Origin: Natrinema versiforme | GTDB taxonomy: Archaea > Halobacteriota > Halobacteria > Halobacteriales > Natrialbaceae | NCBI RefSeq assembly: GCF_005576615.1 | Contig: NZ_CP040330.1 | Location: 3,224,001 to 3,288,000, forward strand | Length of the DNA: 64,000 nt | Reading direction: 5' to 3' | Part shown: piece by piece, positions 1 to 64,000 of the stretch | Position numbering within the stretch: the first letter of the stretch is position 1 | How the letters are laid out: each line of letters opens with the position of its first letter | The notes under the pieces: model-generated | The model's input: the letters and a program-made list of their open reading frames with translations, nothing else | The model's database searches: none | Told to the model about the DNA's origin: nothing | Translations under genes and position numbers: made by a program

Positions 1-83
1 TAACACTTTCCGATTATCGGATATTCACTGAATCGAATACGTCCGACGCTCATGGCAGCGCACACGGCACGTTCGGCTGGATA

Positions 84-104
84 TAGACCGCCTCAGGCGG
101 TCTA
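84..104. repeat. Perfect 10-bp inverted repeat
   Basis: Two 10-nt arms (starting TAGACC and ending GGTCTA) flank a single C. The stop codon of the decayed reading frame that follows lies in the right arm. There is no T-run, so it is not a classical terminator. It could be a decayed 3' hairpin or a protein-binding palindrome. Confidence 0.5.
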
Positions 105-245
105 CGGGTCAATGGTGGTCTCGCCGACTCGTTCCCGGCCGAGTGACACGATGCGTTCCGGCGAGAACTGACCGCGCTCGGTGACATAGCGTCGACGTAC
201 CGCGGCGGCGTCACGTCGAAGGCGGGGTTGTCGACGTATTGAACG
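102..245 (-). pseudogene. Decayed C-terminal fragment of an eIF2B-family isomerase
   Basis: Read on the minus strand, one frame gives NPAFDVTPPRYVDA. The next frame continues VTERGQFSPERIVSLG and then GETTIDP before a stop at 102-104. Together these are the usual C-terminus of the eIF2B-like family, which includes ribose-1,5-bisphosphate isomerase and methylthioribose-1-phosphate isomerase. The two halves join if one base is restored near 185 (GCTAT-GTCACC). Upstream of about 245 I recognise nothing of the roughly 250 residues that should precede it, so this is a truncated and frameshifted remnant. Which family member it came from cannot be decided here. Confidence 0.6.
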
Positions 246-391
246 GGAAAAAGGATGCCGTCGGCTGTGACTCGGTATCGTATCCGTCACGACGGTCCGG
301 AGAATCGCTGCGGGACCGACAGACAACGGTTCCGTCGAGCCTCCGATCGAACGCCGCTTCGGTCCGCTCGACGATCCGAAGAGACCGAGCC

Positions 392-781
392 TCACTCCGA
401 GCGAGACGCTCGGTACCCCGCGATCGCTTCGGAGAGCACGTAGCTACACACGATGAGAACGAAAAGCGGTAGCCAGACCGTCTCGAGCGTGACGGGTCCG
501 ATCGTTCGGTCACCCGCGTAGAGGACGATCGCTCCCCCGCCGAGTAAGACCCCGAGCATCGCCACATAGCGCCACCGCGTGTCGGGCGGGACCGTTCCGT
601 CGGCTCTCCGGATCGCGAGATAGAGGTGTCCGCCACCGAAGAGCAGTCCGTTCACCAACAGAGCCACCGCGATCGCGACCGGTCCCGTTCCTGTCCCCAC
701 GTCAAATGAGGCGGCGACGAGCAAGACGAGTACCGCGAGGCAACACGCGCCGATATGTGCAGCCGTGTCTCGAGAAACCAC
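392..781 (-). CDS. Small four-helix membrane protein, function unknown
   Basis: About 129 residues from a GTG start at 781. There is no ATG nearby, and a TATA-like TTTTACG lies roughly 40 nt upstream. Four hydrophobic segments (about residues 10-28, 33-58, 70-89 and 100-122) surround a charged linker ([14 protein letters not shown]). The motif GHLYLAI precedes the linker, and the tail reads [13 protein letters not shown]. The same plan occurs in the proteins at 14307-14591 and 35994-36395, so these may be paralogues. No catalytic motif is visible. The exact start is uncertain because the frame stays open upstream. Confidence 0.6.
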
Positions 782-1021
782 GCCGTGTACTTCCGTGGGA
801 TCAATATCAGTCTTGTGAAACGTAAAACAGGACTGCGAACCGGTCGTTCGGACAGTCTCGACCGACTGGAACAGTCGGTTCGTCTCCGTAGCGACCGACT
901 GATTCGCACCGAAACGCCGCTCGTGACGGGACCGCGCTGCTGCAGGCTGATCGTCCGGCTCCGCACGACCTCGGGGACTCGAGTGGGCGGCTTTTTCTTC
1001 GTCCGGCGAGTCGGCCCGTGT

Positions 1022-1657
1022 ATGGACCGCAGCGAACTCGCCCCCCTGATCGACCACACCGTCCTCGGCCCCGAGACGACGCTCGAGGACGTTCGAGACG
1101 TCCTCGATGCGGCCGCCGAGTACGGAATGAACGCCTGCATCCCGCCCTACGCGGTCGAGACGGCCGCCGAGTACGCACCCGACGTGACCCTCGCGACGGT
1201 GATCGGCTTCCCGCACGGCCAGCACGCGCCCGCGGTGAAACGCAAGGAGGGAGTTACGGCGTGGCAAGACGGCGCGGACGAACTCGACGTCGTGATCAAC
1301 GTCGGCCGACTGCGAGCGGGCGAGGACGACGCGGTCAGGACGGAACTCGCGGAACTGGTCGCCGCGGTGCCGATCCCGGTCAAGGTGATCATCGAAACCG
1401 CGCTCCTGACCGACGCCGAGAAACGGCGGGCCTGCGAGGCCGCCGCGGCGGCCGACGCGGCGATGGTCAAAACCTCGACCGGCTTCGCCGGCGGCGGTGC
1501 CGCGGTCGACGACGTCGAACTCATGAGCGAGTTCCTCCCCGTCAAGGCCAGCGGCGGCGTCGGCAGCTACGACGACGCGCTCGCGATGCTCGAGGCCGGA
1601 GCCGAACGGATCGGGGCCTCGAGCGGGGTCGACATTCTCGAGGGCGCACCGGAGTAG
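1022..1657 (+). CDS. deoC: Deoxyribose-phosphate aldolase
   Basis: Cytosolic TIM-barrel aldolase that splits 2-deoxyribose-5-phosphate into glyceraldehyde-3-phosphate and acetaldehyde, feeding deoxynucleosides into central metabolism. The 211 residues match the usual length. Asp89 in DELDVVIN, the Schiff-base lysine at about residue 150 in VKTSTGF, and the later lysine in VKASGGV match the Asp102/Lys167/Lys201 set of the E. coli enzyme. The frame is open further upstream, but ATG 1022 gives the family's normal N-terminus ([12 protein letters not shown]) and follows a T-rich box (CTTTTTC) by about 28 nt, as expected of a leaderless transcript. Confidence 0.95.
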
Positions 1658-1762
1658 AAGCCGGACGGGAACGGCCCGCCGGTCGGTTCTGTGGCGTCTT
1701 CGAGCAGGGAGTTTGGGAGCGAAGCCGAACGGTTTTGGTCGTTCCGCGACCAACGGAAAGCT

Positions 1763-3190
1763 ATGCTCGAGGGTGTGCGAGCGCGGCTGTACGCGCTCGC
1801 GAGACGACTCCGTCGGCTGGAGCGACGCGAACTCGACGCCGTCCTGCGGTGGCTCGAGCACACGGGCAATCTCGTCCACCTCTCGGTGCTGGTGTTCGTC
1901 CCGTTGCTGATCGCCGCGGTGACGTGGCTGGCGAACATGACGGCGGCGATCTCGTTCCTGCTGTTCCCGCCGCTTGCCTCCGGAACCTACACGCTCTTCG
2001 CCGATCCGGAGGGGAAGTACGCCACGCCGTCGAAGTTCGTCGGCGGGATGACCGTCGGCGCGCTCTGTGGCTGGTTCGCGCTGGGACTCGCGGCGGCCGT
2101 CGGGCTGCACGCCGGCGGGGTCAACGCGGCCGGGGCCGCCCTCGGCATCTTCTTTACCGGCGTCTGTACGTGGGCGCTCGACCTCGAGGAGCCGACGGCG
2201 TTTTCGACCGCTTTGCTCGTCCTCGTGACCGGCAACACGCAATTCGCCTACGTCCTCGGGATCGTCGTCTCGAGTTCGTTCGTCGCGGCGGCCTTCGTCG
2301 TCTGGCGGCGCCACTTCTACGAGCAGCGCGCTCGCTACCTCTACCAGACGACCAGCGGGGACGATCACGTGCTCGTCCCGATGGATGACTGTTCGGAGAC
2401 GGTCGCCCGTTTCGCCGCGTCGATCGCCGGCGCACACGACGCCGGGAAAGTGGTGCTGTTCGACGTGATCGACGACGAAGACGCCGAGCGGCAACGCGAC
2501 GCCGCCGGCGCGAGCGATGGTCGAACGGGCGCGAGCCCCACCGAACGCGCGGCCGGCGACGCCGCTCGCCGCCTCGAGTCGCTTGCCGCCGACCTCGAGA
2601 GCGCGTACGACGTTCCCTGCGAGGTCGTCGTCGCAGCCGACGGCGGGCTCTCGGCGGGGCTCGTCCTGCAGACGGCCCGCGAACAGAACTGCGACCTCAT
2701 CGTCGCGCCGTACGCCGAACGCGAGGACGGCGGACTCTCGGCGTTCATCACGGGGCTGTTCGACAGCGAGATCGACGTGATCGCGTTCCGGTCGAACGGA
2801 ACCCGACGACGGCGGTGGCAGAACAGTCTCGTCGCGGTTCGGGGTGCCGGCGACACCGCTCGCGCGATGCTCGACTTCGCGATCCGCGTGTCCGAGTCCG
2901 GCCGGCCGGTCAGCGTCTGTACCTGTATCGACGCCGAGTCGCGCCGCCGCACGGCGGAAGCGACCCTCGCGGATCTCGTCGACGCGTTCCCCGGCCCCTT
3001 CGAGACCCACGTCGCCACCGCGTCGGTCGAGTCCTATCTGGGCCGGGCGGCGCCCCGCTATGACGTCTGCTTCGTCGGCTCGAGCACCGACCGGTCGGCC
3101 GCCTCGCGGTTCGTCTCCCCGCCGACGTTCCGGAAGCTCAGCGACCTCGAGGCCGACGTGGCGATCGTCCACCGCGGTCGGCACCGGTAG
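1763..3190 (+). CDS. HPP-family membrane protein fused to Usp-like domains
   Basis: 475 residues from ATG 1763. About residues 40-190 hold several hydrophobic helices with the HPP-family look (FPPLASGTYTLFADPEGKYATP). A cytosolic part follows, with two regions resembling universal stress protein folds (about 205-345, containing CDLIVAPYAE, and about 355-470, beginning SLVAVRGAGDTARAMLDFA). HPP proteins are membrane proteins; some plant and cyanobacterial members transport nitrite. Usp domains bind nucleotides or sense stress. Whether this one is a transporter is inference. The frame also permits a start at 1691, but residues from MLEGVRARLY fit better. Confidence 0.75.
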   Translation: MLEGVRARLYALARRLRRLERRELDAVLRWLEHTGNLVHLSVLVFVPLLIAAVTWLANMTAAISFLLFPPLASGTYTLFADPEGKYATPSKFVGGMTVGALCGWFALGLAAAVGLHAGGVNAAGAALGIFFTGVCTWALDLEEPTAFSTALLVLVTGNTQFAYVLGIVVSSSFVAAAFVVWRRHFYEQRARYLYQTTSGDDHVLVPMDDCSETVARFAASIAGAHDAGKVVLFDVIDDEDAERQRDAAGASDGRTGASPTERAAGDAARRLESLAADLESAYDVPCEVVVAADGGLSAGLVLQTAREQNCDLIVAPYAEREDGGLSAFITGLFDSEIDVIAFRSNGTRRRRWQNSLVAVRGAGDTARAMLDFAIRVSESGRPVSVCTCIDAESRRRTAEATLADLVDAFPGPFETHVATASVESYLGRAAPRYDVCFVGSSTDRSAASRFVSPPTFRKLSDLEADVAIVHRGRHR

Positions 3191-3282
3191 CTGGACGTTC
3201 GTGTCTGTCCTACTGTGTGCTGATGGAATTGAGGGCGTTCCGATGGAATCGCGTGAGGCGAAGCGTCCTGCTATCGTGCCAA

Positions 3283-3405
3283 CAGGGAATCGCCACGCCC
3301 TCCCCAGCCGATTCACTCACTCCCTCCGGTCGTTCGCTCATCCCTCGCGCACCTTTGGTCCGCGGCTCACCCGTCGGTTCGCCGCGACACAGCGCGCGCC
3401 ACCGC
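3283..3405. repeat. Dispersed intergenic element, copy A
   Basis: Occupies the 313-nt gap (3191-3503) between two convergent genes; I see no gene there. A 38-nt block (3283-3320, starting CAGGGAATCGCC) matches the reverse complement of 8932-8969 at 35 of 38 positions. A second 16-nt block (3390-3405, CAGCGCGCGCCACCGC) matches the reverse complement of 8857-8872 exactly. The spacer is 69 nt here and 59 nt in the other copy. The rest of the gap shows nothing recognisable. Confidence 0.7.
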
Positions 3406-3503
3406 ACGCCGGTTGGCCGATTCGGAGCGAGACGCCGATCAACTGTCCTGAACGTGTCCGCAGGTTCGATCGAACGAGCCCGTTCGGCCCCCTCTGCTGG
3501 GGT

Positions 3504-4691
3504 CTACTCCCGCTCGAGGATCCGATCGATCAGCCCGCTCTCGTCGCTGCCGAGCGCCGACCGCACGAGCAGGTGGCCGCCGAGCATCGCGGGGCTGATC
3601 ACGGAGTCCGCGCCGGCGCGCTCGAGTTTCTTCGTGTTCTCGCGGTCGGTCGCGGCGGCGACGATGCGCGTGTTCGGTGCGAGTTCGCGCGCGGTGAGGA
3701 CGGTCAGGGCGTCCTCGGCGTCGTGGTTCGTGGCGACGAGGATCGCGGCCGCGCGGTCGATTTTCGCGCGGCGAAGCGGCTCCTCGTCGCTGGGGTCGCC
3801 GCTGACGACGGCGAGGCCGCGGTCGGTGAGGGTCGTCGCGGCCTCGCGGTCGCTGGTGACGACGACGAACTGCCGGCCGGCGTCCGCGAGTTCGTCGACG
3901 ATCGGTTCGGTCAGTTCGCCGTAGCCGAGCACGAGGATGTGGTCGTCGAGGAGTTGGAGTTGTGAGTCGCTCATCTTTCCGAGTGTTTTCGAGATTCTGG
4001 CCTGGATCGCCGGGCCCACGAGCGCCCCGATAGCGATACCGAAACTGGCGACGCCCAGGATGAGCACCGACATCGTAAACAGCATCGCCTCGGTCGAGCC
4101 GGGGTTGGGCGTCACGTCGCCGTAGCCGACCGTACTCGAGGTGATCAGCGTGAAGTAGAAGGCGTCGAGGATGCTGCTGATACCGTCGAAATCCTCCCGG
4201 AGCGCGTAGCCGCCGATCGTGCCGTACAGTTGGACGCCGACGAGCGACGCGCCGGCCGCGATCTGGGTCGTCGACAGCGAGAGGGGTTTGGTAAAGCGCT
4301 TGCGGGTGAACAGCAGTATCGGGATCGAAACGACCGACAGGGCGACCAGCGGCAGCGAGTACGGGCTCGACTGGAGGAGCCCCTGTGCCGCGGTCAACGG
4401 GAGCAAGAGCAGCGTCGCCCACCAGCCCGTCCGCAGGCCGCGCCGGAGTGCGAGCGCGCTGCCGACCATCAGGAACCCGGTCAGCGCACCCGTGAAGGCG
4501 GCGGCGCTCTGGACGGCCTCGGGAACGTATTCGGCGAGCGGCCCGCCGACGCTGTTCGTCCCGATGTTGAAAACCGCGGTTGCGACCGAGAGCAGCGCGA
4601 CGAGCAAGACGAGAATCACGGCCGCTCGCGTCGTGAGGACTCGCGGCCAGTTCTCCGGCAGTCGCGCTCGAGGCGACCGGTCGTCGACCAT
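3504..4691 (-). CDS. Voltage-gated-type potassium channel with RCK/TrkA-N domain
   Basis: 395 residues. Several membrane segments (about 22-42, 64-83, 90-128 and 145-165) precede a pore loop with the selectivity filter TVGYGD (187-192) and an inner helix to about 225. A Rossmann RCK domain starting HILVLGYGELTEP (about 251 on) follows. RCK domains bind nucleotide or ions and gate K+ flow. Start ATG 4691 is chosen because the upstream part of the frame is arginine-rich and unlike a channel. It is transcribed away from the two TrkA-C membrane proteins at 4861-7471, which suggests a joint role in K+ homeostasis, central for a salt-in halophile. Confidence 0.9.
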   Translation of the reverse strand: MVDDRSPRARLPENWPRVLTTRAAVILVLLVALLSVATAVFNIGTNSVGGPLAEYVPEAVQSAAAFTGALTGFLMVGSALALRRGLRTGWWATLLLLPLTAAQGLLQSSPYSLPLVALSVVSIPILLFTRKRFTKPLSLSTTQIAAGASLVGVQLYGTIGGYALREDFDGISSILDAFYFTLITSSTVGYGDVTPNPGSTEAMLFTMSVLILGVASFGIAIGALVGPAIQARISKTLGKMSDSQLQLLDDHILVLGYGELTEPIVDELADAGRQFVVVTSDREAATTLTDRGLAVVSGDPSDEEPLRRAKIDRAAAILVATNHDAEDALTVLTARELAPNTRIVAAATDRENTKKLERAGADSVISPAMLGGHLLVRSALGSDESGLIDRILERE

Positions 4692-4860
4692 ACACACCGA
4701 TGAGCGTCGGTACGGGATAAACGTCTTCGATATCGGCCGGCCGCTCTGCGGCCGGAACGGACCGGTGCCGGCGACGACTCCGTCGCGGTTCGACCGGCGC
4801 TCCAGCCCCGCTCGGTTTGCTGTCGGTGCTGATTTAACGGTTCCGCCCCACCGACACACA

Positions 4861-6123
4861 ATGCAATCGCTTCCGGTCGAGTTGCTGATCGAAGTGCTGC
4901 TCGGGCTCTATCTCGGGCTCCTGACCGGCATCGTCCCCGCGTTCGTCGCCGGTTCGCTGGGATTTCTCGTGCGGTACTTCACCGGCGTCACGCTGCCCGG
5001 GTTCGGTGTCGTCGTCCTCGCGCTGTCGATCGCCAGCGTCCAGGGCGGCCTGCTCGGCCTCGTCGAACCCACGATCGCCAAGTCGCCGCAGCTGCTGATC
5101 GCCGTCCTCGTCGTCCTGATGCTCGCGCTCTACGCCCACAATCAGGGCGACAAACTCGGGGCCGAACTGCCGCGCCGGCTCTCCTTTACCCGCCTCCGGC
5201 AGCGGACCCTCTCGGCCGACGTCGTCGAACTCGTCGGCTCGGTCGGGCAAGTCACCGTCCGCCCGACCGGCGAGATCCACGACATGGAAGGGTATCCGCC
5301 GCTGTCGCCCGATTTCCGGCGGACGCTCAAGGCCGGCTCGTGGCGACTCCCCGCCGACCTCCCCCTCTCGGAACTCGCGTCCCGCCTCGAGGAGCGACTC
5401 CGAACGGAACACGACCTCGCGGACATCGACGTCACGATCGACGAACAGGGGCGGGCGACTATCGTGGCGGCACCGCCGTCCGGAAGCCTCTCCCGGCGGG
5501 TGTCGGCGGGTCAGCGCGCCGTCTCGATCGCGACGCTGGTCCCGACGGGGCTCGCCCGCGGGGACGAGGCGACGGTTCGGACCGGCGATCGCTCGATCAC
5601 CGGCCGGGTGCTGAGCGCCCGGACCGAAGTCGACGACGAACGCGCCGCGGCCGCCGTCCCAGCGGAGCCCGTGGCGGACGAGGTCGCGACCGACGGCGGC
5701 GAAGACGACGAGGTGGTCGCCCCTGCCTCGAGGGCGAACGCGGCGACGGCCGGCGGGCCGGGACGCGTCACCCTCGCCGTCGCGCGGCGGGACGTCAAGC
5801 CGGTCCTCGAGGCCGACTCGCCGCGACTCGTCGTGCGGTCTCGCGGCACGAGCCGCGAGTTCGAGGCGCTCGCGCTGGTCAAGCGCGAAGGGTACGCCAT
5901 CCGTCGGTTCACTGTCGGCGCGACCGGTGCGGACGACGAGACCGCGTCGGCGGCGGCCGTGACGATCCTCGCGGTGCGACGGCAGGGCAGCGAGACGAGC
6001 GGTCGCCGCCACGGCTGGGTGTTCGGCCCCGGCATCGAACGGCGACTCGAGGCCGGCGACGAGGCGTTCGTCGCGGGGCCGGAGGACGCCACCGAAGCGT
6101 TCGCGGAGGCGATCGCCCGATGA
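4861..6123 (+). CDS. Membrane protein with TrkA-C-type domains (first of a pair)
   Basis: 420 residues. About three N-terminal membrane helices (10-35, 42-65 and 78-95) precede a long acidic cytosolic part. That part holds sequence typical of the RCK C-terminal ligand-binding fold (RRVSAGQRAVSIATLVPTGL, and later a FVAGPEDATEAF tail). No pore motif and no complete nucleotide-binding loop are visible, so it probably serves as an accessory or sensor rather than a channel. It is divergent from the K+ channel at 3504-4691, and the next gene follows within 55 nt with the same architecture. Confidence 0.75.
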   Translation: MQSLPVELLIEVLLGLYLGLLTGIVPAFVAGSLGFLVRYFTGVTLPGFGVVVLALSIASVQGGLLGLVEPTIAKSPQLLIAVLVVLMLALYAHNQGDKLGAELPRRLSFTRLRQRTLSADVVELVGSVGQVTVRPTGEIHDMEGYPPLSPDFRRTLKAGSWRLPADLPLSELASRLEERLRTEHDLADIDVTIDEQGRATIVAAPPSGSLSRRVSAGQRAVSIATLVPTGLARGDEATVRTGDRSITGRVLSARTEVDDERAAAAVPAEPVADEVATDGGEDDEVVAPASRANAATAGGPGRVTLAVARRDVKPVLEADSPRLVVRSRGTSREFEALALVKREGYAIRRFTVGATGADDETASAAAVTILAVRRQGSETSGRRHGWVFGPGIERRLEAGDEAFVAGPEDATEAFAEAIAR

Positions 6124-6175
6124 GCCACACCGTGATCGACGCTCGCACCGGGGGGACGACCGGGGGTGAGCGCCC

Positions 6176-7471
6176 GTGGTAGCGTCGCTCCTCGCTCAGG
6201 TGGTCTCGACCGAACTGCTCTCGTCCGAGACGCTGCTGGAAGCGCTCGTCGGGATCCTCGGGTTCGCACTGCTCGCGGCCGGTGCGAGTGTCGCCGTGGC
6301 GTTTGTCTTCCGCTGGTACAGCACCGAGGCGGTCCCCGAGGGCGTCGCGGTCCTCTTCGGCGTCGCGATAGTCGCGCTCTGGTTGAACACCCAATCCGCC
6401 CTGCAACAGGCGATCATCGGCGATACGCCGCTGACCGACCCCAGTACCGCGGTCTACACCGTCGCCGCGTTCACGGCCAGCGCGGTCGCCGCCGACGGCG
6501 GCCGGCGGTTAGGTGACTACCTCGCTCGAGACGTGTTCGTGGTCGCCACGCCGCGGACGATCACCGAGGTCACGCAGCTCGTCCGCTCTGCCGGCCGCGT
6601 CGTCAGCGTCGAACTGCCCGAGGAGATCGGCGACATCGACGGCTACGACGCCGTCGAGGAGTCGGTGAAAGCCGAACTCGCGGGCCAGACGTTCCGCTTC
6701 CCGCGCCGGCTCTCCGTCGACCAACTCCGCGAGCGACTGATCGCCCGCCTCGAGCGCGATCACGGGATCGGCCACGTCGACGCGGACCTCGCCGCGGACG
6801 GAACCGTCGAGTACCTCGCGGTGGGGAGCCGACCGGCGGGGATCGGGCCGACGCTCGCGCCGGGTACCGTCGCCGTCGCCCTCTCCGGCGATCCCGCGGC
6901 GGACGCCAGCCCGGGCGACGCAGTCCGTATCTGGGCGCGCGACGACGAGGGCGGCACCGCTCGGCGGGTCGCCGGCGGCGAACTGCGGGCGACCGCCGAC
7001 GACACTGCGACCGTCGCCCTCGACGCCGAGGACGCCCGCGACCTCGAGCCCGAACGGAACTACCGGCTCGTGACCCTGCCGGGCAGCCCCGACGCCGAAC
7101 GGGACCTCGTCTCCCTGCTCCGGACGGCCGACGAGACGGTCACGACCGTCGCCGTCGGGACCGACGACCCGCTCGTCGGGCTGGCAATCGATTCGCTGCC
7201 CGTCTTGGTGCTGGGGCTCGAGCGCGATCCTGACACCAGCGACGGCGGTGACGGCGATGGCGGCGACGAGTACCTGCCGCTGCCGGCCGGCGACGAGCGA
7301 CTCGCGGCCGGCGACGTCGCCTACGTGCTCGGTCGTCCCGACGCGCTCCGACGGGTGACCGAACGGACGCTGGTCGAGGCGGGCGACCGGAGCGGCGAGC
7401 AGGAGCGAGCGCGGGAGACCGTCGCCGACGAACGGGACGATCGCGAACGGGAACAACCACAGGAGCGGTAG
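6176..7471 (+). CDS. Membrane protein with TrkA-C-type domains (second of a pair)
   Basis: 431 residues from GTG 6176, preceded by GGGGGTGA at a ribosome-binding distance. Three membrane helices (about 17-45, 52-70 and 80-105) are followed by a domain starting VVATPRTITEVTQLV and another ending YVLGRPDALRRVTERTL, like its upstream neighbour. The last 40 residues are very charged. It shares the layout EEIGDIDGYDAV...FRFPRRLS with the upstream gene (EIHDMEGYPPLS...), so the two look like a tandem duplication. A 20-codon ORF (6120-6182) bridges the two genes through an ATGA overlap and may only reflect coupling. Confidence 0.7.
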   Translation: MVASLLAQVVSTELLSSETLLEALVGILGFALLAAGASVAVAFVFRWYSTEAVPEGVAVLFGVAIVALWLNTQSALQQAIIGDTPLTDPSTAVYTVAAFTASAVAADGGRRLGDYLARDVFVVATPRTITEVTQLVRSAGRVVSVELPEEIGDIDGYDAVEESVKAELAGQTFRFPRRLSVDQLRERLIARLERDHGIGHVDADLAADGTVEYLAVGSRPAGIGPTLAPGTVAVALSGDPAADASPGDAVRIWARDDEGGTARRVAGGELRATADDTATVALDAEDARDLEPERNYRLVTLPGSPDAERDLVSLLRTADETVTTVAVGTDDPLVGLAIDSLPVLVLGLERDPDTSDGGDGDGGDEYLPLPAGDERLAAGDVAYVLGRPDALRRVTERTLVEAGDRSGEQERARETVADERDDREREQPQER

Positions 7472-7502
7472 CTACTTGCCGCCGGCACCGATAGCGCCAC
7501 GT

Positions 7503-7784
7503 ATGCCCACGGAGTGGAAACTGTTCGCCGACCTCGCCGAACGCGCTGGCGACAAACACGTGACCGTCGATACCGCGGCCGGCGACACCGTCGGCGATGC
7601 CCTCGAGGCGCTGCTCGAGGCGGCCCCCGAACTCGAGGGGCGCGTGCTCGAGGACGGCGACCTGCGATCGCAGATCAACGTGTTGCGAAACGGGACGAAC
7701 GTGCTGGTCGAGGAGGAGGGCCTCGCAACGGAACTCGAGGAGGGAGACGAACTGGCGCTGTTTCCGCCGGTCAGCGGCGGGTAG
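7503..7784 (+). CDS. samp1: Ubiquitin-like small archaeal modifier protein SAMP1
   Basis: 93-residue beta-grasp (MoaD/ThiS) protein ending in the conjugation signal PPVSGG, so the C-terminal diglycine is intact. The N-terminus EWKLFADLAE and the INVLRNG motif match Haloferax SAMP1. In that organism SAMP1 is adenylated by UbaA, is attached to lysines of target proteins, and serves as sulphur carrier for molybdopterin synthesis. It starts 31 nt after a TrkA-C gene, so it may be co-transcribed with it, with no obvious functional link. No E1 or JAMM gene lies in the window. Confidence 0.9.
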   Translation: MPTEWKLFADLAERAGDKHVTVDTAAGDTVGDALEALLEAAPELEGRVLEDGDLRSQINVLRNGTNVLVEEEGLATELEEGDELALFPPVSGG

Positions 7785-7833
7785 CGCCTGATTCGAACTG
7801 AATCGCGGCACCGGCCCCTTCGACACCGCCCCG

Positions 7834-8799
7834 TCACTTCCCGGTGAGATCGATCCCTAACACGAAATCGGGTTCGTCGGCGGTCCCGACGCCGGCGTAG
7901 GGCGCGTCGGTGACGTGCCGGGGCGTCTCGGGGATCAGCACCCGCGTCTCGTCGGCCCCGCAGTCGGCCGCGTCGCGGGCGATTGCGGCGAACAGCGAGC
8001 GGGCGGCGTCGACGTCCGCCCACGCGCCGAGGCCGTACTCGGCCCACGTCTCGGTTTTCGGGTCCGCGTCCGATTTGTCGTCGCTCGAGTCGTCATCCTC
8101 GACCGGTCGCTCGTAGGTTCGCGATCGGTAGGCAGCCCCCGCGAGTCCGGTCTCACCGTCGACCGCGAAGACGGCCGTCTCGTCGGCCAGCCGCTCGAAA
8201 TCGTCTCGAGCGAGTTCCCTGACGGCCCACGACTCCTCGGGTGCCAGACCGAGCCCCGACAGGTACTCGCGCGCGTCGCTGTGGGTCCAGTACCGCCACG
8301 CGGCCGCGGGATCGCTCGAGACCGCGTGCGACGCCGACCCGTCGGCGTCCGGATCGGGGTCGGGGTGGGCGAAGCGAAACTCGGTGATCGGCTCGTAGCC
8401 GCTTGCCCGCGCCGCGCCGAAGGAGGCCGCGTTCCACGAGAAGATCATCACGCGGCCGACCGTCGCGCCCCGCTCGCGGGCCCACTCGAAGGTCGCCTCG
8501 TTCAGCCGGTGGCTCACCCCCTGCCGGCGGTAGTCGGCCGCGACGCGCATGCTCTGGAACCAGGCCTCGTCGTCGGTGAGCATCACGCCCTGGACGATCC
8601 CCGCGGCCTCACCGTCGACCTCCGCGAGGAAGGTCTTCTTGCCCTGTCCGGGTTCGTTCTCGAGCCAGTCGTGGTAGACCCGCGGGATGTAGTCACCGCC
8701 GCGCTCGGGCCAGATGTCGCTCGTGAAGTCGACGACGGCGTCGTAATCGTCGTGGGTCGCACGGCGGATATCGATGGACGGGTCTGCGTTAGCTGGCAT
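7834..8799 (-). CDS. GNAT-family N-acetyltransferase
   Basis: 321 residues. The N-terminal half is a GNAT fold with the acetyl-CoA loop in RVAADYRRQGVSHRLNEA (about 90-107). A second region of GNAT-like hydrophobicity ends at LIPETPRHVTD, giving the two-lobed shape of larger haloarchaeal GNATs. An acidic insert (VEDDDSSDDKSDADPKTE, about 225-242) looks like a flexible linker. The substrate is unknown. Upstream lies dispersed element copy B. Confidence 0.8.
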   Translation of the reverse strand: MPANADPSIDIRRATHDDYDAVVDFTSDIWPERGGDYIPRVYHDWLENEPGQGKKTFLAEVDGEAAGIVQGVMLTDDEAWFQSMRVAADYRRQGVSHRLNEATFEWARERGATVGRVMIFSWNAASFGAARASGYEPITEFRFAHPDPDPDADGSASHAVSSDPAAAWRYWTHSDAREYLSGLGLAPEESWAVRELARDDFERLADETAVFAVDGETGLAGAAYRSRTYERPVEDDDSSDDKSDADPKTETWAEYGLGAWADVDAARSLFAAIARDAADCGADETRVLIPETPRHVTDAPYAGVGTADEPDFVLGIDLTGK

Positions 8800-8856
8800 T
8801 GGTCGGTGAACGATGGTATCTCAGACGGTCTCGCGGGAAAGTGCTTCGCAGAACGG

Positions 8857-8969
8857 GCGGTGGCGCGCGCTGGAGAGCGGGGAGCCGATGGCGAACCGCT
8901 CGAGGGAGTCGTGCGAGGCCTTCGCGAACCTGTGAGCGAATCGGTTGGGGAGGGCGTGGGGATTCCCTG
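8857..8969. repeat. Dispersed intergenic element, copy B
   Basis: Second copy, inverted relative to 3283-3405. Blocks 8857-8872 (16 of 16 identical) and 8932-8969 (35 of 38) are conserved while the 59-nt spacer between them has drifted. It lies in the 322-nt region between the divergent GNAT gene and the lipoprotein gene at 9122; the rest of that region holds no gene I can support. Confidence 0.7.
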
Positions 8970-9121
8970 CCGCCAGCGCGAGCAGACCACTGCTCCCGAA
9001 TAGCCGTTCCCTACACATGCGTATGGATCACATAGGGCAACTCATAGCAGCCGCTTTCTGCGTAACATGCCCCCCTCCAATCAGAGTCGTTCGGCTCTCG
9101 CAGGTGTCAGAAACCACCACA

Positions 9122-9936
9122 ATGTCCCGACGAAAACCCGGACCCCCTCGAGAGGAGAAGAGCGGGGCCGTTCGCCGCAGACGACGAGAGGTGCTCGCGA
9201 CAGTCGTGACCAGCATGGGCGCGGTATCGGGGTGTGCGTTTCGAGCGCACAAGACCGAGACCGCGGGAATATCGTTCGCCAGTATTCCGTTCACCTGTCC
9301 ACCGGGACCGAAGAGATTCGCATTCCTGTTCCCAGGTCTGTTTATCAGGAGGCCCGTGAAGAGACGACCGCGATTCCAGACGCCGTTACTGCTGCTCGGA
9401 ACAACGACTTTCTCGACGATGTCGTTCACCGTATCACGGACGCTTCGTCCTCTCCGCTCGAGGCGCTTCACGCCGTCCACTCCTTCGTCGAGACGATCGA
9501 CTACGCCACGGATCCGGAATCGACGGGGACTACTGAATACATCCGCTACCCGTCCGAGACACTTGTGGACGGTGAAGGCGACTGTGAGGACAAAGCCGTT
9601 CTCCTCGTTGGTCTCCTTTCTCGCCCACCCTTTACGTATCACACAGGGCTCGTCTTCCCGCCAAAACACTGTGCGACGCTCGTGGCTCGGTCGGATCTCC
9701 CCGCTCGCTCGCTCTCAACGGATCCGCTCACTGTGACAGTCGATCGAACGGAGTTCGTGTACCTCGAGTCGGTTGCGGCGGTTCCCGTGGGACACTGGGC
9801 AGAAGACTACGGGGAGAGGCCGATTCTTGCCTCGTACACGGATTTTTGGAATATCCATGATATGGGTGCGCTGATAGCATCGGCTGAGCAGGCATTGAAA
9901 GGCGATTCGCTTCCACCACTTCGAGCATATACGTAG
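9122..9936 (+). pseudogene. Tat lipoprotein with transglutaminase-like domain, frameshifted
   Basis: From ATG 9122 one frame encodes a twin-arginine lipoprotein signal: RRREVLATVVTSMGAVSGC, with the Cys as lipobox residue. It then loses sense after about FRAHKTETAGISFAS. From about 9280 the neighbouring frame continues QYSVHLSTGTEEIRIPVP and carries a transglutaminase-like core (GEGDCEDKAVLLVGLL, then FPPKHCATLVAR) to a stop at 9934. Restoring one base near 9240-9290 joins them into about 270 residues. Cys in the first motif and His in the second would be the catalytic pair. Base composition is lower in GC than in the neighbours. It could be a true pseudogene or a sequencing error. Confidence 0.7.
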
Positions 9937-10058
9937 CACCCGCCATATTCGTTCGTCGGGTCGTCACAGCGTGGGACGTGAACCGTTCTGGGACACTCTC
10001 ACGATCGACGCAGAAAACCCGTCTGCAACGCTCTACCGAAGCTGCCGCGAATCCGTCG

Positions 10059-11309
10059 TCACTCCCACGGAACCGACCGTTCCTGAATCTCGCCGGCGAG
10101 CGAGGTCCCCATCGCCTCTTCGACATCTTCGCTGTTTGCGAGCGCCCACATCAGCTTCACCTTCGCCGTTCCCGGCAGCGTGTCGCCGCCCTCGATCACG
10201 CCGGCCTCGAGCAGGTCCCGACCGGTGTCGTAGACGCGGTCACAGACCCGCCCTTCGAGACACTGGCTGGTCATGACGACCGTCGTCCCGTCCTCGATCA
10301 GTTCCTCGATGCGGGGGATCAGATCGGTGTGGACGTGGCCGAGTCCGGTGCCCTCGAGGATCAGCCCCTCGCTCCCCTCGGCGACGTCGAGGAACGCGGG
10401 GTCCATCCCGGGCGTGAATTTGAGGAGTTCGACGTCGCTCTCGAGGTCGGCGGTGAGCTCGAGGTCGGTTTCGTCTCGCTGCTGGTAGTCGCGGCGGAAG
10501 CTGACTTCCTCGGTCTCGTAGTCGACCTCGCCCAGCGGCTCCGCGCCGACGGTCTCGAACGCGTCCCGGCGGGAGGTGTGGTTCTTCCGCACGCGCGTGC
10601 CGCGGTGGAGCGCACAGTCGTCGTCGGATTCGGAGGCGTGCATACAGATCAGCACCTCCGCGCAGTCGCTCTTGGCGGCCTCGACGGCCGAGACGGCGTT
10701 CATCACGTTGTCCGACGACGGCCGGTCCGCCGAGCGCTGCGAGCCGGTGAAGACGATCGGCACCGGCGTCTCGAGCATAAAGGAGAGCGCGGAGGCGGAG
10801 TACTGCATCGTGTCGGTGCCGTGCATGACGACGACGCCGTCGGCACCCGCCTCGATCTCCTCGGCCACCGCGTCGGCGAGGTCCCGCCAGAGCGGCGGCT
10901 CCATGTTCTCCGAGAGGATGTTGGCGACGACGCGGCCGCGGTAGTTCGCCCGCCCCGCGAGGTCGGGCACGGCGCGGAGCACGTCCTCGGCGTCGAACTG
11001 GGCCGTCACCGCGCCGGTGCGGTAGTCGACCGTCGAGGCGATCGTCCCGCCAGTCGAGATCAGCGAAATCGTCGGCAGATCGTCGTCGAACTCGATCTCC
11101 GAGCCGGCGTCCTCTCCCGTCGCGTCGGTGCCGTCGATCCGGTAGACGTCCTCCGCGAGGACCTCCACGTCGGCTCCCTCCCGATCGACGCCGACGTTGT
11201 AGCCGCCCTCGAGTTTCACCACGAGGTGGTCGTCCGTGCTCGAGGGGAGCAACACGCCTTCGTAGGTGCGGTCCGCGCGATCGACGCGGACGCGGTCGCC
11301 TGGGTTCAT
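10059..11309 (-). CDS. gatD: Glutamyl-tRNA(Gln) amidotransferase subunit D
   Basis: 416 residues, the usual length. GatD with GatE converts Glu-tRNA(Gln) to Gln-tRNA(Gln) in archaea; GatD is the asparaginase-like subunit that releases ammonia. The N-terminal SH3-like domain (1-60) is followed by the asparaginase fold with STGGTIAS (Thr at about residue 89 as nucleophile) and MHGTDTM (second catalytic Thr and Asp). GatE is not in this window, so the subunits are encoded apart. Start ATG 11309 begins MNPGDRVRVDRADRTYEG as in the family. Confidence 0.95.
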   Translation of the reverse strand: MNPGDRVRVDRADRTYEGVLLPSSTDDHLVVKLEGGYNVGVDREGADVEVLAEDVYRIDGTDATGEDAGSEIEFDDDLPTISLISTGGTIASTVDYRTGAVTAQFDAEDVLRAVPDLAGRANYRGRVVANILSENMEPPLWRDLADAVAEEIEAGADGVVVMHGTDTMQYSASALSFMLETPVPIVFTGSQRSADRPSSDNVMNAVSAVEAAKSDCAEVLICMHASESDDDCALHRGTRVRKNHTSRRDAFETVGAEPLGEVDYETEEVSFRRDYQQRDETDLELTADLESDVELLKFTPGMDPAFLDVAEGSEGLILEGTGLGHVHTDLIPRIEELIEDGTTVVMTSQCLEGRVCDRVYDTGRDLLEAGVIEGGDTLPGTAKVKLMWALANSEDVEEAMGTSLAGEIQERSVPWE

Positions 11310-11657
11310 GCGTTGGCGTTGCGCGGCGTCGGACTTGAAGGCACGCTTTCGCTCTAACTGGGAACAGAATTCCGTTCAATCGCGTGAATGCGTGTTCGAC
11401 AACAACTCGAACGCCCCTGCGTCGCTCGACCGCGCCGGGACTCGCTGCGGTCCTCGATCGTTCCCGTTGGTCACTCACTGCGGTCCTTGCGTCGCCCGGG
11501 CGGGATCAAGAACGGGAAAGCACGGCTCTCCCGAGCATCGCGGATGCTGTGGTCCGCTCAGCGAAGCAGCCCCTTTCAGTCCCACCTCGCCGTGGATCGC
11601 CGAGCGGGCCGGTACTCGAGCGAAGATAAACGCGCGACGCGTCGCAAAATACCGCCG
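11310..11657. other. Intergenic stretch without a gene
   Basis: 348 nt between gatD and the glycosyltransferase. No ORF here looks coded. Two imperfect direct copies of CTGCGGTCCT lie about 45 nt apart (near 11448 and 11482), and CAGCCCCTTTCAGTCCCACC lies near 11567-11586. The composition resembles non-coding filler repeated in haloarchaeal chromosomes, but I cannot show that from one window. Confidence 0.4.
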
Positions 11658-12950
11658 TCAGGAGCCGCTTTTCTCGACGTGGTACCACGTCCCGTCCCAC
11701 GAGAGGCCGTACTCGAGCAGCGATTTGAGGGTGAGCACGCCGAAGGCGGGGTAGAGCAGCGGCGCGAAGGCGACGCTCCATCGGAGGCCGTCGATTCGGC
11801 CGTCGCTGGTGTCGCGCCACGCGACGAGGCCGATGGTCGCGATGAGGACCGCTGCGAGGATCAGGAACGCCGATTCGACGTCCAGAACGAGCAACAGCAG
11901 GAGCTTCGAGGTGAGCGCGAGCGTGAACAGGCTCCCGAGCAGGCTCGAGCACATCCGACCGATCGAGATGACGCCGCGGCGATCGACCTGCCCGTGCAGG
12001 GCCTCGAGCAGCGTCGTGTGGAGGACTTCGATCTGGCCGACGCGCCAGCGCTTGCGCTGGCCCCAGAGGTCCCGCAGGCTATGGGGGGCCTCCATCGTGT
12101 TCGTACACTGGCGGGCCTGTCGCACGTCGAGGCTCTCGCGATAGCAGGCGTGGGCGAAGTCGAGATCCTCGGTGAGCATGTCGTCGTAGCCGTCGACGCG
12201 CTCGAACGCCTCGCGGGTGAGGACCGTCGAGGAACTCCGGCAGTTCGCGAACCCGGAGAGTTCGACCAGCTTGTAGCTCGCGTGAAAGACCACCCGCTCA
12301 CAGTACGCGACCGTCTCGATGACACCGGTGGGCCGCGGGATCCGGCGGCCCTGAAAGACATCCGCGCCGTCGAGTATCCCGCCCATCGCTCGCGGCAGGA
12401 ACTCGGGTGAAACCCGCTCGTCGGCGTCGAAGACCGCGATATGTTCGGCGTCGGTCTCGCGAACGGCGTCATTGATCGCGCCCGCCTTCGAGCCCGGGTT
12501 CCCGTTGACCAGACACTCGACCCGCTCGTGAGCGCTCGCGAGTTCGCGGGCACGCTCGAGGGTCGCGTCGTCGTTCGGCTCGGCGACGATGACCACCTCG
12601 AGGTTCTCGTAGGCGCTTTCACAGAGGCTCTCGACGCTTTCGTCCATCACCGCGTGATCGCGGTAGACCGGCACGACGGCCGTCAGCCGCGGGCCGTCGG
12701 TCACCGGATCGATGACGTCCCGAGAGGTCCACACCTCGCGGACCAGCAGCAATCCGGTGATCGCGACGAAGCACGTGAAGACGGCCATCGACGACAGCGC
12801 GTCGAGGAACACCACCCGCACGGTCACCACGAGCAAGTCGAGGGTGTACTGCTGGATTTCCCGTCCCTGTGTGAACCCGAACAGCAGCAGGGAGAGGACA
12901 CCGACGACGGTGGCCCCGTGTTCGACGGCTCGAGACGCTGTCGAAATCAT
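11658..12950 (-). CDS. Membrane glycosyltransferase, family 2 (processive type)
   Basis: 430 residues. Membrane helices at about 10-30 and 42-70 precede a GT-A domain starting [15 protein letters not shown]. The UDP-sugar site DADER, the acid TEDLDFA and the QRKRWRVG signature of processive beta-glycosyltransferases (hyaluronan/cellulose/chitin type) are all present. Three or more C-terminal helices follow. It probably makes or extends an extracellular polysaccharide or lipid-linked glycan; the sugar is unknown. ATG 12950 is preferred over the upstream in-frame ATG because residues before [12 protein letters not shown] are not membrane-like. Confidence 0.88.
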
Positions 12951-13139
12951 TGCCGGTGGTTTCGGTCGGCGTGTTATCAACATTGCCCATACAGACGGCG
13001 AGTCCAACGCGGACAGCACCCGCTCTCGGGGTCACGAATGCGGGCGGAGAGACAGCGGCGGTTCCGGTCGATCGGACGAGAGCTAGGGGAGATCGGGCGA
13101 GAGCAGCGAACGGCCGCGGAAACGTCGGCGAACGCAACA

Positions 13140-13146
13140 CATAAAC
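13140..13146 (+). promoter_or_regulatory. TATA-like box of mfnA
   Basis: CATAAAC sits 24-30 nt upstream of ATG 13170, the spacing expected for a leaderless haloarchaeal transcript. Inferred from spacing and composition only. Confidence 0.4.
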
Positions 13147-13169
13147 CGCCGACTGAGTACATACGTGAT

Positions 13170-14255
13170 ATGCAAATCGAGCCGCAAGCGTTCGACCGGG
13201 TCCTCTCCTCGATGTGTACGGAACCCCACCCGGCGGCGCGCGACGCGGCCGAACGGTTTCTCGCGACGAACCCCGGCGATCCCGGTACCTATCCGAACGT
13301 TTCAGCCCTCGAGGACGATGCGATCGCGCTGCTGAGCGAGATCGCCGGGCTGGACAATCCGGCGGGCTACATCACGAGCGGCGGCACCGAGGCGAACATT
13401 CAGGCCGTCCGGATCGCCCGCGAGCGGGCCGAGAGTCGGACGCCGAACGTCGTCATGCCCGAATCGGGCCACTTCAGCTTCCAGAAGGCCGCCGACCTGC
13501 TCGGCGTCGACCTCCGGATCGTCCCGACAGACGACCGGCAGCGGGCCGATCTCTCGGCCGTCCGCGCCGCCGTCGACGACGACACCGCGCTGGTGATCGG
13601 CGTCGCGGGAACCACCGAGTACGGCCGCGTCGACCCGATTCCGGACCTCGCCGAGATCGCCCACTCGGTCGACGCGATGTGCCACGTCGACGCCGCGTGG
13701 GGCGGGTTCGTGCTTCCCTTTACCGACTACGACTGGCACTTCGGTCACGCCGCGGTCGACACGATGGCAATCGATCCCCACAAAATGGGACAGGCCGCGG
13801 TGCCCGCTGGCGGGCTGCTCGTCCGCGATTCGGCCCTGCTCGACGAACTCGCCGTCGACACGCCCTACCTCGAGTCGACCTCGCAGGCGACGCTGACCGG
13901 GACCCGCTCCGGTGCGGGCGTCGCAAGCGCCGTCGCCGCGATGGAAGAGCTGTGGCCCGACGGCTACCGCCGACAGTACGCCCGGTCGCAGAACAACGCT
14001 GAGTGGTTGGCCGACGCCCTCGAGAAACGGGGCTACGAGGTCGCCGATCCCACCCTGCCGCTGGTCGCGGCCGACGTGCCCCGATCGACGTTCGACGCGC
14101 TTCGAGCCGAAGGGTGGCGGATCTCTCGGACCGCGACGGGCGAGCTACGGGTCGTCTGCATGCCCCACGTCACCCGGGAGATGTTGGCCTCGTTCATCGG
14201 TGATCTCGATCGACTCGAGGTACGCGCGAGCGTCCCCGTCGCGAGCGACGACTGA
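13170..14255 (+). CDS. mfnA: L-tyrosine/L-aspartate decarboxylase (PLP enzyme)
   Basis: 361-residue group II PLP decarboxylase. The cofactor lysine is Lys205 in IDPHKMGQ, Asp174 lies in HVDAAWGG, and His101 in ESGHFSF would stack on the ring. MfnA decarboxylates tyrosine for methanofuran in methanogens. Halophiles lack methanofuran, and the enzyme is thought to act on aspartate to give beta-alanine for coenzyme A; that assignment is family knowledge, not visible here. It is divergent from the glycosyltransferase gene with a 219-nt promoter region between them. Confidence 0.92.
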
Positions 14256-14306
14256 CGGTCGATGGTGCCCAGTTCGATCGGACGTAGCGGCGACTCGAGA
14301 CGATTC

Positions 14307-14591
14307 TCAGCCAGCCAAGTCCCTGTACGCGGCAATGGATTCGACGATGTAACAGTACAGAAGCCCGAGCAGGAGAAGAAACGCGATCGATTGTCCGATT
14401 CGAGACGGAACGAAACCGTCGTACAAACCCAGAACGAGGTAAAAACCCACCCAGCAGAGAACCGCTGCGACGACGTACTTCCAACTGCTAGTTGGACGAC
14501 GATGCGATTTGACGATGACGAGGAAACCGAGGCCGGAGAGGAAGATTACTAGATCCACGAGCGGGAACGTCTCTCCGATCAATTCGATCAT
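14307..14591 (-). CDS. Small membrane protein, paralogue-like
   Basis: 94 residues with three or four hydrophobic segments and a basic linker (KSHRRPTSSWK). The end reads CYIVESIAAYRDLAG, recalling [10 protein letters not shown] in the protein at 392-781 and CYEVLTDYRAES at 35994-36395. GC is lower than in neighbouring genes (for example the SSWKYVVAA region), and it lies beside a decayed membrane gene, so this spot may be a zone of turnover. No function can be assigned. Confidence 0.6.
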   Translation of the reverse strand: MIELIGETFPLVDLVIFLSGLGFLVIVKSHRRPTSSWKYVVAAVLCWVGFYLVLGLYDGFVPSRIGQSIAFLLLLGLLYCYIVESIAAYRDLAG

Positions 14592-14723
14592 CGTTTCTCA
14601 CTACTGTACAAGAATGTGTGAGTAGTTGATATATGTGGCGAGGTTAGTCCGATCCATTCGCCGGCCATCACTAGATCACCACGTATCGATACCCGCTTCA
14701 CACTCATCGCTCGAGCCCTTCGC

Positions 14724-15116
14724 ATGGCGATGGATCGGATCGATGCGGCCGTGCTCGTCGGCTCGCGCTGCTAGCGGCATCGGCGCTGCTGTTCGATCTC
14801 GAGCGACTCGTCGTCGCCGCGATGACCGCCGGCTTCCTGCTCTCCGGTGTCGATCTGGCGGCTGTACGGCGGGCGCGTGTGGGAGGCACTGGACTGACTA
14901 GCCTGGGTCGGCGCTGCGGGGACGCTCGGCTTCGGCCTCGAGGGGACGATCGAGATGACGGCGTTTCTCGGCTTCGGCCTCGTCGGTGCCTTCCTCCTGA
15001 TCGGCCGCCGGGCCGGCTACCTGCGCGACATCTGGCGCGTCGATTCGACCGCTCGAGAGGGGGTGACGTTGCGGTCGGCGAACGATCGCCAACAGTTTTC
15101 TGACCGGAGTGAGTAA
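14724..15116 (+). pseudogene. Decayed small membrane protein gene
   Basis: From ATG 14724 the frame reads MAMDRIDAAVLVGSRC and stops at a TAG. The next frame continues LALLAASALLFDLERLVVAAM and a second hydrophobic stretch. A further shift near 14900 gives VGAAGTLGFGLEGTIEM, AFLGFGLVGAFLLIGRR and a soluble tail to TAA 15114. Pieced together this is a protein of about 130 residues with four helices and two frameshifts. Two independent breaks argue for real decay. Beyond it, 15117-15383 holds no gene, only a 7-bp inverted repeat (CGCATGC, 15174-15193). Confidence 0.6.
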
Positions 15117-15353
15117 CCGAGCGTGAGTATGCAGTCGCGCGCTGTCGTCACCGTCGATTCTCGACTTCGACCCCGCATGCTGCCCGGCATGCGCATGTAG
15201 CGACGGCGCCGTCACCGGGGGAACGCGCCGCCACGAACTCAGAACCGATCATACGGTTCTCGCGGCGCTGAAACCCGGCGCAATTTCAGTTCCCATCTCA
15301 GTGAGCCGTATCGCTCGAGCATCGACCGCGAAACCGAAACCGAAACCGGCGGG

Positions 15354-15359
15354 TTTTAC
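15354..15359 (+). promoter_or_regulatory. TATA-like box of metG
   Basis: TTTTAC lies 25-30 nt before ATG 15384, just after a purine tract made of GAAACC repeats. The spacing supports a leaderless start. Confidence 0.4.
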
Positions 15360-15383
15360 GCCCGCGACCGACAGACCACGAAT

Positions 15384-17504
15384 ATGAGCACGCACAACGA
15401 CGACTTTCCGACGGACGAGCCCGCCGTCGTGACCTGCGGGTTGCCCTACGCCAACGGCGACCTCCACATCGGTCATCTGCGGGGGTATATCGGCGCGGAC
15501 GCCTTTTCCCGCGCGCTCGAGACGCTGGGACAGGAGACGGCCTACGTCTGCGGGTCGGACATGCACGGCACCCCGGTCGCCGTCAATGCCGAACAGCAGG
15601 GCGTCGATCCGGCGGACTTCGCATTGGACTGGCACGAGCAGTACGAGGAGACGTTCCCCAAGTTCAACGTCGACTTCGACAACTACGGCCACACCCACGA
15701 CGAGACGAACACCGAGTTGACCCAAGAGATCGTCCGCACGCTGGACGACGAGGGCTACATCTACGAGAAGGAGATTCAGGTCGCCTACGACCCCGACGCC
15801 GACCAGTACCTCCCCGACCGCTACGTCGAGGGGACCTGTCCCTACTGCGGCGCGAAGGCCCGCGGCGACGAGTGCGACGAGGGCTGTCAGCGCCACTTAG
15901 AGCCGGGTGAGGTCGAGGACCCGACGAGTACGATCACGGGCAACCCCGCGGAGTACCGCGAGCGGACCCACAAGTTCTTCGAGGTCTCGGAGTTCGCCGA
16001 CTTTCTGACCGAGTTCCTCGACGGCCTCGAGGGCACCTCGAACGCGCGCAACCAGCCGCGCCAGTGGATCGAAGACGGCCTGCAGGACTGGTGTATCACG
16101 CGGGACATGGACTGGGGGATCGACTATCCCGGCGAAGACGGAGACGGGGACGACCTCGTCCTCTACGTCTGGGTCGACGCGCCGATCGAGTACATCGCGA
16201 GTACGAAGCAGTACTCCGAGCGCGTCGGGACCGACGAGTACGACTGGGAGCAGGTCTGGAAGGGCGACGGCGAGATCATGCACGTCATCGGCCGGGACAT
16301 CATCCAGCACCACACGATCTTCTGGCCCGCCATGCTCGAGGGATCGGGCTACAACAAGCCCCGCGGGATCGCCGCGACCGGCTTCATCACGATCAACGGG
16401 AAGGGGCTCTCGACCAGCCGGAACCGCGCGATCTGGGCCAAGGAGTACTTGGACGAGGGCTTCCACCCCGATCTGCTGCGATACTACCTGACCACGACCG
16501 GCGGCCTCCAGCAGGACGTCGACTTCTCGTGGGACGCCTTCCAGGAGAAGGTCAACGGCGAACTCGTCGGTACCGTCGGCAACTTCTGGTACCGCTCGCT
16601 GCTCTTTGCCTACCGCAACTACGAGGGCACGCCCGACACGGAGGTCTCCGCGGAAGTCGAGGAGCGCATCGAGGGAGCCATCGGCGACGTTCGCGAGAAC
16701 GTCAACGACTACTCCATGCGCGGGGTCGGACAGGCCGCGACGCAGCTCGCGCAGTTCGGCAACGAGTACATCCAGCGCAACGAGCCGTGGAAGCTCACCG
16801 ACGAGGAACCCGAAGCAGCCGCGCAGGTCATCCGCGACTGCGTCCAGATTGCCAAGGCCGTCGGCGTCCTGCTCGAGCCGATTGCCCCCGACAAGGCCCA
16901 GGACCTGTGGGAGCAACTCGGCGAGGACGGCGCAATCGCCGACGCCCACCTCGAGGACGCGCTCGAGGCCCCGCCGCGAAACTTCGACGAACCTGGCGAA
17001 CTCTTCGGCAAGATCGAAGACGACCGCGTCGACGAACTCACCGAAAAGCTCGAGGAACGAGTCGCGGCCGCCTCGGACGACGGCGAGGAATCCGACGACG
17101 CCGACGCAGAAACCGAAAGCGACGACACCGCCGCGAGCGAATCCGAGAGCATGGCAGAGACGGACGACCTCGAGCCGCTGCTCGAGGACCGGATCGGATT
17201 CGAGGGCTTTCAGGAACTGGACATTCGCGTCGGCCGGATCGAATCGGCCGAAGGAATCGAGGGCGCGGACGATCTCGCGAAGCTCGAGGTCGACATCGGC
17301 TTCGAGACGCGGCAGGTGGTCGCGGGGATCAAGCAACTCCACGACCTCGACGAACTGCCGGGGACGAAGTGCGTGCTGCTGGCGAACATGGAGCCCGCGG
17401 AACTGTTCGGCGTGGAGTCGAACGGCATGATCCTCGCGGCCGGCAAGGAGGCGGACCTGCTGACGACCCACGGCGACGCGGCCCTCGGCGAGAAGATCAA
17501 GTAA
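15384..17504 (+). CDS. metG: Methionyl-tRNA synthetase with C-terminal tRNA-binding domain
   Basis: 706 residues. The class I synthetase core has HIGH at 28-31 and the KMSKS loop in the form GKGLSTSR (about 338-345). A zinc knuckle CPYC...CDEGC lies in the connective peptide (about 152-168), and the anticodon helices end near 560. A very acidic linker (about 565-590) leads to an OB-fold tRNA-binding domain (EMAP/Trbp111 type, from about 600: FQELDIRVGRIESAEG). Many archaea encode that domain separately; here it is fused. The enzyme charges initiator and elongator tRNA(Met) in the cytosol. Confidence 0.97.
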   Translation: MSTHNDDFPTDEPAVVTCGLPYANGDLHIGHLRGYIGADAFSRALETLGQETAYVCGSDMHGTPVAVNAEQQGVDPADFALDWHEQYEETFPKFNVDFDNYGHTHDETNTELTQEIVRTLDDEGYIYEKEIQVAYDPDADQYLPDRYVEGTCPYCGAKARGDECDEGCQRHLEPGEVEDPTSTITGNPAEYRERTHKFFEVSEFADFLTEFLDGLEGTSNARNQPRQWIEDGLQDWCITRDMDWGIDYPGEDGDGDDLVLYVWVDAPIEYIASTKQYSERVGTDEYDWEQVWKGDGEIMHVIGRDIIQHHTIFWPAMLEGSGYNKPRGIAATGFITINGKGLSTSRNRAIWAKEYLDEGFHPDLLRYYLTTTGGLQQDVDFSWDAFQEKVNGELVGTVGNFWYRSLLFAYRNYEGTPDTEVSAEVEERIEGAIGDVRENVNDYSMRGVGQAATQLAQFGNEYIQRNEPWKLTDEEPEAAAQVIRDCVQIAKAVGVLLEPIAPDKAQDLWEQLGEDGAIADAHLEDALEAPPRNFDEPGELFGKIEDDRVDELTEKLEERVAAASDDGEESDDADAETESDDTAASESESMAETDDLEPLLEDRIGFEGFQELDIRVGRIESAEGIEGADDLAKLEVDIGFETRQVVAGIKQLHDLDELPGTKCVLLANMEPAELFGVESNGMILAAGKEADLLTTHGDAALGEKIK

Positions 17505-17625
17505 CGGGTCGTCTCTCGCGGCCGAGAACAGGTTTCGGATTGTTCGAACGGTTTTTCGCCTATTGAACTCCATCAAGGCACTAATTCCGACCACAAACAC
17601 CCGAATGTGCATTAAAAACAACTCC

Positions 17626-17637
17626 AAATAGATATTT
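17626..17637 (+). promoter_or_regulatory. AT-rich promoter of the RCK membrane protein
   Basis: AAATAGATATTT lies about 26-37 nt upstream of GTG 17663 in an otherwise AT-rich leader (17580-17640). It supports that start codon. Confidence 0.45.
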
Positions 17638-17662
17638 GTAGTCGGAGAAATGCTATTCGTCT

Positions 17663-18442
17663 GTGTTCCCCGATAGCGTTTCACACGTCGACGATCGGCC
17701 GATTTTGCGCCACGCGGTCGCGCCGATCGGTACGTTCGTCGCGATCGTCGTCGCGGGGATCGCGGGCCTCGCGGCGCTCGGGAACGTCGGCCCCGTGGAG
17801 GCGGCGTTCTGGCTGGTCGATCTGACGAGCATCGATCTCCACTTTCAGGACCGCGCGGGTCCCGAACGGGCGACCAAGGCCTACGCCGTGTTGGTGACGG
17901 TCGGGCTCGTCGTCTCGGGGCTGTGGATCGGCGAAACGGTCGTCACCGAACTGTTCGGGGGACGGATCTCCGCGGAGGTATCACGAGCAACGATGCAACG
18001 ACGAATCGACAACAGCGACGATCACGTTATCGTCTGTGGCTACGGGATGTTCGGACGGACGATCGCCAACCGGCTCGCCGAGGCGGACCGGCAGGTGGTC
18101 GTCATCGAAATCGACGAAGAAAACGCGACCCGCGCCCGCGAGGACGGGCATCTGCTCGTCGAGGGCGACGCCAGACGCGAGCGGGTACTGCGGTCGGCCG
18201 GGGTCGACCGAGCGACGAAACTCGTCGCTGCGATCGACGACTCGAACGTCAACATCCAGATCGCGATCGTCAGCGGCACGGCGACGTCGACGCCCGAAAT
18301 CATCGTCCGCGTCGGCGAGGAGATGTACGAACCGGTCGCGCGGGAGGCCGGTGCCGACGAGGTGATCATCCCCGAAGTCGTCAGCGGCGAGCGCGTGACC
18401 CGCCTGCTCGAGCGACCGACGGATCGCCGCCCGGCGGACTGA
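17663..18442 (+). CDS. Two-helix membrane protein with RCK/TrkA-N domain, no canonical K+ filter
   Basis: 259 residues. Two membrane helices (about 18-40 and 68-90) enclose a segment that occupies the pore-loop position (FWLVDLTSIDLHFQDRAGPE) but has no TxGYG. A TrkA-N Rossmann domain follows (HVIVCGYGMFGRTIANRL, about 114-131), with a GDA motif and a tail resembling the link to TrkA-C. It looks like a 2-TM channel fold with an altered pore, or a K+ sensor. It is separate from the K+ channel at 3504-4691. Confidence 0.75.
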   Translation: MFPDSVSHVDDRPILRHAVAPIGTFVAIVVAGIAGLAALGNVGPVEAAFWLVDLTSIDLHFQDRAGPERATKAYAVLVTVGLVVSGLWIGETVVTELFGGRISAEVSRATMQRRIDNSDDHVIVCGYGMFGRTIANRLAEADRQVVVIEIDEENATRAREDGHLLVEGDARRERVLRSAGVDRATKLVAAIDDSNVNIQIAIVSGTATSTPEIIVRVGEEMYEPVAREAGADEVIIPEVVSGERVTRLLERPTDRRPAD

Positions 18443-18520
18443 CTCGAGCGCCGAGGCGCGGACAGCCGTCTCGCCGCGGACGGCGTCGAATGCGTACTCG
18501 AGGGCGAGTAAGTGACCATC

Positions 18521-18526
18521 TTTTAG
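18521..18526 (+). promoter_or_regulatory. TATA-like box of pyk
   Basis: TTTTAG lies 25-30 nt upstream of ATG 18551, fitting a leaderless transcript. Confidence 0.4.
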
Positions 18527-18550
18527 GGCGTGCTGACGCTATCTCCCGCC

Positions 18551-20308
18551 ATGAGAAACGCGAAAATAGTCAGTACGCTGGGGCCGGCGACGAACGACCG
18601 GGAGACGATCCGGGAGCTCGCCGCGGCCGGGATGTCCGTCGCACGACTGAACGCGAGCCACGGCAGTCCGTCGGATCGCGCGGCGTTGATCGATCGCGTC
18701 CGCGCGGTCGACGAGGAGCGGGCCGAACCCGTCGCGATCATGCTCGACACGAAGGGGCCGGAGATCCGGACCGCGCCGCTGCCCGAGGGCGAGACGGTGA
18801 GTCTCGAGACGGGCTCGGAAATCAGGTTCGTCGAGGGCGAGGAGTCGACGCCGGAGACGGTCGGCCTCTCGGTGGCGATCACTGCGGTCGAACCCGGGGA
18901 CCGAATTCTGCTCGACGACGGCCTGATCGAGACGACCGTCCTCGAACACGACGGCGACGCGGTTCGGGCGCGAGTCGATACCGGCGGCGAACTGGGCGGT
19001 CGCAAGGGCGTCAACGTCCCCGGCGTCGAACTCGATCTCGACGTCGTCACGGAGAAGGATCGCCGGGACCTCGAGCTGGCCGCCGAGAAGGAAGTCGACT
19101 TCGTCGCGGCGAGCTTCGTCCGGGACGCGGATGACGTCTACGAGGTCGGCGAGGTCTTGGAAGAGGCGGGCGCGGACATCCCGATCATCGCGAAGATCGA
19201 ACGCGCCGGCGCGGTGGAGAACTTAGATGAGATCATCGACGCCGCCTACGGCGTGATGGTGGCCCGCGGCGACCTCGGCGTGGAGTGTCCGATGGAAGAT
19301 GTCCCGATGATCCAAAAGCGGATCATCCGCAAGTGCCGCGAGGCCGGGCGGCCGGTCATCACGGCGACGGAGATGCTCGACTCGATGGTCCACGCCCGCC
19401 GGCCGACGCGCGCGGAGGCCTCCGACGTGGCAAACGCCGTCCTCGACGGCACCGACGCGGTCATGCTGTCGGCCGAGACCGCGGTCGGCGACCACCCCAT
19501 CGCCGTCGTCGACGCGATGGACAGCATCATCCGCGAGGTCGAGGGCTCCGAGGAGTACGCCGAGTTGCTCGAGCAGCGCGTCCCGGCGTCGGGCGAGGCG
19601 CGGACGGACGCGCTGGCCCGGTCGGCGCGGTTCCTCGCGCGGGACATCGGCGCGGACGCGGTCGTCGCCGCGACCGAATCCGGCTACACGGCGCTGAAGA
19701 CGGCGAAGTACCGCCCCGGCGTGCCGGTCGTCGGCTCGACGCCGAGTCAGGCGGTGCGTCGCCAGCTCGCGTTGACGTGGGGCGTGACGCCGCTGTACGC
19801 GCCCGTCTCGGATCAGGGGGCCGACGCCGTCGTCGAGAAGGCCGTCCAGGCCGCCCTCGACGCCGGGATCGCCGAGAGCGGGGACACCGTGGTCGTCCTC
19901 TGCGGGATGATGACCGACCTCGAGGGGGCGAACACGACGAACATGCTGAAGGTCCACGTCGCCGCCGACGCGCTGACGACCGGACAGGTCGTCGTCGAGG
20001 GGCGGGCGACCGGGCCGGTCGTCCACGTGACCGACGGCGACCTCTCGGAGATCCCTGAAGGGGCGATCCTCGCCCTGCCCGCCGATTTCGACGAGGAGTT
20101 TTCCGGCGATACGAGCCGCATCGGCGGCATCATCAACGCCGAGCGGGGGATGACCGGCTACCCGGCGCTGGTCGCACGCGAGTTGGGGATACCGATGATC
20201 AGCGACGCGGACGGCACGGACATCGCGGCCGGCGAGGTCGTCACGGTCGACGCCGAGCGCGGCGTCGTCTACGGCGGCGATATCAGCGACCGCACCGTGC
20301 GACGCTGA
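18551..20308 (+). CDS. pyk: Pyruvate kinase with C-terminal phosphohistidine-like domain
   Basis: 585 residues, about 110 longer than minimal pyruvate kinases. It transfers phosphate from phosphoenolpyruvate to ADP at the end of glycolysis. The barrel begins RNAKIVSTLGPAT; the active-site stretches LDTKGPEIRT and MVARGDLGVE, and the K+/PEP region ATEMLDSM, are present. The extra C-terminal part (about 475-585: GQVVVEGRATGPV to AERGVVYGGD) resembles the mobile phosphohistidine domain of PEP-utilising enzymes, but the usual TxxGG-x-x-xH histidine is replaced by ERGMTGYPALVA, so it is probably structural or regulatory. Confidence 0.95.
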   Translation: MRNAKIVSTLGPATNDRETIRELAAAGMSVARLNASHGSPSDRAALIDRVRAVDEERAEPVAIMLDTKGPEIRTAPLPEGETVSLETGSEIRFVEGEESTPETVGLSVAITAVEPGDRILLDDGLIETTVLEHDGDAVRARVDTGGELGGRKGVNVPGVELDLDVVTEKDRRDLELAAEKEVDFVAASFVRDADDVYEVGEVLEEAGADIPIIAKIERAGAVENLDEIIDAAYGVMVARGDLGVECPMEDVPMIQKRIIRKCREAGRPVITATEMLDSMVHARRPTRAEASDVANAVLDGTDAVMLSAETAVGDHPIAVVDAMDSIIREVEGSEEYAELLEQRVPASGEARTDALARSARFLARDIGADAVVAATESGYTALKTAKYRPGVPVVGSTPSQAVRRQLALTWGVTPLYAPVSDQGADAVVEKAVQAALDAGIAESGDTVVVLCGMMTDLEGANTTNMLKVHVAADALTTGQVVVEGRATGPVVHVTDGDLSEIPEGAILALPADFDEEFSGDTSRIGGIINAERGMTGYPALVARELGIPMISDADGTDIAAGEVVTVDAERGVVYGGDISDRTVRR

Positions 20309-20373
20309 AGCAGTCCCAACGGCACCCGCGATCGGACCGCGGGTTTTTGACGGCGGACCCGTTAGGATGGCGT

Positions 20374-20694
20374 ATGGCAGACGATCCGTCCGGAGACGAC
20401 GACACCGACCGATGGGGCGAGCCGTCGGCGACGGACCCGGACGCCGGAACGACGACCGAGGCGAGCGAGGGCGACTCGAGCGGCGACGAGTGGGATCGGA
20501 TCCCGCTGGATCTCTCCGGCTCGAGCGACGAGTCGGACGACGAAGCGGCGACGGACGACGACGAATACGCGCCCGAAGCCAGTTCGACACCGATCGAGTC
20601 CGGCGATCCGGACCTCGAGAACGCGCTGTTCGTCGTCTTGGGGGCGATCGCGATGGTGCTCGTGCTCGTACGGCTGCTCTCGGTTCCGCTCTGA
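20374..20694 (+). CDS. Acidic C-tail-anchored protein, function unknown
   Basis: 106 residues. A disordered, Asp/Ser-rich part (1-75) ends in a single hydrophobic helix (about 85-104: ENALFVVLGAIAMVLVLVRL) with almost nothing after it. This is the layout of a tail-anchored membrane protein. It lies 65 nt after pyk. ATG 20374 is used, because a start at 20347 would only add residues unlike the acidic domain. Confidence 0.65.
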   Translation: MADDPSGDDDTDRWGEPSATDPDAGTTTEASEGDSSGDEWDRIPLDLSGSSDESDDEAATDDDEYAPEASSTPIESGDPDLENALFVVLGAIAMVLVLVRLLSVPL

Positions 20695-20754
20695 TGAGGG
20701 GCGGCCGACTCGCTCGAGCCCCGTCGCGTTCGAACCCGACTGATTCGTAGAATC

Positions 20755-21114
20755 ATGCGCGTTCGAAGCTACATTTACGACGGCGAGACCGCCCCAGCAC
20801 ACGTCGACGCCGTCCTCGAGGCACTGTCGGCTCGCGAGGAGTCGGTCGACCGGCTGGACGTCAGCGCGGCGGCCGACCGGGACGACGCGGTCCGGGAGGC
20901 GATGTTGCGGGTCCGCGAGTCGGTTCGGATCGGCACGAGTCCCGACGGGATCTACGACGAGGACGGCGATCCCGACTTTTCGGCCGGCGTGCTCATCGCA
21001 CAGGAGCCGACCGGCCGTCGCTCCCTCTTCGTCGGTGAGGAAGCCCTCGAGGCACTGACCGACGAGGCGGCGGCTGAGGACGGGGGCGACGGAGCCGACG
21101 GCGATGGGCGGTGA
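20755..21114 (+). CDS. Conserved-looking small acidic protein, function unknown
   Basis: 119 residues. It begins MRVRSYIYDGETAPAHVDAVLEAL and has a compact alternating strand/helix pattern for about 95 residues, followed by an acidic Gly/Asp tail. I do not recognise a motif. It lies between an acidic tail-anchored protein and a tRNA-modification enzyme on the same strand (gaps of 60 and 99 nt), which may be an operon. Confidence 0.6.
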   Translation: MRVRSYIYDGETAPAHVDAVLEALSAREESVDRLDVSAAADRDDAVREAMLRVRESVRIGTSPDGIYDEDGDPDFSAGVLIAQEPTGRRSLFVGEEALEALTDEAAAEDGGDGADGDGR

Positions 21115-21213
21115 TCGAGGCGACGAAGATACCGCGGACCGTCGCGGTCGCGCTCATCCCGCCCGCGATCCGTCGCGCTTTTGATTCGCCAGCCCCGAGA
21201 ACGGTCCAAGCGA

Positions 21214-22467
21214 ATGGCCCGGTATCACATCGAAACGTACGGCTGTACATCGAATCGCGGGGAGAGCCGTGAGATCGAGCGACGGCTCCGCGATGCGGGT
21301 CACTACCGGGTCGACGGGGCCGAGGAGGCGGACGTCGCCATCCTCAACACCTGTACCGTCGTCGAGAAGACCGAGCGGAACATGCTCCGGCGGGCCGAGG
21401 AACTGGCCGACGAGACGGCCGATCTCTTCATCACGGGCTGTATGGCGCTGGCCCAGGGCGAGGAGTTCGCGCAGGCCGATGTGGACGGACAGGTCCTCCA
21501 CTGGGACGAGGTTCCCGAAGCGGTCACCAACGGCGAGTGTCCGACGACGACACCCGACGCCGAGCCGATCCTCGACGGCGTCGTCGGCATCCTTCCGATC
21601 GCGCGGGGCTGTATGTCCGACTGCTCGTACTGCATCACCAAGCAGGCCACCGGCAAGATCGACTCGCCGTCGATCGAGGAAAACGTCGAGAAGGCCCGCG
21701 CGCTGATCCACGCGGGCGCGAAGGAGATCCGCATCACCGGCCAGGACACCGGCGTCTACGGCTGGGACGAGGGCGAGCGCAAACTCCACCGCCTGCTCGA
21801 GGCGATCTGCGAGATCGAGGGCGACTTTCGCGTGCGGGTGGGGATGGCCAACCCGAAGGGCGTCCACGGCATCCGCGAGGAGTTGGCCGCGGTCTTCGCG
21901 GAGCACGAGGAACTCTACGACTTCCTGCACGCACCGGTCCAGTCGGGCAGCGACGACGTGCTCGGCGACATGCGCCGCCAGCACCAGGTCGAGGAGTACC
22001 TCGAGGTCGTCGAGACCTTCGACGAACGGCTGAACTACTGGACGCTGTCGACGGACTTCATCGTCGGCTTCCCGACCGAGACCGACCACGACCACGCCCA
22101 GTCGATGGCGCTGCTCCGCGAGACCCGCCCGGAGAAGATCAACGTCACCCGCTTCTCCAAGCGCCCGGGCACCGATGCCGCCGAACTGAAGGGACTGGGT
22201 GGGACGATCAAGAAGGAACGCTCGAAGGAGATGAGCGAAGTCAAACGCGAAATCGTCGCCGACGCCTACGCGGACATGGTCGGCGAAACTCGCGAGGACG
22301 CCCTGGTCGTTGAGGAGGGCACCGCGGATTCCGTCAAGTGTCGCGACTCCGCCTACCGCCAGATAATCGTCCAGAACGCGACCGACTACGGCCTCGAACC
22401 CGGCGACTTCGTCGACCTCGAGGTGACGGCCCACGAGACGATGTACGCGTTCGGGAAGCCGGTATAG
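21214..22467 (+). CDS. tRNA t6A37 methylthiotransferase (radical SAM, CDKAL1/MtaB class)
   Basis: 417 residues. The N-terminal UPF0004 domain carries three cluster cysteines (Cys11, Cys47 and Cys76: ETYGCTSN, NTCTVV, TGCMA). The radical SAM domain has CMSDCSYC (Cys133, 137, 140), and a TRAM-like tail ends at the C-terminus (VDLEVTAHETMYAFG). Enzymes of this class add a methylthio group to N6-threonylcarbamoyladenosine at position 37 of tRNAs reading ANN codons. ATG 21214 gives the family start MARYHIETYG. Confidence 0.92.
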   Translation: MARYHIETYGCTSNRGESREIERRLRDAGHYRVDGAEEADVAILNTCTVVEKTERNMLRRAEELADETADLFITGCMALAQGEEFAQADVDGQVLHWDEVPEAVTNGECPTTTPDAEPILDGVVGILPIARGCMSDCSYCITKQATGKIDSPSIEENVEKARALIHAGAKEIRITGQDTGVYGWDEGERKLHRLLEAICEIEGDFRVRVGMANPKGVHGIREELAAVFAEHEELYDFLHAPVQSGSDDVLGDMRRQHQVEEYLEVVETFDERLNYWTLSTDFIVGFPTETDHDHAQSMALLRETRPEKINVTRFSKRPGTDAAELKGLGGTIKKERSKEMSEVKREIVADAYADMVGETREDALVVEEGTADSVKCRDSAYRQIIVQNATDYGLEPGDFVDLEVTAHETMYAFGKPV

Positions 22468-22553
22468 CCGCCGGAACGACGGCGTACGGGCCGATCCCCA
22501 GTCGGCGGGAACGGGCGGCGAGAGCAAAGTAAACGCCGCCCGTCGTTTCGTCT

Positions 22554-22919
22554 ATGAGCGACGGATCCGATCACCCGCGCCCGTGTCCGCGGCTGGAACA
22601 GGACGGCGAGCTGGGGTGTCACCCTCGCCGCGTCGTGGATCTGCTCGCCGATGACGACGCCCGAGCGATGTATCTGTACGCCGAGGAGCCGGAGACGGTC
22701 AGCGAGATCTCCGAGGCGGTTGAGCTCCCGCAGTCGACGGCCTACAGAAAAGTCGAGAACCTCCGGGAGGCCGGACTCCTCTCCCGGCTCAACGATCGCT
22801 CGCGGACCGGGACTCCGGCACATTACGTCCAGGCCATGGATCACGTATCTGTGACCTACGACGATCCGCTGCGGATCGAATGCGAGTGCAACGGCCGCCC
22901 GCTGTACTGTGAGCCCTAA
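22554..22919 (+). CDS. Winged helix-turn-helix transcriptional regulator
   Basis: 121 residues. An ArsR/TrmB-like winged helix spans about 28-85 (DDARAMYLYAEEPETVSEIS, then STAYRKVENLREAGLL). A C-terminal part contains two cysteines in ECECNGRPLYCEP, which, with CHPR near residue 22 and CPR near 11, could form a metal or redox site. Its stop codon overlaps the end of the decayed mscS on the other strand by three bases. The target is unknown. Confidence 0.8.
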   Translation: MSDGSDHPRPCPRLEQDGELGCHPRRVVDLLADDDARAMYLYAEEPETVSEISEAVELPQSTAYRKVENLREAGLLSRLNDRSRTGTPAHYVQAMDHVSVTYDDPLRIECECNGRPLYCEP

Positions 22920-23932
22920 CACAGACGCTCGTCGACTCCCGAACACCGTCCGCTTCCGTGGCCGCTACTCCCTGTCACCAGGTTCGTCCGTACCGCTCGA
23001 GACGCCGGTCCCCGATCGATGCCGATCGATTCCTCGAGCGCCGATGGCGTCGCGGCGCCGAGATCGATCCCCTCGCGCTCGAGGCGATCGACGATTTCGC
23101 GGGCGTACTCCGAGCGGACGCGTCCGTAGGTGCTGCGGTCGGGATCGGCGATCCAGAACAGGGCGACGACACGGACCACGTCCTCGAGATCGACGATCCG
23201 AGCGGTCGGCTCCGGGTGCTCGAGGACCGTCGGGTGATCGACCGCCGCGTCGGCCAGGATGCGAGCGACGGCGTCGAGATCGTCGTCGTACCCGATCGCG
23301 ACCGGTACCCGAAGCCGGAGCCGATCGTTGAGGACGGCGTTGGTGACCGCGTTCGCGGTCAGCTCCGAATTCGGCACCGTGATGATCTCGTTGTCGAAGG
23401 TGCGGACCCGCGTCGATCGGACGCTGATGTCCTCGATGACGCCTTCCTGATCCGACCAGCGGATCCAGTCGCCGATGTTGAAGCTCGGATCGGTGACGAT
23501 GAACGCGCCGCTGACGAAGTTGCCGACGGCGTTTCCGTGAGCGAAGCGAGCGGAAGCTCGTCACGAGCGTCGCGAAGTGACGGTGTTCTGTGCGGCGAAG
23601 CCGAGCGCGACCGTCAGCGCGGCGACGAGGATCGCCGCGCGCTCGAGGACGAAACTGAGGCCGGCGATCGACAGCCCGACCACGATTGCGGCCGCGATCA
23701 CGCCGATGGCGACCACGCGCTCGAGGCCCTGCTGGAGGGTCCGTTCGGTGTCTCAGTAGTCGAGCGCGGCGCTCACGAGCGGCCGGACGGCGAACCGGCC
23801 GACCGCGTACACCAGCACGACCGTCAGCAGAAAGGTCGCGACGTTGTCGAGCAGGGAGAGGGACGCCGCGATCAGTTCCTCGAGACGGGTCAGGACGTAC
23901 ACGCGTTCGGCGTTCGACGAGGACTCGCACAA
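22916..23932 (-). pseudogene. Inactivated MscS-type mechanosensitive channel
   Basis: Read from about 23932 the frame gives an MscS-family protein. Helices include VATFLLTVVLVYAVGRFAV, then VIAAAIVVGLSIAGL, then the pore-lining region (VALGFAAQN...VGNFVSGAF), then the beta domain with VPNSELTANAVTN. It is broken twice. A TGA follows LVSAALDY near 23756. A 54-nt insertion at 23525-23587, carrying a second in-frame TGA, splits AQN from VGNF in the pore helix. Everything else stays in frame, so inactivation looks recent. In life such channels release solutes on hypo-osmotic shock. Confidence 0.85.
23525..23587. repeat. Palindromic 54-nt insertion inside mscS
   Basis: GACGGCGTT (23525-23533) and GACGGTGTT (23579-23587) flank the extra DNA as an imperfect 9-nt direct repeat 54 nt apart. 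Between them lies GCTCGTCACGAGC, a 13-nt palindrome, and GAGCGAAGCGAGC. The length is a multiple of three, so the reading frame is kept, but the insert supplies a TGA on the mscS strand. The flanks resemble a target-site duplication or slippage product. Confidence 0.65.
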
Positions 23933-23980
23933 GGGTTGGGCCGGCAGTCGCGCCGCCGGTCGGAAGAAGAGGCCCCGTCG

Positions 23981-24520
23981 CTACTCGAACACGACCGCGC
24001 CGTCCTCGTCGGGAACCGTCGCGCCGTCTTGGGCGGCGAAGGCCTCGTGGACGTGATCGTAGGTCGCCTCGAGGGCCTCGACGATCACGGTCGTGTCGCT
24101 GAGGACGGGCATGAAGTTGGTGTCGCCCTGCCACCGCGGGACGACGTGGGTGTGGAGGTGGTCGTCGATCGAGCCGCCGGCCCCGTCACCGAGGTTCAAG
24201 CCGGCGTTGAAGCCGTCCGGCTCGAGGGCGGCCTCGAGCGCGTCGAACGTGCGCTGTTTCAACCGGGCGTGATCGAGTAAGACGTCGTCGTCGAGTGCCG
24301 TGTAGTCGCCGGTGTGGGTGTGCGGAATCACCATCACGTGCCCCGGGTTATACGGGTAGTTGTTCAGCATGACGAACGCGTGTTCGCCCCGCGCGACGAT
24401 CAGGTTCTCCCGGTCGTCGTCCAGCTCGGGCAGTTCACAGAAGACGCAGTCCTCGATGTCGGGGTTTCCCTCGTCGCGTCGGATCCACTCGATGCGCCAC
24501 GGTGCGAACACCTGTTCCAT
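23981..24520 (-). CDS. HIT-family nucleotide hydrolase/transferase
   Basis: 179 residues. The histidine triad is HLHTH (His121, 123, 125) followed by VVPRW. The N-terminus has the CVFC pair (Cys25, Cys28) often seen in HIT proteins that bind zinc. HIT proteins cleave AMP from nucleotide conjugates; the actual substrate is unknown. ATG 24520 is preferred, with a second possible ATG four codons upstream. Confidence 0.9.
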   Translation of the reverse strand: MEQVFAPWRIEWIRRDEGNPDIEDCVFCELPELDDDRENLIVARGEHAFVMLNNYPYNPGHVMVIPHTHTGDYTALDDDVLLDHARLKQRTFDALEAALEPDGFNAGLNLGDGAGGSIDDHLHTHVVPRWQGDTNFMPVLSDTTVIVEALEATYDHVHEAFAAQDGATVPDEDGAVVFE

Positions 24521-24670
24521 ATCCGATACCACGCGAGGGCGACCTAAAGCGTTTCAGTCCGCCAGTATGGTACGCAAGTTCCGGTAATATTTTCGTGCAC
24601 GTGTGCGACAGTAACCCACAATATCGATATAGCGCCTCGAGAGCGGGTTCTAAACGATATGGGACGTTCT

Positions 24671-24675
24671 GGAGG
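24671..24675 (+). promoter_or_regulatory. Shine-Dalgarno site of the micro-ORF
   Basis: GGAGG lies 6 nt before ATG 24682. Strong sites like this are uncommon in haloarchaea, where many mRNAs are leaderless, and it is the main support for the short ORF that follows. Confidence 0.55.
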
Positions 24676-24681
24676 CGTATT

Positions 24682-24774
24682 ATGGAAAAGGTAACGCCGT
24701 CTTGCGATTGTGACGACTCAGCGGTCAAAATGAAGCGTGGGTTTAAGATAGGGCTACTGCAAGTAATTCAGTAA
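24682..24774 (+). CDS. 30-residue leader ORF coupled to the zinc-ribbon gene
   Basis: ATG 24682 encodes MEKVTPSCDCDDSAVKMKRG and ten more residues (FKIGLLQVIQ). Its TAA overlaps the ATG of the next gene as TAATG at 24772-24776. A GGAGG lies 6 nt upstream, while the downstream gene has no ribosome site of its own, so translation of the second probably depends on the first. It could be a real small protein (CDCDD could bind metal) or a regulatory leader peptide. The 150 nt upstream is AT-rich and otherwise empty. Confidence 0.5.
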   Translation: MEKVTPSCDCDDSAVKMKRGFKIGLLQVIQ

Positions 24775-24974
24775 TGGCAACGACCGACGACTCCTTCAAC
24801 GGGATGACCGAGCACTGCGAGGACTGCGATTTAGAAACCCTCCACGAAGTGTCCGTCCAGATTCGAACCGAGAGCCTGAAAAAAGAGAACGCACAGTTCT
24901 CCCGCGAACCCTACCGCGTCAGCGAGTGCCAGCGCTGTGGGAATCGCTCGAGCCAACGGATGAACAACGCCTGA
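24774..24974 (+). CDS. Small zinc-ribbon protein
   Basis: 66 residues with two CxxC knuckles (CEDC near 16-19 and CQRC near 52-55), typical of a zinc beta-ribbon. The core HEVSVQIRTES and FSREPYRVSECQRCG looks highly conserved, as in a protein family common in haloarchaea whose role is unknown. It starts inside the stop codon of the preceding micro-ORF. Confidence 0.85.
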   Translation: MATTDDSFNGMTEHCEDCDLETLHEVSVQIRTESLKKENAQFSREPYRVSECQRCGNRSSQRMNNA

Positions 24975-25124
24975 GTTTCCGACTGCGACCGATAGCGAAA
25001 TCGACAGTACAGCCGACAACCGCCCTCGTTGCCCCGGTCTCCCGTGTTCGTTTCTTCTCCCGACGGACGTCCCGAGCGGTAGTTTATTACCAATACGGAT
25101 GGCCAGTGGAATCCCCGGGATCGG

Positions 25125-26024
25125 TTACCGCTCGGTCGTCACTTCACAACCGTCCTCGGTGACGATGATCGTGTGCTCTTTCTGACTGACGAGGAAGCCG
25201 TCGTCTTCCTTGAGCACGGGATAGCCGTGGACGATGTCGTTGCGCTTGAGTCGGCGCAGCGCCATCTCCGCGCGGTCGGTCTCGAGCCAGCGCGTCGCAA
25301 AGGGCAGCGTACGGAACTCCTCGGTGATCTGTTCCAAGGCGTCGCGGGCCTGCCGGTTGCGAACGCTCCCCTCACGCTCGAGCGAGAAGATCTCCTCGCT
25401 CGCCCCTTCAGTGACCTTGCCGCCGCCGTCGGTCGCGAACGGCTCGATCGCGACGACATCGCCGACCTCGAGGGTCGTCCCCTGCGAGACGGCTCGGTTG
25501 GGAATGTTCGGGCTGGTGTGTTGCTCCCAGTGGCCCAGTCCGTGACCGGTGAGGTTGACTACGGGGTTGTAGCCGTAGCCGTCGATGACGTCCTCGATTG
25601 CCGCGCCGATCTCGCCGGTGCCGATCCCGGGCTCGATGATATCGACCGCGGCCTCGAGGGCCTGTTCGGAGGCCTCCGCCAGTTCGGGGTTACCCGAGAG
25701 GTCGACGGTGATCGCGGTGTCGGCCAACCAGCCGTCGACGTGGACGCCGATGTCTAAGTTGACCATCTCCTCGCCGAAGGTCGTCTCGTCGCCGATCGAG
25801 GGCGTCGCGTGGGCCGCCTCCTCGTCGATGGAGATGTTGACGGGGAACGCGGGCTGGCCGCCGAGTTCCCGAATGCGATCCTCGGCCCACTCGGCGACCT
25901 CGAGGTGGCTCGCGCCGACCTCGACGCGCTCGGCGGTCTCGTCGCGTACCTGCGCGAGGATTGCCCCCGCTTCGCGATGCTTCTCGTACTGCTCGGACTC
26001 GAGGTCCACCTCGGATTCGGCCAT
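25125..26024 (-). CDS. map: Methionine aminopeptidase, type II
   Basis: 299 residues. It removes the initiator methionine from new proteins in the cytosol. The pita-bread fold shows metal ligands in NLDIGVHVDGWLADTA (two Asp), TGHGLGHWEQH (His) and the later Glu residues in AIEPFA and EHTIIV. The helical insert of type II enzymes is present. The short zinc-finger gene 26096-26221 lies upstream in the same direction, 71 nt away. Confidence 0.95.
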   Translation of the reverse strand: MAESEVDLESEQYEKHREAGAILAQVRDETAERVEVGASHLEVAEWAEDRIRELGGQPAFPVNISIDEEAAHATPSIGDETTFGEEMVNLDIGVHVDGWLADTAITVDLSGNPELAEASEQALEAAVDIIEPGIGTGEIGAAIEDVIDGYGYNPVVNLTGHGLGHWEQHTSPNIPNRAVSQGTTLEVGDVVAIEPFATDGGGKVTEGASEEIFSLEREGSVRNRQARDALEQITEEFRTLPFATRWLETDRAEMALRRLKRNDIVHGYPVLKEDDGFLVSQKEHTIIVTEDGCEVTTER

Positions 26025-26095
26025 GTCTCGGGGTTCGGCCGGTCGACAAAAAGAGGTTCCGTCTCTCGTCGCCGGTCGTCGCGAACGGCTTGCAG

Positions 26096-26221
26096 TCAGC
26101 GACCCTCGGGGTTGCCGTCGACCCACTGACACGCCGGACAGGCGTCCACGCCCTGTACGTTCGACAGCGTCGCGGCACAGTGGGGACACTGGCGCGCAGC
26201 GTACTGCGGTGCTCGTAACAT
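26096..26221 (-). CDS. 41-residue zinc-finger protein (CPxC type)
   Basis: [20 protein letters not shown] continues to a second knuckle, [10 protein letters not shown]. Two CPxC pairs 16 residues apart are a rubredoxin-like zinc finger, as found in many tiny haloarchaeal proteins. It ends 71 nt before map and may be co-transcribed with it. Confidence 0.75.
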
Positions 26222-26822
26222 GGTTCGCCCAACGCCTACGTCAATAATAAATGTACTCCACGACGATCGTCGAAATCGAGGGGCGCGCGGCTGCGAGTCG
26301 CCGAGGCACGAACCGCCCTCCGAATCGACCGTTTGCGGAAGAAACGACGCGTAACGGGGCCGGAATCCGTGAAACGGTCGCCACTGGTTATACACGCCGC
26401 GCCCCTCGAGTCAATTGGCGTGAGAGACGCCAGATCCGAGCCGGATCAGTGGCACACCGACACCGGCTCGCGAGCCGTGATCGCCGGCCTCGAGACTGAA
26501 CGTCGCGGTGTTCCCGGCAGGTGGATTCGTCAGTCTTGAACCGGCGGCGTCACGGCGGTTTTCACACGCGTCAGTTCGATTTACTCGAGAGCACCCGAGA
26601 ACAGCCTCCGGTCGAGAAATCCCGGTTTTACGGCAGATGGACCCCTCATTTGACTTATTTTTATATAGGGGGCGAAATTGCTTATTCGCTCTGTAGCCGC
26701 TATAGAAGCCCGATACCGCCGCTAAACCGCCGTTCGGGACGAATGGGGAATCGCTCAATTCTTGCCGGACCGAGACGGAAATGGTAGACCTTTTACCCCC
26801 GTCGAAGAACCGTACAGACGAG
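26222..26822. promoter_or_regulatory. 600-nt intergenic region with two promoter-like boxes
   Basis: No coding ORF here is convincing. CCTTTTA at about 26789-26795 lies some 28 nt before icd and is its likely TATA. A stronger box, TTATTTTTATATAG (26655-26668), lies 155 nt upstream of icd with no reading frame starting shortly after it. It could drive a long icd leader or a small RNA. Confidence 0.4.
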
Positions 26823-28085
26823 ATGAGCTACGACAAGATCGAGGTCCCCGACGAGGGGGAGCAGATCACGCTGAAAGCGGGTACCGAGAACGAACTCGAG
26901 GTGCCTGACAACCCGATTATTCCGATTATTTACGGCGACGGCGTCGGGAGCGATGTCGGTCCCGCCGCACAGACGGTTCTGGAGGCTGCCGCGGAGGCGA
27001 CCGGCCGCGACATCAACTGGATGCGAGTCTACGCCGGCGAGTCCGCACGGGAGAAGTACGACGAGAACCTGCCCGAGGAGACCGTCGAGGCGATCAAGGA
27101 ACACCGCGTCGCGATCAAGGGTCCGCTGACGACCCCCGTCGGTGCCGGTTTCCGATCGCTGAACGTCGCGCTGCGAAAGAAGCTCGACCTCTACGCGAAC
27201 GTCCGACCGACCTACCACCTCGACGGCGTCCCGTCGCCGGTCAAAAACCCCGGCGAGATGGACATGGTCACCTTCCGAGAGAACACGGAAGATGTCTACG
27301 CCGGCATCGAGTGGGAGGAAGGCACCGACGACGTCCAGCAGGTCAAGGAGTTCGTCGAAGACGAGATGGGCGACGACGACGTCATCCACGACGGCCCCGT
27401 CGGCATCGGCGTCAAGCCGATCACGGAGTTCGGAACGAAGCGACTCGTCCGCCGCGCCATCGACTACGCTCTCGAGCACGACCGCGATTCCGTCACGCTG
27501 GTCCACAAGGGGAACATCATGAAGTTCACCGAAGGCCAGTTCCGCGACTGGGGCTACGAGGTCGCCGAAGAGGAGTACGGCGACGAAGTCATCACCGAGG
27601 ACACCCTCTGGGAGGAGAAAGACGGCGAAGCCGACGAGGACACCCTCGTCGTCAACGACCGCATCGCCGACAACATGCTCCAGCAGCTGCTGACCCGAAC
27701 GGACAACTACGACGTCATTGCGACGATGAACCTCAACGGTGACTACATGTCCGACGCCGCCGGCGCACAGATCGGCGGCCTCGGCATCGCCCCCGGTTCG
27801 AACTTCGGCGACGGCCTCCTGCTGGCCGAGCCCGTCCACGGCTCCGCACCCAAGTACGAGGGCCAGGACAAGGTCAACCCGACCGCGATGATCCTCTCGG
27901 GCCGCATGATGCTCGATTACCTCGGCTGGGACGACGCCGCCGACCTCGTCCGCGACGCCGTCGAGGAGACCATCTCCTCCGGCAAGGTTACCTACGACCT
28001 CGAGCGCAACCTCGAGGACGCCGAGAAGCTCTCGACGAGCGAGTACGCCGAGGAAGTCGTCAACAATATCGAGAAACTCTCGTAG
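26823..28085 (+). CDS. icd: Isocitrate dehydrogenase (NADP type)
   Basis: 420 residues, the usual length. It oxidises isocitrate to 2-oxoglutarate in the citric acid cycle. IIYGDGVGSDVG near the start, the substrate loop RSLNVALRKKLDLYANVRP, the catalytic TFRENTEDVYAG and the cofactor region HGSAPKYEGQDKVNP are all present. The Lys and Tyr pattern in the cofactor region suggests NADP. The stop codon sits in the loop of a perfect 10-bp hairpin that begins the array at 28062. Confidence 0.97.
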   Translation: MSYDKIEVPDEGEQITLKAGTENELEVPDNPIIPIIYGDGVGSDVGPAAQTVLEAAAEATGRDINWMRVYAGESAREKYDENLPEETVEAIKEHRVAIKGPLTTPVGAGFRSLNVALRKKLDLYANVRPTYHLDGVPSPVKNPGEMDMVTFRENTEDVYAGIEWEEGTDDVQQVKEFVEDEMGDDDVIHDGPVGIGVKPITEFGTKRLVRRAIDYALEHDRDSVTLVHKGNIMKFTEGQFRDWGYEVAEEEYGDEVITEDTLWEEKDGEADEDTLVVNDRIADNMLQQLLTRTDNYDVIATMNLNGDYMSDAAGAQIGGLGIAPGSNFGDGLLLAEPVHGSAPKYEGQDKVNPTAMILSGRMMLDYLGWDDAADLVRDAVEETISSGKVTYDLERNLEDAEKLSTSEYAEEVVNNIEKLS

Positions 28086-28209
28086 AGAGTTTCTCGTCCT
28101 CTCGCGGCTGCGCCGCGAGAACATCGAAAAACTGTCGGAAGCCAGTTTTTCGGGCAGTCAGACCGCGAAGCGGTCTGACAACATCGAAAACCTCCGTAGA
28201 GCGGTTCTC
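28062..28209. repeat. Three-unit hairpin array growing from the icd stop
   Basis: ATCGAGAAACTC, ATCGAAAAACTG and ATCGAAAACCTC recur with ATC at 28068, 28123 and 28183. Unit 1 has a 10-bp stem (28071-28080/28086-28095, loop CGTAG containing the stop) and a 9-bp stem (28100-28108/28112-28120). Unit 2 has a 9-bp stem (28126-28134/28143-28151) and a 10-bp stem (28157-28166/28170-28179). Unit 3 keeps an imperfect stem (28186-28209). Stem sequences differ between units yet remain complementary. It lies between convergent genes and may serve as terminators; the remaining bases to 28307 are empty. Confidence 0.75.
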
Positions 28210-28307
28210 ACTCGTTTCTTTCTTCGTGCGTTCGAAACGCTGCCGAGTCGATCAGTGCTGTACCCGAACTCGTTGACAAGTCCGTCGGCTCCCGGCTCGA
28301 GAGCGGT

Positions 28308-30041
28308 TCATCCGGAATGGCGTTGCAGTTCGACGACGAACACGGCCCCGCCTCGCTCGTTCGATTCGATCCGCACGTCGCCGCCGTACTGCGAGACGAG
28401 GGTATCGACGAGGTAGAGGCCGACGCCCGATCCCTCGCTCTCGAGCCCCTTCTCGCCGCGGCCAAAGGCGGCGTCGCGACGGGCGGGCGGGATTCCCGGC
28501 CCGTTGTCCGAAACGCGGATGGTCACCGTCTCCGGGCCGCTCGCCGCGGCGATCGTCACGCGTGGCTCGGCCGCGTCGTTGTGCTGGACCGCGTTGTTCA
28601 AGAGGTTCCTGAACACGGTCGACAGGAGCGAGTTCGCACGGACGGTGACCGCCGGGACGGAGCCGTCGACGGCGAAGTCGGCGTCCGGATACGCCTCGCG
28701 TCGCCGCTCGATCGTCTCCGTGAGCGTCGTCTCGAGCGGGGTCGGTTCCGTGTCGCGGTCGCCGTCGGTGTCCCAGAGTTCGGTGAACGCTTGCAACGTC
28801 TCGGTGAGTTCGACCGTGTGCCGTGTCGTATCTAGCATCCGCTCGAGCATCGCGCGTTCGTCATCGTCGAGACGGTCGTTCAGTTCCTCGCCCCAGCCGA
28901 GGACGACCGCCATGTCGTTGCGGATGTCGTGACGGACGATCCGATTCAGGAGCAACAGTTCCTCGTTGCGGCGGGACAGCACCGCCTCGCTTCGCTCGAG
29001 GCGACGGCTCAACGCTGCCGCATCGAAGAAGACGTACGACTGGCGGGCGACGAGCGCGAGCAACACGAGCACGCCGAGGGCGAGTCCGACCGGGTCGAGG
29101 GAGGCGGTCGAGGCAGCGTAGCCCGTGACAGCCATCGCGAGCAGGAAGGGTGCGTAGGGGGCGACCGTCTCCCGGAACGCGTACCGGCGGCGATCGACTT
29201 CGGGCGGGGGCGTCGCGGCCGCCGGATGGAGCGCGGCGAGCATGACGATCAGATTGCCGGCGAGCCAGATCATGTCGAGTTCGCTGTAGACATATCCGCC
29301 CGTGATCGACAGGTACGCGAACGCGCTGTCGCCGAACGCCCAGACGAGATTGCCCGCGGCGAGGAGCGTGATCGGGACGCGCCGCGGACCGCGCGCGTGG
29401 GCCGCGACGATGAACGCGATCGATCCGAGGACGATATCGAGCGTCGGGTACGCCGCGGACACCCAGAGTGTCGCGCCGCCGGCGGCGCTCTCCGTCAGCA
29501 TCGGCTCGAGCACGAACTGCCAGTTGATCGCGAGCAACGCGATCGCGACGAGGAGTCCGTCGAGGGTGATGCGAAGGAGCGATCCCAGACGGTGCTGGGA
29601 CGCAGCGATCACTAACAGTCCGGCCGCGAGGAAGCAATAGTCGCTGAGATAGAAGAGATCCGGCACGCCGGGAAACGGAACGCCGCCCAGCCACAGTTCG
29701 TAACACATCCACGCGAACTCGCCGGCCGCGAACAGGCCGGTACCGACCGCGGTGAGCCCCCAGCCGAGCGCGTTCGGCGACTCGCTCTGGTGGGCCAGCA
29801 ATCCCAGCGCGACGGCGGCCGTAGCCGCACTGGTGGTGAGGACGAGATTCGAAAAGAGGAGGGTCCCCCGGGGGCCGCCGATCGATAGGTGCATCCAGCC
29901 GATCGACGCGAGGACGAACACTCCCGCGGCGAACCACGCCCACCGGAACTGCGTCGGTTCGAACCGGAACCGCGTGTCCGACCCGAGTTCCGAATCGGAG
30001 CCTGCGGGATCGGACGCTCCGGAGTGTGGGTCGACGCTCAT
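28308..30041 (-). CDS. Membrane sensor histidine kinase
   Basis: 577 residues. About nine hydrophobic helices (32-340) form a membrane sensor with no recognised input domain. The H-box is RIVRHDIRNDM (about 372-382), followed by the N-box LLNNAVQHN, the G1 box SDNGPGIP and the G2 box GSGVGLYLV of the ATPase domain. There is no receiver domain and no response regulator next to it, so its partner is elsewhere. Haloarchaea have many such orphan kinases. The signal is unknown. Confidence 0.9.
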   Translation of the reverse strand: MSVDPHSGASDPAGSDSELGSDTRFRFEPTQFRWAWFAAGVFVLASIGWMHLSIGGPRGTLLFSNLVLTTSAATAAVALGLLAHQSESPNALGWGLTAVGTGLFAAGEFAWMCYELWLGGVPFPGVPDLFYLSDYCFLAAGLLVIAASQHRLGSLLRITLDGLLVAIALLAINWQFVLEPMLTESAAGGATLWVSAAYPTLDIVLGSIAFIVAAHARGPRRVPITLLAAGNLVWAFGDSAFAYLSITGGYVYSELDMIWLAGNLIVMLAALHPAAATPPPEVDRRRYAFRETVAPYAPFLLAMAVTGYAASTASLDPVGLALGVLVLLALVARQSYVFFDAAALSRRLERSEAVLSRRNEELLLLNRIVRHDIRNDMAVVLGWGEELNDRLDDDERAMLERMLDTTRHTVELTETLQAFTELWDTDGDRDTEPTPLETTLTETIERRREAYPDADFAVDGSVPAVTVRANSLLSTVFRNLLNNAVQHNDAAEPRVTIAAASGPETVTIRVSDNGPGIPPARRDAAFGRGEKGLESEGSGVGLYLVDTLVSQYGGDVRIESNERGGAVFVVELQRHSG

Positions 30042-30327
30042 CGCTGTCTATTACACCAAGACGGAGCCATCGTAAAGGCACTCTGGCCACATATATTCCA
30101 TATTTGATTGGATTCCGTTCGATCGAGTTCGAGGGAGACACAAGAGAGAGGCTATTCCATCGCCGTCCGATCGGGAACTGGCAGAAATGCCGTCACTACA
30201 TGACAGTAATTATATGTCGTGTGAGACGCCGTTCAAATCGGACGGAGGTCAGCCGACGTTCAGGATCGGTGACAACAGGGATCCCGATCGATACTGTTCT
30301 CACGCTTGAGACGCTTAGGCGCTCTCG

Positions 30328-30765
30328 ATGAACGATATCGACGTACGCATCGTCGACACGGAACGAGGACGAGAGGACGCGTTCGCCGTCCGACAGGCGG
30401 TATTCGTCGACGAGCAAGGCGTCGACGAGGACGTAGAGTACGACAAGCACGACGAGACGGCCGTCCACTTCGTCGCCTACGACGGCGACGAACCGGTCGG
30501 CGCGGCCCGACTCCGCGAGTACGAGGACGGCGTCGGCAAGGTCGAACGCGTCGCCGTCCTCGAGTCGCGACGCGAGGCGGGCGTCGGCCGCGCGCTGATG
30601 GCATCCCTCGAAGAGCGAGCCGACGCGCGCAGCTTTACGGAACTGAAACTCCACTCGCAGACGCGAGCCGCCGACTTCTATCGCCGACTGGGCTACGAGC
30701 GCCACGGCGAGGAGTTCGAGGAGGCCGGCATTCCCCACGTCGAGATGCGAAAGGCACTCGACTGA
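30328..30765 (+). CDS. GNAT acetyltransferase, ElaA/YjcF type
   Basis: 145 residues. It starts with RQAVFVDEQGVDEDVEYDKH, the N-terminus common to this GNAT branch, and has the acetyl-CoA loop ESRREAGVGRALM (about 75-87) and AADFYRRLGYERHGEEFEEAG near the end. The substrate is unknown. It is divergent from the histidine kinase across a 286-nt region that holds no other gene. Confidence 0.88.
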   Translation: MNDIDVRIVDTERGREDAFAVRQAVFVDEQGVDEDVEYDKHDETAVHFVAYDGDEPVGAARLREYEDGVGKVERVAVLESRREAGVGRALMASLEERADARSFTELKLHSQTRAADFYRRLGYERHGEEFEEAGIPHVEMRKALD

Positions 30766-30908
30766 GTTTTGCATCTGGCCGCGGGTCACGGCCCGTGTGA
30801 TGACTCGAGCACTGTAGCGGTCCGCCGACAGTAGTCCCCCACCGGAAATAGTCCCATCCCGTGAATGTCTGACTGACTTTAAAATAGGTGTCCGTGCGTA
30901 CTACTGCT

Positions 30909-31064
30909 ATGCAACAGTCGATTCGTGCGCCCCTCGAGGCGATAACGACCACGGCAGCGACCGTCCAGCGCGCCGGCCGGATCCTCCTGCCGCTGGGTCT
31001 CGCGGCCGCGAGTACCGGCATCGGACTGCTCGTCTACTTCTGGTTGGTCGCCGCGGTTCTGTAA
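30909..31064 (+). CDS. 51-residue single-pass membrane protein
   Basis: ATG 30909 to TAA 31064. An amphipathic front (MQQSIRAPLEAITTTAATVQ) leads to RAGRILLPLGLAAASTGIG and a hydrophobic end (LLVYFWLVAAVL). TTTAAAATAG lies about 24-30 nt upstream as a TATA box. Codon use matches the neighbouring genes. Small membrane peptides are under-annotated; I do not recognise the family. Confidence 0.5.
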   Translation: MQQSIRAPLEAITTTAATVQRAGRILLPLGLAAASTGIGLLVYFWLVAAVL

Positions 31065-31085
31065 CGGCTCGCGCGACCGAACCAG

Positions 31086-32459
31086 CTACGCCGTCGTGAT
31101 CCGATCGCGGACGTATTTGGCACCCAATCCGAGAACCGCCAGCGTCATCGCCGCCGCGAAGGCGACGACGAACGCCGAGACCGGTTCGGTGACCGTCTCG
31201 AGTTCCGCGAGGACGAACTCGCCCGCGAGGACGGCAGCGACGGCGAACAGTGCGAACCCGCCGACGTTCGCCGGAAGCGAGTTCGTCTCGGGGACGACCG
31301 CGGGATCGTTCAGCAAGTAGAGGATCACTGCGATGGCGAATGGCGTCCCGACCAGCCCGAACGCGAGCGTGAGGACGAGGAGCTGGAAGAAGGCTCCCTC
31401 GAGGAACGCGCCGACGGCCGAGGCGAGCGCGACGGCGACGATCGCGGCCCGGTAGCGGCCGTCACTGACGGACTGCTCCCAGCCGAGTTTGTCGGCCAGC
31501 AGGTACGGCGGGACGATCGTGTTCCCGCCGAGCGTCGACACCGCCGCGCCCAGCAGACCGGCGAGGAACAGCCACATGGCGTACTCGCCGGCGATCGGAC
31601 CGAGAGTCTGTGCGGCACCCACGCCGTCGATCGTCGCCGGATCGACGCCGGCCGACGGGAGCACGCTCGCCGCGACGAGGAAGACGCCGAGGCTGAAGAC
31701 GCCGAAGGCGGCGAGCATCGAACTGACGACATCGAACGTCGCGATGTCTGCGTCGCCGGCGGTCCAGCCACGGGCGCGCATCGTGTAGCTCTGCATGGTC
31801 AGCAGCGTGATGTGGACCGCGCCGCCGAGGATTCCCGCGGCGATGAGCGCGCCGTCCACGCCAGCCGGGATTTTAGGGGTCAGCCCCGCGGCCGCCGCGG
31901 CCGGATCGATCGGGACGACAAAGGCCGAGGCGACGAAGGCGACGACGACGATCGAGACGAGGAGTTTCGCGCCGTGTTCCGCGAGGCGGTAGCCGCCGCC
32001 CGCGAGTCCCAGCGCGAGGACGACGGCCCACGCGATCCCCCAGAGGCGCGGATCGGTCAGCGCGGCGACACCGACGCCCGCTTCGGCGGCCATCGTCGCG
32101 CTAACCGACGCGAGCGTCTTCATGATCACGATCTGGGCCAACCCCGCGGCGAGCACGGCGTCGATCACGAGCACCCACGCCCAGAACGAGCCGAGGTGTC
32201 GCTCGACGACCGCGACGATCCCCGCCTCGGTGAGCAGCCCCAGCCGCATCGCGAGGTACTGACCGACGGTGCCGAGGATCGCCGAGAGGACGACGACCCA
32301 CAGCAGCGCGTACTCGAAACTCGCCCCCGCGACCAGCAGGCTCCCCATCGTCGCGGGTCCCGCCGCGATCGCGCCGGCGAGCCACGTCGGCCCCAACCGC
32401 TCGAGAAACGACCTGATTCGCCCCAGTCCAACTGATTGCTGTGTCCGCTCAGTTGCCAT
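31086..32459 (-). CDS. NRAMP-related metal ion transporter with altered metal-binding motif
   Basis: 457 residues with about 11 membrane helices in the LeuT-like NRAMP order. In classical Mn/Fe transporters helix 1 reads DPGN; here it reads GPATMG (about 32-37). The helix 6 MPH region reads VHITLLTMQS. Two of the metal ligands are thus absent, as in NRAMP-related proteins that move other cations such as Mg, or proteins of unknown substrate. ATG 32459 is chosen, because the longer frame adds non-conserved residues. Confidence 0.82.
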   Translation of the reverse strand: MATERTQQSVGLGRIRSFLERLGPTWLAGAIAAGPATMGSLLVAGASFEYALLWVVVLSAILGTVGQYLAMRLGLLTEAGIVAVVERHLGSFWAWVLVIDAVLAAGLAQIVIMKTLASVSATMAAEAGVGVAALTDPRLWGIAWAVVLALGLAGGGYRLAEHGAKLLVSIVVVAFVASAFVVPIDPAAAAAGLTPKIPAGVDGALIAAGILGGAVHITLLTMQSYTMRARGWTAGDADIATFDVVSSMLAAFGVFSLGVFLVAASVLPSAGVDPATIDGVGAAQTLGPIAGEYAMWLFLAGLLGAAVSTLGGNTIVPPYLLADKLGWEQSVSDGRYRAAIVAVALASAVGAFLEGAFFQLLVLTLAFGLVGTPFAIAVILYLLNDPAVVPETNSLPANVGGFALFAVAAVLAGEFVLAELETVTEPVSAFVVAFAAAMTLAVLGLGAKYVRDRITTA

Positions 32460-32539
32460 CGGACACCCCTTTCGAACTGAGACATATAACTGGGTGGTAT
32501 TCGTTGGTGTCGGGAAGAAAAGGTGATCGGAGAGCGAGT

Positions 32540-32932
32540 TCACTCAGTCTGCCAACTCGGGTTCTCCCGCGGCGGGCTGAAGATGTCGACGCCCCGGACC
32601 GTCTCGTCGCCGCGGTTCTCGGCCGCGTGGGGCTGGTCGCCCGGGATCGCGTAGGAATCGCCGGGACCGCAGACGATCTCCTCACCGTCATCGGAAGTCG
32701 AAGAGTTCCGATTGCTCGATGAGCTTCGCTCATCGCTGTCAGTGAGGAACGTCAGTTCACCCTGCGTGATGTAGCCGGTCTGGTCGTGGGGGTGGCTGTG
32801 CTCGTCGACCGTCGCGCCGGGTTCGATCTCGAAGTGCTGGACGTTCATCGACTCGGTCCCCGCCAGCAGCGCGAGGTGGACGCCGTCCGCGGCTTCCGAC
32901 GACTCGAGGTCATCGAGGGAAACGCGTTCCAT
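32540..32932 (-). CDS. Cupin-domain protein with hairpin-encoded insert
   Basis: 130 residues. One cupin barrel: motif 1 is EHSHPHDQTGYITQGE (two His, one Glu) and motif 2 is PGDSYAIPGDQPHAAEN. These would hold a single metal ion. Between strands, after GELTFLT, an unusual serine/acid-rich segment, DSDERSSSSNRNSSTSDDGE, is inserted before EIVCGPGD. Its DNA is palindromic (see 32692-32745). The enzyme or sensor role is unknown. Confidence 0.85.
   Translation of the reverse strand: MERVSLDDLESSEAADGVHLALLAGTESMNVQHFEIEPGATVDEHSHPHDQTGYITQGELTFLTDSDERSSSSNRNSSTSDDGEEIVCGPGDSYAIPGDQPHAAENRGDETVRGVDIFSPPRENPSWQTE
32692..32745. repeat. In-frame hairpin insert in the cupin gene
   Basis: CGATGAGC (32717-32724) and GCTCATCG (32728-32735) form a perfect 8-bp stem around TTC. 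A second stem, CGGAA/TTCCG (32692-32696/32706-32710), lies beside it. The segment encodes the Ser/Asp/Arg-rich stretch inside the cupin barrel without breaking the frame. Confidence 0.6.
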
Positions 32933-33048
32933 ACCCAGCCTCACGGCGACAGACACTATAGTTCCGTGGATAGCGGCGCTGGCAGGCTGTGCAGCCGTGG
33001 GGATCGGCAAAGTTCGTCTCAGCACTCGAGTCTCGAGCCCTTCGAAAC

Positions 33049-33062
33049 AAATATTAATTTTT
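33049..33062 (+). promoter_or_regulatory. AT-rich promoter of the SMR transporter
   Basis: AAATATTAATTTTT ends 17 nt before ATG 33080, with the TATA core about 25-30 nt upstream, which supports a leaderless start. Confidence 0.5.
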
Positions 33063-33079
33063 CAATCAGAAACCGTCGC

Positions 33080-33412
33080 ATGAACCCGTACGTGATACTC
33101 GGCGGTGCGATCCTATCGGAACTGTTCGGAACGACGGCGCTCAAACTCTCCGAGGGGTTCTCGCGGCCGCTGCCGAGTCTCGGCGTCCTCGTCGGCTACG
33201 GCGTCGCCTTCTATCTGCTCTCGCTGACGCTCGAGGAGTTACCGGTCGGGGTCGTCTACGCGACGTGGGCCGCACTCGGCATCGTCGGCGTCGCGTCGAT
33301 CGGCGTGCTGGCGTTCGACGAGCACCTCGACGGCGCGGCCGTCGCCGGACTCGGGCTCATCCTCGCCGGCGTCTACTGTCTCAACGTCCTCCCGGATGTC
33401 TCCGCGCACTGA
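33080..33412 (+). CDS. Small multidrug resistance (SMR/EmrE) efflux protein
   Basis: 110 residues and four membrane helices. Glu14 (ILSELFGTTALK), the proton- and drug-coupling acid of the family, is present, as is the helix 3 stretch VVYATWAALGIVG. EmrE-type proteins work as dual-topology dimers exporting cationic compounds or guanidinium with protons. It is divergent from the cupin gene. Confidence 0.93.
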   Translation: MNPYVILGGAILSELFGTTALKLSEGFSRPLPSLGVLVGYGVAFYLLSLTLEELPVGVVYATWAALGIVGVASIGVLAFDEHLDGAAVAGLGLILAGVYCLNVLPDVSAH

Positions 33413-33519
33413 GCGGGTCAGTCTCCGCCGCGTTCGGTCCGCCCTCGCGGCCCGACAGCGGCGATCACTTCCGCCGCGCTTGCCGAACCTTCAACTACCG
33501 CGAGCGGCCACTGCGAGAC

Positions 33520-34044
33520 ATGTACGCCGTCGTCGGCTGTAGCGAGTGCTCGAACCTCTGGATCATCGAGGGCCGGTCGGAGACGACCCAGTGCCCCCGC
33601 TGTGGCTCCCGGAAGGCCTACGAGAAGCGCAAGAAGTTCGTCGAGACCGACGACGCCGCCCACGCCCGCGACGTGCGCGCCTCGATGCTCGCGAACCGAC
33701 AGGGCGAGGGCGAGGCCTTCGCCGAACTCGACTCCTTCGCCGCCCTCGAGGACGACGTTGCCGACGGCGTCGTCGACGACGCGGAGTACCTCGAGCAGGC
33801 CGGACTCGACGTCGAGGAAGTCGAAGCGGCCGGCGACCGCGATCCGCGCGGGCCGAGTCGCAGCGGCAGCAAGAAAGAGATCGTCGAAGGCGCGCTCGAG
33901 GTCCTCGACGAGCCAACCGAAGCCGAGGTCGTCGACTACGCGAGCGAGCGCGGGGTCGGCGCCGAGTACGTCAGGGACGTCCTCGAGAAGCTCACTCGGC
34001 GCGGAGTCGTCAGCGAGAGCCGCGGGCGGTATCGGCTGCTGTAG
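33520..34044 (+). CDS. Zinc-ribbon plus winged-helix protein
   Basis: 174 residues. An N-terminal zinc ribbon (CSECSNLW...CPRCGSRKAYEKRKKF, about 7-42) is followed by an acidic helical middle. A C-terminal winged helix (about 115-174: KKEIVEGALEVLDEPTEAEV, then VRDVLEKLTRRGVVSES) follows. The layout suggests a nucleic-acid-binding protein, possibly a transcription or RNA factor found widely in haloarchaea. Confidence 0.75.
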   Translation: MYAVVGCSECSNLWIIEGRSETTQCPRCGSRKAYEKRKKFVETDDAAHARDVRASMLANRQGEGEAFAELDSFAALEDDVADGVVDDAEYLEQAGLDVEEVEAAGDRDPRGPSRSGSKKEIVEGALEVLDEPTEAEVVDYASERGVGAEYVRDVLEKLTRRGVVSESRGRYRLL

Positions 34045-34123
34045 GTCGTTGCACCGTATTGCCTGCTGTCGCTCGCCGCGGCGGTATCGCCACGGCTATC
34101 CCCGTTCGGCGGCTCGAGCCGGT

Positions 34124-34570
34124 ATGACAGAGACGGTCGATCTGCAGGGGAGTGTCATCGGCGCGGGACTCCTGCTCGCGGTCGGATTCCTCGTCTACGG
34201 AACGGTCGTCAGCGGGACGATCGTCGGGTTCGACGCGGCGGCCGCGGCGACGTGGGTCCTCGCGCTGACGTTCATCGCTCTCGCTGGCGTCCACGCGAGC
34301 GTCGGCCAGTACGATTTCGCGCTCGGACACGGGGGTGCCGCCGCCGGCTGGCTGTTCGTGTTGCTCGGATCGTCGGGATTTCAGACCGTCCTCGGACTGG
34401 TACTGCTCGTCCTCTCCGGGAGTTACATCGCGATCAGAACGTTGCGAGCCCGATCGGACGGAACCGTCGGGGATGGGGCCGACGGGGGTGGAACCGACGG
34501 CGATGGAACCGATGAAGACGACACCGAAACGGGCGGAAAACGGGACTCAGTCTCGGACGACATCGAATAA
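34124..34570 (+). CDS. Membrane protein with acidic tail, function unknown
   Basis: 148 residues. Four hydrophobic helices (about 10-32, 40-62, 70-88 and 90-103) are followed by a 40-residue Gly/Asp/Thr-rich cytosolic or exterior tail. I recognise no motif. It begins 79 nt after the zinc-ribbon gene on the same strand. The minus-strand frame over the same DNA is arginine-rich and not credible. Confidence 0.6.
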   Translation: MTETVDLQGSVIGAGLLLAVGFLVYGTVVSGTIVGFDAAAAATWVLALTFIALAGVHASVGQYDFALGHGGAAAGWLFVLLGSSGFQTVLGLVLLVLSGSYIAIRTLRARSDGTVGDGADGGGTDGDGTDEDDTETGGKRDSVSDDIE

Positions 34571-34671
34571 CTAACCCTCGCAGTCGAAGGGCCGCGAGTT
34601 ATCGGCAGGTGTCCGATTATTGCCGCGAGACCACTGCTGATTCTCGCTCGACCCGGATACCGACGTTCGGA

Positions 34672-35898
34672 TTACCGGCCGAGATCCTCGTGTGCGCTCG
34701 CGAGGTGTCGCGAGGAGAGCGCGCCGAGCAGCGAGAGTTCGCCCGCGAGCGCGCCGACAGCGATGATCTCGGCGAGCGCGTCGGCGTTCGAGCCGGCCGG
34801 ATCGCCACCGCCCTTGAGGCCCAGAATCTCGAGGGCTTCGGCCTGCGTCGGCAGTTTCGTTCCGCCGCCGACGGTGCCGACCTCGAGCGAGGCGAGCGAG
34901 ACGCTGGCGTAGAGATCGGTGGTGCCGTCCTCGCGCTTGCGAGCGTCCATGGTCGTGATCGTGTTCGCTGCCTCGACGACCTGAGCCTCGTCCTGTCCGG
35001 TCGCGAGGAAGGCCGCGCCGACGACGTTGGCCGCGTGGGCGTTGAATCCCAGACTCCCCGCTTTGGCGCTGCCGATCAGGTTCTTGCGGGTGTTGGCCTC
35101 CGCGATGGCGTCGGCGGTCGTGTGGAGTCGCTCCTCGACGAGTTCGCCCGGAATCTGCACGTCGGCCGTCACCGAGCGGCCGCGGCCCTCGACGGCGTTG
35201 ACAGCGGCGGGTTTCTTGTCCGAGCAGAGGTTGCCCGAGAGCGCGACGAGCGAGGCCGGGGTCTCGCTCTCGACGAGTTCGCAGGCCTCGCCGGTGGCGA
35301 TCGTGGCCATGTTCATCCCCATGGCGTCCTTGGTGTCGTAGGCGAAACGCAGGTAGACGGAGTCGCCGACGACGTAGGGCTCGATATCGAGGAGTTCGCC
35401 GTGGCTCGTCGTCGACTCGGCGGCCTCCCGGAGCGCCTCGAAATTGCCCTCGACCCAGTCGACGGTCTCGGCGGCCTCGGCGACGCCGTCGACCCGAAAG
35501 ACCGGGGCTCGAGTCATCCCGTTTTTCGTCACGCGCGCGTCGGCTCCGTCCGCAGCGCGGATCACGGAGAGCCCGCGGTTGACCGACGCCAGCAGCGCGC
35601 CCTCCGTCGTCGCGAGCGGGAGGTAGTGCTCGCCGTCGGCCGCGCCGCCGCTTACTGGGACGGGACCGACGACGCCCATCGGCACCTGCGCCGCGCCGAT
35701 CATGTTCTCGATGTTCGGGTCCGCTCGCTCGGCGGGGAACGCGTAGTCGCCGATCGCCTCGAGTTCGGTTCCCGTCTCGCGCTCGACGAGCAACCGACGC
35801 GCTTCGGCCGCGGTGTCGTAGTCGGCGTGGTCCTCGAGTTCGTGAATGCGAAGCTCGCCCTCGCGCACCCGCTCGGCGAGGTCCTCGGGGTCTGTCAT
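34672..35898 (-). CDS. hmgA: 3-hydroxy-3-methylglutaryl-CoA reductase (NADPH)
   Basis: 408 residues, class I enzyme. It makes mevalonate, the committed step to archaeal isoprenoid lipids, and is the target of statins and mevinolin in haloarchaea. Catalytic features: TTEGALLASVNRG (Glu), LCSDKKPAAVN (Lys), TGQDEAQ (Asp), and a C-terminal His in SSRHLASAHEDL. The NADPH loop DAMGMNMAT is present. No other mevalonate gene is near. Confidence 0.97.
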   Translation of the reverse strand: MTDPEDLAERVREGELRIHELEDHADYDTAAEARRLLVERETGTELEAIGDYAFPAERADPNIENMIGAAQVPMGVVGPVPVSGGAADGEHYLPLATTEGALLASVNRGLSVIRAADGADARVTKNGMTRAPVFRVDGVAEAAETVDWVEGNFEALREAAESTTSHGELLDIEPYVVGDSVYLRFAYDTKDAMGMNMATIATGEACELVESETPASLVALSGNLCSDKKPAAVNAVEGRGRSVTADVQIPGELVEERLHTTADAIAEANTRKNLIGSAKAGSLGFNAHAANVVGAAFLATGQDEAQVVEAANTITTMDARKREDGTTDLYASVSLASLEVGTVGGGTKLPTQAEALEILGLKGGGDPAGSNADALAEIIAVGALAGELSLLGALSSRHLASAHEDLGR

Positions 35899-35993
35899 GG
35901 CTCAGCCAAGAGGGCGGTGGGTCCTAACAGTTGCTGATCGTGACGGCTCGAGGGTGCCCGACCGCTCGAGGCCGACCGGCGGCCGCGTCGTGG

Positions 35994-36395
35994 TTACGAG
36001 ACCCGCGTCACGGACTCGTCGCTCTCGGCTCGGTAGTCGGTGAGAACCTCGTAGCAGACCAGTGCGACGAGCGAACCGGACCCGATCAACCCGATCACGA
36101 GGTGGGCGAGTCCCTCCGCGTCGGCGGCGAACGCGATCGCGAACGCGGCCGTCGCGACCGCCGCGAACCGGAGCCGACTCCGCGATCGGTCCCCGTTCCG
36201 CGAGCGCTCCCCGTCGGTGACCGCGAGGTACAGTTGCGGGAGCGCCACGGCGACGCCGGCGAACAGGAGATACGACAGGAGCGGCCAGTCCTGAATCCCG
36301 AGTCCGAACTGGCGATCGACGACGAGCGAGCCGGAGAGCGCGAGGACGAGCAGGAGAAGCGACCCGAAGATGATGCGGTCTTCACGATCGAGCAT
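35994..36395 (-). CDS. Small four-helix membrane protein, paralogue-like
   Basis: 133 residues with four hydrophobic segments (about 9-26, 38-56, 74-92 and 97-118). LPQLYLAVTDGERSRNGDR resembles the [10 protein letters not shown] linker of the protein at 392-781, and the tail CYEVLTDYRAESDE parallels its [10 protein letters not shown]. It probably belongs to the same family as that protein and the one at 14307-14591. ATG 36395 is used because the frame above it is arginine-rich. Confidence 0.65.
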   Translation of the reverse strand: MLDREDRIIFGSLLLLVLALSGSLVVDRQFGLGIQDWPLLSYLLFAGVAVALPQLYLAVTDGERSRNGDRSRSRLRFAAVATAAFAIAFAADAEGLAHLVIGLIGSGSLVALVCYEVLTDYRAESDESVTRVS

Positions 36396-36570
36396 ACGAA
36401 CCGATCGACGGGCCGGCAAGTCAAGCTTGCGCTCGATTCCAGTCCGTAGGCCCGCGTTACACTCCGGTCTCGGCTGTTGGCGCTCCCTACTAGCTTCGAC
36501 TCGAGGGGCGAAGCCGGCCGGCGAGGACGCGGACCCAACTGTTTTGACACTCGGCCGCGGGCACTGATCT

Positions 36571-38202
36571 ATGACGGCGGCCGCAGACCTCCTGTTGGTC
36601 AACGCGGAGGTTCACACGCTCACCAAACCCGATACCGTCCGCGAGGCGGTCGCGATCCGCGACGGCGAAATCGTCCGCCTCGGAGACACGTTCGAGGTCG
36701 AGTTCCTCGCGGGCGTCGAAACCGACGTGATCGACTGCGAGGGTCGCGTCGTCCTGCCGGGGTTCATCGACGCGCACACGCACATGGAGCAACTGGGCCA
36801 GCACCTGGTCCACGCGGACCTCTCGGCCGCCGACAGCGCCGAGGACTGCGTCCAGCGACTCCGCGAACTGGCCGCGGACGACCCCGACCGCGAGTGGCTC
36901 CTCGGGTTCGGCTACGACGAGAGCGAGTGGACGGGGACAGGATTGGAGACGGAAACGGGACCGAAGGCGGAACCGGCACCGCTCACTCGAGCGGCCCTCG
37001 ACCGGGTCAGCGAGGACCGGCCGGTCGTCGCGATGCGGGTCGATCTGCACACCGCGTCGCTGAACACGGTCGCGCTCGAGCGCCTCGCGGACGAGTTGCC
37101 CGACTCCGATCTGCGAGACGAGGACGGCGAACCGACCGGGGTCGCCGTCGAGGACGCTGCCGAGGCCGTCAGGAAGCGACTCACGGCCGATCGCGAGGGG
37201 ATGCGCGAGGTGCTCGCGGCGGCGACGCGCGACGCGGTCGCGCGCGGCGTTACCGGCGTCCACGACAAGGTCCGGGGCTCGGTCGCGCCGCGGGTCTACC
37301 GCGACATGGCCGCCGCCGGCGACCTCCCGCTGCGCGTGCGGATCGACTACTGGAGCGACCACCTCGAGGCCCTCGCCGAGGTCGGGGTGGGAACGAACGA
37401 CGGGACCGGCCGCGTTCGGACGGGCGCGATCAAGTCCTTCTCCGACGGCAGTTTCGGGAGTCGGACGGCGAAGCTCCGGGAGCCGTACGCGGACGCCGGC
37501 GGCGATACTACCGACGAACGAGCCGACGGCGACCCGGACAAATCCGACGGCGACGAGCGCGGCCAGTGGGTCGTCGACCCCGACGACCTCGCCGCGCTGG
37601 TCGAACGGGCCGACGCCGAGGGATTCCAGCTCTGCGTCCACGCCATCGGCGACGACGCGATCGAGGAAACGCTGTCCGCGCTCGAGGCGACCGCCGACCC
37701 CGGCGGCTCCCGCCACCGGATCGAACACGCGGAGCTGGCGACCGACGACCAGCTCGAGCGCATGGCCGAGGCGGGGATCGTCGCCTCGATGCAGCCGAAC
37801 TTCCACCGCTGGGCCGGCGAAGATGGACTTTACGAGCGGCGACTCGGCGAGCGGCGGCGCAATCGGACGAACCGGTTCCGACGGGTGCTCGAGGCCGGCG
37901 TCCCGCTCGCGTTCGGCTCGGACTGCATGCCGCTGGATCCGCTTCTGGGCGTCCATCACGCGGTGAACGCACCGGACGACGCACAGCGGCTGTCGGTCAC
38001 CGAGGCGCTGCGAGCGTACACCGCCGGTGCGGCGTACGCCGGCTTCGACGAGGACCGACTCGGAACGATCGAGCCCGGCAAGCGCGGGGATCTGGTGGTG
38101 CTCGAGGAGTCGCCGTGGGACCGACCGGACCGGATCAACGACATCGAGGTCGCGATGACGCTCGTCGACGGTGCGGTCGTCTTCGACGGGCGCGAGGAAT
38201 AG
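36571..38202 (+). CDS. Metal-dependent amidohydrolase (YtcJ-like)
   Basis: 543 residues. The composite beta domain (1-60) leads to the metal site AHTHMEQ (His69, His71). The barrel carries FSDGSFGSRTAKLREPYAD, HAIGDDAI, HRIEHAEL and FGSDCMP, the last with the conserved Asp. An acidic insert near DERADGDPDKSDGDERG is a haloarchaeal feature. YtcJ-type enzymes hydrolyse N-substituted amides or formamides; the substrate here is not predictable. Confidence 0.9.
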   Translation: MTAAADLLLVNAEVHTLTKPDTVREAVAIRDGEIVRLGDTFEVEFLAGVETDVIDCEGRVVLPGFIDAHTHMEQLGQHLVHADLSAADSAEDCVQRLRELAADDPDREWLLGFGYDESEWTGTGLETETGPKAEPAPLTRAALDRVSEDRPVVAMRVDLHTASLNTVALERLADELPDSDLRDEDGEPTGVAVEDAAEAVRKRLTADREGMREVLAAATRDAVARGVTGVHDKVRGSVAPRVYRDMAAAGDLPLRVRIDYWSDHLEALAEVGVGTNDGTGRVRTGAIKSFSDGSFGSRTAKLREPYADAGGDTTDERADGDPDKSDGDERGQWVVDPDDLAALVERADAEGFQLCVHAIGDDAIEETLSALEATADPGGSRHRIEHAELATDDQLERMAEAGIVASMQPNFHRWAGEDGLYERRLGERRRNRTNRFRRVLEAGVPLAFGSDCMPLDPLLGVHHAVNAPDDAQRLSVTEALRAYTAGAAYAGFDEDRLGTIEPGKRGDLVVLEESPWDRPDRINDIEVAMTLVDGAVVFDGREE

Positions 38203-38290
38203 ACGGTCGCCGGCTGACGGGATGTCTCACTCGTCTCCGAGGCTGCGACGAACGGGTCGATTTTTGCCGTCGGGGAGCGACGACAAGCGC

Positions 38291-39274
38291 ATGGAAACCG
38301 GACTCATGGTCACGGCGTTCGGCGACGCGGACCTCGCGGACGTTGCGGTCCGCGCCGAGGAACGGGGCTACGACGCCGTCTGGGTCGGCGAACTCTGGGG
38401 AGCGAGCGGCGTCGTCCAGACCACCGAGATGGCCTGTCGAACCGACGAGATCGGTATCGGGACCGCGATTTTGAACGTCTACTCGCGCTCGCCCGCGGTG
38501 CTCGCGATGACGGCCGCCTCGCTCGAGGACGCCGCCGACGGCCGGTTCACGCTCGGGGTCGGGACGAGCACGGCCACAGCGGTCGAGGGGCTCCACGGGA
38601 TGTCGTTCGATCGACCGGTGCGACGCGCCCACGAAACGATCGAACTGATCCGGAAGTTCACGGCCGGGACCGGCGACCCGGTCGACTACGAGGGCGAACT
38701 CCTCGAGGCGGCGAACTTCCCGTCGATCGAGACCTCGGTGCCGATCTATCACGCCGGCCTCGGGCCGGCCAACCGGCGCGTCGTCGGCCGGCTCTGCGAC
38801 GGCTGGATCCCGCACAATATTCCGTTCTCGCGGCTCGAGGACGCCTTCGAGGAGGTCGCGGCGGCCGCGCGGGAGCGCGACCGAGAGCCGGACGAGATCG
38901 CGATCGCGCCGTACGTCCCGTCGGCGGTCAGCGACGATCCGAGCGAGGCCCGCGAGGTGCTGCGGCGACACGTCGCCTACTACGTCGGGAGCGGCGAGGG
39001 CTACCGGCGCGCGGTCGCGACGGCGTACCCGGACGAGGCGAGCCGGATTGCAAAAGCGTGGCGCGCCGGCGAGCGCGACGACGCCGCGAGCGCGGTGACC
39101 GACCAGATGATCGCCGATCTCGGCGTGGCCGGAACGCCCGAGGAGGCCCGCGAGCAACTTCGAACGCTCGTCGCCGAGACGGGGATCGACCACCCGATCG
39201 TCGTCGTCCCGGAACCGGCCTCGAGCGACGTGACCGAGACGACGATCGAGGCGCTCGCACCGAAACGGTTGTAG
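38291..39274 (+). CDS. mer: Mer-like F420/flavin-dependent oxidoreductase
   Basis: 327-residue luciferase-like TIM barrel. The start METGLMVTAFGDADLADVAV and the stretch GRFTLGVGTSTATAVEGLHG match the methylenetetrahydromethanopterin reductase group. Methanogens use Mer with coenzyme F420; in halophiles the C1 carrier is a folate, so the true reaction may be methylene-tetrahydrofolate reduction. That is inference. It starts 88 nt after the amidohydrolase gene. Confidence 0.8.
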   Translation: METGLMVTAFGDADLADVAVRAEERGYDAVWVGELWGASGVVQTTEMACRTDEIGIGTAILNVYSRSPAVLAMTAASLEDAADGRFTLGVGTSTATAVEGLHGMSFDRPVRRAHETIELIRKFTAGTGDPVDYEGELLEAANFPSIETSVPIYHAGLGPANRRVVGRLCDGWIPHNIPFSRLEDAFEEVAAAARERDREPDEIAIAPYVPSAVSDDPSEAREVLRRHVAYYVGSGEGYRRAVATAYPDEASRIAKAWRAGERDDAASAVTDQMIADLGVAGTPEEAREQLRTLVAETGIDHPIVVVPEPASSDVTETTIEALAPKRL

Positions 39275-39396
39275 CGTGAATCGGCACGGTCGTCGCCGCC
39301 TTTCTTCCGTCACCGCGCGAGACTCGAGCGCCCTTGCGAATCCGCGGATAGCGTTTTTGCAGTCCACTGCCGACAGTCTCGAGTACCGGAGAACCC

Positions 39397-39852
39397 ATGA
39401 GCACGAGCTACACCGACTTCATCGGCGAGGTACAGCACCGAATCGAAGCCGGGACCCAGGCCGAGGCCGTCCGAACGACGCGAGCGGTCCTCGAGACGCT
39501 CGGCGAGCGCGTCGGGGAGGGCGGCGCGACGGACATCGCGAGCCCGCTCCCGATGGAGATCGATCGGTATCTCTTGGCCGCCGATCACGGCCAGACCGGC
39601 GACTACGACGCGTTCGTCGATCGGGTACTCGAGCGGCTGAACTACGACGATCTAGGCCTCGACGCGTCGTACGGGCGACCGTCGAACGTCGACCGGTCGG
39701 AGGCGGTCTACCGAATCAAGGCCGTCGTCGAACTCGTCAGCGAGCAAGTCCCCGGCGGCGAACTAGCCCACGCCGAAGAGCAGTTGCCCGAGGAGTTCGG
39801 GGACATGTTCGAGTTCGTCGACGCCGAGACGAAACCGTGGGAAGAAGCCTAA
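39397..39852 (+). CDS. DUF2267-type protein
   Basis: 151 residues, mostly helical. The repeated pattern TRAVLETLGERVGEGGATDI and the end PGGELAHAEEQLPEEFGDMF are characteristic of DUF2267 proteins. Their function is unknown, though they are often stress-linked. No partner lies next to it. Confidence 0.85.
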   Translation: MSTSYTDFIGEVQHRIEAGTQAEAVRTTRAVLETLGERVGEGGATDIASPLPMEIDRYLLAADHGQTGDYDAFVDRVLERLNYDDLGLDASYGRPSNVDRSEAVYRIKAVVELVSEQVPGGELAHAEEQLPEEFGDMFEFVDAETKPWEEA

Positions 39853-39889
39853 GCTCGCTATCGTCGCCTGTAATCGCGTTCGGGATCGG

Positions 39890-40789
39890 TCAGCGCCGGT
39901 CGTAGATCCGGACCGCCCGGTCGTGTCGCGTCGAGAGCCCGTTGGGATTTCGCCGGCTCGAGCGATCGGCATAGCGGGCGCGGACGCCGTCCCAGAGCCC
40001 GTGCGTAACGTTCGCGATCACGTCGGTGCCGTCCGACACCCAGCCCGTCGGCGTCGCCTCGCCGGACGCTAGCCGGCAAACGCCGCTGAGGGCGTCCCGG
40101 AGTGCACTGTCGGCGGTCCGGGCGAGGACGGTCGGCCGCAGGCCATAGTTCTTCGCGAGCCGATAGGACAGCGACCGGTAGGTTGCCCCCCAGTCGGGGT
40201 CGGCCCGGCCGCCGTCGGTCCCGACCTCGCAGCGGGCGGCCATCGTCGCCGTCCATGACACCTCGTGGCCGAGTCCCGCTACGCGGTGGGCGCAGTCGTG
40301 CTCGCTCTCCTCCTCGATGTACTCGTCGAACCCGTCGAGGGACTCGAGGACGGACCGCTCGAACGCGACGTTGTCGCCGTGGAAGAGGGTAACCGTCTGG
40401 CCGGCGACCCGCCGCGGCGACTGCAGGTCCGCCGTGACGGGGCCGCCGGTCACGGGACCGGTGACGACGGCCGTCTCGTCAGTGATCGCCTCCTCGATCG
40501 CGCCGTACCAACTGTGATCGATCGCGTACTCGCCGTCGAGGAAGGCGACGATGTCTCCCGTCGCGAGTTCGAGGCCGGCGTTCCGGGAGACGCTGGGGTT
40601 CCGTTCCGAAATCTCGACGAGGACGTCGACATCGTCCCGCTCGCGGACTACGCCGCTCGTCCCGTCAGAGGAGGGGCCGTTGACGACGATGACCTCCGTC
40701 GACGACGGCGTCCGCTCCGCGAGTGCGTCGAGACACGACAGCAATCGCTCCCGGTCGTTGAGCGTCGACACGACTACCGAGAGCTCCAT
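39890..40789 (-). CDS. Glycosyltransferase family 2
   Basis: 299 residues of GT-A fold. It starts LSVVVSTLNDRERLLSCLDA, and the nucleotide-sugar region is GDIVAFLDGEYAIDHSWY, with a D-x-E rather than D-x-D acidic pair. SESEHDCAHR-like residues (EEESEHDCAHRVAGLGHEV) act in acceptor binding. It lacks membrane helices, unlike the enzyme at 11658. It lies 53 nt downstream of a methyltransferase on the same strand, so the pair may decorate surface glycans. Confidence 0.85.
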   Translation of the reverse strand: MELSVVVSTLNDRERLLSCLDALAERTPSSTEVIVVNGPSSDGTSGVVRERDDVDVLVEISERNPSVSRNAGLELATGDIVAFLDGEYAIDHSWYGAIEEAITDETAVVTGPVTGGPVTADLQSPRRVAGQTVTLFHGDNVAFERSVLESLDGFDEYIEEESEHDCAHRVAGLGHEVSWTATMAARCEVGTDGGRADPDWGATYRSLSYRLAKNYGLRPTVLARTADSALRDALSGVCRLASGEATPTGWVSDGTDVIANVTHGLWDGVRARYADRSSRRNPNGLSTRHDRAVRIYDRR

Positions 40790-40842
40790 ACCGCCCGATA
40801 GGGGCTCCTGATAGTAAATAGATGGGATTCGAATCGGGCCGG

Positions 40843-41550
40843 TCAGCGAACCTGCGCGTTCCAGTACGACACCGACGCGAAGTGGTCGGTGATCGGCAAC
40901 TCGCCGACCGCCTTGTCGAGCGCGCGAAGCGGCGACGCGAGCCCGTTCGGGATCGATCGGTACAGCCCGTACGGAAGGAGGAAATCGTCCTCGACATCGA
41001 CGAGCGTGAGGTCCGTCTTCGCGAGGAGGACCGCCACTTCGCTCTTCGAGTAGAGTCGCGACCCCATCGGGAGCGCCCAGTTGTAGACGCTCCGCGTCGA
41101 AAACCGGTTGAACGTATCGAAGACGATCTGATCGCGGGAGACACGCCGCATCTCTTCGAGGAACGCCTCCGGATCGTCCGCGAGATGGAAAAACCGCATC
41201 GCGATGACGGTATCGAAGTGATCGTCCGGGAACGGCAGTCGCCCCGCGTCACCACGGAGGAACTCGAGGGTCCCCGCCAGCTCCGCGTTCTGAGCCTTCC
41301 GTCGTCCCTGCTGTAGCATCGCCGCCGAGATATCCAGTCCGACGACGTCGGCACCCTGATGGGCCAGCATGACCGTAAACCGCCCGGTACCACAGGCGAT
41401 CTCGAGGACCTTTCGGTCCTCGACGGGCATGATAGCCTCGAGGACGGCCTCCTTCTCCCGGCGGTCGATCAGCTGTCCGCCCTGGGAGAACCGCTTGTCG
41501 TCGTATTCCTCGGCGATATCGTCGGCTTGGTACCACTCCTGTCCTTTCAC
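40843..41550 (-). CDS. Class I SAM-dependent methyltransferase
   Basis: 235 residues from GTG 41550. ATAAAAC at 41578-41584 gives the right leaderless distance. Motif I is VLEIACGTGRFTVML, followed by DISAAML and DTVIAMRFFHLADDPE. The N-terminus QEWYQADDIAEEYDDKRFS is distinctive. It is co-directional with the glycosyltransferase downstream (53 nt), which suggests methylation of a sugar or lipid in the same pathway. Confidence 0.85.
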   Translation of the reverse strand: MKGQEWYQADDIAEEYDDKRFSQGGQLIDRREKEAVLEAIMPVEDRKVLEIACGTGRFTVMLAHQGADVVGLDISAAMLQQGRRKAQNAELAGTLEFLRGDAGRLPFPDDHFDTVIAMRFFHLADDPEAFLEEMRRVSRDQIVFDTFNRFSTRSVYNWALPMGSRLYSKSEVAVLLAKTDLTLVDVEDDFLLPYGLYRSIPNGLASPLRALDKAVGELPITDHFASVSYWNAQVR

Positions 41551-41576
41551 ACTGGGCGAATCTACTGTTGTGAGAG

Positions 41577-41585
41577 GATAAAACG
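41577..41585 (-). promoter_or_regulatory. TATA-like box of the methyltransferase-glycosyltransferase pair
   Basis: GATAAAACG on the plus strand reads CGTTTTATC on the minus strand, 27-35 nt before GTG 41550. It decides the GTG start over the longer frame. Confidence 0.5.
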
Positions 41586-41774
41586 ATACTGGAGTCCGCC
41601 GACGGTCCGCTGGCGGTCCCAGATCGCCACACGGCGGATTCACACGGCGGCTGACACCGAAAGACAGCGGTAATCGATCTGTGTTAATACCTCATTCATA
41701 TGCCTTATACAAACTGCATTATTCGTATCCACATATAGGGAAGCTTTACCATCGCCGATTCCGCTCACGTAGGT

Positions 41775-42056
41775 ATGAGCATGGGTACAGCCGAGGACCG
41801 TGGCGCCGCCGTCGAAGAAACCCTTTCAGAGGACGAATACCGTGACCGGCTCCGCGATCTGCCGCCGAGCGCGAAACTCGTCGCGAAAGTGCTCGAGACC
41901 GACTCGCCGCTCTCGCAGGGCCAACTCGCCGAGGAGTCGCTGCTTCCCGACCGCACCGTTCGCTACGCGCTCAACCGACTCGAGGACGTCGGCCTCGTCG
42001 GCTCTCGGTACAGTTTCCGGGACGCTCGCAAGCAGGTCTACTTCCTCAAGCACTGA
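41775..42056 (+). CDS. MarR-like winged-helix regulator
   Basis: 93 residues. One winged helix: PPSAKLVAKVLETDSPLSQG, recognition helix LPDRTVRYALNRLEDVGLV and wing SRYSFRDARKQVYFL. It may dimerise through the N-terminal helix. CTTTAC at 41744-41749 sits about 26-31 nt upstream of ATG 41775. Its targets are unknown. Confidence 0.85.
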   Translation: MSMGTAEDRGAAVEETLSEDEYRDRLRDLPPSAKLVAKVLETDSPLSQGQLAEESLLPDRTVRYALNRLEDVGLVGSRYSFRDARKQVYFLKH

Positions 42057-42161
42057 GTTTCGAACCGATTCAGCGGCGATGCCGGTCGCGATGCGGACAC
42101 CACGGCCGCGGGGGCCAGGGACCGCCGATATTCACTTTTTCGCTCGGTCGCATGTCGACGT

Positions 42162-43016
42162 ATGGATCTCGTTTCCCGGTCGCTTCCAGTCGCGACACGC
42201 GCCCCCGGCGGCGAAACCAACGCCTATCTGCTCCGAGCGACGACGCCGGCGACCCCGGACGGCGAGCGCCGACCCCGCGACTCCGGAGCCGACCCGGCGG
42301 TCCTCGTCGATCCGGCAGCGCGCACCGACGACCTCGATCGGCTGGTCCGCGAGCACGCCGTCGACCACATCCTCGTCACCCACACCCACCCCGACCACGT
42401 GGGTGCCGTCGACGCCTACGCCGCCGAGACCGGCGCGACGGTCTGGGCCCGGTACGGTCGAACTGACCGGTTTCACGAGGCGACGGGCTGCGAACCGGAC
42501 CGGACGTTCGCGCCGGGGACGGCGATTCCGCTCGAGGACGAACGCGTCCGCATCCTCGACGCGCCGGGCCACGCGCCGGACCACGTCGCGCTCGAGGCCG
42601 GCCGCGGCGGCCCGATCGTCTGTGGCGACTGCGCCGTCCGCGAGGGCAGCGTCGTCGTCGGCGCGCCCGAGGGCGACATGCGCGCGTACGTGACGACCCT
42701 GCGACGGCTGTGGGCGATCGACCCGCCCACACTGTATCCGGGCCACGGCCCCGAAATAGACGAGCCCCGCGAGACCCTCGAGCGACTGTTCTCTCACCGG
42801 GCCGAGCGCGAAGCGCGGGTGCTCGAGGCGGTCTCCGGCGGAGCCGAGGCCCTCGACGAAATCCTCGAATCGGCCTACAAGAAGGACCTCTCGGGGGTGC
42901 GCGACCTCGCGCGGGCGACGGTCGTCGCCCACCTCGAGAAACTCGCCGTCGAGGGGCACGCGGGGTGGGACGGCGAGCGGGCGACACCGGGACCGACCGC
43001 GGGCGCGGGCGACTGA
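42162..43016 (+). CDS. Metallo-beta-lactamase-fold hydrolase
   Basis: 284 residues. The dinuclear zinc motif THTHPDH (about 71-77) is followed by APGHAPDHV and GHGPEI, giving further His ligands. A C-terminal winged-helix-like end (ATVVAHLEKLAVEGHAGWD) resembles LACTB2-type enzymes. Those act on RNA or acyl substrates; which is true here is open. It is followed within 30 nt by the YkgJ gene. Confidence 0.88.
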   Translation: MDLVSRSLPVATRAPGGETNAYLLRATTPATPDGERRPRDSGADPAVLVDPAARTDDLDRLVREHAVDHILVTHTHPDHVGAVDAYAAETGATVWARYGRTDRFHEATGCEPDRTFAPGTAIPLEDERVRILDAPGHAPDHVALEAGRGGPIVCGDCAVREGSVVVGAPEGDMRAYVTTLRRLWAIDPPTLYPGHGPEIDEPRETLERLFSHRAEREARVLEAVSGGAEALDEILESAYKKDLSGVRDLARATVVAHLEKLAVEGHAGWDGERATPGPTAGAGD

Positions 43017-43046
43017 CTTTTCCGCGTCGACCGCGTCTGCTGCGGT

Positions 43047-43769
43047 GTGCAATCGCTCGACGCCGAACTCGAGGACGCCCGCCGACTCGCCATCGATGAC
43101 CTCGCGGACGCGATCGAGTCGATCGGCTTCGAGTGTACCCGCTGTGGGGCCTGTTGCAAAAGTGAGGCCGAGGACGACCACACGGCGACGGTGTTTCCGG
43201 ACGAAGTTCGAAATCTCGAGGAGAGCGCGGCGCGTAGCGCCGCGGATGATCAAGCGGTGGAGCCGCGAGATAGCGACAGCTACGACGGCGACTACGACTG
43301 GCGCGATGTCGCTCGTCCCATGCCCTACGGGCTCTCGGAGACGGAAGAGGGTGGCCTCGAGGGCGAGACCTTCGAGTGGGCCCTACAGACCGACGACTGC
43401 GGCGACTGTACCTTCTACGAGGAAGACGAGTCGGGCACGGGTGCGTGTTCCGTACACGGCGACCGGCCGCTAATCTGTCAGACCTATCCGTTCAGCGTGG
43501 CGCTTTCGGGCACCAGCCAGCCGATGGGCGAGGCCGTCGACGAGGCGGGCGTGGTCCGCGCCCACGAGTGCGAGGGACTCGGCCGGGATATTTCGCGCGA
43601 CGACGCCGAGGAACTGGCTCGAGCGCTGAAAGAACGGGCCGTCCGGGAACTCGAGGAGGCCATCGCGGTCAGGGACGAGTACGAACCGGCCAGTCCGGAC
43701 CCCGGCGAGGTCGTCGTCCACGACTCCGAAGGCGCAAAGCGGGCGGACGGAACGCCGCTCGAGGAGTGA
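43047..43769 (+). CDS. YkgJ-family Fe/Zn cysteine-cluster protein with hairpin insert
   Basis: 240 residues from GTG 43047. Cysteines: ECTRCGACC (about 30-38), then DDCGDCTFYEED, then CSVHGDRPLICQTYPF. This is the four-group pattern of YkgJ proteins, thought to hold a metal cluster. Between VRNLEES and the conserved DWRDVARPMPYGL lies an odd segment, AARSAADDQAVEPRDSDS, whose DNA is palindromic (43221-43265). Its role is unknown; it may be co-transcribed with the MBL enzyme. Confidence 0.85.
   Translation: MQSLDAELEDARRLAIDDLADAIESIGFECTRCGACCKSEAEDDHTATVFPDEVRNLEESAARSAADDQAVEPRDSDSYDGDYDWRDVARPMPYGLSETEEGGLEGETFEWALQTDDCGDCTFYEEDESGTGACSVHGDRPLICQTYPFSVALSGTSQPMGEAVDEAGVVRAHECEGLGRDISRDDAEELARALKERAVRELEEAIAVRDEYEPASPDPGEVVVHDSEGAKRADGTPLEE
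43221..43265. repeat. In-frame hairpin insert in the YkgJ gene
   Basis: CGCGGCGC (43226-43233), loop GTA and GCGCCGCG (43237-43244) form a perfect 8-bp stem. GCGG...CCGC follows near 43254-43266. The frame is intact and codes for the alanine/acid-rich segment between conserved parts of the protein. Confidence 0.55.
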
Positions 43770-43822
43770 AGGGAGAGATCGCCGTGGTTTAAGCGATGAA
43801 AAACTCTTAGTGGCGGTCCTGT

Positions 43823-43843
43823 ACGGCGCGCTCCGCGCGCCGT
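43823..43843. repeat. 9-bp hairpin, first of a cluster
   Basis: ACGGCGCGC and GCGCGCCGT pair around TCC. It stands in the gap between the convergent YkgJ and TRAM genes. Its stem is purely GC after the first base and very stable. Confidence 0.6.
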
Positions 43844-43846
43844 TTC

Positions 43847-43882
43847 ACCGAGCGCGAGCGGAGCGAGCGCTCGGTCTTTTTT
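43847..43882 (+). terminator. Hairpin plus T-run
   Basis: ACCGAGCGC (43847-43855) pairs with GCGCTCGGT (43867-43875). CTTTTTT follows directly (43876-43882). This looks like a bacterial-style terminator for the YkgJ side; archaea mainly need the T-run. Confidence 0.6.
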
Positions 43883-43890
43883 GGTCGAGA

Positions 43891-43949
43891 TTTTTTGCCG
43901 GGGATTGAGGCCGGCGTCTTCGACGCCGGCCGATGTCCTCGGCAAAAAA
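43891..43949. terminator. Nested hairpin, bidirectional terminator candidate
   Basis: TTTTTTGCCG (43891-43900) pairs with CGGCAAAAAA (43940-43949). Inside, GGCCGGCGTC (43909-43918) pairs with GACGCCGGCC (43922-43931) around TTC. Each strand ends the outer stem with a U-run, so it could stop transcripts from both convergent genes. Confidence 0.65.
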
Positions 43950-43957
43950 GGTCGTTT

Positions 43958-44371
43958 CTAGAACGTGTCTTCGATGATCTCGCCGACGGCGAAGTTCGAC
44001 TTGACCTCGGTGACTTCGATCTTGACGCGTTCGCCGACGTCGGCCCCGGGCACGATGATGACGTAGCCGCGTTCGACGCGGGCGATGCCGTCGCCCTGTT
44101 TGCCGATGTCTTCGATCTCGACGTAGCGCGTTTCGCCGACATCGACCGGCGGCTGCGGCTCCGATGGCGCGCTCTGGGGTGTGGCCGTCGCCGAGGCGTC
44201 GTCGTTGCTCGCGACCTCATCCTCTCGCGAGATGAGCGCGACGCGATAGACCTCGCCCGGGTCGATGTCGCCGGTTTCGACCTCTTGACGCGGTACCTCG
44301 ATGACGTATCGATCCTCCTCTTCCGAAACGTCCGTACTGAACAGACACAGCAGTTTTTCAGATATTTCCAC
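43958..44371 (-). CDS. TRAM-domain protein
   Basis: 137 residues from GTG 44371, which begins VEISEKLLCLFSTDVSEEED. A first small domain (1-50) is joined by an acidic/Pro linker to a C-terminal TRAM domain (about 78-137: RYVEIEDIGKQGDGIARVER, then KIEVTEVKSNFAVGEIIE), an RNA-binding OB fold. Haloarchaeal TRAM proteins may act as RNA chaperones. A longer frame upstream lacks sense. Confidence 0.85.
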   Translation of the reverse strand: MEISEKLLCLFSTDVSEEEDRYVIEVPRQEVETGDIDPGEVYRVALISREDEVASNDDASATATPQSAPSEPQPPVDVGETRYVEIEDIGKQGDGIARVERGYVIIVPGADVGERVKIEVTEVKSNFAVGEIIEDTF

Positions 44372-44576
44372 AGGCAGACCCTCGATTTCACCTCTGATTC
44401 CCCTCCATAATAGAACTACCGACACCGTGCCGTCGATTGACGGGGAAAGCGTCTTGGGCTCCGGCGTGAGCGGGCTGCGAACGATAGTCACAGAGCAGTC
44501 CACACGATCAACAACCGGCTCTCACGGGTCCGACCGGAAACAAGCGACCGAAGAAGACGGGGGAAAGACGACGGAC

Positions 44577-46304
44577 TCAGTCCGCCGGCTCGAGCGGCCG
44601 CGTCGTCATGAACTGGGAGAGATCGAACTCGGTCCCGAGGTCGGCGTCGGCGATCGCCTCGTAAGGCCGGTTGACGACGATGTCGCCGGCGGTGCTGTCG
44701 CCGATGCCGGGGACGGCGGTGAGTTCGTCCATCGAGGCCGCGTTGAGATCGAGCGGGTACGGGACGCCGGTCACCGAGCGGTAGCCGTGATCGACAACGG
44801 CGACGTCGATCGTCCGGCCGAGTTCGCGCTCGCCCGGGATGCCGACCAGTAGCGGGTAGGTGCCGAGCTGGCGACCGAAGGTCTTGCCGTCCTGATGGTA
44901 CTCGAGGTGGACGTTTCGGAGGACGGTTCCCGGCGGGGCGACCCGCTCGAGCATCGGGTTGTCGATCTCCTCGCGGACCTGCTGTTTGTACCGTTTGAAC
45001 AGGTTCTTGTGGTCTCTGGCGATCTCGGCCCCGGTGTCGGACATGTCGGTGCCGTCGAAGGCCATCACCTGCCGGATGTTGATCCGGCGGAGCATGTAGC
45101 CCTCGTCGTAGACCCGCTGGAGGAACTCGCGGTTGCGCTCGTAGGTCTCCTCGCGCTCGCCCTTGAGCCCGTGGAGGAGGTTGATGCCGGGGAGGAGCTT
45201 CGGAAGACGACGCGCCGCGTCGTCGCCGAAGTTCGGCGCTGTTTCCCTGTTCCCGTCGGGTCGCCACCCTGCCTCCTCGTTGACGATTCGGACGGCCTCG
45301 AAACACTCCTCGGCGGTGACGTTCAGGTTGTTCTCCTCCTGGACGACCGGATCTGCCGACTCGAGGCCGAACGCGGCCGTGTCGCCGGGCGTGTTGTGCT
45401 CGGCGATGATCCGGATCCCCTCGCGGCTCTGCTCGGGCCACTCCACGATCGTGATCGGGTTCATGTTGTCGAGGTGGAGCGTCTCGAGGTCGGGGGCGAC
45501 CTCGCGGATGCCGCTGTAGAGTTGGCGCAGGGCGTCGGGATTGGGCGCTTCGCCGTCGCCGCCGTAGGCGAGGATGTCGGCCTGTCGGCCGATCCGGAAG
45601 TGTTTCACGCCGTAGTTCGAGAGGGCGTCGACCTCGCCGACGACCGTCGGCGGCGGCCGGAACTCGGGGTTGCCGTAGAGCGGTTCCGTACAGAACGAAC
45701 ACCGGTAGGCACAGCCCCGCGAGGTCTCGAGTTCGCAGATGAGATACTCCGGGTGGTTGGGATGCTGTTCGACGATGAACGCGCCCTCCTGGGCCCACCG
45801 CGAGACCTCGTCGATGTCGCGCATCCGGTTGTTAAAGCCCTCGAGGCCGCTCTCGACGAGGTCGTAGACGGCGGCCTCGACGTCGCCTTTGGCGACGAAA
45901 TCGAAGTCCAGATCCTGCCGTTCGGTCTCGGTCGCGCCGGCGTTTTCGTCGCCGACGCCGAACTTGACGGGGCCGCCCATCAGGCTGGTGCCGCTCGCGG
46001 TCCAGGCGAGTTTGCGGACCTCGTCGGGTTCGGCGGGCGTGCCGCCGACGTACTTGCCGGGAACGGTCATGCCGCCGAGATAGAGCAGAAGGTCGGCCTC
46101 GTCGACGTCTCGCCAGTAGTCGGGTTCGTCGCGGAGCCGATCGATCGTGTGATAGGTGATCTGCTCGCGCGGGACGCCCGCGTCGACGAGCGCACCCGCC
46201 GCGTACCGCGGGTACGTCGAGATGTACGGCGGCACCCCGAAGTGAGCGGGCTCGTCGACGTAGCCGTCGACGATCGTCACCGACAGCGTCTCGGGGTCAG
46301 TCAT
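44577..46304 (-). CDS. Radical SAM protein with helix-hairpin-helix tail
   Basis: 575 residues. An N-terminal B12-binding-like region (about 1-180) precedes the cluster motif CAYRCSFC (Cys198, 202, 205) and a barrel with ILAYGGDGEAPNPD and LESADPVVQEENNLNV. A C-terminal HhH (about 515-540: LNAASMDELTAVPGIGDSTA) suggests nucleic-acid contact. The family is common in archaea, with no proven reaction that I know of. Confidence 0.85.
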   Translation of the reverse strand: MTDPETLSVTIVDGYVDEPAHFGVPPYISTYPRYAAGALVDAGVPREQITYHTIDRLRDEPDYWRDVDEADLLLYLGGMTVPGKYVGGTPAEPDEVRKLAWTASGTSLMGGPVKFGVGDENAGATETERQDLDFDFVAKGDVEAAVYDLVESGLEGFNNRMRDIDEVSRWAQEGAFIVEQHPNHPEYLICELETSRGCAYRCSFCTEPLYGNPEFRPPPTVVGEVDALSNYGVKHFRIGRQADILAYGGDGEAPNPDALRQLYSGIREVAPDLETLHLDNMNPITIVEWPEQSREGIRIIAEHNTPGDTAAFGLESADPVVQEENNLNVTAEECFEAVRIVNEEAGWRPDGNRETAPNFGDDAARRLPKLLPGINLLHGLKGEREETYERNREFLQRVYDEGYMLRRINIRQVMAFDGTDMSDTGAEIARDHKNLFKRYKQQVREEIDNPMLERVAPPGTVLRNVHLEYHQDGKTFGRQLGTYPLLVGIPGERELGRTIDVAVVDHGYRSVTGVPYPLDLNAASMDELTAVPGIGDSTAGDIVVNRPYEAIADADLGTEFDLSQFMTTRPLEPAD

Positions 46305-46581
46305 GGCTCCCGATAGCGCCTCGAGCGATAAAACGGTGACTACACGCCGTCGATCGATCGTTGCGAGCCCGACGCCGCCGGCCCGCCGACTCGAGGGCAC
46401 CGACTGCAGTAATTTAATGGATGAAGCGTTCAATTATCGTGACTAACTGCGAGGAGTGCCGTCGATCCGGCCCTCCGACTGGGATGCGCCGAGCCACAGC
46501 GCTCGGCTGCTCGATTCACCTCGCAATCCGACCCGCCGCGCTGCTGGTCACGACCCCGCCACGAGGGCCGTCTCGAGAGGT

Positions 46582-48012
46582 ATGATCCGGAACACGATCG
46601 TGCGCACGATGCTGTGTGCGAGTCTCGTCGTCGCACTCGTTGCGACGGCGGTTACCGCTGGAGCCGCGGCAACGGTCACCGCTGGCCCCGAACGCGAGAC
46701 GGTGACGGCCGACTCGAGCGCGACCGAGTCGATACTCACAGTACAGAACGACTCCGATGACCCGGACGACCCTGACGATCCGGACGACCCCGACGGCCCC
46801 GACGACGCTGATGATCCCGACGATCCGGATGGGACAACCGGGACGAACGAGACCACCAGTTCTGACGATACCGATGGGACAACCGGGACGAACGATACCA
46901 GCGGTTCTGACAGTCAGGAGGATCCCGATGATCCGGACGATCCGGACGACCCTGACGATCCGGCCGATACGAGCGATACCAGTGACTCGGACGACGCTGA
47001 TGATCCGAACGACCCGGATGACCCTGATGACCCAGACGATCCGAACGACGCTGATGATCCCGACGACACAGATGATCCGGATGATCCGGCCGATCCTGAC
47101 GATCCGGACGATCCCGATGACTCGGACACACCGGACGGCGCCGATGACTCGGCGAACGTCACCGAGCCCGCGGATTCGGCCGACTCGAGCGACGGGGCCG
47201 AATCCGACCCCGACGGCGGCCGCGGGGGACCGACGGCGGGCGATGGCGGCGGAAACGGCGCTGCCGTGACCGCGGACGGCGGGGACGCGACCGACACCGA
47301 GACCGAAGCGGCCCCCGACGAGTCGTCAGGGCCGAGTGAAGGGGCCAGCATCGCGCTCGCGACCCTGCTCACCGCGGCGGCCGCCAACGCGTCGTCGGTC
47401 GGGAACGCGACCGTCGTCGTCGGACAGTCGTCGTCGCTGCAGGGGTCGGTTCGCATGGCGACGGCGACACTCGAGCGGGCCGGCTCCGACGGCGGCTGGC
47501 GATATCTCGGCACGCTGTTTCGCTACAGCCGGTTCGACGATTCCGACCCGCTCGAACACGACTCCCGGCGGGAGATCTATCGAACCATCGCGGACGATCC
47601 GGGCATCAACCTCTCCGCGGTCGCGGCGGCGACCGACGCGTCGCTGTCGACGGTCCGACACCACCTCCGGATCCTCGAGGAGGAACGCCTGATCGAGTCG
47701 GAGAAGGTCCGCGGGGAGCGCTGTTACCGTCGCGCCGATACGACCGACGAGATCGATATCGCACTCCGGACGGCACTCGAGAAGCCGGCGACCCGTCGGA
47801 TACTCGAGACGCTGGCCGAACACGGGCCGGCACAGACGACGACGCTGGCGGACGAACTCGACCGGGACCCGAGTACGGTGACCCACCACCTCTCGACGCT
47901 GTCGGACGACGGACTCGTCGTCAGAGACCGCGACGGATCGGCGGTCATCACGCGGCTCGCACCCGGCGTCGAACGCAGCCTCGAGCATCGGGAGCCGCCG
48001 TCCTCGGACTGA
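46582..48012 (+). CDS. Secreted or membrane-anchored Asp-Pro repeat protein with two winged helices
   Basis: 476 residues. A signal/anchor helix (about 9-32) leads to an Asp-Pro-Asp low-complexity stretch (58-183) and a weaker hydrophobic segment (256-282). Two winged helices follow: 325-385 (DSRREIYRTIADDPGINLSA, then HHLRILEEERLIESEKV) and 395-465 (ATRRILETLAEHGPAQTTTL, then HHLSTLSDDGLVVRD). If the second segment spans the membrane, the DNA-binding domains are cytosolic and the Asp-Pro part lies outside. The family of membrane-tethered haloarchaeal regulators ends with LFRYSR(F/Y)DDSDPLEH before the winged helix, as here. Confidence 0.7.
   Translation: MIRNTIVRTMLCASLVVALVATAVTAGAAATVTAGPERETVTADSSATESILTVQNDSDDPDDPDDPDDPDGPDDADDPDDPDGTTGTNETTSSDDTDGTTGTNDTSGSDSQEDPDDPDDPDDPDDPADTSDTSDSDDADDPNDPDDPDDPDDPNDADDPDDTDDPDDPADPDDPDDPDDSDTPDGADDSANVTEPADSADSSDGAESDPDGGRGGPTAGDGGGNGAAVTADGGDATDTETEAAPDESSGPSEGASIALATLLTAAAANASSVGNATVVVGQSSSLQGSVRMATATLERAGSDGGWRYLGTLFRYSRFDDSDPLEHDSRREIYRTIADDPGINLSAVAAATDASLSTVRHHLRILEEERLIESEKVRGERCYRRADTTDEIDIALRTALEKPATRRILETLAEHGPAQTTTLADELDRDPSTVTHHLSTLSDDGLVVRDRDGSAVITRLAPGVERSLEHREPPSSD
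46753..47130. repeat. Degenerate Asp-Pro codon repeat
   Basis: GAC/GAT-CCG/CCC-GAC units repeat through the gene above, interrupted by TTGTNETTSSDDTD-like blocks. Both strands stay largely open. Slippage could change its length between strains. Confidence 0.75.
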
Positions 48013-48169
48013 GAGCGGTCACCGATCCGCCGTCTCGAACGCGTCATATGGAGGGAAATAACGCGTCCAAACGACCGGTCGGCAGATGCGCGACAGCGGG
48101 ACGTGGCCGATTCCTGCAGTCGTCGTGGGTGAAGCCAATGTTGATTAGTTCGGCACCCCAAGAGCCGAT

Positions 48170-48328
48170 ATGCCGCCGACGGAAGAAATCGTCTGTACCG
48201 ACGAGGACTGTTTTCTCGACATCTTCGAGAACCATTACACGTACGATGTCCCGGACGATTTCAGCGTCTCGGAGCTGTCGTGTCCGGTCTGTGGGGGGAC
48301 CGACTGTCTCGAGCGAGTCGAACTCTAA
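48170..48328 (+). CDS. 52-residue zinc-finger-like protein
   Basis: MPPTEEIVCTDEDCFLDIFE continues with VPDDFSVSELSCPVCGG and TDCLERVEL. Cys9/Cys14 with Cys38/Cys41 could hold zinc. It ends 205 nt before the Hsp20 gene. Codon use is normal, and the pattern is typical of tiny haloarchaeal zinc proteins. Confidence 0.65.
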   Translation: MPPTEEIVCTDEDCFLDIFENHYTYDVPDDFSVSELSCPVCGGTDCLERVEL

Positions 48329-48533
48329 CCGGTGGCCGTCCGCGCTCCCATCCCGGCGGGATCGACCCGGAACGGGCGACCTCGTCAGACGTTTCTTTTG
48401 AACTCGGCGAAAGGGATATGAACCGGGCTGTCATAACCGTCTGTACGGCCATCTCTGCCATGCACTGTCAAGCCCTTCTCTCGGTTCCCACGATCGCCGC
48501 CCGCGTCGCACGCACCGTCCGGGGTGACACCCC

Positions 48534-49043
48534 GTGACTCTCAAAGATCTCGGCAAATCGGTCGGCAGCGCCCTCTATCGTCAGGTCGGCCGCGCGAACG
48601 GTCGCGTCCAGAATCACCGATCGCTCCCCGTCGATATCCTCGAGAACGATACCTCGTATCGCGTCGTCTTCGACGCGCCCGGTGCCGAACCGGACGACGT
48701 GCAGGTCCGCTACCTCGAGGGGAACATCAAGATTCGCATCGACCGGTTCCGGCAGTTCCACGAGGGGTACGAGATGCGGTTCCCCGGCCGCGGAATGTCG
48801 CTGAACGGCGAAGCCGAACTCCCGACCGACGCCGTCGTCGATCCGGACGCCGGAACGGCTCGACTCAGCGAAACGGGCACGCTGAGCGTCGAACTCCCGA
48901 AGGATTCGGCGGTCGACGACACAGATGAGAGCCACGAAGCCGACGCGGCGGACGAACTCGAGGACCTCGCCGACGCCGAGACCGATCCGGAGCTCGGGCA
49001 GGGGACGGACGCGGAAACGGAACCGATCTCCATCGACGACTGA
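48534..49043 (+). CDS. Hsp20/alpha-crystallin-like chaperone
   Basis: 169 residues from GTG 48534, with a GGGGTGA about 6 nt upstream. The alpha-crystallin region (about 30-125) contains LPVDILENDTSYRVVFDAPG and the end TARLSETGTLSVELPK. The C-terminus is a long acidic tail without the usual I-x-I. Small heat-shock proteins hold unfolded proteins; GvpH-like proteins look alike, but no gas-vesicle gene is near. Confidence 0.75.
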   Translation: MTLKDLGKSVGSALYRQVGRANGRVQNHRSLPVDILENDTSYRVVFDAPGAEPDDVQVRYLEGNIKIRIDRFRQFHEGYEMRFPGRGMSLNGEAELPTDAVVDPDAGTARLSETGTLSVELPKDSAVDDTDESHEADAADELEDLADAETDPELGQGTDAETEPISIDD

Positions 49044-49061
49044 CTCGAACGGACGGACGCT

Positions 49062-50246
49062 TCAGTCCCGATCGAGCGCCATCCCCTCGACGACGTCGAA
49101 CGCCTCGTCGCCGTCGAACCGCATCGGATCGAAGGCGTCGATCCCCGCCCCGCCGAGTATTTCTTCCGCGAGTCGCTCTCCGATCGCCGGCGCACGCATG
49201 AAGCCGTGGCCCTGGAATCCGGTCGCGACGTACAGCCCCTCGTCGACCCGCCCGACCAGCGGATCTCGATCCGGCGTCGCCGTACAGAGACCGGCCCACG
49301 CCCGCTCGAGGGTCCCCTCTGCGACCCCGGGAACCCGGTGTGCGACCCGCTCGAGGAGGTCGTCGGCGAACGTCGGGTCCGCGTCGCGATCGTACGCGTC
49401 GGGATCGGCCTCCCGTTCTTCGGTGCCGTCGCCGGCGAGGAAGCCGTCGGCGTGGGGTCGCAGGTAGAAGTCGCCGCTCGCGTCGTAACACATCGGCTCC
49501 GCGAGGTCGCCGTCCGCAACGAGCGCCTGCACGCGGTAGGGTTTCATCGCGAGGGAGATGCCCGCGTCCGCGAGCAGCGCCTTCGTGTGCGCACCGGCGG
49601 CCACGAGCACCGCGTCGACCTCGCGGACCTCGCCATCGGGGTGGACGACCCGCGCAGGATCGGTTCGCACCTCGACCGGCGTCTCGGTCTCGAGGGTCGC
49701 TCCGGAGCCGGTCGCCGCGGCCGCGAGACAGGCCGTATACGCCGCGGGATCGGTGTAGCCCGCCCCGCCAGCGATGCCCGCGACGGCGATGTCGTCCGTC
49801 CGCAACGCGGGGAACCGGTCGGCGAGCGCGTCGGCGTCCATCTCGAAGGCGACGATCTCGTTGTCCTGCATGCGACGCACCTGCTCGCGGATGTCGTCGG
49901 CCCGGTCCGCGTCGCCGTCGCGGGCGAGCCAGACGTAGGGGCACTCGACGAACGGGAAGGTCTCGTCGCCCGAGAGCGCGCGGAACCGCTCGATCGCGTC
50001 GCCGGCGATTTCGGCGTCGAGCCCGTCCGCGAAGGCGTCGTAGCAGATCCCCGCCGCCCGCCCGGACGCGTCGTTCGCGACGGTGCCGCGGTCGTAGAGG
50101 GTCACGTCCGCGCCCTCGCGTGCGAGGTCGTAGGCCGCGGTCGCGCCGACGGCACCCGCGCCGACGACTGCCACCTCGAGGCCGGCACCCCGATCGGTGA
50201 AGGCGTCCGCGCCGACGGCCAACTCGGGTTCATCGGTCCCGCTCAT
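49062..50246 (-). CDS. FAD-dependent oxidoreductase, D-amino-acid/sarcosine oxidase type
   Basis: 394 residues. The FAD loop VAVVGAGAVGATAAYDLAR lies at about 25-43. The DAO-type core includes GRAAGICYDAFADG and ATPDRDPLVGRVDE, and the second FAD segment GLYVATGFQGHGFM lies near the C-terminus. The substrate (amino acid or glycine derivative) is not decidable. It ends convergently, 18 nt from the Hsp20 gene. Confidence 0.9.
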   Translation of the reverse strand: MSGTDEPELAVGADAFTDRGAGLEVAVVGAGAVGATAAYDLAREGADVTLYDRGTVANDASGRAAGICYDAFADGLDAEIAGDAIERFRALSGDETFPFVECPYVWLARDGDADRADDIREQVRRMQDNEIVAFEMDADALADRFPALRTDDIAVAGIAGGAGYTDPAAYTACLAAAATGSGATLETETPVEVRTDPARVVHPDGEVREVDAVLVAAGAHTKALLADAGISLAMKPYRVQALVADGDLAEPMCYDASGDFYLRPHADGFLAGDGTEEREADPDAYDRDADPTFADDLLERVAHRVPGVAEGTLERAWAGLCTATPDRDPLVGRVDEGLYVATGFQGHGFMRAPAIGERLAEEILGGAGIDAFDPMRFDGDEAFDVVEGMALDRD

Positions 50247-50666
50247 GGCCGCTCACTCGCAGGGGTGGTTCCGTGGGGTCGACTCGAAACGCGACCGCTG
50301 GGTGTCCTCGCGTCGTCGGGATCGGGTTGCATAGCCCCAACTCGGGACGGGGCCCACTTACCTCTGGGTGATTACGGCGCGAAACGTACCGCCATGGCTC
50401 GAGATGAAGAGTCGGGCGACCGGCTATTCGACGAGCGCAGGCGTCGCATCACAGTAGAGACGGGAGGAAGGGGGGGTACGACGGCAGGGACGAGCTCCAT
50501 GGTTCAGTGCCGCCTTTCCTGCCGTACGCTGATCTATCACGGTCTCATGCATACGACTGTCCCCAAAACGATTTGGGTCAGTGATCGAATCGGACAGCAC
50601 ACTGACTGGTCGGGCGAAGCGGGAGGTAGAGAAATGCAACTGCAATCGAAATCGGGGAGCCACGAC
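50247..50666. other. Intergenic region without a recognised gene
   Basis: 420 nt upstream of the oxidoreductase. An open frame from ATG 50394 exists, but its residues show no fold and it runs into the antisense of the next gene. GGGAGGAAGGGGGGG near 50461-50475 is a purine tract. Nothing else is seen. Confidence 0.4.
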
Positions 50667-50960
50667 TCACGTGACGTACAGCGAGCGCGCGATCACGAGG
50701 AAGCCGGCCAGCACCAGCAGGCTCTCGAGCAGGACGCCGGTCATCAACGGCACGGAGAGGAGTTCATACAGCATGCCAGCGAGCACCAGTCCGAGGGTGA
50801 CGAGGCCGAAGCCGACCGAGAGATAGCCCAGCGCCGGCTGTCGTGTCCGCCGGTAGGCCTTGTACGCGAAGAACGTGATAACGCCGCCGACGATGAGCAC
50901 AAGCGTTTTGACGATCGCGAGCGCGATCGCGGTCGGCATTACCGCGGCGTAGAACGACAT
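50667..50960 (-). CDS. Three-helix small membrane protein
   Basis: 97 residues. Helices at about 8-30, 42-62 and 72-92. The stretch VKTLVLIVGGVITFFAYKAY, then TRQPALGYLSVGFGLVTLG, is a conserved-looking haloarchaeal pattern I know from genes paired with HTH regulators, but no such partner is here. ATG 50960 is chosen; an ATG four codons upstream is possible. Function unknown. Confidence 0.75.
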   Translation of the reverse strand: MSFYAAVMPTAIALAIVKTLVLIVGGVITFFAYKAYRRTRQPALGYLSVGFGLVTLGLVLAGMLYELLSVPLMTGVLLESLLVLAGFLVIARSLYVT

Positions 50961-51116
50961 CTCTGTTCTCATTCGGATATTCAAGACCCGAACCAAGAAC
51001 CTTGCCGTTCCCGGAAACCGTGGTCCGCGTCAGCTATCCCCGCGCGGAATTGAACGTTCCGGTCGTTCGCCCTCGCGAGCGAAGGGTTTTGGAGTCGGCG
51101 ATCGGAGTGGTGGCAA

Positions 51117-51416
51117 ATGACACGATTGGTCGAACTCGAGGAGACGGGACCGCGTAAACTCGAGCCGTCGGATCTCGACGACGAGAAGGGAGATATCGCG
51201 GTCTGTCGGTGCGGGCTCTCGGACTCGTTTCCGTTCTGTGACGGGAGCCATCGGCGGACCCGCGACGAGGACCCGGAGACGACCTACGTCTACGAGGACG
51301 GCGAGCGGCGGGTCGTCGAGCGAGTCGCGACCGAGGACGAGTCAGTCGCCGACAGCGGCGGCGACGGCACTGGCGATACCGAACCCACCGATACTGGCGA
51401 CGGCGGCCTCGAATAG
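51117..51416 (+). CDS. CDGSH iron-sulphur protein
   Basis: 99 residues. The motif CRCGLSDSFPFCDGSHRRTR has the Cys3-His1 ligands of a 2Fe-2S CDGSH domain (about 30-46). A long Asp/Gly tail follows. CDGSH proteins carry labile clusters or electrons. It is convergent with the copper ATPase gene, 16 nt apart. Confidence 0.92.
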   Translation: MTRLVELEETGPRKLEPSDLDDEKGDIAVCRCGLSDSFPFCDGSHRRTRDEDPETTYVYEDGERRVVERVATEDESVADSGGDGTGDTEPTDTGDGGLE

Positions 51417-51432
51417 GCGACCCGACCGGCGG

Positions 51433-53916
51433 TCACCGCATCGAGCGCGAGGAGTTGAGCACGACCAGGAGGCTGCTCGCGGCCATCGCGACGGCGGCGA
51501 AGAGCGGGTTCAACAGTCCGGCGACAGCGAGTGGGATCGCGACCGCGTTGTAACAGAACGCCCAGCCGAGGTTCTGGCGGATGCGCCGGTGCGTGCTCGC
51601 GGCGACCGCGAGCGTTTCGCCGACCGCCTCGAGGTCGTCGCCGACGATCACCGCGTCGGCCGCGTCGGTCGCGAGCTGGGTTCCGCCGCCCATCGCGATG
51701 CCGACATCGGCGGCGGCCAGTGCGGGCGCGTCGTTGCTCCCGTCGCCGACCATTGCGACCGTCCCCCGCGTGCGGAGGCGGTCGACGGTCTCCGCTTTCG
51801 CCGCCGGCGGGACGCCCGCGAAGACCTCGTCGACGCCGTCGAGTTCGCGGAATCGCTCGGCGGCCGGCCCCTCGTCGCCGGTGAGGACGACGATCTCGCG
51901 GTTCGGCGAAAGCGTCTCGAGCGCCGCGTCGAGTTCCTCGCGTTCCGAATCGCCGACCGCGATGACACCGCGGGTCCGGCCGTCCCAGCCGACTGCGACG
52001 GGGATGCGACCGACCGCACGGGCGTCGGCGATCGGGGACTCGAGGGCGTCGGGAACCGACAGCCCGCGAGCGCGACAGAAGTCGGGATGGCCGACGACGA
52101 CGCGCTCGCCGTCGACGACGCCGCTGACGCCGCGGTCGGCTCGCTCGAACGAATCGACGGCTGTGGAGCCGTCGGCGCCGGCCACGGTACCATCGTCATT
52201 TTCGGCCTCGAGACAACCGCCGTCGGCCGCGGCGACGGGCGACGCTTCGACGATGGCGGCGGCGATCGGGTGCTCCGACAGCGATTCGACCGTCCCGGCC
52301 CGCCGGAGTAGCTCGTCGGAAGCCGTCCCGTCGACGGCGTGGACATCTTCGACGGCCATTTCCCCGGTCGTCAGCGTTCCCGTCTTGTCCAGCACGACGA
52401 CGTCGACGTCCGGCGCGTCTTCGAAGATCGTCTCCGCGGCGACGACGATCCCGCGCTTCGCGGCGGCCTGGACGCCCGCGGCGATCGCCAGCGGCGTCGC
52501 CAGCCCGAGCGCACAGGGACAGGAGACGATGACGACCGTCAGCCCGATCAGGAGGGCGGTCGACGGGCTCGAGCCGGTCGCGAGCAGGACGGCGGCCGTC
52601 CCGACGGCGAGGGCGACGACCAGCGGGACAAACACCGTCGCGAGCTTGTCCGCGAGCCGCTGGACGCCGGGTCGGGCGCTCTGGATCGACCAGAGCAGCG
52701 AGACGAGCCGATCGAGCGTGCTCTCGGCCTCGTCGCCGACCGCGAGGACGATCGGCGCGTCGGTGACGACGGTACCGCCGCGGAGGTCGTCGCCGGGGGC
52801 CTTCCGGACGGGGAGGGACTCGCCGGTGACCAGCGACTCGTCGATCGCGGCCGAGCCCTCGAGGACCTCGCCGTCGAGGGGGACCCGCTCGCCGGGGCGG
52901 ACAAGCAGCCGATCGCCGGGGTCGACGGCCTCGAGCGGGACCGTTTCGCCGCTCTCGAGGCAGGCCTCGTCGACCTGTCGTTCGGTCAGTTCCGAGAGCA
53001 GCCCCGTGGCGCGGCGCTTGACCGCCCGCTCGTAGTGGGTGCCCGCGGTGACGACGAGGACGACGGCGACGGTGACGTCGAAGTAGAGGTGACTCTCCCC
53101 GAGGACGATCGCGACCGCACTGTAGCCGTACGAGCCGAGCGCGGCCGTCGCGACCAGCAGGTCCATGTTCGGCCGGCCCGCCCGGAGGCTGACGGACGCG
53201 CCTCGAAGGATCGGATACCCGGTATAGAAGAGGATGAACGACGTGAACGCCCAGATGTTCGCCGACAGGAACGCGAGCTCGTAGCCGTCGAAGGCGACGA
53301 TTGGCTCGAGATCGAAGTAGGTCGGGTAGAGAAAGAGGACGTACCACACCATGACCATCATCCCGAAGAAGCCGCCGAGCAGCAGCCGAGTGAGCCCGTC
53401 GTCGTCCGGGTCGCTGTCGGCGGCCGATCGGTCGGCCGCGGTATAGCCGTAGCCCGAGATGATCTCCGGGAGGTCGTCGGCCGCGAGCCGGTCGGGGTCG
53501 TAGACGATCCGGATCGTGTCTGTCGCGTAACTCGCCGTCGCGCCCAGGACGCCCGCCTCGCGCTCGGCGACCGACTCGAGAAAGGCCTCGCAGGTCGAAC
53601 AGTGCATCCCGTCGACCGCGAGGAAGGCGTCCTCGCCGTCGAGATCGTCGAGGTCGCGGCCCGCTGTCGCGTCTGCCCCGTCTAGCCGGGATCGAACCGC
53701 CGCCTCGTCGGGGCCGTCGTCGCGTTGCTCGAGGGTTCGCGCGACCTCGAGACAGCCCCGACAGCAGTAGGTGCCGTCGACGGCCGGATCGGTGAGCGGC
53801 TCCGCGGGAGTCGGCAGGTCACAGAGGTCGCAGCCGTCGCTCCCGTCGGCCGGCGACGGCGAGGCGGGCGTCTGCGCGCGTTCGGACGATTCTGGGTTCC
53901 GTGAGTCTGAGCACAT
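51433..53916 (-). CDS. CcoI/CopA-like copper-transporting P-type ATPase
   Basis: 827 residues. The N-terminal cysteine pattern CDLCDLP (Cys29, 32) with YCCRGCLEV (Cys51, 52, 55) is the hallmark of CcoI/FixI ATPases, and a heavy-metal domain GMHCSTCEAF (Cys106, 109) follows. Helix 6 has SCPCALG, phosphorylation is at DKTGTLT, then SEHP and VGDGSNDAPAL. Such pumps supply Cu to cytochrome oxidase. ATG 53916 lies 2 nt after the TauE gene. Confidence 0.92.
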   Translation of the reverse strand: MCSDSRNPESSERAQTPASPSPADGSDGCDLCDLPTPAEPLTDPAVDGTYCCRGCLEVARTLEQRDDGPDEAAVRSRLDGADATAGRDLDDLDGEDAFLAVDGMHCSTCEAFLESVAEREAGVLGATASYATDTIRIVYDPDRLAADDLPEIISGYGYTAADRSAADSDPDDDGLTRLLLGGFFGMMVMVWYVLFLYPTYFDLEPIVAFDGYELAFLSANIWAFTSFILFYTGYPILRGASVSLRAGRPNMDLLVATAALGSYGYSAVAIVLGESHLYFDVTVAVVLVVTAGTHYERAVKRRATGLLSELTERQVDEACLESGETVPLEAVDPGDRLLVRPGERVPLDGEVLEGSAAIDESLVTGESLPVRKAPGDDLRGGTVVTDAPIVLAVGDEAESTLDRLVSLLWSIQSARPGVQRLADKLATVFVPLVVALAVGTAAVLLATGSSPSTALLIGLTVVIVSCPCALGLATPLAIAAGVQAAAKRGIVVAAETIFEDAPDVDVVVLDKTGTLTTGEMAVEDVHAVDGTASDELLRRAGTVESLSEHPIAAAIVEASPVAAADGGCLEAENDDGTVAGADGSTAVDSFERADRGVSGVVDGERVVVGHPDFCRARGLSVPDALESPIADARAVGRIPVAVGWDGRTRGVIAVGDSEREELDAALETLSPNREIVVLTGDEGPAAERFRELDGVDEVFAGVPPAAKAETVDRLRTRGTVAMVGDGSNDAPALAAADVGIAMGGGTQLATDAADAVIVGDDLEAVGETLAVAASTHRRIRQNLGWAFCYNAVAIPLAVAGLLNPLFAAVAMAASSLLVVLNSSRSMR

Positions 53917-53918
53917 CG

Positions 53919-54725
53919 TTAGAACGGTGGTGCGAACGGCAGCGGCGGGTGAGGCAGGTGGATTCCGTACAGCATCAGTCCGTGCGAGAGCGGGACGTAG
54001 CCGAGGACGACGAAGCCGACGCCGAGCCCGCGGTGAAGGCGGACGCGGGTCCTCGACTCGAGGGCAGTCAGGACGGTGCCGTAGGCGAACAGCGTCGGAA
54101 TCGTCCCGAGCCCGAGGACGGCGAGCGAGAGGGCCCCGCGGGTCGGCGAGCCGACCGCGAACGCGTAGAGGTACGCCGGGTAGATGATGGGACACGGCAT
54201 GAATCCGTGGACCGCGCCGAGGGCGGCGATCCCCAGCGAGGTCGCGAGTCGGTCGATCCGACTCGAGAGCAGCCCCGAGAGCCGCCGGAACAGCGTCCCG
54301 AGGACGGGAAGATCGTGGCCGGGGACGGCCGTGCGCCCGCGGATGTAGTAGAGCCCGCTCGCGATGATGGCGATCCCGACGAGGATTCCCGTCGCACCCC
54401 GGACGGAGTCGCCGACCGCGGCGACGGCCTCGCTCGAGGCGACCGTCGCCGCGCCGAGGAGTCCGAAGCAGCCGCCGATCGTCGCGTAGCTCGCCGTCCG
54501 GCCGAGGTTGAACAGCGCGTGCTGGCGCACCTCGTAGCCGGTGAGCGTGTCGTCCCGGCGCTTGTCGCTGGCGGTGCCGATCCGGTCGGCGTAGGCCGTC
54601 ACCAGCGGCCCACACATTCCGAGACAGTGGGCGCCGGCGAGCAGGCCGACGACGAAGAGGACGACCAGGTCCGCGTGCTCGAGTCCGAGCCCCGGCCCGG
54701 CGCTCGCGAGTGCTATGAGCGTCAT
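53919..54725 (-). CDS. TauE/SafE-family membrane protein
   Basis: 268 residues, six or more helices. The first helix region has GLLAGAHCLGMCGPLV, with a Cys pair (HCLGMC) that could carry copper, and later GAVHGFMPCPIIYPAYLYA. This HxxxMC-containing branch is commonly found beside CcoI in cbb3 oxidase clusters. It is followed 2 nt later by the ATPase start, so the two are co-translated or co-transcribed. Confidence 0.85.
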   Translation of the reverse strand: MTLIALASAGPGLGLEHADLVVLFVVGLLAGAHCLGMCGPLVTAYADRIGTASDKRRDDTLTGYEVRQHALFNLGRTASYATIGGCFGLLGAATVASSEAVAAVGDSVRGATGILVGIAIIASGLYYIRGRTAVPGHDLPVLGTLFRRLSGLLSSRIDRLATSLGIAALGAVHGFMPCPIIYPAYLYAFAVGSPTRGALSLAVLGLGTIPTLFAYGTVLTALESRTRVRLHRGLGVGFVVLGYVPLSHGLMLYGIHLPHPPLPFAPPF

Positions 54726-54751
54726 CTACAGCTGTCGTCCGGCCATCGACA

Positions 54752-54967
54752 TCACCTGGCGGCTCCGTTATCGGTCGCGGAGTGAGCGCCGTGTGATCCC
54801 TCGACCGGCGACATCGCGAGGTATAACGAGCCGATGATCACCGCGACGTTGACCGCGCTGACGAGGCCGGCGAGTCCGGAGTTCGTGACTCCGTAGACGA
54901 GCACCGGCACGACCGCGAGTAGTCCGACGGCTGCCGCATACCGCGGTGTGACTGTCTCGAGGGTCAT
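54752..54967 (-). CDS. Small two-helix protein linked to the ba3 oxidase
   Basis: 71 residues: MTLETVTPRYAAAVGLLAVV, then a second helix in VNVAVIIGSLYLAMSPVEG. Small proteins of this form accompany ba3 oxidase genes in haloarchaea. It precedes the TauE gene by 26 nt and is divergent from cbaD with 100 nt between, so a shared promoter region could co-regulate assembly and oxidase. Confidence 0.65.
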   Translation of the reverse strand: MTLETVTPRYAAAVGLLAVVPVLVYGVTNSGLAGLVSAVNVAVIIGSLYLAMSPVEGSHGAHSATDNGAAR

Positions 54968-55067
54968 AGCCGTTTCTGGGGCGGTCAACGGGTTAATACC
55001 TCGAGAAGTTCCCATCGCTCTGGAATTACGAGCGGTCGTAAGTGCTCACCCTTCCCTACCAACCCGT

Positions 55068-55304
55068 ATGAGTTCGGCGACAGAACAACGGACGGCCGAT
55101 CAGGCCGCCGAAAGCGACTCCGGCGAGACCGGGGCGATTCGCACGATCGGGCACGACGAGTTCGATCCGATCGGGACGGCGATCCTGATCGCGCTCTACT
55201 TCCTCATACTGGTACTGCTCTGGCTGTTCATGTACTTCGTCGAGTTCCTCGGCAACGGCCCGACCGTCGTCGGGGTGATCCTGACGGTGGTGGGACTGGC
55301 ATGA
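55068..55304 (+). CDS. cbaD: Cytochrome ba3 oxidase small subunit CbaD
   Basis: 78 residues. A soluble acidic front is followed by one long helix (about 38-60, LIALYFLILVLLWLFMYF) and a second, shorter hydrophobic end. Its TGA overlaps the next ATG (ATGA). Gene order cbaDBAE is that known from Natronomonas. Confidence 0.85.
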   Translation: MSSATEQRTADQAAESDSGETGAIRTIGHDEFDPIGTAILIALYFLILVLLWLFMYFVEFLGNGPTVVGVILTVVGLA

Positions 55305-56101
55305 ACATCCACACCTACGAAAAGATCTGGCTGGGCGCCGCGATGGTGTTGATCGTCGGCTTCATCGCGACGATCACTTACGGCGCGGTCGGCCCCGGAA
55401 TCGCGATGGTCGACGACGACGGCGGGGACATCACGCCGAGCGAGATCAATGACGACGAACGCTTCGCCGAGCCCGGCGTCGAACACGTCGGCGGCAACGA
55501 GTACGAAGTCGCCGTCGTCGCGCAGGCGTGGTCGTACAGCCCGGACCAAATCGAGGTGCCATCGAACAGCGAAGTGACGTTCTACGTGACGAGTCGGGAC
55601 GTGACACACAGCTTCTCGGTCGTCGGAACGAACGTCAACACGATGGTCATCCCCGGACAGGTCTCGGAGATGACCGTTCGGTTCGACGACCCGGGCGAGT
55701 ACGGCATCCTCTGTAACGAGTACTGCGGGGAACGCCACCACACGATGGAAGGGCTCCTGACCGTCGTTCCGGAAGACGAGTTCGACCTGACCGAACTGGA
55801 CGTCGAGGCCCCCGACGAGGTCGAGGCGGGCAACGAGACGACGATCAACGCGACCGTCAGCGACGGGATGCAGACCGACCTCGAGACGACCGTGACCCTC
55901 GAGATCGGCGACCAGCAGTACGACGAAGACGTCACGATCGAGGGCGCCGGCAGCGAATCCGTCGAGTTCGCGGTCGACACCGACGAACTCGGCGCGGGCG
56001 ACCACGACTGGACGGTGTCCGTCGAGGACGAGGAAGAGAGCGACACGCTCACCGTCGTGGACGGCAACGGCGGCTCCGACGGAGGTGACGGCGATGCGTA
56101 A
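55301..56101 (+). CDS. cbaB: ba3 oxidase subunit II (CuA) with extra C-terminal beta domain
   Basis: 266 residues. One membrane helix (about 10-30). The CuA site is His103 in VTHSF, with CNEYCGERHHTM giving Cys138, Cys142, His146 and Met149. Residues after about 165 (LDVEAPDEVEAGNETTINAT onward) look like an Ig/CARDB-type beta domain not present in minimal subunit II. It accepts electrons from a copper protein on the outer face. Confidence 0.93.
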   Translation: MNIHTYEKIWLGAAMVLIVGFIATITYGAVGPGIAMVDDDGGDITPSEINDDERFAEPGVEHVGGNEYEVAVVAQAWSYSPDQIEVPSNSEVTFYVTSRDVTHSFSVVGTNVNTMVIPGQVSEMTVRFDDPGEYGILCNEYCGERHHTMEGLLTVVPEDEFDLTELDVEAPDEVEAGNETTINATVSDGMQTDLETTVTLEIGDQQYDEDVTIEGAGSESVEFAVDTDELGAGDHDWTVSVEDEEESDTLTVVDGNGGSDGGDGDA

Positions 56102-57845
56102 CGCCTACATCGACCAGTTCCCCGCGGAAGCGAAGGTGATCACGGCCGCGTTCTGGAGTTCGTTCCTCGCGCTGGCCATCGGCGGCACGCTCGGGCTCGT
56201 CCAGGCGCTCCACCGGACGGACGTCGTCCGATTCATCGACTCGGCGGACTACTACACCGTGTTGACCGCCCACGGCGTCCTGCTGGCGATCACGTTCACG
56301 ATCTTCTTCCTCGTGGGCATCTTCACCTGGGCGGTGACGACAAGCCTCGAGCGGGGCGTCGTCGACACCCGCTTTACCTGGTCGTGGTACGCCATGATGG
56401 TCGTCGGCACGGTGCTGGTCGGCGTCACGATCTTCGCCGGCTTCCTCGAGGACGCGCCGGAGATCCTCGGCGCGCCGCTGAACGCGGACGTCCTCTTTAC
56501 GTTCTACGCGCCGCTGGAAGCGCACCCCTTCTTCTATATCGGACTGGTGCTGTTCGTCGTCGGCTCCTGGCTGGCCGGCGTCGACTGGTTCAGGACGTGG
56601 TTCGCCTGGCGTGAGGACAACCCCGACGAGCGGATCCCGCTCCCGACGTTCATGGTGCTGACGACGACGCTGTTCTGGTACATCTGTACGTTCGGCGTCG
56701 CCCTGTCGATCCTCGTCTTCCTGCTGCCGTGGTCGCTGGGACTCGTTGACTCGGTCAACCCGCTGCTGACCCGGACGCTGTTCTGGTACTTCGGCCACGC
56801 CGTCGTCTACTTCTGGCTGATGCCGACGTACATCATGTGGTACATCATGCTGCCGAAGTTCTCCGGCGGGAAGCTGTTCAGCGACCCGCTCGCGCGCGTC
56901 GTCTTCGTGCTGTTCCTGTTGCTCTCGACGCCGCTCGGCATCCACCACCAGTATCTGGACCCCGGCATCGCTGAGGGGTACAAGTTCATCGCGATGACGA
57001 ACACGATGTTCCTGCTGCTGCCCAGCCTGCTGACCGCCTTTACCGTCGTCGCGAGCATGGAACACGGCGCGCGCCAGCGCGGCGGGAAGGGCTATCTCGG
57101 CTGGCTCAAAGCCCTGCCGTGGCGCGATCCGGTCTTTACCGGTATGGCGCTCGCGGGCCTGATGTTCGCCGCGGCCGGCTTCTCCGGCATGATCAACGCG
57201 GGGATGAACATCAACTACCTCGTCCACAACACCTGGTGGGTCGTCGGTCACTTCCACCTGACTGTCGGCACCGCCGTCGCGCTGACGTTCATGGCGGCGG
57301 CCTACTGGTTCATCCCGCAGGTAACCGGCAAGCGGCTGTGGAACCGCTCCGTCGCGCTGGGACAGGTCCTGCTCTGGTTCGTCGGCATGACGTTCATGTC
57401 GAACGCGATGCACCGTTCGGGACTGTTCGGGATGCCCCGCCGGACCGCCGAGCCACAGTACCAGAACTTCTCGTTCGAGCCGGCCGCCGGGACCGTCGGC
57501 GAGATCAACGCGCAGGTCGCCCTCGGTGCCGTGATCCTGACCGTCTCGCTGGCCCTGTTCCTCCTGAACATGGTTCTGACATCGTTCAACGGGACCAGCG
57601 ACGCGATCCCGGACAACACCTACGCCGGAACGCTCTCGGGGGCCGAGGACGCGCCGGAAATCCTCGACAACCTCAAACTCTGGACCGCCATCGCCACCGT
57701 CCTCGTGATCTTCGCCTACACGCTCCCGCTCGCCAGTATCATCGACTCCGGCGGCGTGTTCGGCCCGGGCATCGACGGCTTCAAATTGACCATCGGGACC
57801 GACCCCGCGCTCCTCCTCGAGTCCGTCCGGGAGGTGCTGCCGTAG
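56094..57845 (+). CDS. cbaA: ba3 oxidase subunit I
   Basis: 583 residues, about 13 helices. Haem and CuB ligands: LTAHGVLLAI (His60, low-spin haem b), WYFGHAVVYFWLMP, GIHHQYLDP (CuB His pair), and NTWWVVGHFHLTVG (two His for haem b and a3). The catalytic core reduces O2 and pumps protons. The start overlaps cbaB by 8 nt. Confidence 0.97.
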   Translation: MRNAYIDQFPAEAKVITAAFWSSFLALAIGGTLGLVQALHRTDVVRFIDSADYYTVLTAHGVLLAITFTIFFLVGIFTWAVTTSLERGVVDTRFTWSWYAMMVVGTVLVGVTIFAGFLEDAPEILGAPLNADVLFTFYAPLEAHPFFYIGLVLFVVGSWLAGVDWFRTWFAWREDNPDERIPLPTFMVLTTTLFWYICTFGVALSILVFLLPWSLGLVDSVNPLLTRTLFWYFGHAVVYFWLMPTYIMWYIMLPKFSGGKLFSDPLARVVFVLFLLLSTPLGIHHQYLDPGIAEGYKFIAMTNTMFLLLPSLLTAFTVVASMEHGARQRGGKGYLGWLKALPWRDPVFTGMALAGLMFAAAGFSGMINAGMNINYLVHNTWWVVGHFHLTVGTAVALTFMAAAYWFIPQVTGKRLWNRSVALGQVLLWFVGMTFMSNAMHRSGLFGMPRRTAEPQYQNFSFEPAAGTVGEINAQVALGAVILTVSLALFLLNMVLTSFNGTSDAIPDNTYAGTLSGAEDAPEILDNLKLWTAIATVLVIFAYTLPLASIIDSGGVFGPGIDGFKLTIGTDPALLLESVREVLP

Positions 57846-58055
57846 ATGCGCATCTCGCCGGGTGCGCTGCTGGTCGTCGTGGCCGTCCTCGTGCCGTTCG
57901 TCGTCGAGTTCCGGACGGCGCTCTCGTGGTTCGGGGTCGAACTCTCGGTCCTCGAGTCGGTCGCCCTCGCCGGTGTGTTCGTCCTCGGACTGCTGGTCTG
58001 GGCGATGTGGCCCCAGAACGGGGGCGACGAAATGGGATCGGCTGACTCGAACTAA
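57846..58055 (+). CDS. cbaE: Small membrane subunit CbaE
   Basis: 69 residues beginning directly after the cbaA stop. Two hydrophobic helices (7-22 and 36-55) and an acidic tail. It is the last gene of the operon, matching CbaE in gene order. Confidence 0.8.
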   Translation: MRISPGALLVVVAVLVPFVVEFRTALSWFGVELSVLESVALAGVFVLGLLVWAMWPQNGGDEMGSADSN

Positions 58056-58116
58056 CGGGCGAGAGCGTCCGCTCACGTTCTTTTGGGCGGATATCCGACG
58101 GGTACCCGCAGCCTTC

Positions 58117-59172
58117 TCAGAACAGGTCGCGCTCGCGCAGTCGAGCGACCGCGTCGCGGACCCGCTGTGAGGAGTCCCGCGGCGCGACGAGGATTCGGTC
58201 GTCGTACGCGGCCACGATCAGGTCCTCCACCTCGAGCAGCGAGACGTGAGCGTCGGGAGCAGCGACGACGTTGTTCGCGGCGTCGATCGGGAGGATATCC
58301 CCCGCGACGGCGTCGTTGGCCGCGGCTCCCGCGTCGTCGGCATCGGCGGCGGCCTCGAGGGTTCGGCCGACGGCGTCCCACGTTCCGAGGTCGTCCCACG
58401 CGACCGACAGCGGGGTGACGAAGACGTCGGCGGCGCGCTCCATGATCGCGTAATCCACGCTAACGGGGTCGACCGCGTCGAAGCCGCGGTCCGGGTCGTC
58501 GTCCTCGAGCGCCGCGACCAACGGGGAAAGCGGCGAGTCCCGGGCCGCGTGCAACAGCGCGCCGGGCGTCCACGCGAAGACGCCGGCGTTCCAGTACGCG
58601 CCGGACTCGACGAGTCGCGCCGCCGCCTCGCGGTCGGGTTTCTCAGTGAAGCGATCGACCGCGGCGTAGTCAGCGCCGCCGGAGCCGCCGTCGAAATCGC
58701 TTCTCGAGGGAACGACGTAGCCGTAGCCCGTCGAGGGCCGCGTCGGCTCGACGCCCAGCGTGATCAGCCCGTCCGTTTCGACCGCGATTTCGGCGGCTCG
58801 CTCGAGCCGCGTCGCGAACGCCGCCTCGTCGTCGACGTGGTGGTCGCTGGGGAGACAGACCAACACCGGCTCCCGATCGAACCGTTCGCGGAGCCGCCAC
58901 GCGGCGTAGACCAGCGCCGGGCCGGTGTCCTTTCCGTCGGGTTCGACCAGCACGCCCGCTTCGGGCGCGTGATCGTGGATTTCGTCGGCGAAGGAGTCTC
59001 GAGTGAGCACGTAGCGCTCGTCGGCGAAGGCCGTTCGGTCCATCGTCCGGGAGAGCAGCGAACGCTCGCCGCCGAGCGCGAGAAACTGTTTCGGGCGGTC
59101 GCCCCGGCTCGCGGGATAGAGTCGGCTGCCGGTGCCGCCGGCCAGGACACAGGCGATGACGGGCCGATCCAT
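58117..59172 (-). CDS. manC: Mannose-1-phosphate guanylyltransferase
   Basis: 351 residues. The GTP-binding start LAGGTGSRLYPASRGDRPKQ is diagnostic, and the FTEKPDREAA and YWNAGVFAW stretches are present. It makes GDP-mannose for surface glycans. It lacks the isomerase domain of bacterial ManC. It follows the upstream gene by 1 nt, and its ATG is at 59172. Confidence 0.9.
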   Translation of the reverse strand: MDRPVIACVLAGGTGSRLYPASRGDRPKQFLALGGERSLLSRTMDRTAFADERYVLTRDSFADEIHDHAPEAGVLVEPDGKDTGPALVYAAWRLRERFDREPVLVCLPSDHHVDDEAAFATRLERAAEIAVETDGLITLGVEPTRPSTGYGYVVPSRSDFDGGSGGADYAAVDRFTEKPDREAAARLVESGAYWNAGVFAWTPGALLHAARDSPLSPLVAALEDDDPDRGFDAVDPVSVDYAIMERAADVFVTPLSVAWDDLGTWDAVGRTLEAAADADDAGAAANDAVAGDILPIDAANNVVAAPDAHVSLLEVEDLIVAAYDDRILVAPRDSSQRVRDAVARLRERDLF

Positions 59173-59173
59173 C

Positions 59174-59485
59174 TTACCAGGTCTCGATGCGCCCTTCGCG
59201 GACGTCCTCCGCACAGCCTTCGCAGTCGGGATGGCCCGCCTCGTAACAGGCCGGCCGGTACTCCTCGTCGAGTTTCGCCGCGCGCTGCTCGGCGTAGCGC
59301 CGGCAGACGATCTTCGCCCGGCCCGCCTCGTCCGAGGGCAGTCCGCGGGCGTTCTTCGCGACTTCGTACGAATCGCGGGCCTCCCCGAGTTGCTCGTCGG
59401 TCGATCTGCGGAGCTCTTCGAACTGCTCGCCCGCCTCCTGCAGCGTCGAACGGAGGAACCGCTCGAGTTGACGCCGGTCCGCCAT
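59174..59485 (-). CDS. Cysteine-containing helical protein
   Basis: 103 residues. It begins with coiled-coil-like helices (LERFLRSTLQEAGEQFEELR) and has four Cys in CRRYAEQRAAKL, PACYEAGHPDCEGCAED, a possible zinc site. It is translationally linked to manC (1 nt apart). Function unknown. Confidence 0.7.
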   Translation of the reverse strand: MADRRQLERFLRSTLQEAGEQFEELRRSTDEQLGEARDSYEVAKNARGLPSDEAGRAKIVCRRYAEQRAAKLDEEYRPACYEAGHPDCEGCAEDVREGRIETW

Positions 59486-59600
59486 TGGGCCATCGTTCGC
59501 CCGCCGGACACATATACTGTTGGCCGTGGCCGGTCGTGCGATTCGCCGAGCGGATGACAACGATGACAACGGTTTTGGCCAGATAGCCGAATTCACAGAT

Positions 59601-60491
59601 ATGGCTATCCACGATTCGCTTCGAGGGATCACTTGTCCGCTGGTGACGCCGTTCGACGACGGCGCGATCGACGAAGACGCACTGGGCGACCTGCTCGACC
59701 ACCTCCACGAGGGCGGTATCGACGCGGTCTTCCCCTGCGGAACGACCGGCGAGTTCCCGTCGCTGACGGCCGACGAGCAACACCGCGTTCTCGAGACGAC
59801 CGTCGAGCACGCCGAGGTGCCGGTCGTCGCGGGGGCCGCGGCGACGAGCGTCGCCGACACGGTCGCGGCGATCGACCGCGCCGCCGAAGCCGGTGCCGAC
59901 GCGGCCGCGATCGTCGCGCCCTACTTCATCGCCGCGAACGCGCCCGAGGGGAACCAGCGGTTCTTCGAGGCCGTCCTCGAGGACGCGTCGCTGCCCCTCC
60001 TGCTGTACAACATCCCGCAGTGTACGGGCCAGCGAATCGAGCCCGAGACCGTCGCCGCCGTCGCGGACCACGAGCGAGCGCTCGGGATCAAGGACTCGAG
60101 CGGCGACCTCGCGTACTTCCTGTCGGTGCTCGAGGGGACGCCCGAGGAGTTCCTCTGTCTGCAGGGGTACGACGCCCTGCTGGTGCCCGCGCTGCGGATG
60201 GGTGCCGACGGCGGGGTCAACGCGCTGTCGAACGTCGTTCCCGAGATCATGGGAGAGGCGTTCGAGCGAGCCGACGACGAGCGCGGCCGGGAGCTACAGC
60301 GCGATGCGATCTCGCGCCTCTTCGAGGCGTGTACGACCCACGGCTTCGCCCCGGCGGCCAAGACCGCGCTGGCCGAACGCGGCGTCATCCCCGGCGACGA
60401 CGTTCGGCCGCCGCTCGTCGCCGTCGACGACGCGGGCACCGAGACGATCGGCGACGCGCTCGAGGCCGCGCTGGCGGTCGGCGAGCAGTAG
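59601..60491 (+). CDS. DapA-family aldolase (dihydrodipicolinate synthase or KDG aldolase)
   Basis: 296 residues, TIM barrel. The catalytic lysine lies in GIKDSSGDL; Tyr in LLYNIPQ and GTTGEFPSLTADEQ match the family. This group includes lysine synthesis DapA and the aldolase of the semi-phosphorylative Entner-Doudoroff path. No neighbour decides between them. It is divergent from the manC operon. Confidence 0.85.
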   Translation: MAIHDSLRGITCPLVTPFDDGAIDEDALGDLLDHLHEGGIDAVFPCGTTGEFPSLTADEQHRVLETTVEHAEVPVVAGAAATSVADTVAAIDRAAEAGADAAAIVAPYFIAANAPEGNQRFFEAVLEDASLPLLLYNIPQCTGQRIEPETVAAVADHERALGIKDSSGDLAYFLSVLEGTPEEFLCLQGYDALLVPALRMGADGGVNALSNVVPEIMGEAFERADDERGRELQRDAISRLFEACTTHGFAPAAKTALAERGVIPGDDVRPPLVAVDDAGTETIGDALEAALAVGEQ

Positions 60492-60598
60492 GAACGGATT
60501 GCCACGACTGCGCCCCAATACTGTCGTCCTGAATCGGCCCGTCGACGCCGTCCGTCGGTTTCTTCCGCCGACGTTCACTTTCACTCCGGTCCCCGTAA

Positions 60599-60606
60599 TT
60601 TAAATA
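60599..60606 (+). promoter_or_regulatory. TATA box of the rpa operon
   Basis: TTTAAATA is a near-consensus archaeal TATA, about 60 nt before rpa. The expected start near 60630 gives a leader of about 35 nt holding a ribosome site. Confidence 0.6.
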
Positions 60607-60650
60607 CTATCGGGCGCGAACGGACGTATGCCTCCCAGTGAAACCAAAGA

Positions 60651-60655
60651 GGAGG
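60651..60655 (+). promoter_or_regulatory. Ribosome-binding site of rpa
   Basis: GGAGG lies 9 nt before ATG 60665 and decides this start over the in-frame GTG at 60638. Confidence 0.6.
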
Positions 60656-60664
60656 CGAGACACA

Positions 60665-61597
60665 ATGAGCGACGTACGACAACACGCGGACGATATCCAC
60701 GAGCAGTTTTCGGATCACCTCGACGACGTGAGCGTCGAGGACGTCGAGGAGCGCCTAACCACGCTCGTCGACGAATACAAAGTACCGATCGACGAGGCGC
60801 GCCGGAGCGTCACCAACCACTACCTCGAGGAGGCCGGCCTCGAGCGCGAGGACATCTCGAGCGGTGACAGCGAGGCGGCCAACGTCGAGGACGTCGACGA
60901 ACCCGAGGAGTGGATCGACCTCACCGCGAAGGTCATCGAACTCTGGGATCCCCGCAGCGACTCGGTCGCACAGGTCGGTCTGCTGGGCGACCCGACGGGG
61001 ACGATCAAGTTCACCAAGTGGGCCAAATCCGATCTCCCCGCGCTCGAGGAAGGCGGGGTCTACGAGCTTCGCAACGTCGTCACCGACGAGTATCAGGGCC
61101 GGTACTCGGTCAAACTCAACTCGACGACGGTGATCGAGGAACTCGACGAGGACCTCGAAGTCGGCAACGACACCAGCGAGATCGAGGGCGCACTGGTCGA
61201 CATGCAGAGCGGCAGCGGGCTGATCAAGCGCTGTCCGGAGGAGGGCTGTACCCGCGTCCTCCAGAACGGCCGCTGTAACGAACACGGCGAGGGCGAGGGG
61301 GAATTCGACCTCCGCATCAAGGCCGTCGTCGACGACGGCATCGACGCCCACGAGGTCATCTTCGACAAGGACGCCACCGAGGAGCTGACCGGGCTGAGCC
61401 TCGAGGAAGCGAAGGACATGGCGATGGACGCGCTCGATACGACCGTCGTCGCCGACGAGATCGCCGAGGACATTATCGGCACCTACTACCGCATCGAGGG
61501 GCCGACGTTCGGCCGCTACGTGCTGGCCGACGACGTCGAAGAACTCGACGGGCCAGCGGATCCGGAGGAACTGCTGATCAAAGCGAGGTCGATGTGA
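60665..61597 (+). CDS. rpa: Replication protein A (single-stranded DNA-binding)
   Basis: 310 residues. An N-terminal helical part (1-65) and one clear OB fold (about 85-165: WIDLTAKVIELWDPRSDSVA) precede a zinc finger CPEEGCTRVLQNGRCNEHG (about 190-208) and a second OB-like domain. RPA coats single-stranded DNA in replication and repair. With the next gene it forms the rpa3/rpap3-type pair of Haloferax. Confidence 0.93.
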   Translation: MSDVRQHADDIHEQFSDHLDDVSVEDVEERLTTLVDEYKVPIDEARRSVTNHYLEEAGLEREDISSGDSEAANVEDVDEPEEWIDLTAKVIELWDPRSDSVAQVGLLGDPTGTIKFTKWAKSDLPALEEGGVYELRNVVTDEYQGRYSVKLNSTTVIEELDEDLEVGNDTSEIEGALVDMQSGSGLIKRCPEEGCTRVLQNGRCNEHGEGEGEFDLRIKAVVDDGIDAHEVIFDKDATEELTGLSLEEAKDMAMDALDTTVVADEIAEDIIGTYYRIEGPTFGRYVLADDVEELDGPADPEELLIKARSM

Positions 61598-61598
61598 A

Positions 61599-62243
61599 AT
61601 GAGCCAGTCAGAACTCACCCGCGAAGTCGCCCGCCGCGTCTTCGCATCCGAATTCAACGATTCGACGTATACCTTCAAAGAGAGCGACGACGAGCGCGCA
61701 CCCAACTACGCGCTGCTCCCGACCGGCGACCGCGCCAACCGCGTGTTCGTCGCCGGCACCCTCACCGAAACCGAAGACGTCGGCGACGACAGCGAGTACT
61801 GGCGCGGCCGGGTCGTCGACCCGACCGGGACGTTCTTCGTCTACGCCGGCCAGTACCAGCCCGAGGCCGCCTCGGTCCTGCGGGACACGGAACCGCCGGC
61901 CTACGTCTCCATCGTCGGCAAACCCCGCACCTACGAGACCGACGACGGCACCGTCAACGTCTCCCTGCGACCCGAGTCCATCGCGGTCGTCGACGACGCC
62001 ACCCGCGACCGCTGGGTCGTCGAAACCGCCGAGCAAACGCTCGACCGCATCGAGGCCTTCGAGGAGTGGGAAGCGGAACAGGAAGCGCCCGAAAGCGGCT
62101 CGACCGCACCGACGAACGAATACGCCGAGATGGCCCGCGAGCGCTACGACTCGCCCGTCGTCAACTACCGCAACGACGTGATTCAGGCGCTCGAGAGCCT
62201 CGAGACCGTCGAGGAGAGCGACGACGCGGAAGCGACGGTCTGA
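61599..62243 (+). CDS. RPA-associated protein
   Basis: 214 residues of OB-fold type (RVFVAGTLTETEDVG, then WRGRVVDPTGTFFVYAGQYQ, VSIVGKPRTYE). An acidic C-terminal part ends DVIQALESLETVEESDD. In Haloferax, such proteins bind their cognate RPA. ATG 61599 lies one base after the rpa stop, in tight coupling. Confidence 0.9.
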   Translation: MSQSELTREVARRVFASEFNDSTYTFKESDDERAPNYALLPTGDRANRVFVAGTLTETEDVGDDSEYWRGRVVDPTGTFFVYAGQYQPEAASVLRDTEPPAYVSIVGKPRTYETDDGTVNVSLRPESIAVVDDATRDRWVVETAEQTLDRIEAFEEWEAEQEAPESGSTAPTNEYAEMARERYDSPVVNYRNDVIQALESLETVEESDDAEATV

Positions 62244-62293
62244 GGCACGAGCCACCGGCCGTTCTCTTTGTTTTCGAACCGTGAGCGTGGAGT

Positions 62294-62965
62294 CTATAGC
62301 AGGGCCTCGAGCATCGCGCCGATCGCGTCGAACTCGTCGTCGGTGACCTCGTGGCCCGTCTCGGGATAGCGCCGCTCGTCGACTGCGGCATCCGCTCGCT
62401 CGAAGACGCGGACCGTCTCGGCGACCCGCTCGCGGTCGACGTGCGGATCGTCCGCACCGTAGCCGACGAGGACTGGCGTCCCCTCGAGCGAGCCGTCGAT
62501 CGCGGTCGAACGGAGTTCCTCGGTCAATCCGGGAAGCAGCCCCGAGAGGGCGGCGAGACCGCCGTAGCGGGCCGGACTGCGTCGGACGAACTCCGCGGCG
62601 ACGCAGGCACCCTGTGAGAAGCCCGCGATGACGGTCCGCTCGGGCGGAATATCGATCGTGCGCGCTTGCTCGAGTGCGGCCGAAACGCAGTCGACGCTCG
62701 AGGTGAGCCACGGTTCGTTGTCGGTCCGCGGTGCGGTCGACGGCTTCGGATACCAGCGGCTTCGCTCCGCGTGGGGCGCGAGGACGGCGACGCCGTGTTG
62801 CGCGACCGGTTTCATGAGGTTGATGACGCCCTGTGCGGTCGCGCCGCGGCCGTGACAACAGACGAGCGCAGCCTCCGCGGCGAGTGCGGGCGCACCGGCG
62901 GTGAGCAGCGGTCGGCCGGCGTGGGGTCCCGAGACGGCGTCCATCGAGTGGTTCGAGTCCGTCAT
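62294..62965 (-). CDS. Alpha/beta hydrolase, phospholipase/carboxylesterase type
   Basis: 223 residues. The nucleophile elbow is GFSQGA, Asp lies in GADDPHV and His in ETGHEV. The oxyanion region is CCHGRGATAQG. It acts on short-chain esters in the cytosol. Its ATG overlaps the VOC stop (ATGA), so the two are an operon. Confidence 0.9.
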   Translation of the reverse strand: MTDSNHSMDAVSGPHAGRPLLTAGAPALAAEAALVCCHGRGATAQGVINLMKPVAQHGVAVLAPHAERSRWYPKPSTAPRTDNEPWLTSSVDCVSAALEQARTIDIPPERTVIAGFSQGACVAAEFVRRSPARYGGLAALSGLLPGLTEELRSTAIDGSLEGTPVLVGYGADDPHVDRERVAETVRVFERADAAVDERRYPETGHEVTDDEFDAIGAMLEALL

Positions 62966-63924
62966 GGCGTGTCGTCGTCACCGCCGCCCGTCGGAACCGT
63001 CAGCGCCGGCAACTGACTTTCGATCAGGTCGCGATCTCGTTCGAACCAGTCGGGGAGATAGAGCGACTCGCCGGGTTCGGCCGTTCCCTCGCTTGCCGCG
63101 ACGCCGCCGGTCTCGGTCGCCAGTTCGAAGAGAATCCCGCCCGGCTCGCGGACGTACAGCGAGTGGAAGAAGTGCCGGTCTTTGACCCGGGAGACGTCGT
63201 AGCCGCGGTCGTCGAAGAGTTCCCGCCACTCGTGGAGGTCGTCCTCGCGTTCGACGCGGACCGCGACGTGGTGGAGCGTCCCCGTCCCTTCGCGGCCGAA
63301 TCCGGCGTCGCGGTCGAGCACGTCTACGACGGTCGCTCGCGATCCGGACGCGCGATACCGGATTCGGTCGCCCTCTTCCGCGTCGTGCTCGAACCCAAGC
63401 GTCTCGAGCGTCCCCGCGGTCGCGTAGGGGTTGACCGACAGGGTGGAAACACCGTGAAGGCCACAGAGTGCGCGGTCCGCCGGGACGGGGCCGGCGGTCC
63501 ACGGTTCGATATCGGTCGGCACCGGCGGGCCGGCCACGAGTTCGACGCGGGTGCCTGCGGGGTCCTCGAACCGCAGTACCCGCTCGTCGAATCGCTCGAG
63601 CGGCCCCTCGGTCGTAACGTCGTGATCCGCGAGTCGGGTGTCCCAGTACGCGAGCGACTCGGCCGGGACGACGAACGAGACCGATTCGATCTGGGGCTTG
63701 CCGGGTCGGCCGGGATCGCCGTGGGGGTCCGGGAAGTGTGTCAGGACCGTCCCCGGCGTCCCGGAGGCGTCGCCGAAATAGAGGTGATGTTGCAGGATAT
63801 CCTCGAAGTTGACCGTCTGCGTGACGAGTCGAACGCCGAGGACGCCGCTGTAGAAGTCGATCGCCTCCTGTGGATCCCCGACGATCCCCGTCACGTGGTG
63901 AAGTCCCGGCGTGTCGGACAGCAT
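62962..63924 (-). CDS. VOC-family ring-cleaving dioxygenase
   Basis: 320 residues, two vicinal-oxygen-chelate modules. GLHHVTGIV at the N-terminus and TLHHVAVRV near the middle supply metal His; the acid is in LFELATETGG. It resembles MhqO/hydroquinone dioxygenases. The following hydrolase supports quinone detoxification, but this is inference. The last 76 bases of the window hold nothing. Confidence 0.85.
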   Translation of the reverse strand: MLSDTPGLHHVTGIVGDPQEAIDFYSGVLGVRLVTQTVNFEDILQHHLYFGDASGTPGTVLTHFPDPHGDPGRPGKPQIESVSFVVPAESLAYWDTRLADHDVTTEGPLERFDERVLRFEDPAGTRVELVAGPPVPTDIEPWTAGPVPADRALCGLHGVSTLSVNPYATAGTLETLGFEHDAEEGDRIRYRASGSRATVVDVLDRDAGFGREGTGTLHHVAVRVEREDDLHEWRELFDDRGYDVSRVKDRHFFHSLYVREPGGILFELATETGGVAASEGTAEPGESLYLPDWFERDRDLIESQLPALTVPTGGGDDDTP

Positions 63925-64000
63925 TAGCCGTCAATTGGGCCTCGAGATGGATAGCCTGCCGGGTCGAGCGCCGAGTCGATTCGACCGGGATCCGCAGCCC

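Follow-up and report, generated by a model that had tools for sequence, protein, structure and literature searches.

The gene for a YkgJ-like protein in Natrinema versiforme contains a short hairpin read through as coding sequence, which raises the question of whether such a palindrome is a chance product of the gene or a member of a family of translated inserts. The locus was considered within a window of 64,000 nucleotides (the whole stretch of DNA analysed) and against the genome to which it belongs (G000) and those of its relatives. An earlier note had pointed to an 8-bp hairpin with a GTA loop coded inside this PF03692 protein, and the hairpin is present, in frame, at 43226-43244. It does interrupt ykgJ, as was claimed, but it is not the unit of insertion: the true unit is larger, 48 nt at 43224-43271, with two hairpins and a conserved sequence. 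The locus comprises:

43047..43769, + strand: host gene, coding for a YkgJ-like CxxCxxCC protein (putative Zn/Fe-chelating; PF03692, E 6.7e-11; 29 congeneric orthologs).
43224..43271, + strand: element, a 48-nt in-frame insert AGC...GAT reading SAARSAADDQAVEPRD (16 residues), placed by codon alignment against empty orthologs; covariance-model match 43218-43274.
43226..43244, + strand: hairpin 1, CGCGGCGC-GTA-GCGCCGCG, 8 bp with a 3-nt loop, inside the ykgJ insert and in frame.
43254..43266, + strand: hairpin 2, GCGGT-GGA-GCCGC, 5 bp, with CGA...GAG flanks in the family consensus.

The YkgJ-like protein has 240 residues with the insert and about 224 without it. The 48-nt segment is filled only in the window genome, G024 and G028 and is missing in 26 of the 29 congeneric orthologs, which contradicts the possibility that it is ancestral in this protein; the remaining ykgJ genes of the 29 congeneric genomes encode about 224 residues or show other length changes. 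The empty orthologs run straight across the site as GAGGAG-AGCGAC or near variants, and the insertion is thus free of target duplication. The AlphaFold model of YkgJ has a pLDDT of 51, at which the position of the loop is unreadable. Among 80 haloarchaeal ykgJ orthologs, palindromic inserts occur in other species, at the same and at other positions: Natronorubrum texcoconense, Halobacterium sp. TGN-42-S1 (at two sites), Halorussus litoreus and Halobiforma haloterrestris.

Residues 167-215 of the Halobiforma haloterrestris protein (L204) form a 48-aa compound insert, an element copy whose second hairpin encloses two extra hairpins. A second, C-terminal insertion site of ykgJ (DSVALEAQREAGEAG) holds a pair of 9-bp and 6-bp hairpins of unrelated sequence in several Natrialbaceae (L027, L028, L030, L149, L157, L170 and others). 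Just downstream of ykgJ in the window, at 43823-43880, two strong palindromes precede a T run in a terminator-like arrangement, and at 28070-28179, beyond the end of an isocitrate/isopropylmalate dehydrogenase gene, three perfect hairpins of 9-12 bp follow one another.

Taken on its own, the ykgJ hairpin is not beyond chance; its insertion and its homology to other copies are. Within its genes the window has 12 stems of 7 bp or more with 3-nt loops, where codon shuffles lead one to expect 8.7 (maximum 15), and counting stems of 7-10 bp with 3-nt loops, as had been proposed, yields a signal that is not separable from chance within the window. An acidic low-complexity expansion, or a chance palindrome in a high-GC genome, would fit this near-chance number and the acidic, variable character of haloarchaeal loops, but it is at odds with the homology of unlinked copies, the clean empty sites and the covariation of the hairpin arms. 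For the ykgJ segment this explanation is refuted, and its overall probability is negligible.

The homology became apparent when the 201 nt around the ykgJ insert gave matches at three other places in the same genome, two of which lie in frame in unrelated genes (which we take to be those of a thioredoxin-like protein and pyrF) and encode the same peptide. A covariance model built from six sequences (R1) detects about 40 clear copies in the window genome, nearly all on the main chromosome contig, with E values down to 1e-25, which places the family far above chance frequency. A second model, built from 25 sequences (R2), returns 39 copies at E <= 1e-4 in the same genome; the family numbers about 38 copies in this Natrinema genome, with approximately 29 genic and 9 intergenic. 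The element consensus is approximately AGCGAGGCGC-NNN-GCGCCTCGGAN-NNN-TCGAGCGGCGANGAGCCGCGAGAN, 45-54 nt long, and the consensus peptide is S-E-A-R-S-A-S-D-x-S-S-G-D-E-P-R-D. R2 also finds copies in all 29 congeners (4-69 each). Of the Halobacteriales genomes, 252 of 293 carry the element, which covers 73 of 87 genera, and 124 genomes from the rest of the phylum gave no copy; the copy counts of these order- and phylum-wide scans are lower bounds. At the search sensitivity used, Halobacterium salinarum DSM 3754 and Haloferax gibbonsii have no copies. A plasmid collection of 7.3 Gb gave 7 matches, all haloarchaeal; blastn against 50,697 phage records gave no match, and neither did the consensus peptide (21-23 residues, probably too short as a query) against the PDB and in tblastn.

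Strong copies are absent from the smaller contigs of the window genome (about 0.93 Mb), and some 38 lie on its 3.75-Mb chromosome contig (C2). Three intergenic copies, L038, L040 and L041, are contained in a longer repeat (about 170 bp between L038 and L040) with a T-rich GTGCTTTTG...CTTTTACCGAGGG end. In another genome, G105, five equal-scoring copies (L233-L237, around 1356-1640 of each) correspond to an intergenic repeat of about 270 bp, composed of serial hairpins and containing the two-hairpin module; its outer stems are very different between copies, still palindromic, and no enzyme is seen.

Two further cases in the window, a cupin gene and mscS, had been proposed alongside ykgJ. The cupin gene carries a divergent member of the family, a 51-nt insert with empty congeners:

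32543-33061, - strand: cupin host gene (PF07883).
32687..32737, - strand: 51-nt insert reading SDERSSSSNRNSSTSDD; R1 E 3e-5, empty in G002 and G024.
32717-32735, - strand: hairpin of the cupin insert, CGATGAGC-GAA-GCTCATCG, whose stem differs from that of the ykgJ copy; the insert as a whole follows the same plan.

The last codon of this insert, GAC, may represent a target duplication. The mscS gene was rejected as a member: it has no insertion, and its best hairpin is a 7-bp stem with a 4-nt loop within a conserved domain.

The insertion character of the copies was assessed at 22 loci of the window genome, whose joined flanks were searched in eight congeners with comparison of the DNA. Empty sites were found in congeners at all 22 loci (40 pairwise comparisons), and the net difference between filled and empty alleles ranges from 42 to 54 nt, every one a multiple of three. 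The majority of the sites are empty in all eight congeners, and at several the filled state is seen only in the window genome. The loci include genes presumed to be topA, trpA, an aminotransferase and acyl-CoA dehydrogenases. At topA, the 95% identical G002 sequence joins CTGACGAAG directly to GACGAG, where the window genome has 51 additional nt and no duplicated base. Target duplication is likewise absent at the aminotransferase, possible repeats of 3-6 nt occur at the cupin and acyl-CoA dehydrogenase sites, and the aligned copies have no fixed target word upstream. Together with the homologous copies elsewhere in the genome, these empty sites bear out the suggestion of a family of short palindromic inserts that would be translated.

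All 30 genic copies of the window genome, weaker ones included, lie in one orientation and one frame, and none contains an in-frame stop. The use of a single frame is not explained by stops, because a typical copy is open in the majority of its six frames; it is explained by charge. The frame in use, with a mean net charge of -2.0, is the only one of the six that is net negative, the other five ranging from +0.9 to +5.5. Haloarchaeal proteins are acidic. The same orientation and frame are found in 19 of 20 copies sampled in other genera, and all five plasmid copies in annotated genes (P-type ATPases, phosphoenolpyruvate carboxylase, a thioredoxin-family protein and cobN) are in frame 0 without stops. 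To judge from the reading frames, the element would be translated into a short acidic loop of 15-18 residues, which is probably flexible. Skipping of the hairpin by the ribosome, without translation, would follow the example of the mitochondrial byps, translational bypass elements that are hairpins of similar size in genes. A skipped segment, however, would be free in length and frame and would not need net lengths in multiples of three, the lack of stops in 30 copies or one conserved acidic frame, and this alternative is considered highly improbable.

The hairpins themselves are kept. Across 25 copies, 96.6% of the cells are paired, and changes on both sides occur in 8 of 14 pairs, a figure matched by 0 of 500 shuffles, although the copies are related and the shuffles hence give no strict probability; sliding the partner abolishes the pairing signal of the arms. 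The loops, furthermore, are inverted at three orthologous sites, with GTA/TAC in ykgJ (hairpin 1, GTA in the window genome and TAC in G028) and in the aminotransferase, and GAA/TTC in the second hairpin of trpA. Two papers describe template switching at inverted repeats as leading to arm homogenisation and spacer inversion (PMC8604942, PMC8794818). Such switching is proposed here because arm covariation and inverted loops occur together: the hairpins would form in DNA and their arms would be homogenised by template switching during replication, which would produce both features, so that the inverted orthologous loops are read as its mark.

Considering the insertion, the homology, the single orientation and frame, the kept hairpins and the order-wide spread, the copies probably belong to a haloarchaeal mobile element that is non-autonomous, has two hairpins, inserts between codons, usually without target duplication, and is translated as an acidic loop. 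It would enter by a copying step that relies on the hairpins, and any copy read in another frame or direction would be purged, since the acidic frame is the only one of its kind; the element itself would be selfish or neutral and not useful to the host gene. The failure to find a mobilising enzyme and the patchy sharing of sites between genera, both taken up below, count against this explanation, as does the variation in topA. Over nine species, synonymous differences amount to 0.052 in the topA insert and to at least 0.08 in every flanking 17-codon window, and the insert thus varies less than mere tolerance predicts; its DNA is therefore constrained, refreshed, or a later arrival than the flanks.

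The distribution of filled sites bears on the age of the insertions. Some sites hold the insert in distant genera while congeners lack it, such as trpA in Natrialba, the thioredoxin-like gene in Halorussus and the aminotransferase in another family, and from this patchy sharing part of the pattern may therefore consist of old insertions repeatedly lost or exchanged. Haloarchaea recombine across species. Extended to the whole family, this would mean inserts of ancestral haloarchaeal origin at fixed sites, now mostly undergoing exact loss or homologous exchange with little or no present transposition, a possibility of some weight in view of the same-site copies in distant genera at these and other genes and the many empty congeners. 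It would nevertheless require many parallel exact losses, given that most of the 22 sites are empty in all eight congeners; several sites are filled only in the window genome, and the identity of the flanks between G000 and G001 at their shared aminotransferase insert is not above that with empty congeners. Old insertions, loss or exchange contribute to the pattern, while as a complete account they appear less probable than not. The mobile element favoured here would spread in two ways, in part through a copy mechanism that uses the hairpins and in part because species swap alleles with and without the insert by homologous recombination.

No mobilising enzyme was found. Mobilisation by an IS200/IS605 (Y1, HUH) transposase acting on single-stranded hairpins, as for REP- or PATE-like elements, would agree with the two hairpins and the usual lack of target duplication, and Haloquadratum PATEs do have IS605-type palindromic ends and no duplications (PMC3119063). 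However, 8 of the 29 carrier genomes, G024 with its 39 copies among them, have no Y1 transposase (PF01797), the upstream target word is not fixed in the aligned copies, and the foot of their stems lacks the GTAG/CGTC tag of REPs (PMC3733652), all of which makes this route unlikely.

Among known systems, the closest comparison is with the Rickettsia palindromic elements (RPE). These are described as short palindromes that lie in frame within numerous genes of unrelated function; each family encodes its own conserved peptide, orthologous genes can lack the element, and its mover is unknown (PMC10969869). The likeness, drawn from that description, supports the comparison made in the earlier note: the palindrome is repeated at unlinked loci, sits in frame in conserved genes with empty relatives (22 of 22 sites) and encodes a conserved peptide in one preferred frame (30 of 30). 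The haloarchaeal element differs in being archaeal and order-wide, about 50 nt long against about 150 for RPE, with hairpins of 8 and 5 bp and an acidic peptide. It is best read, by this analogy, as an archaeal counterpart of the RPE.

Each of the other candidates is missing something essential. Small hairpins, dimers and occasional location in ORFs encoding 20-30 aa are shared by the REP/BIME elements, among them the intragenic GTAG/CGTC REPs (PMC3733652), but REPs are mostly extragenic and tagged, whereas the haloarchaeal copies are mostly genic, untagged and, in the eight carriers mentioned, without a Y1 (RAYT-type) transposase. The combination of terminal inverted repeats with target duplication that marks MITEs is not found, topA, the aminotransferase and ykgJ being free of duplication. 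Haloquadratum has PATEs and other small mobile repeats (PMC3119063) that are likewise haloarchaeal and palindromic, with neither transposase gene nor target duplication, but they are longer and are described as mobile elements tied to IS605-type transposons, not as translated inserts. In the mitochondrial coding palindromes of Nematomorpha (PMC6649704), inverted repeats also lie inside functional genes, but both arms encode conserved protein, whereas the haloarchaeal palindrome is an insertion.

Most known cases of selfish DNA that persists within protein-coding regions come from Rickettsia and from certain bacterial REPs, and a 2024 review regarded a similar process elsewhere as only conceivable (PMC10969869). 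In the open-access literature no description of translated palindromes in archaea was found. On balance, the findings favour a class of mobile palindromes that code for protein and extend over an order of archaea. They would be confined to the one frame that suits an acidic proteome, would stay palindromic through template switching, and would have been adding loops of 15-18 residues to core enzymes in most haloarchaeal genera. The haloarchaeal case is order-wide; it offers natural insertions in great number, close relatives in which the sites are empty, and a physical rule that is simple, one acidic frame of six. It makes the movement of such elements and the entry of new loops into core enzymes testable questions in free-living organisms, and the element may explain many of the odd inserts in haloarchaeal protein alignments.
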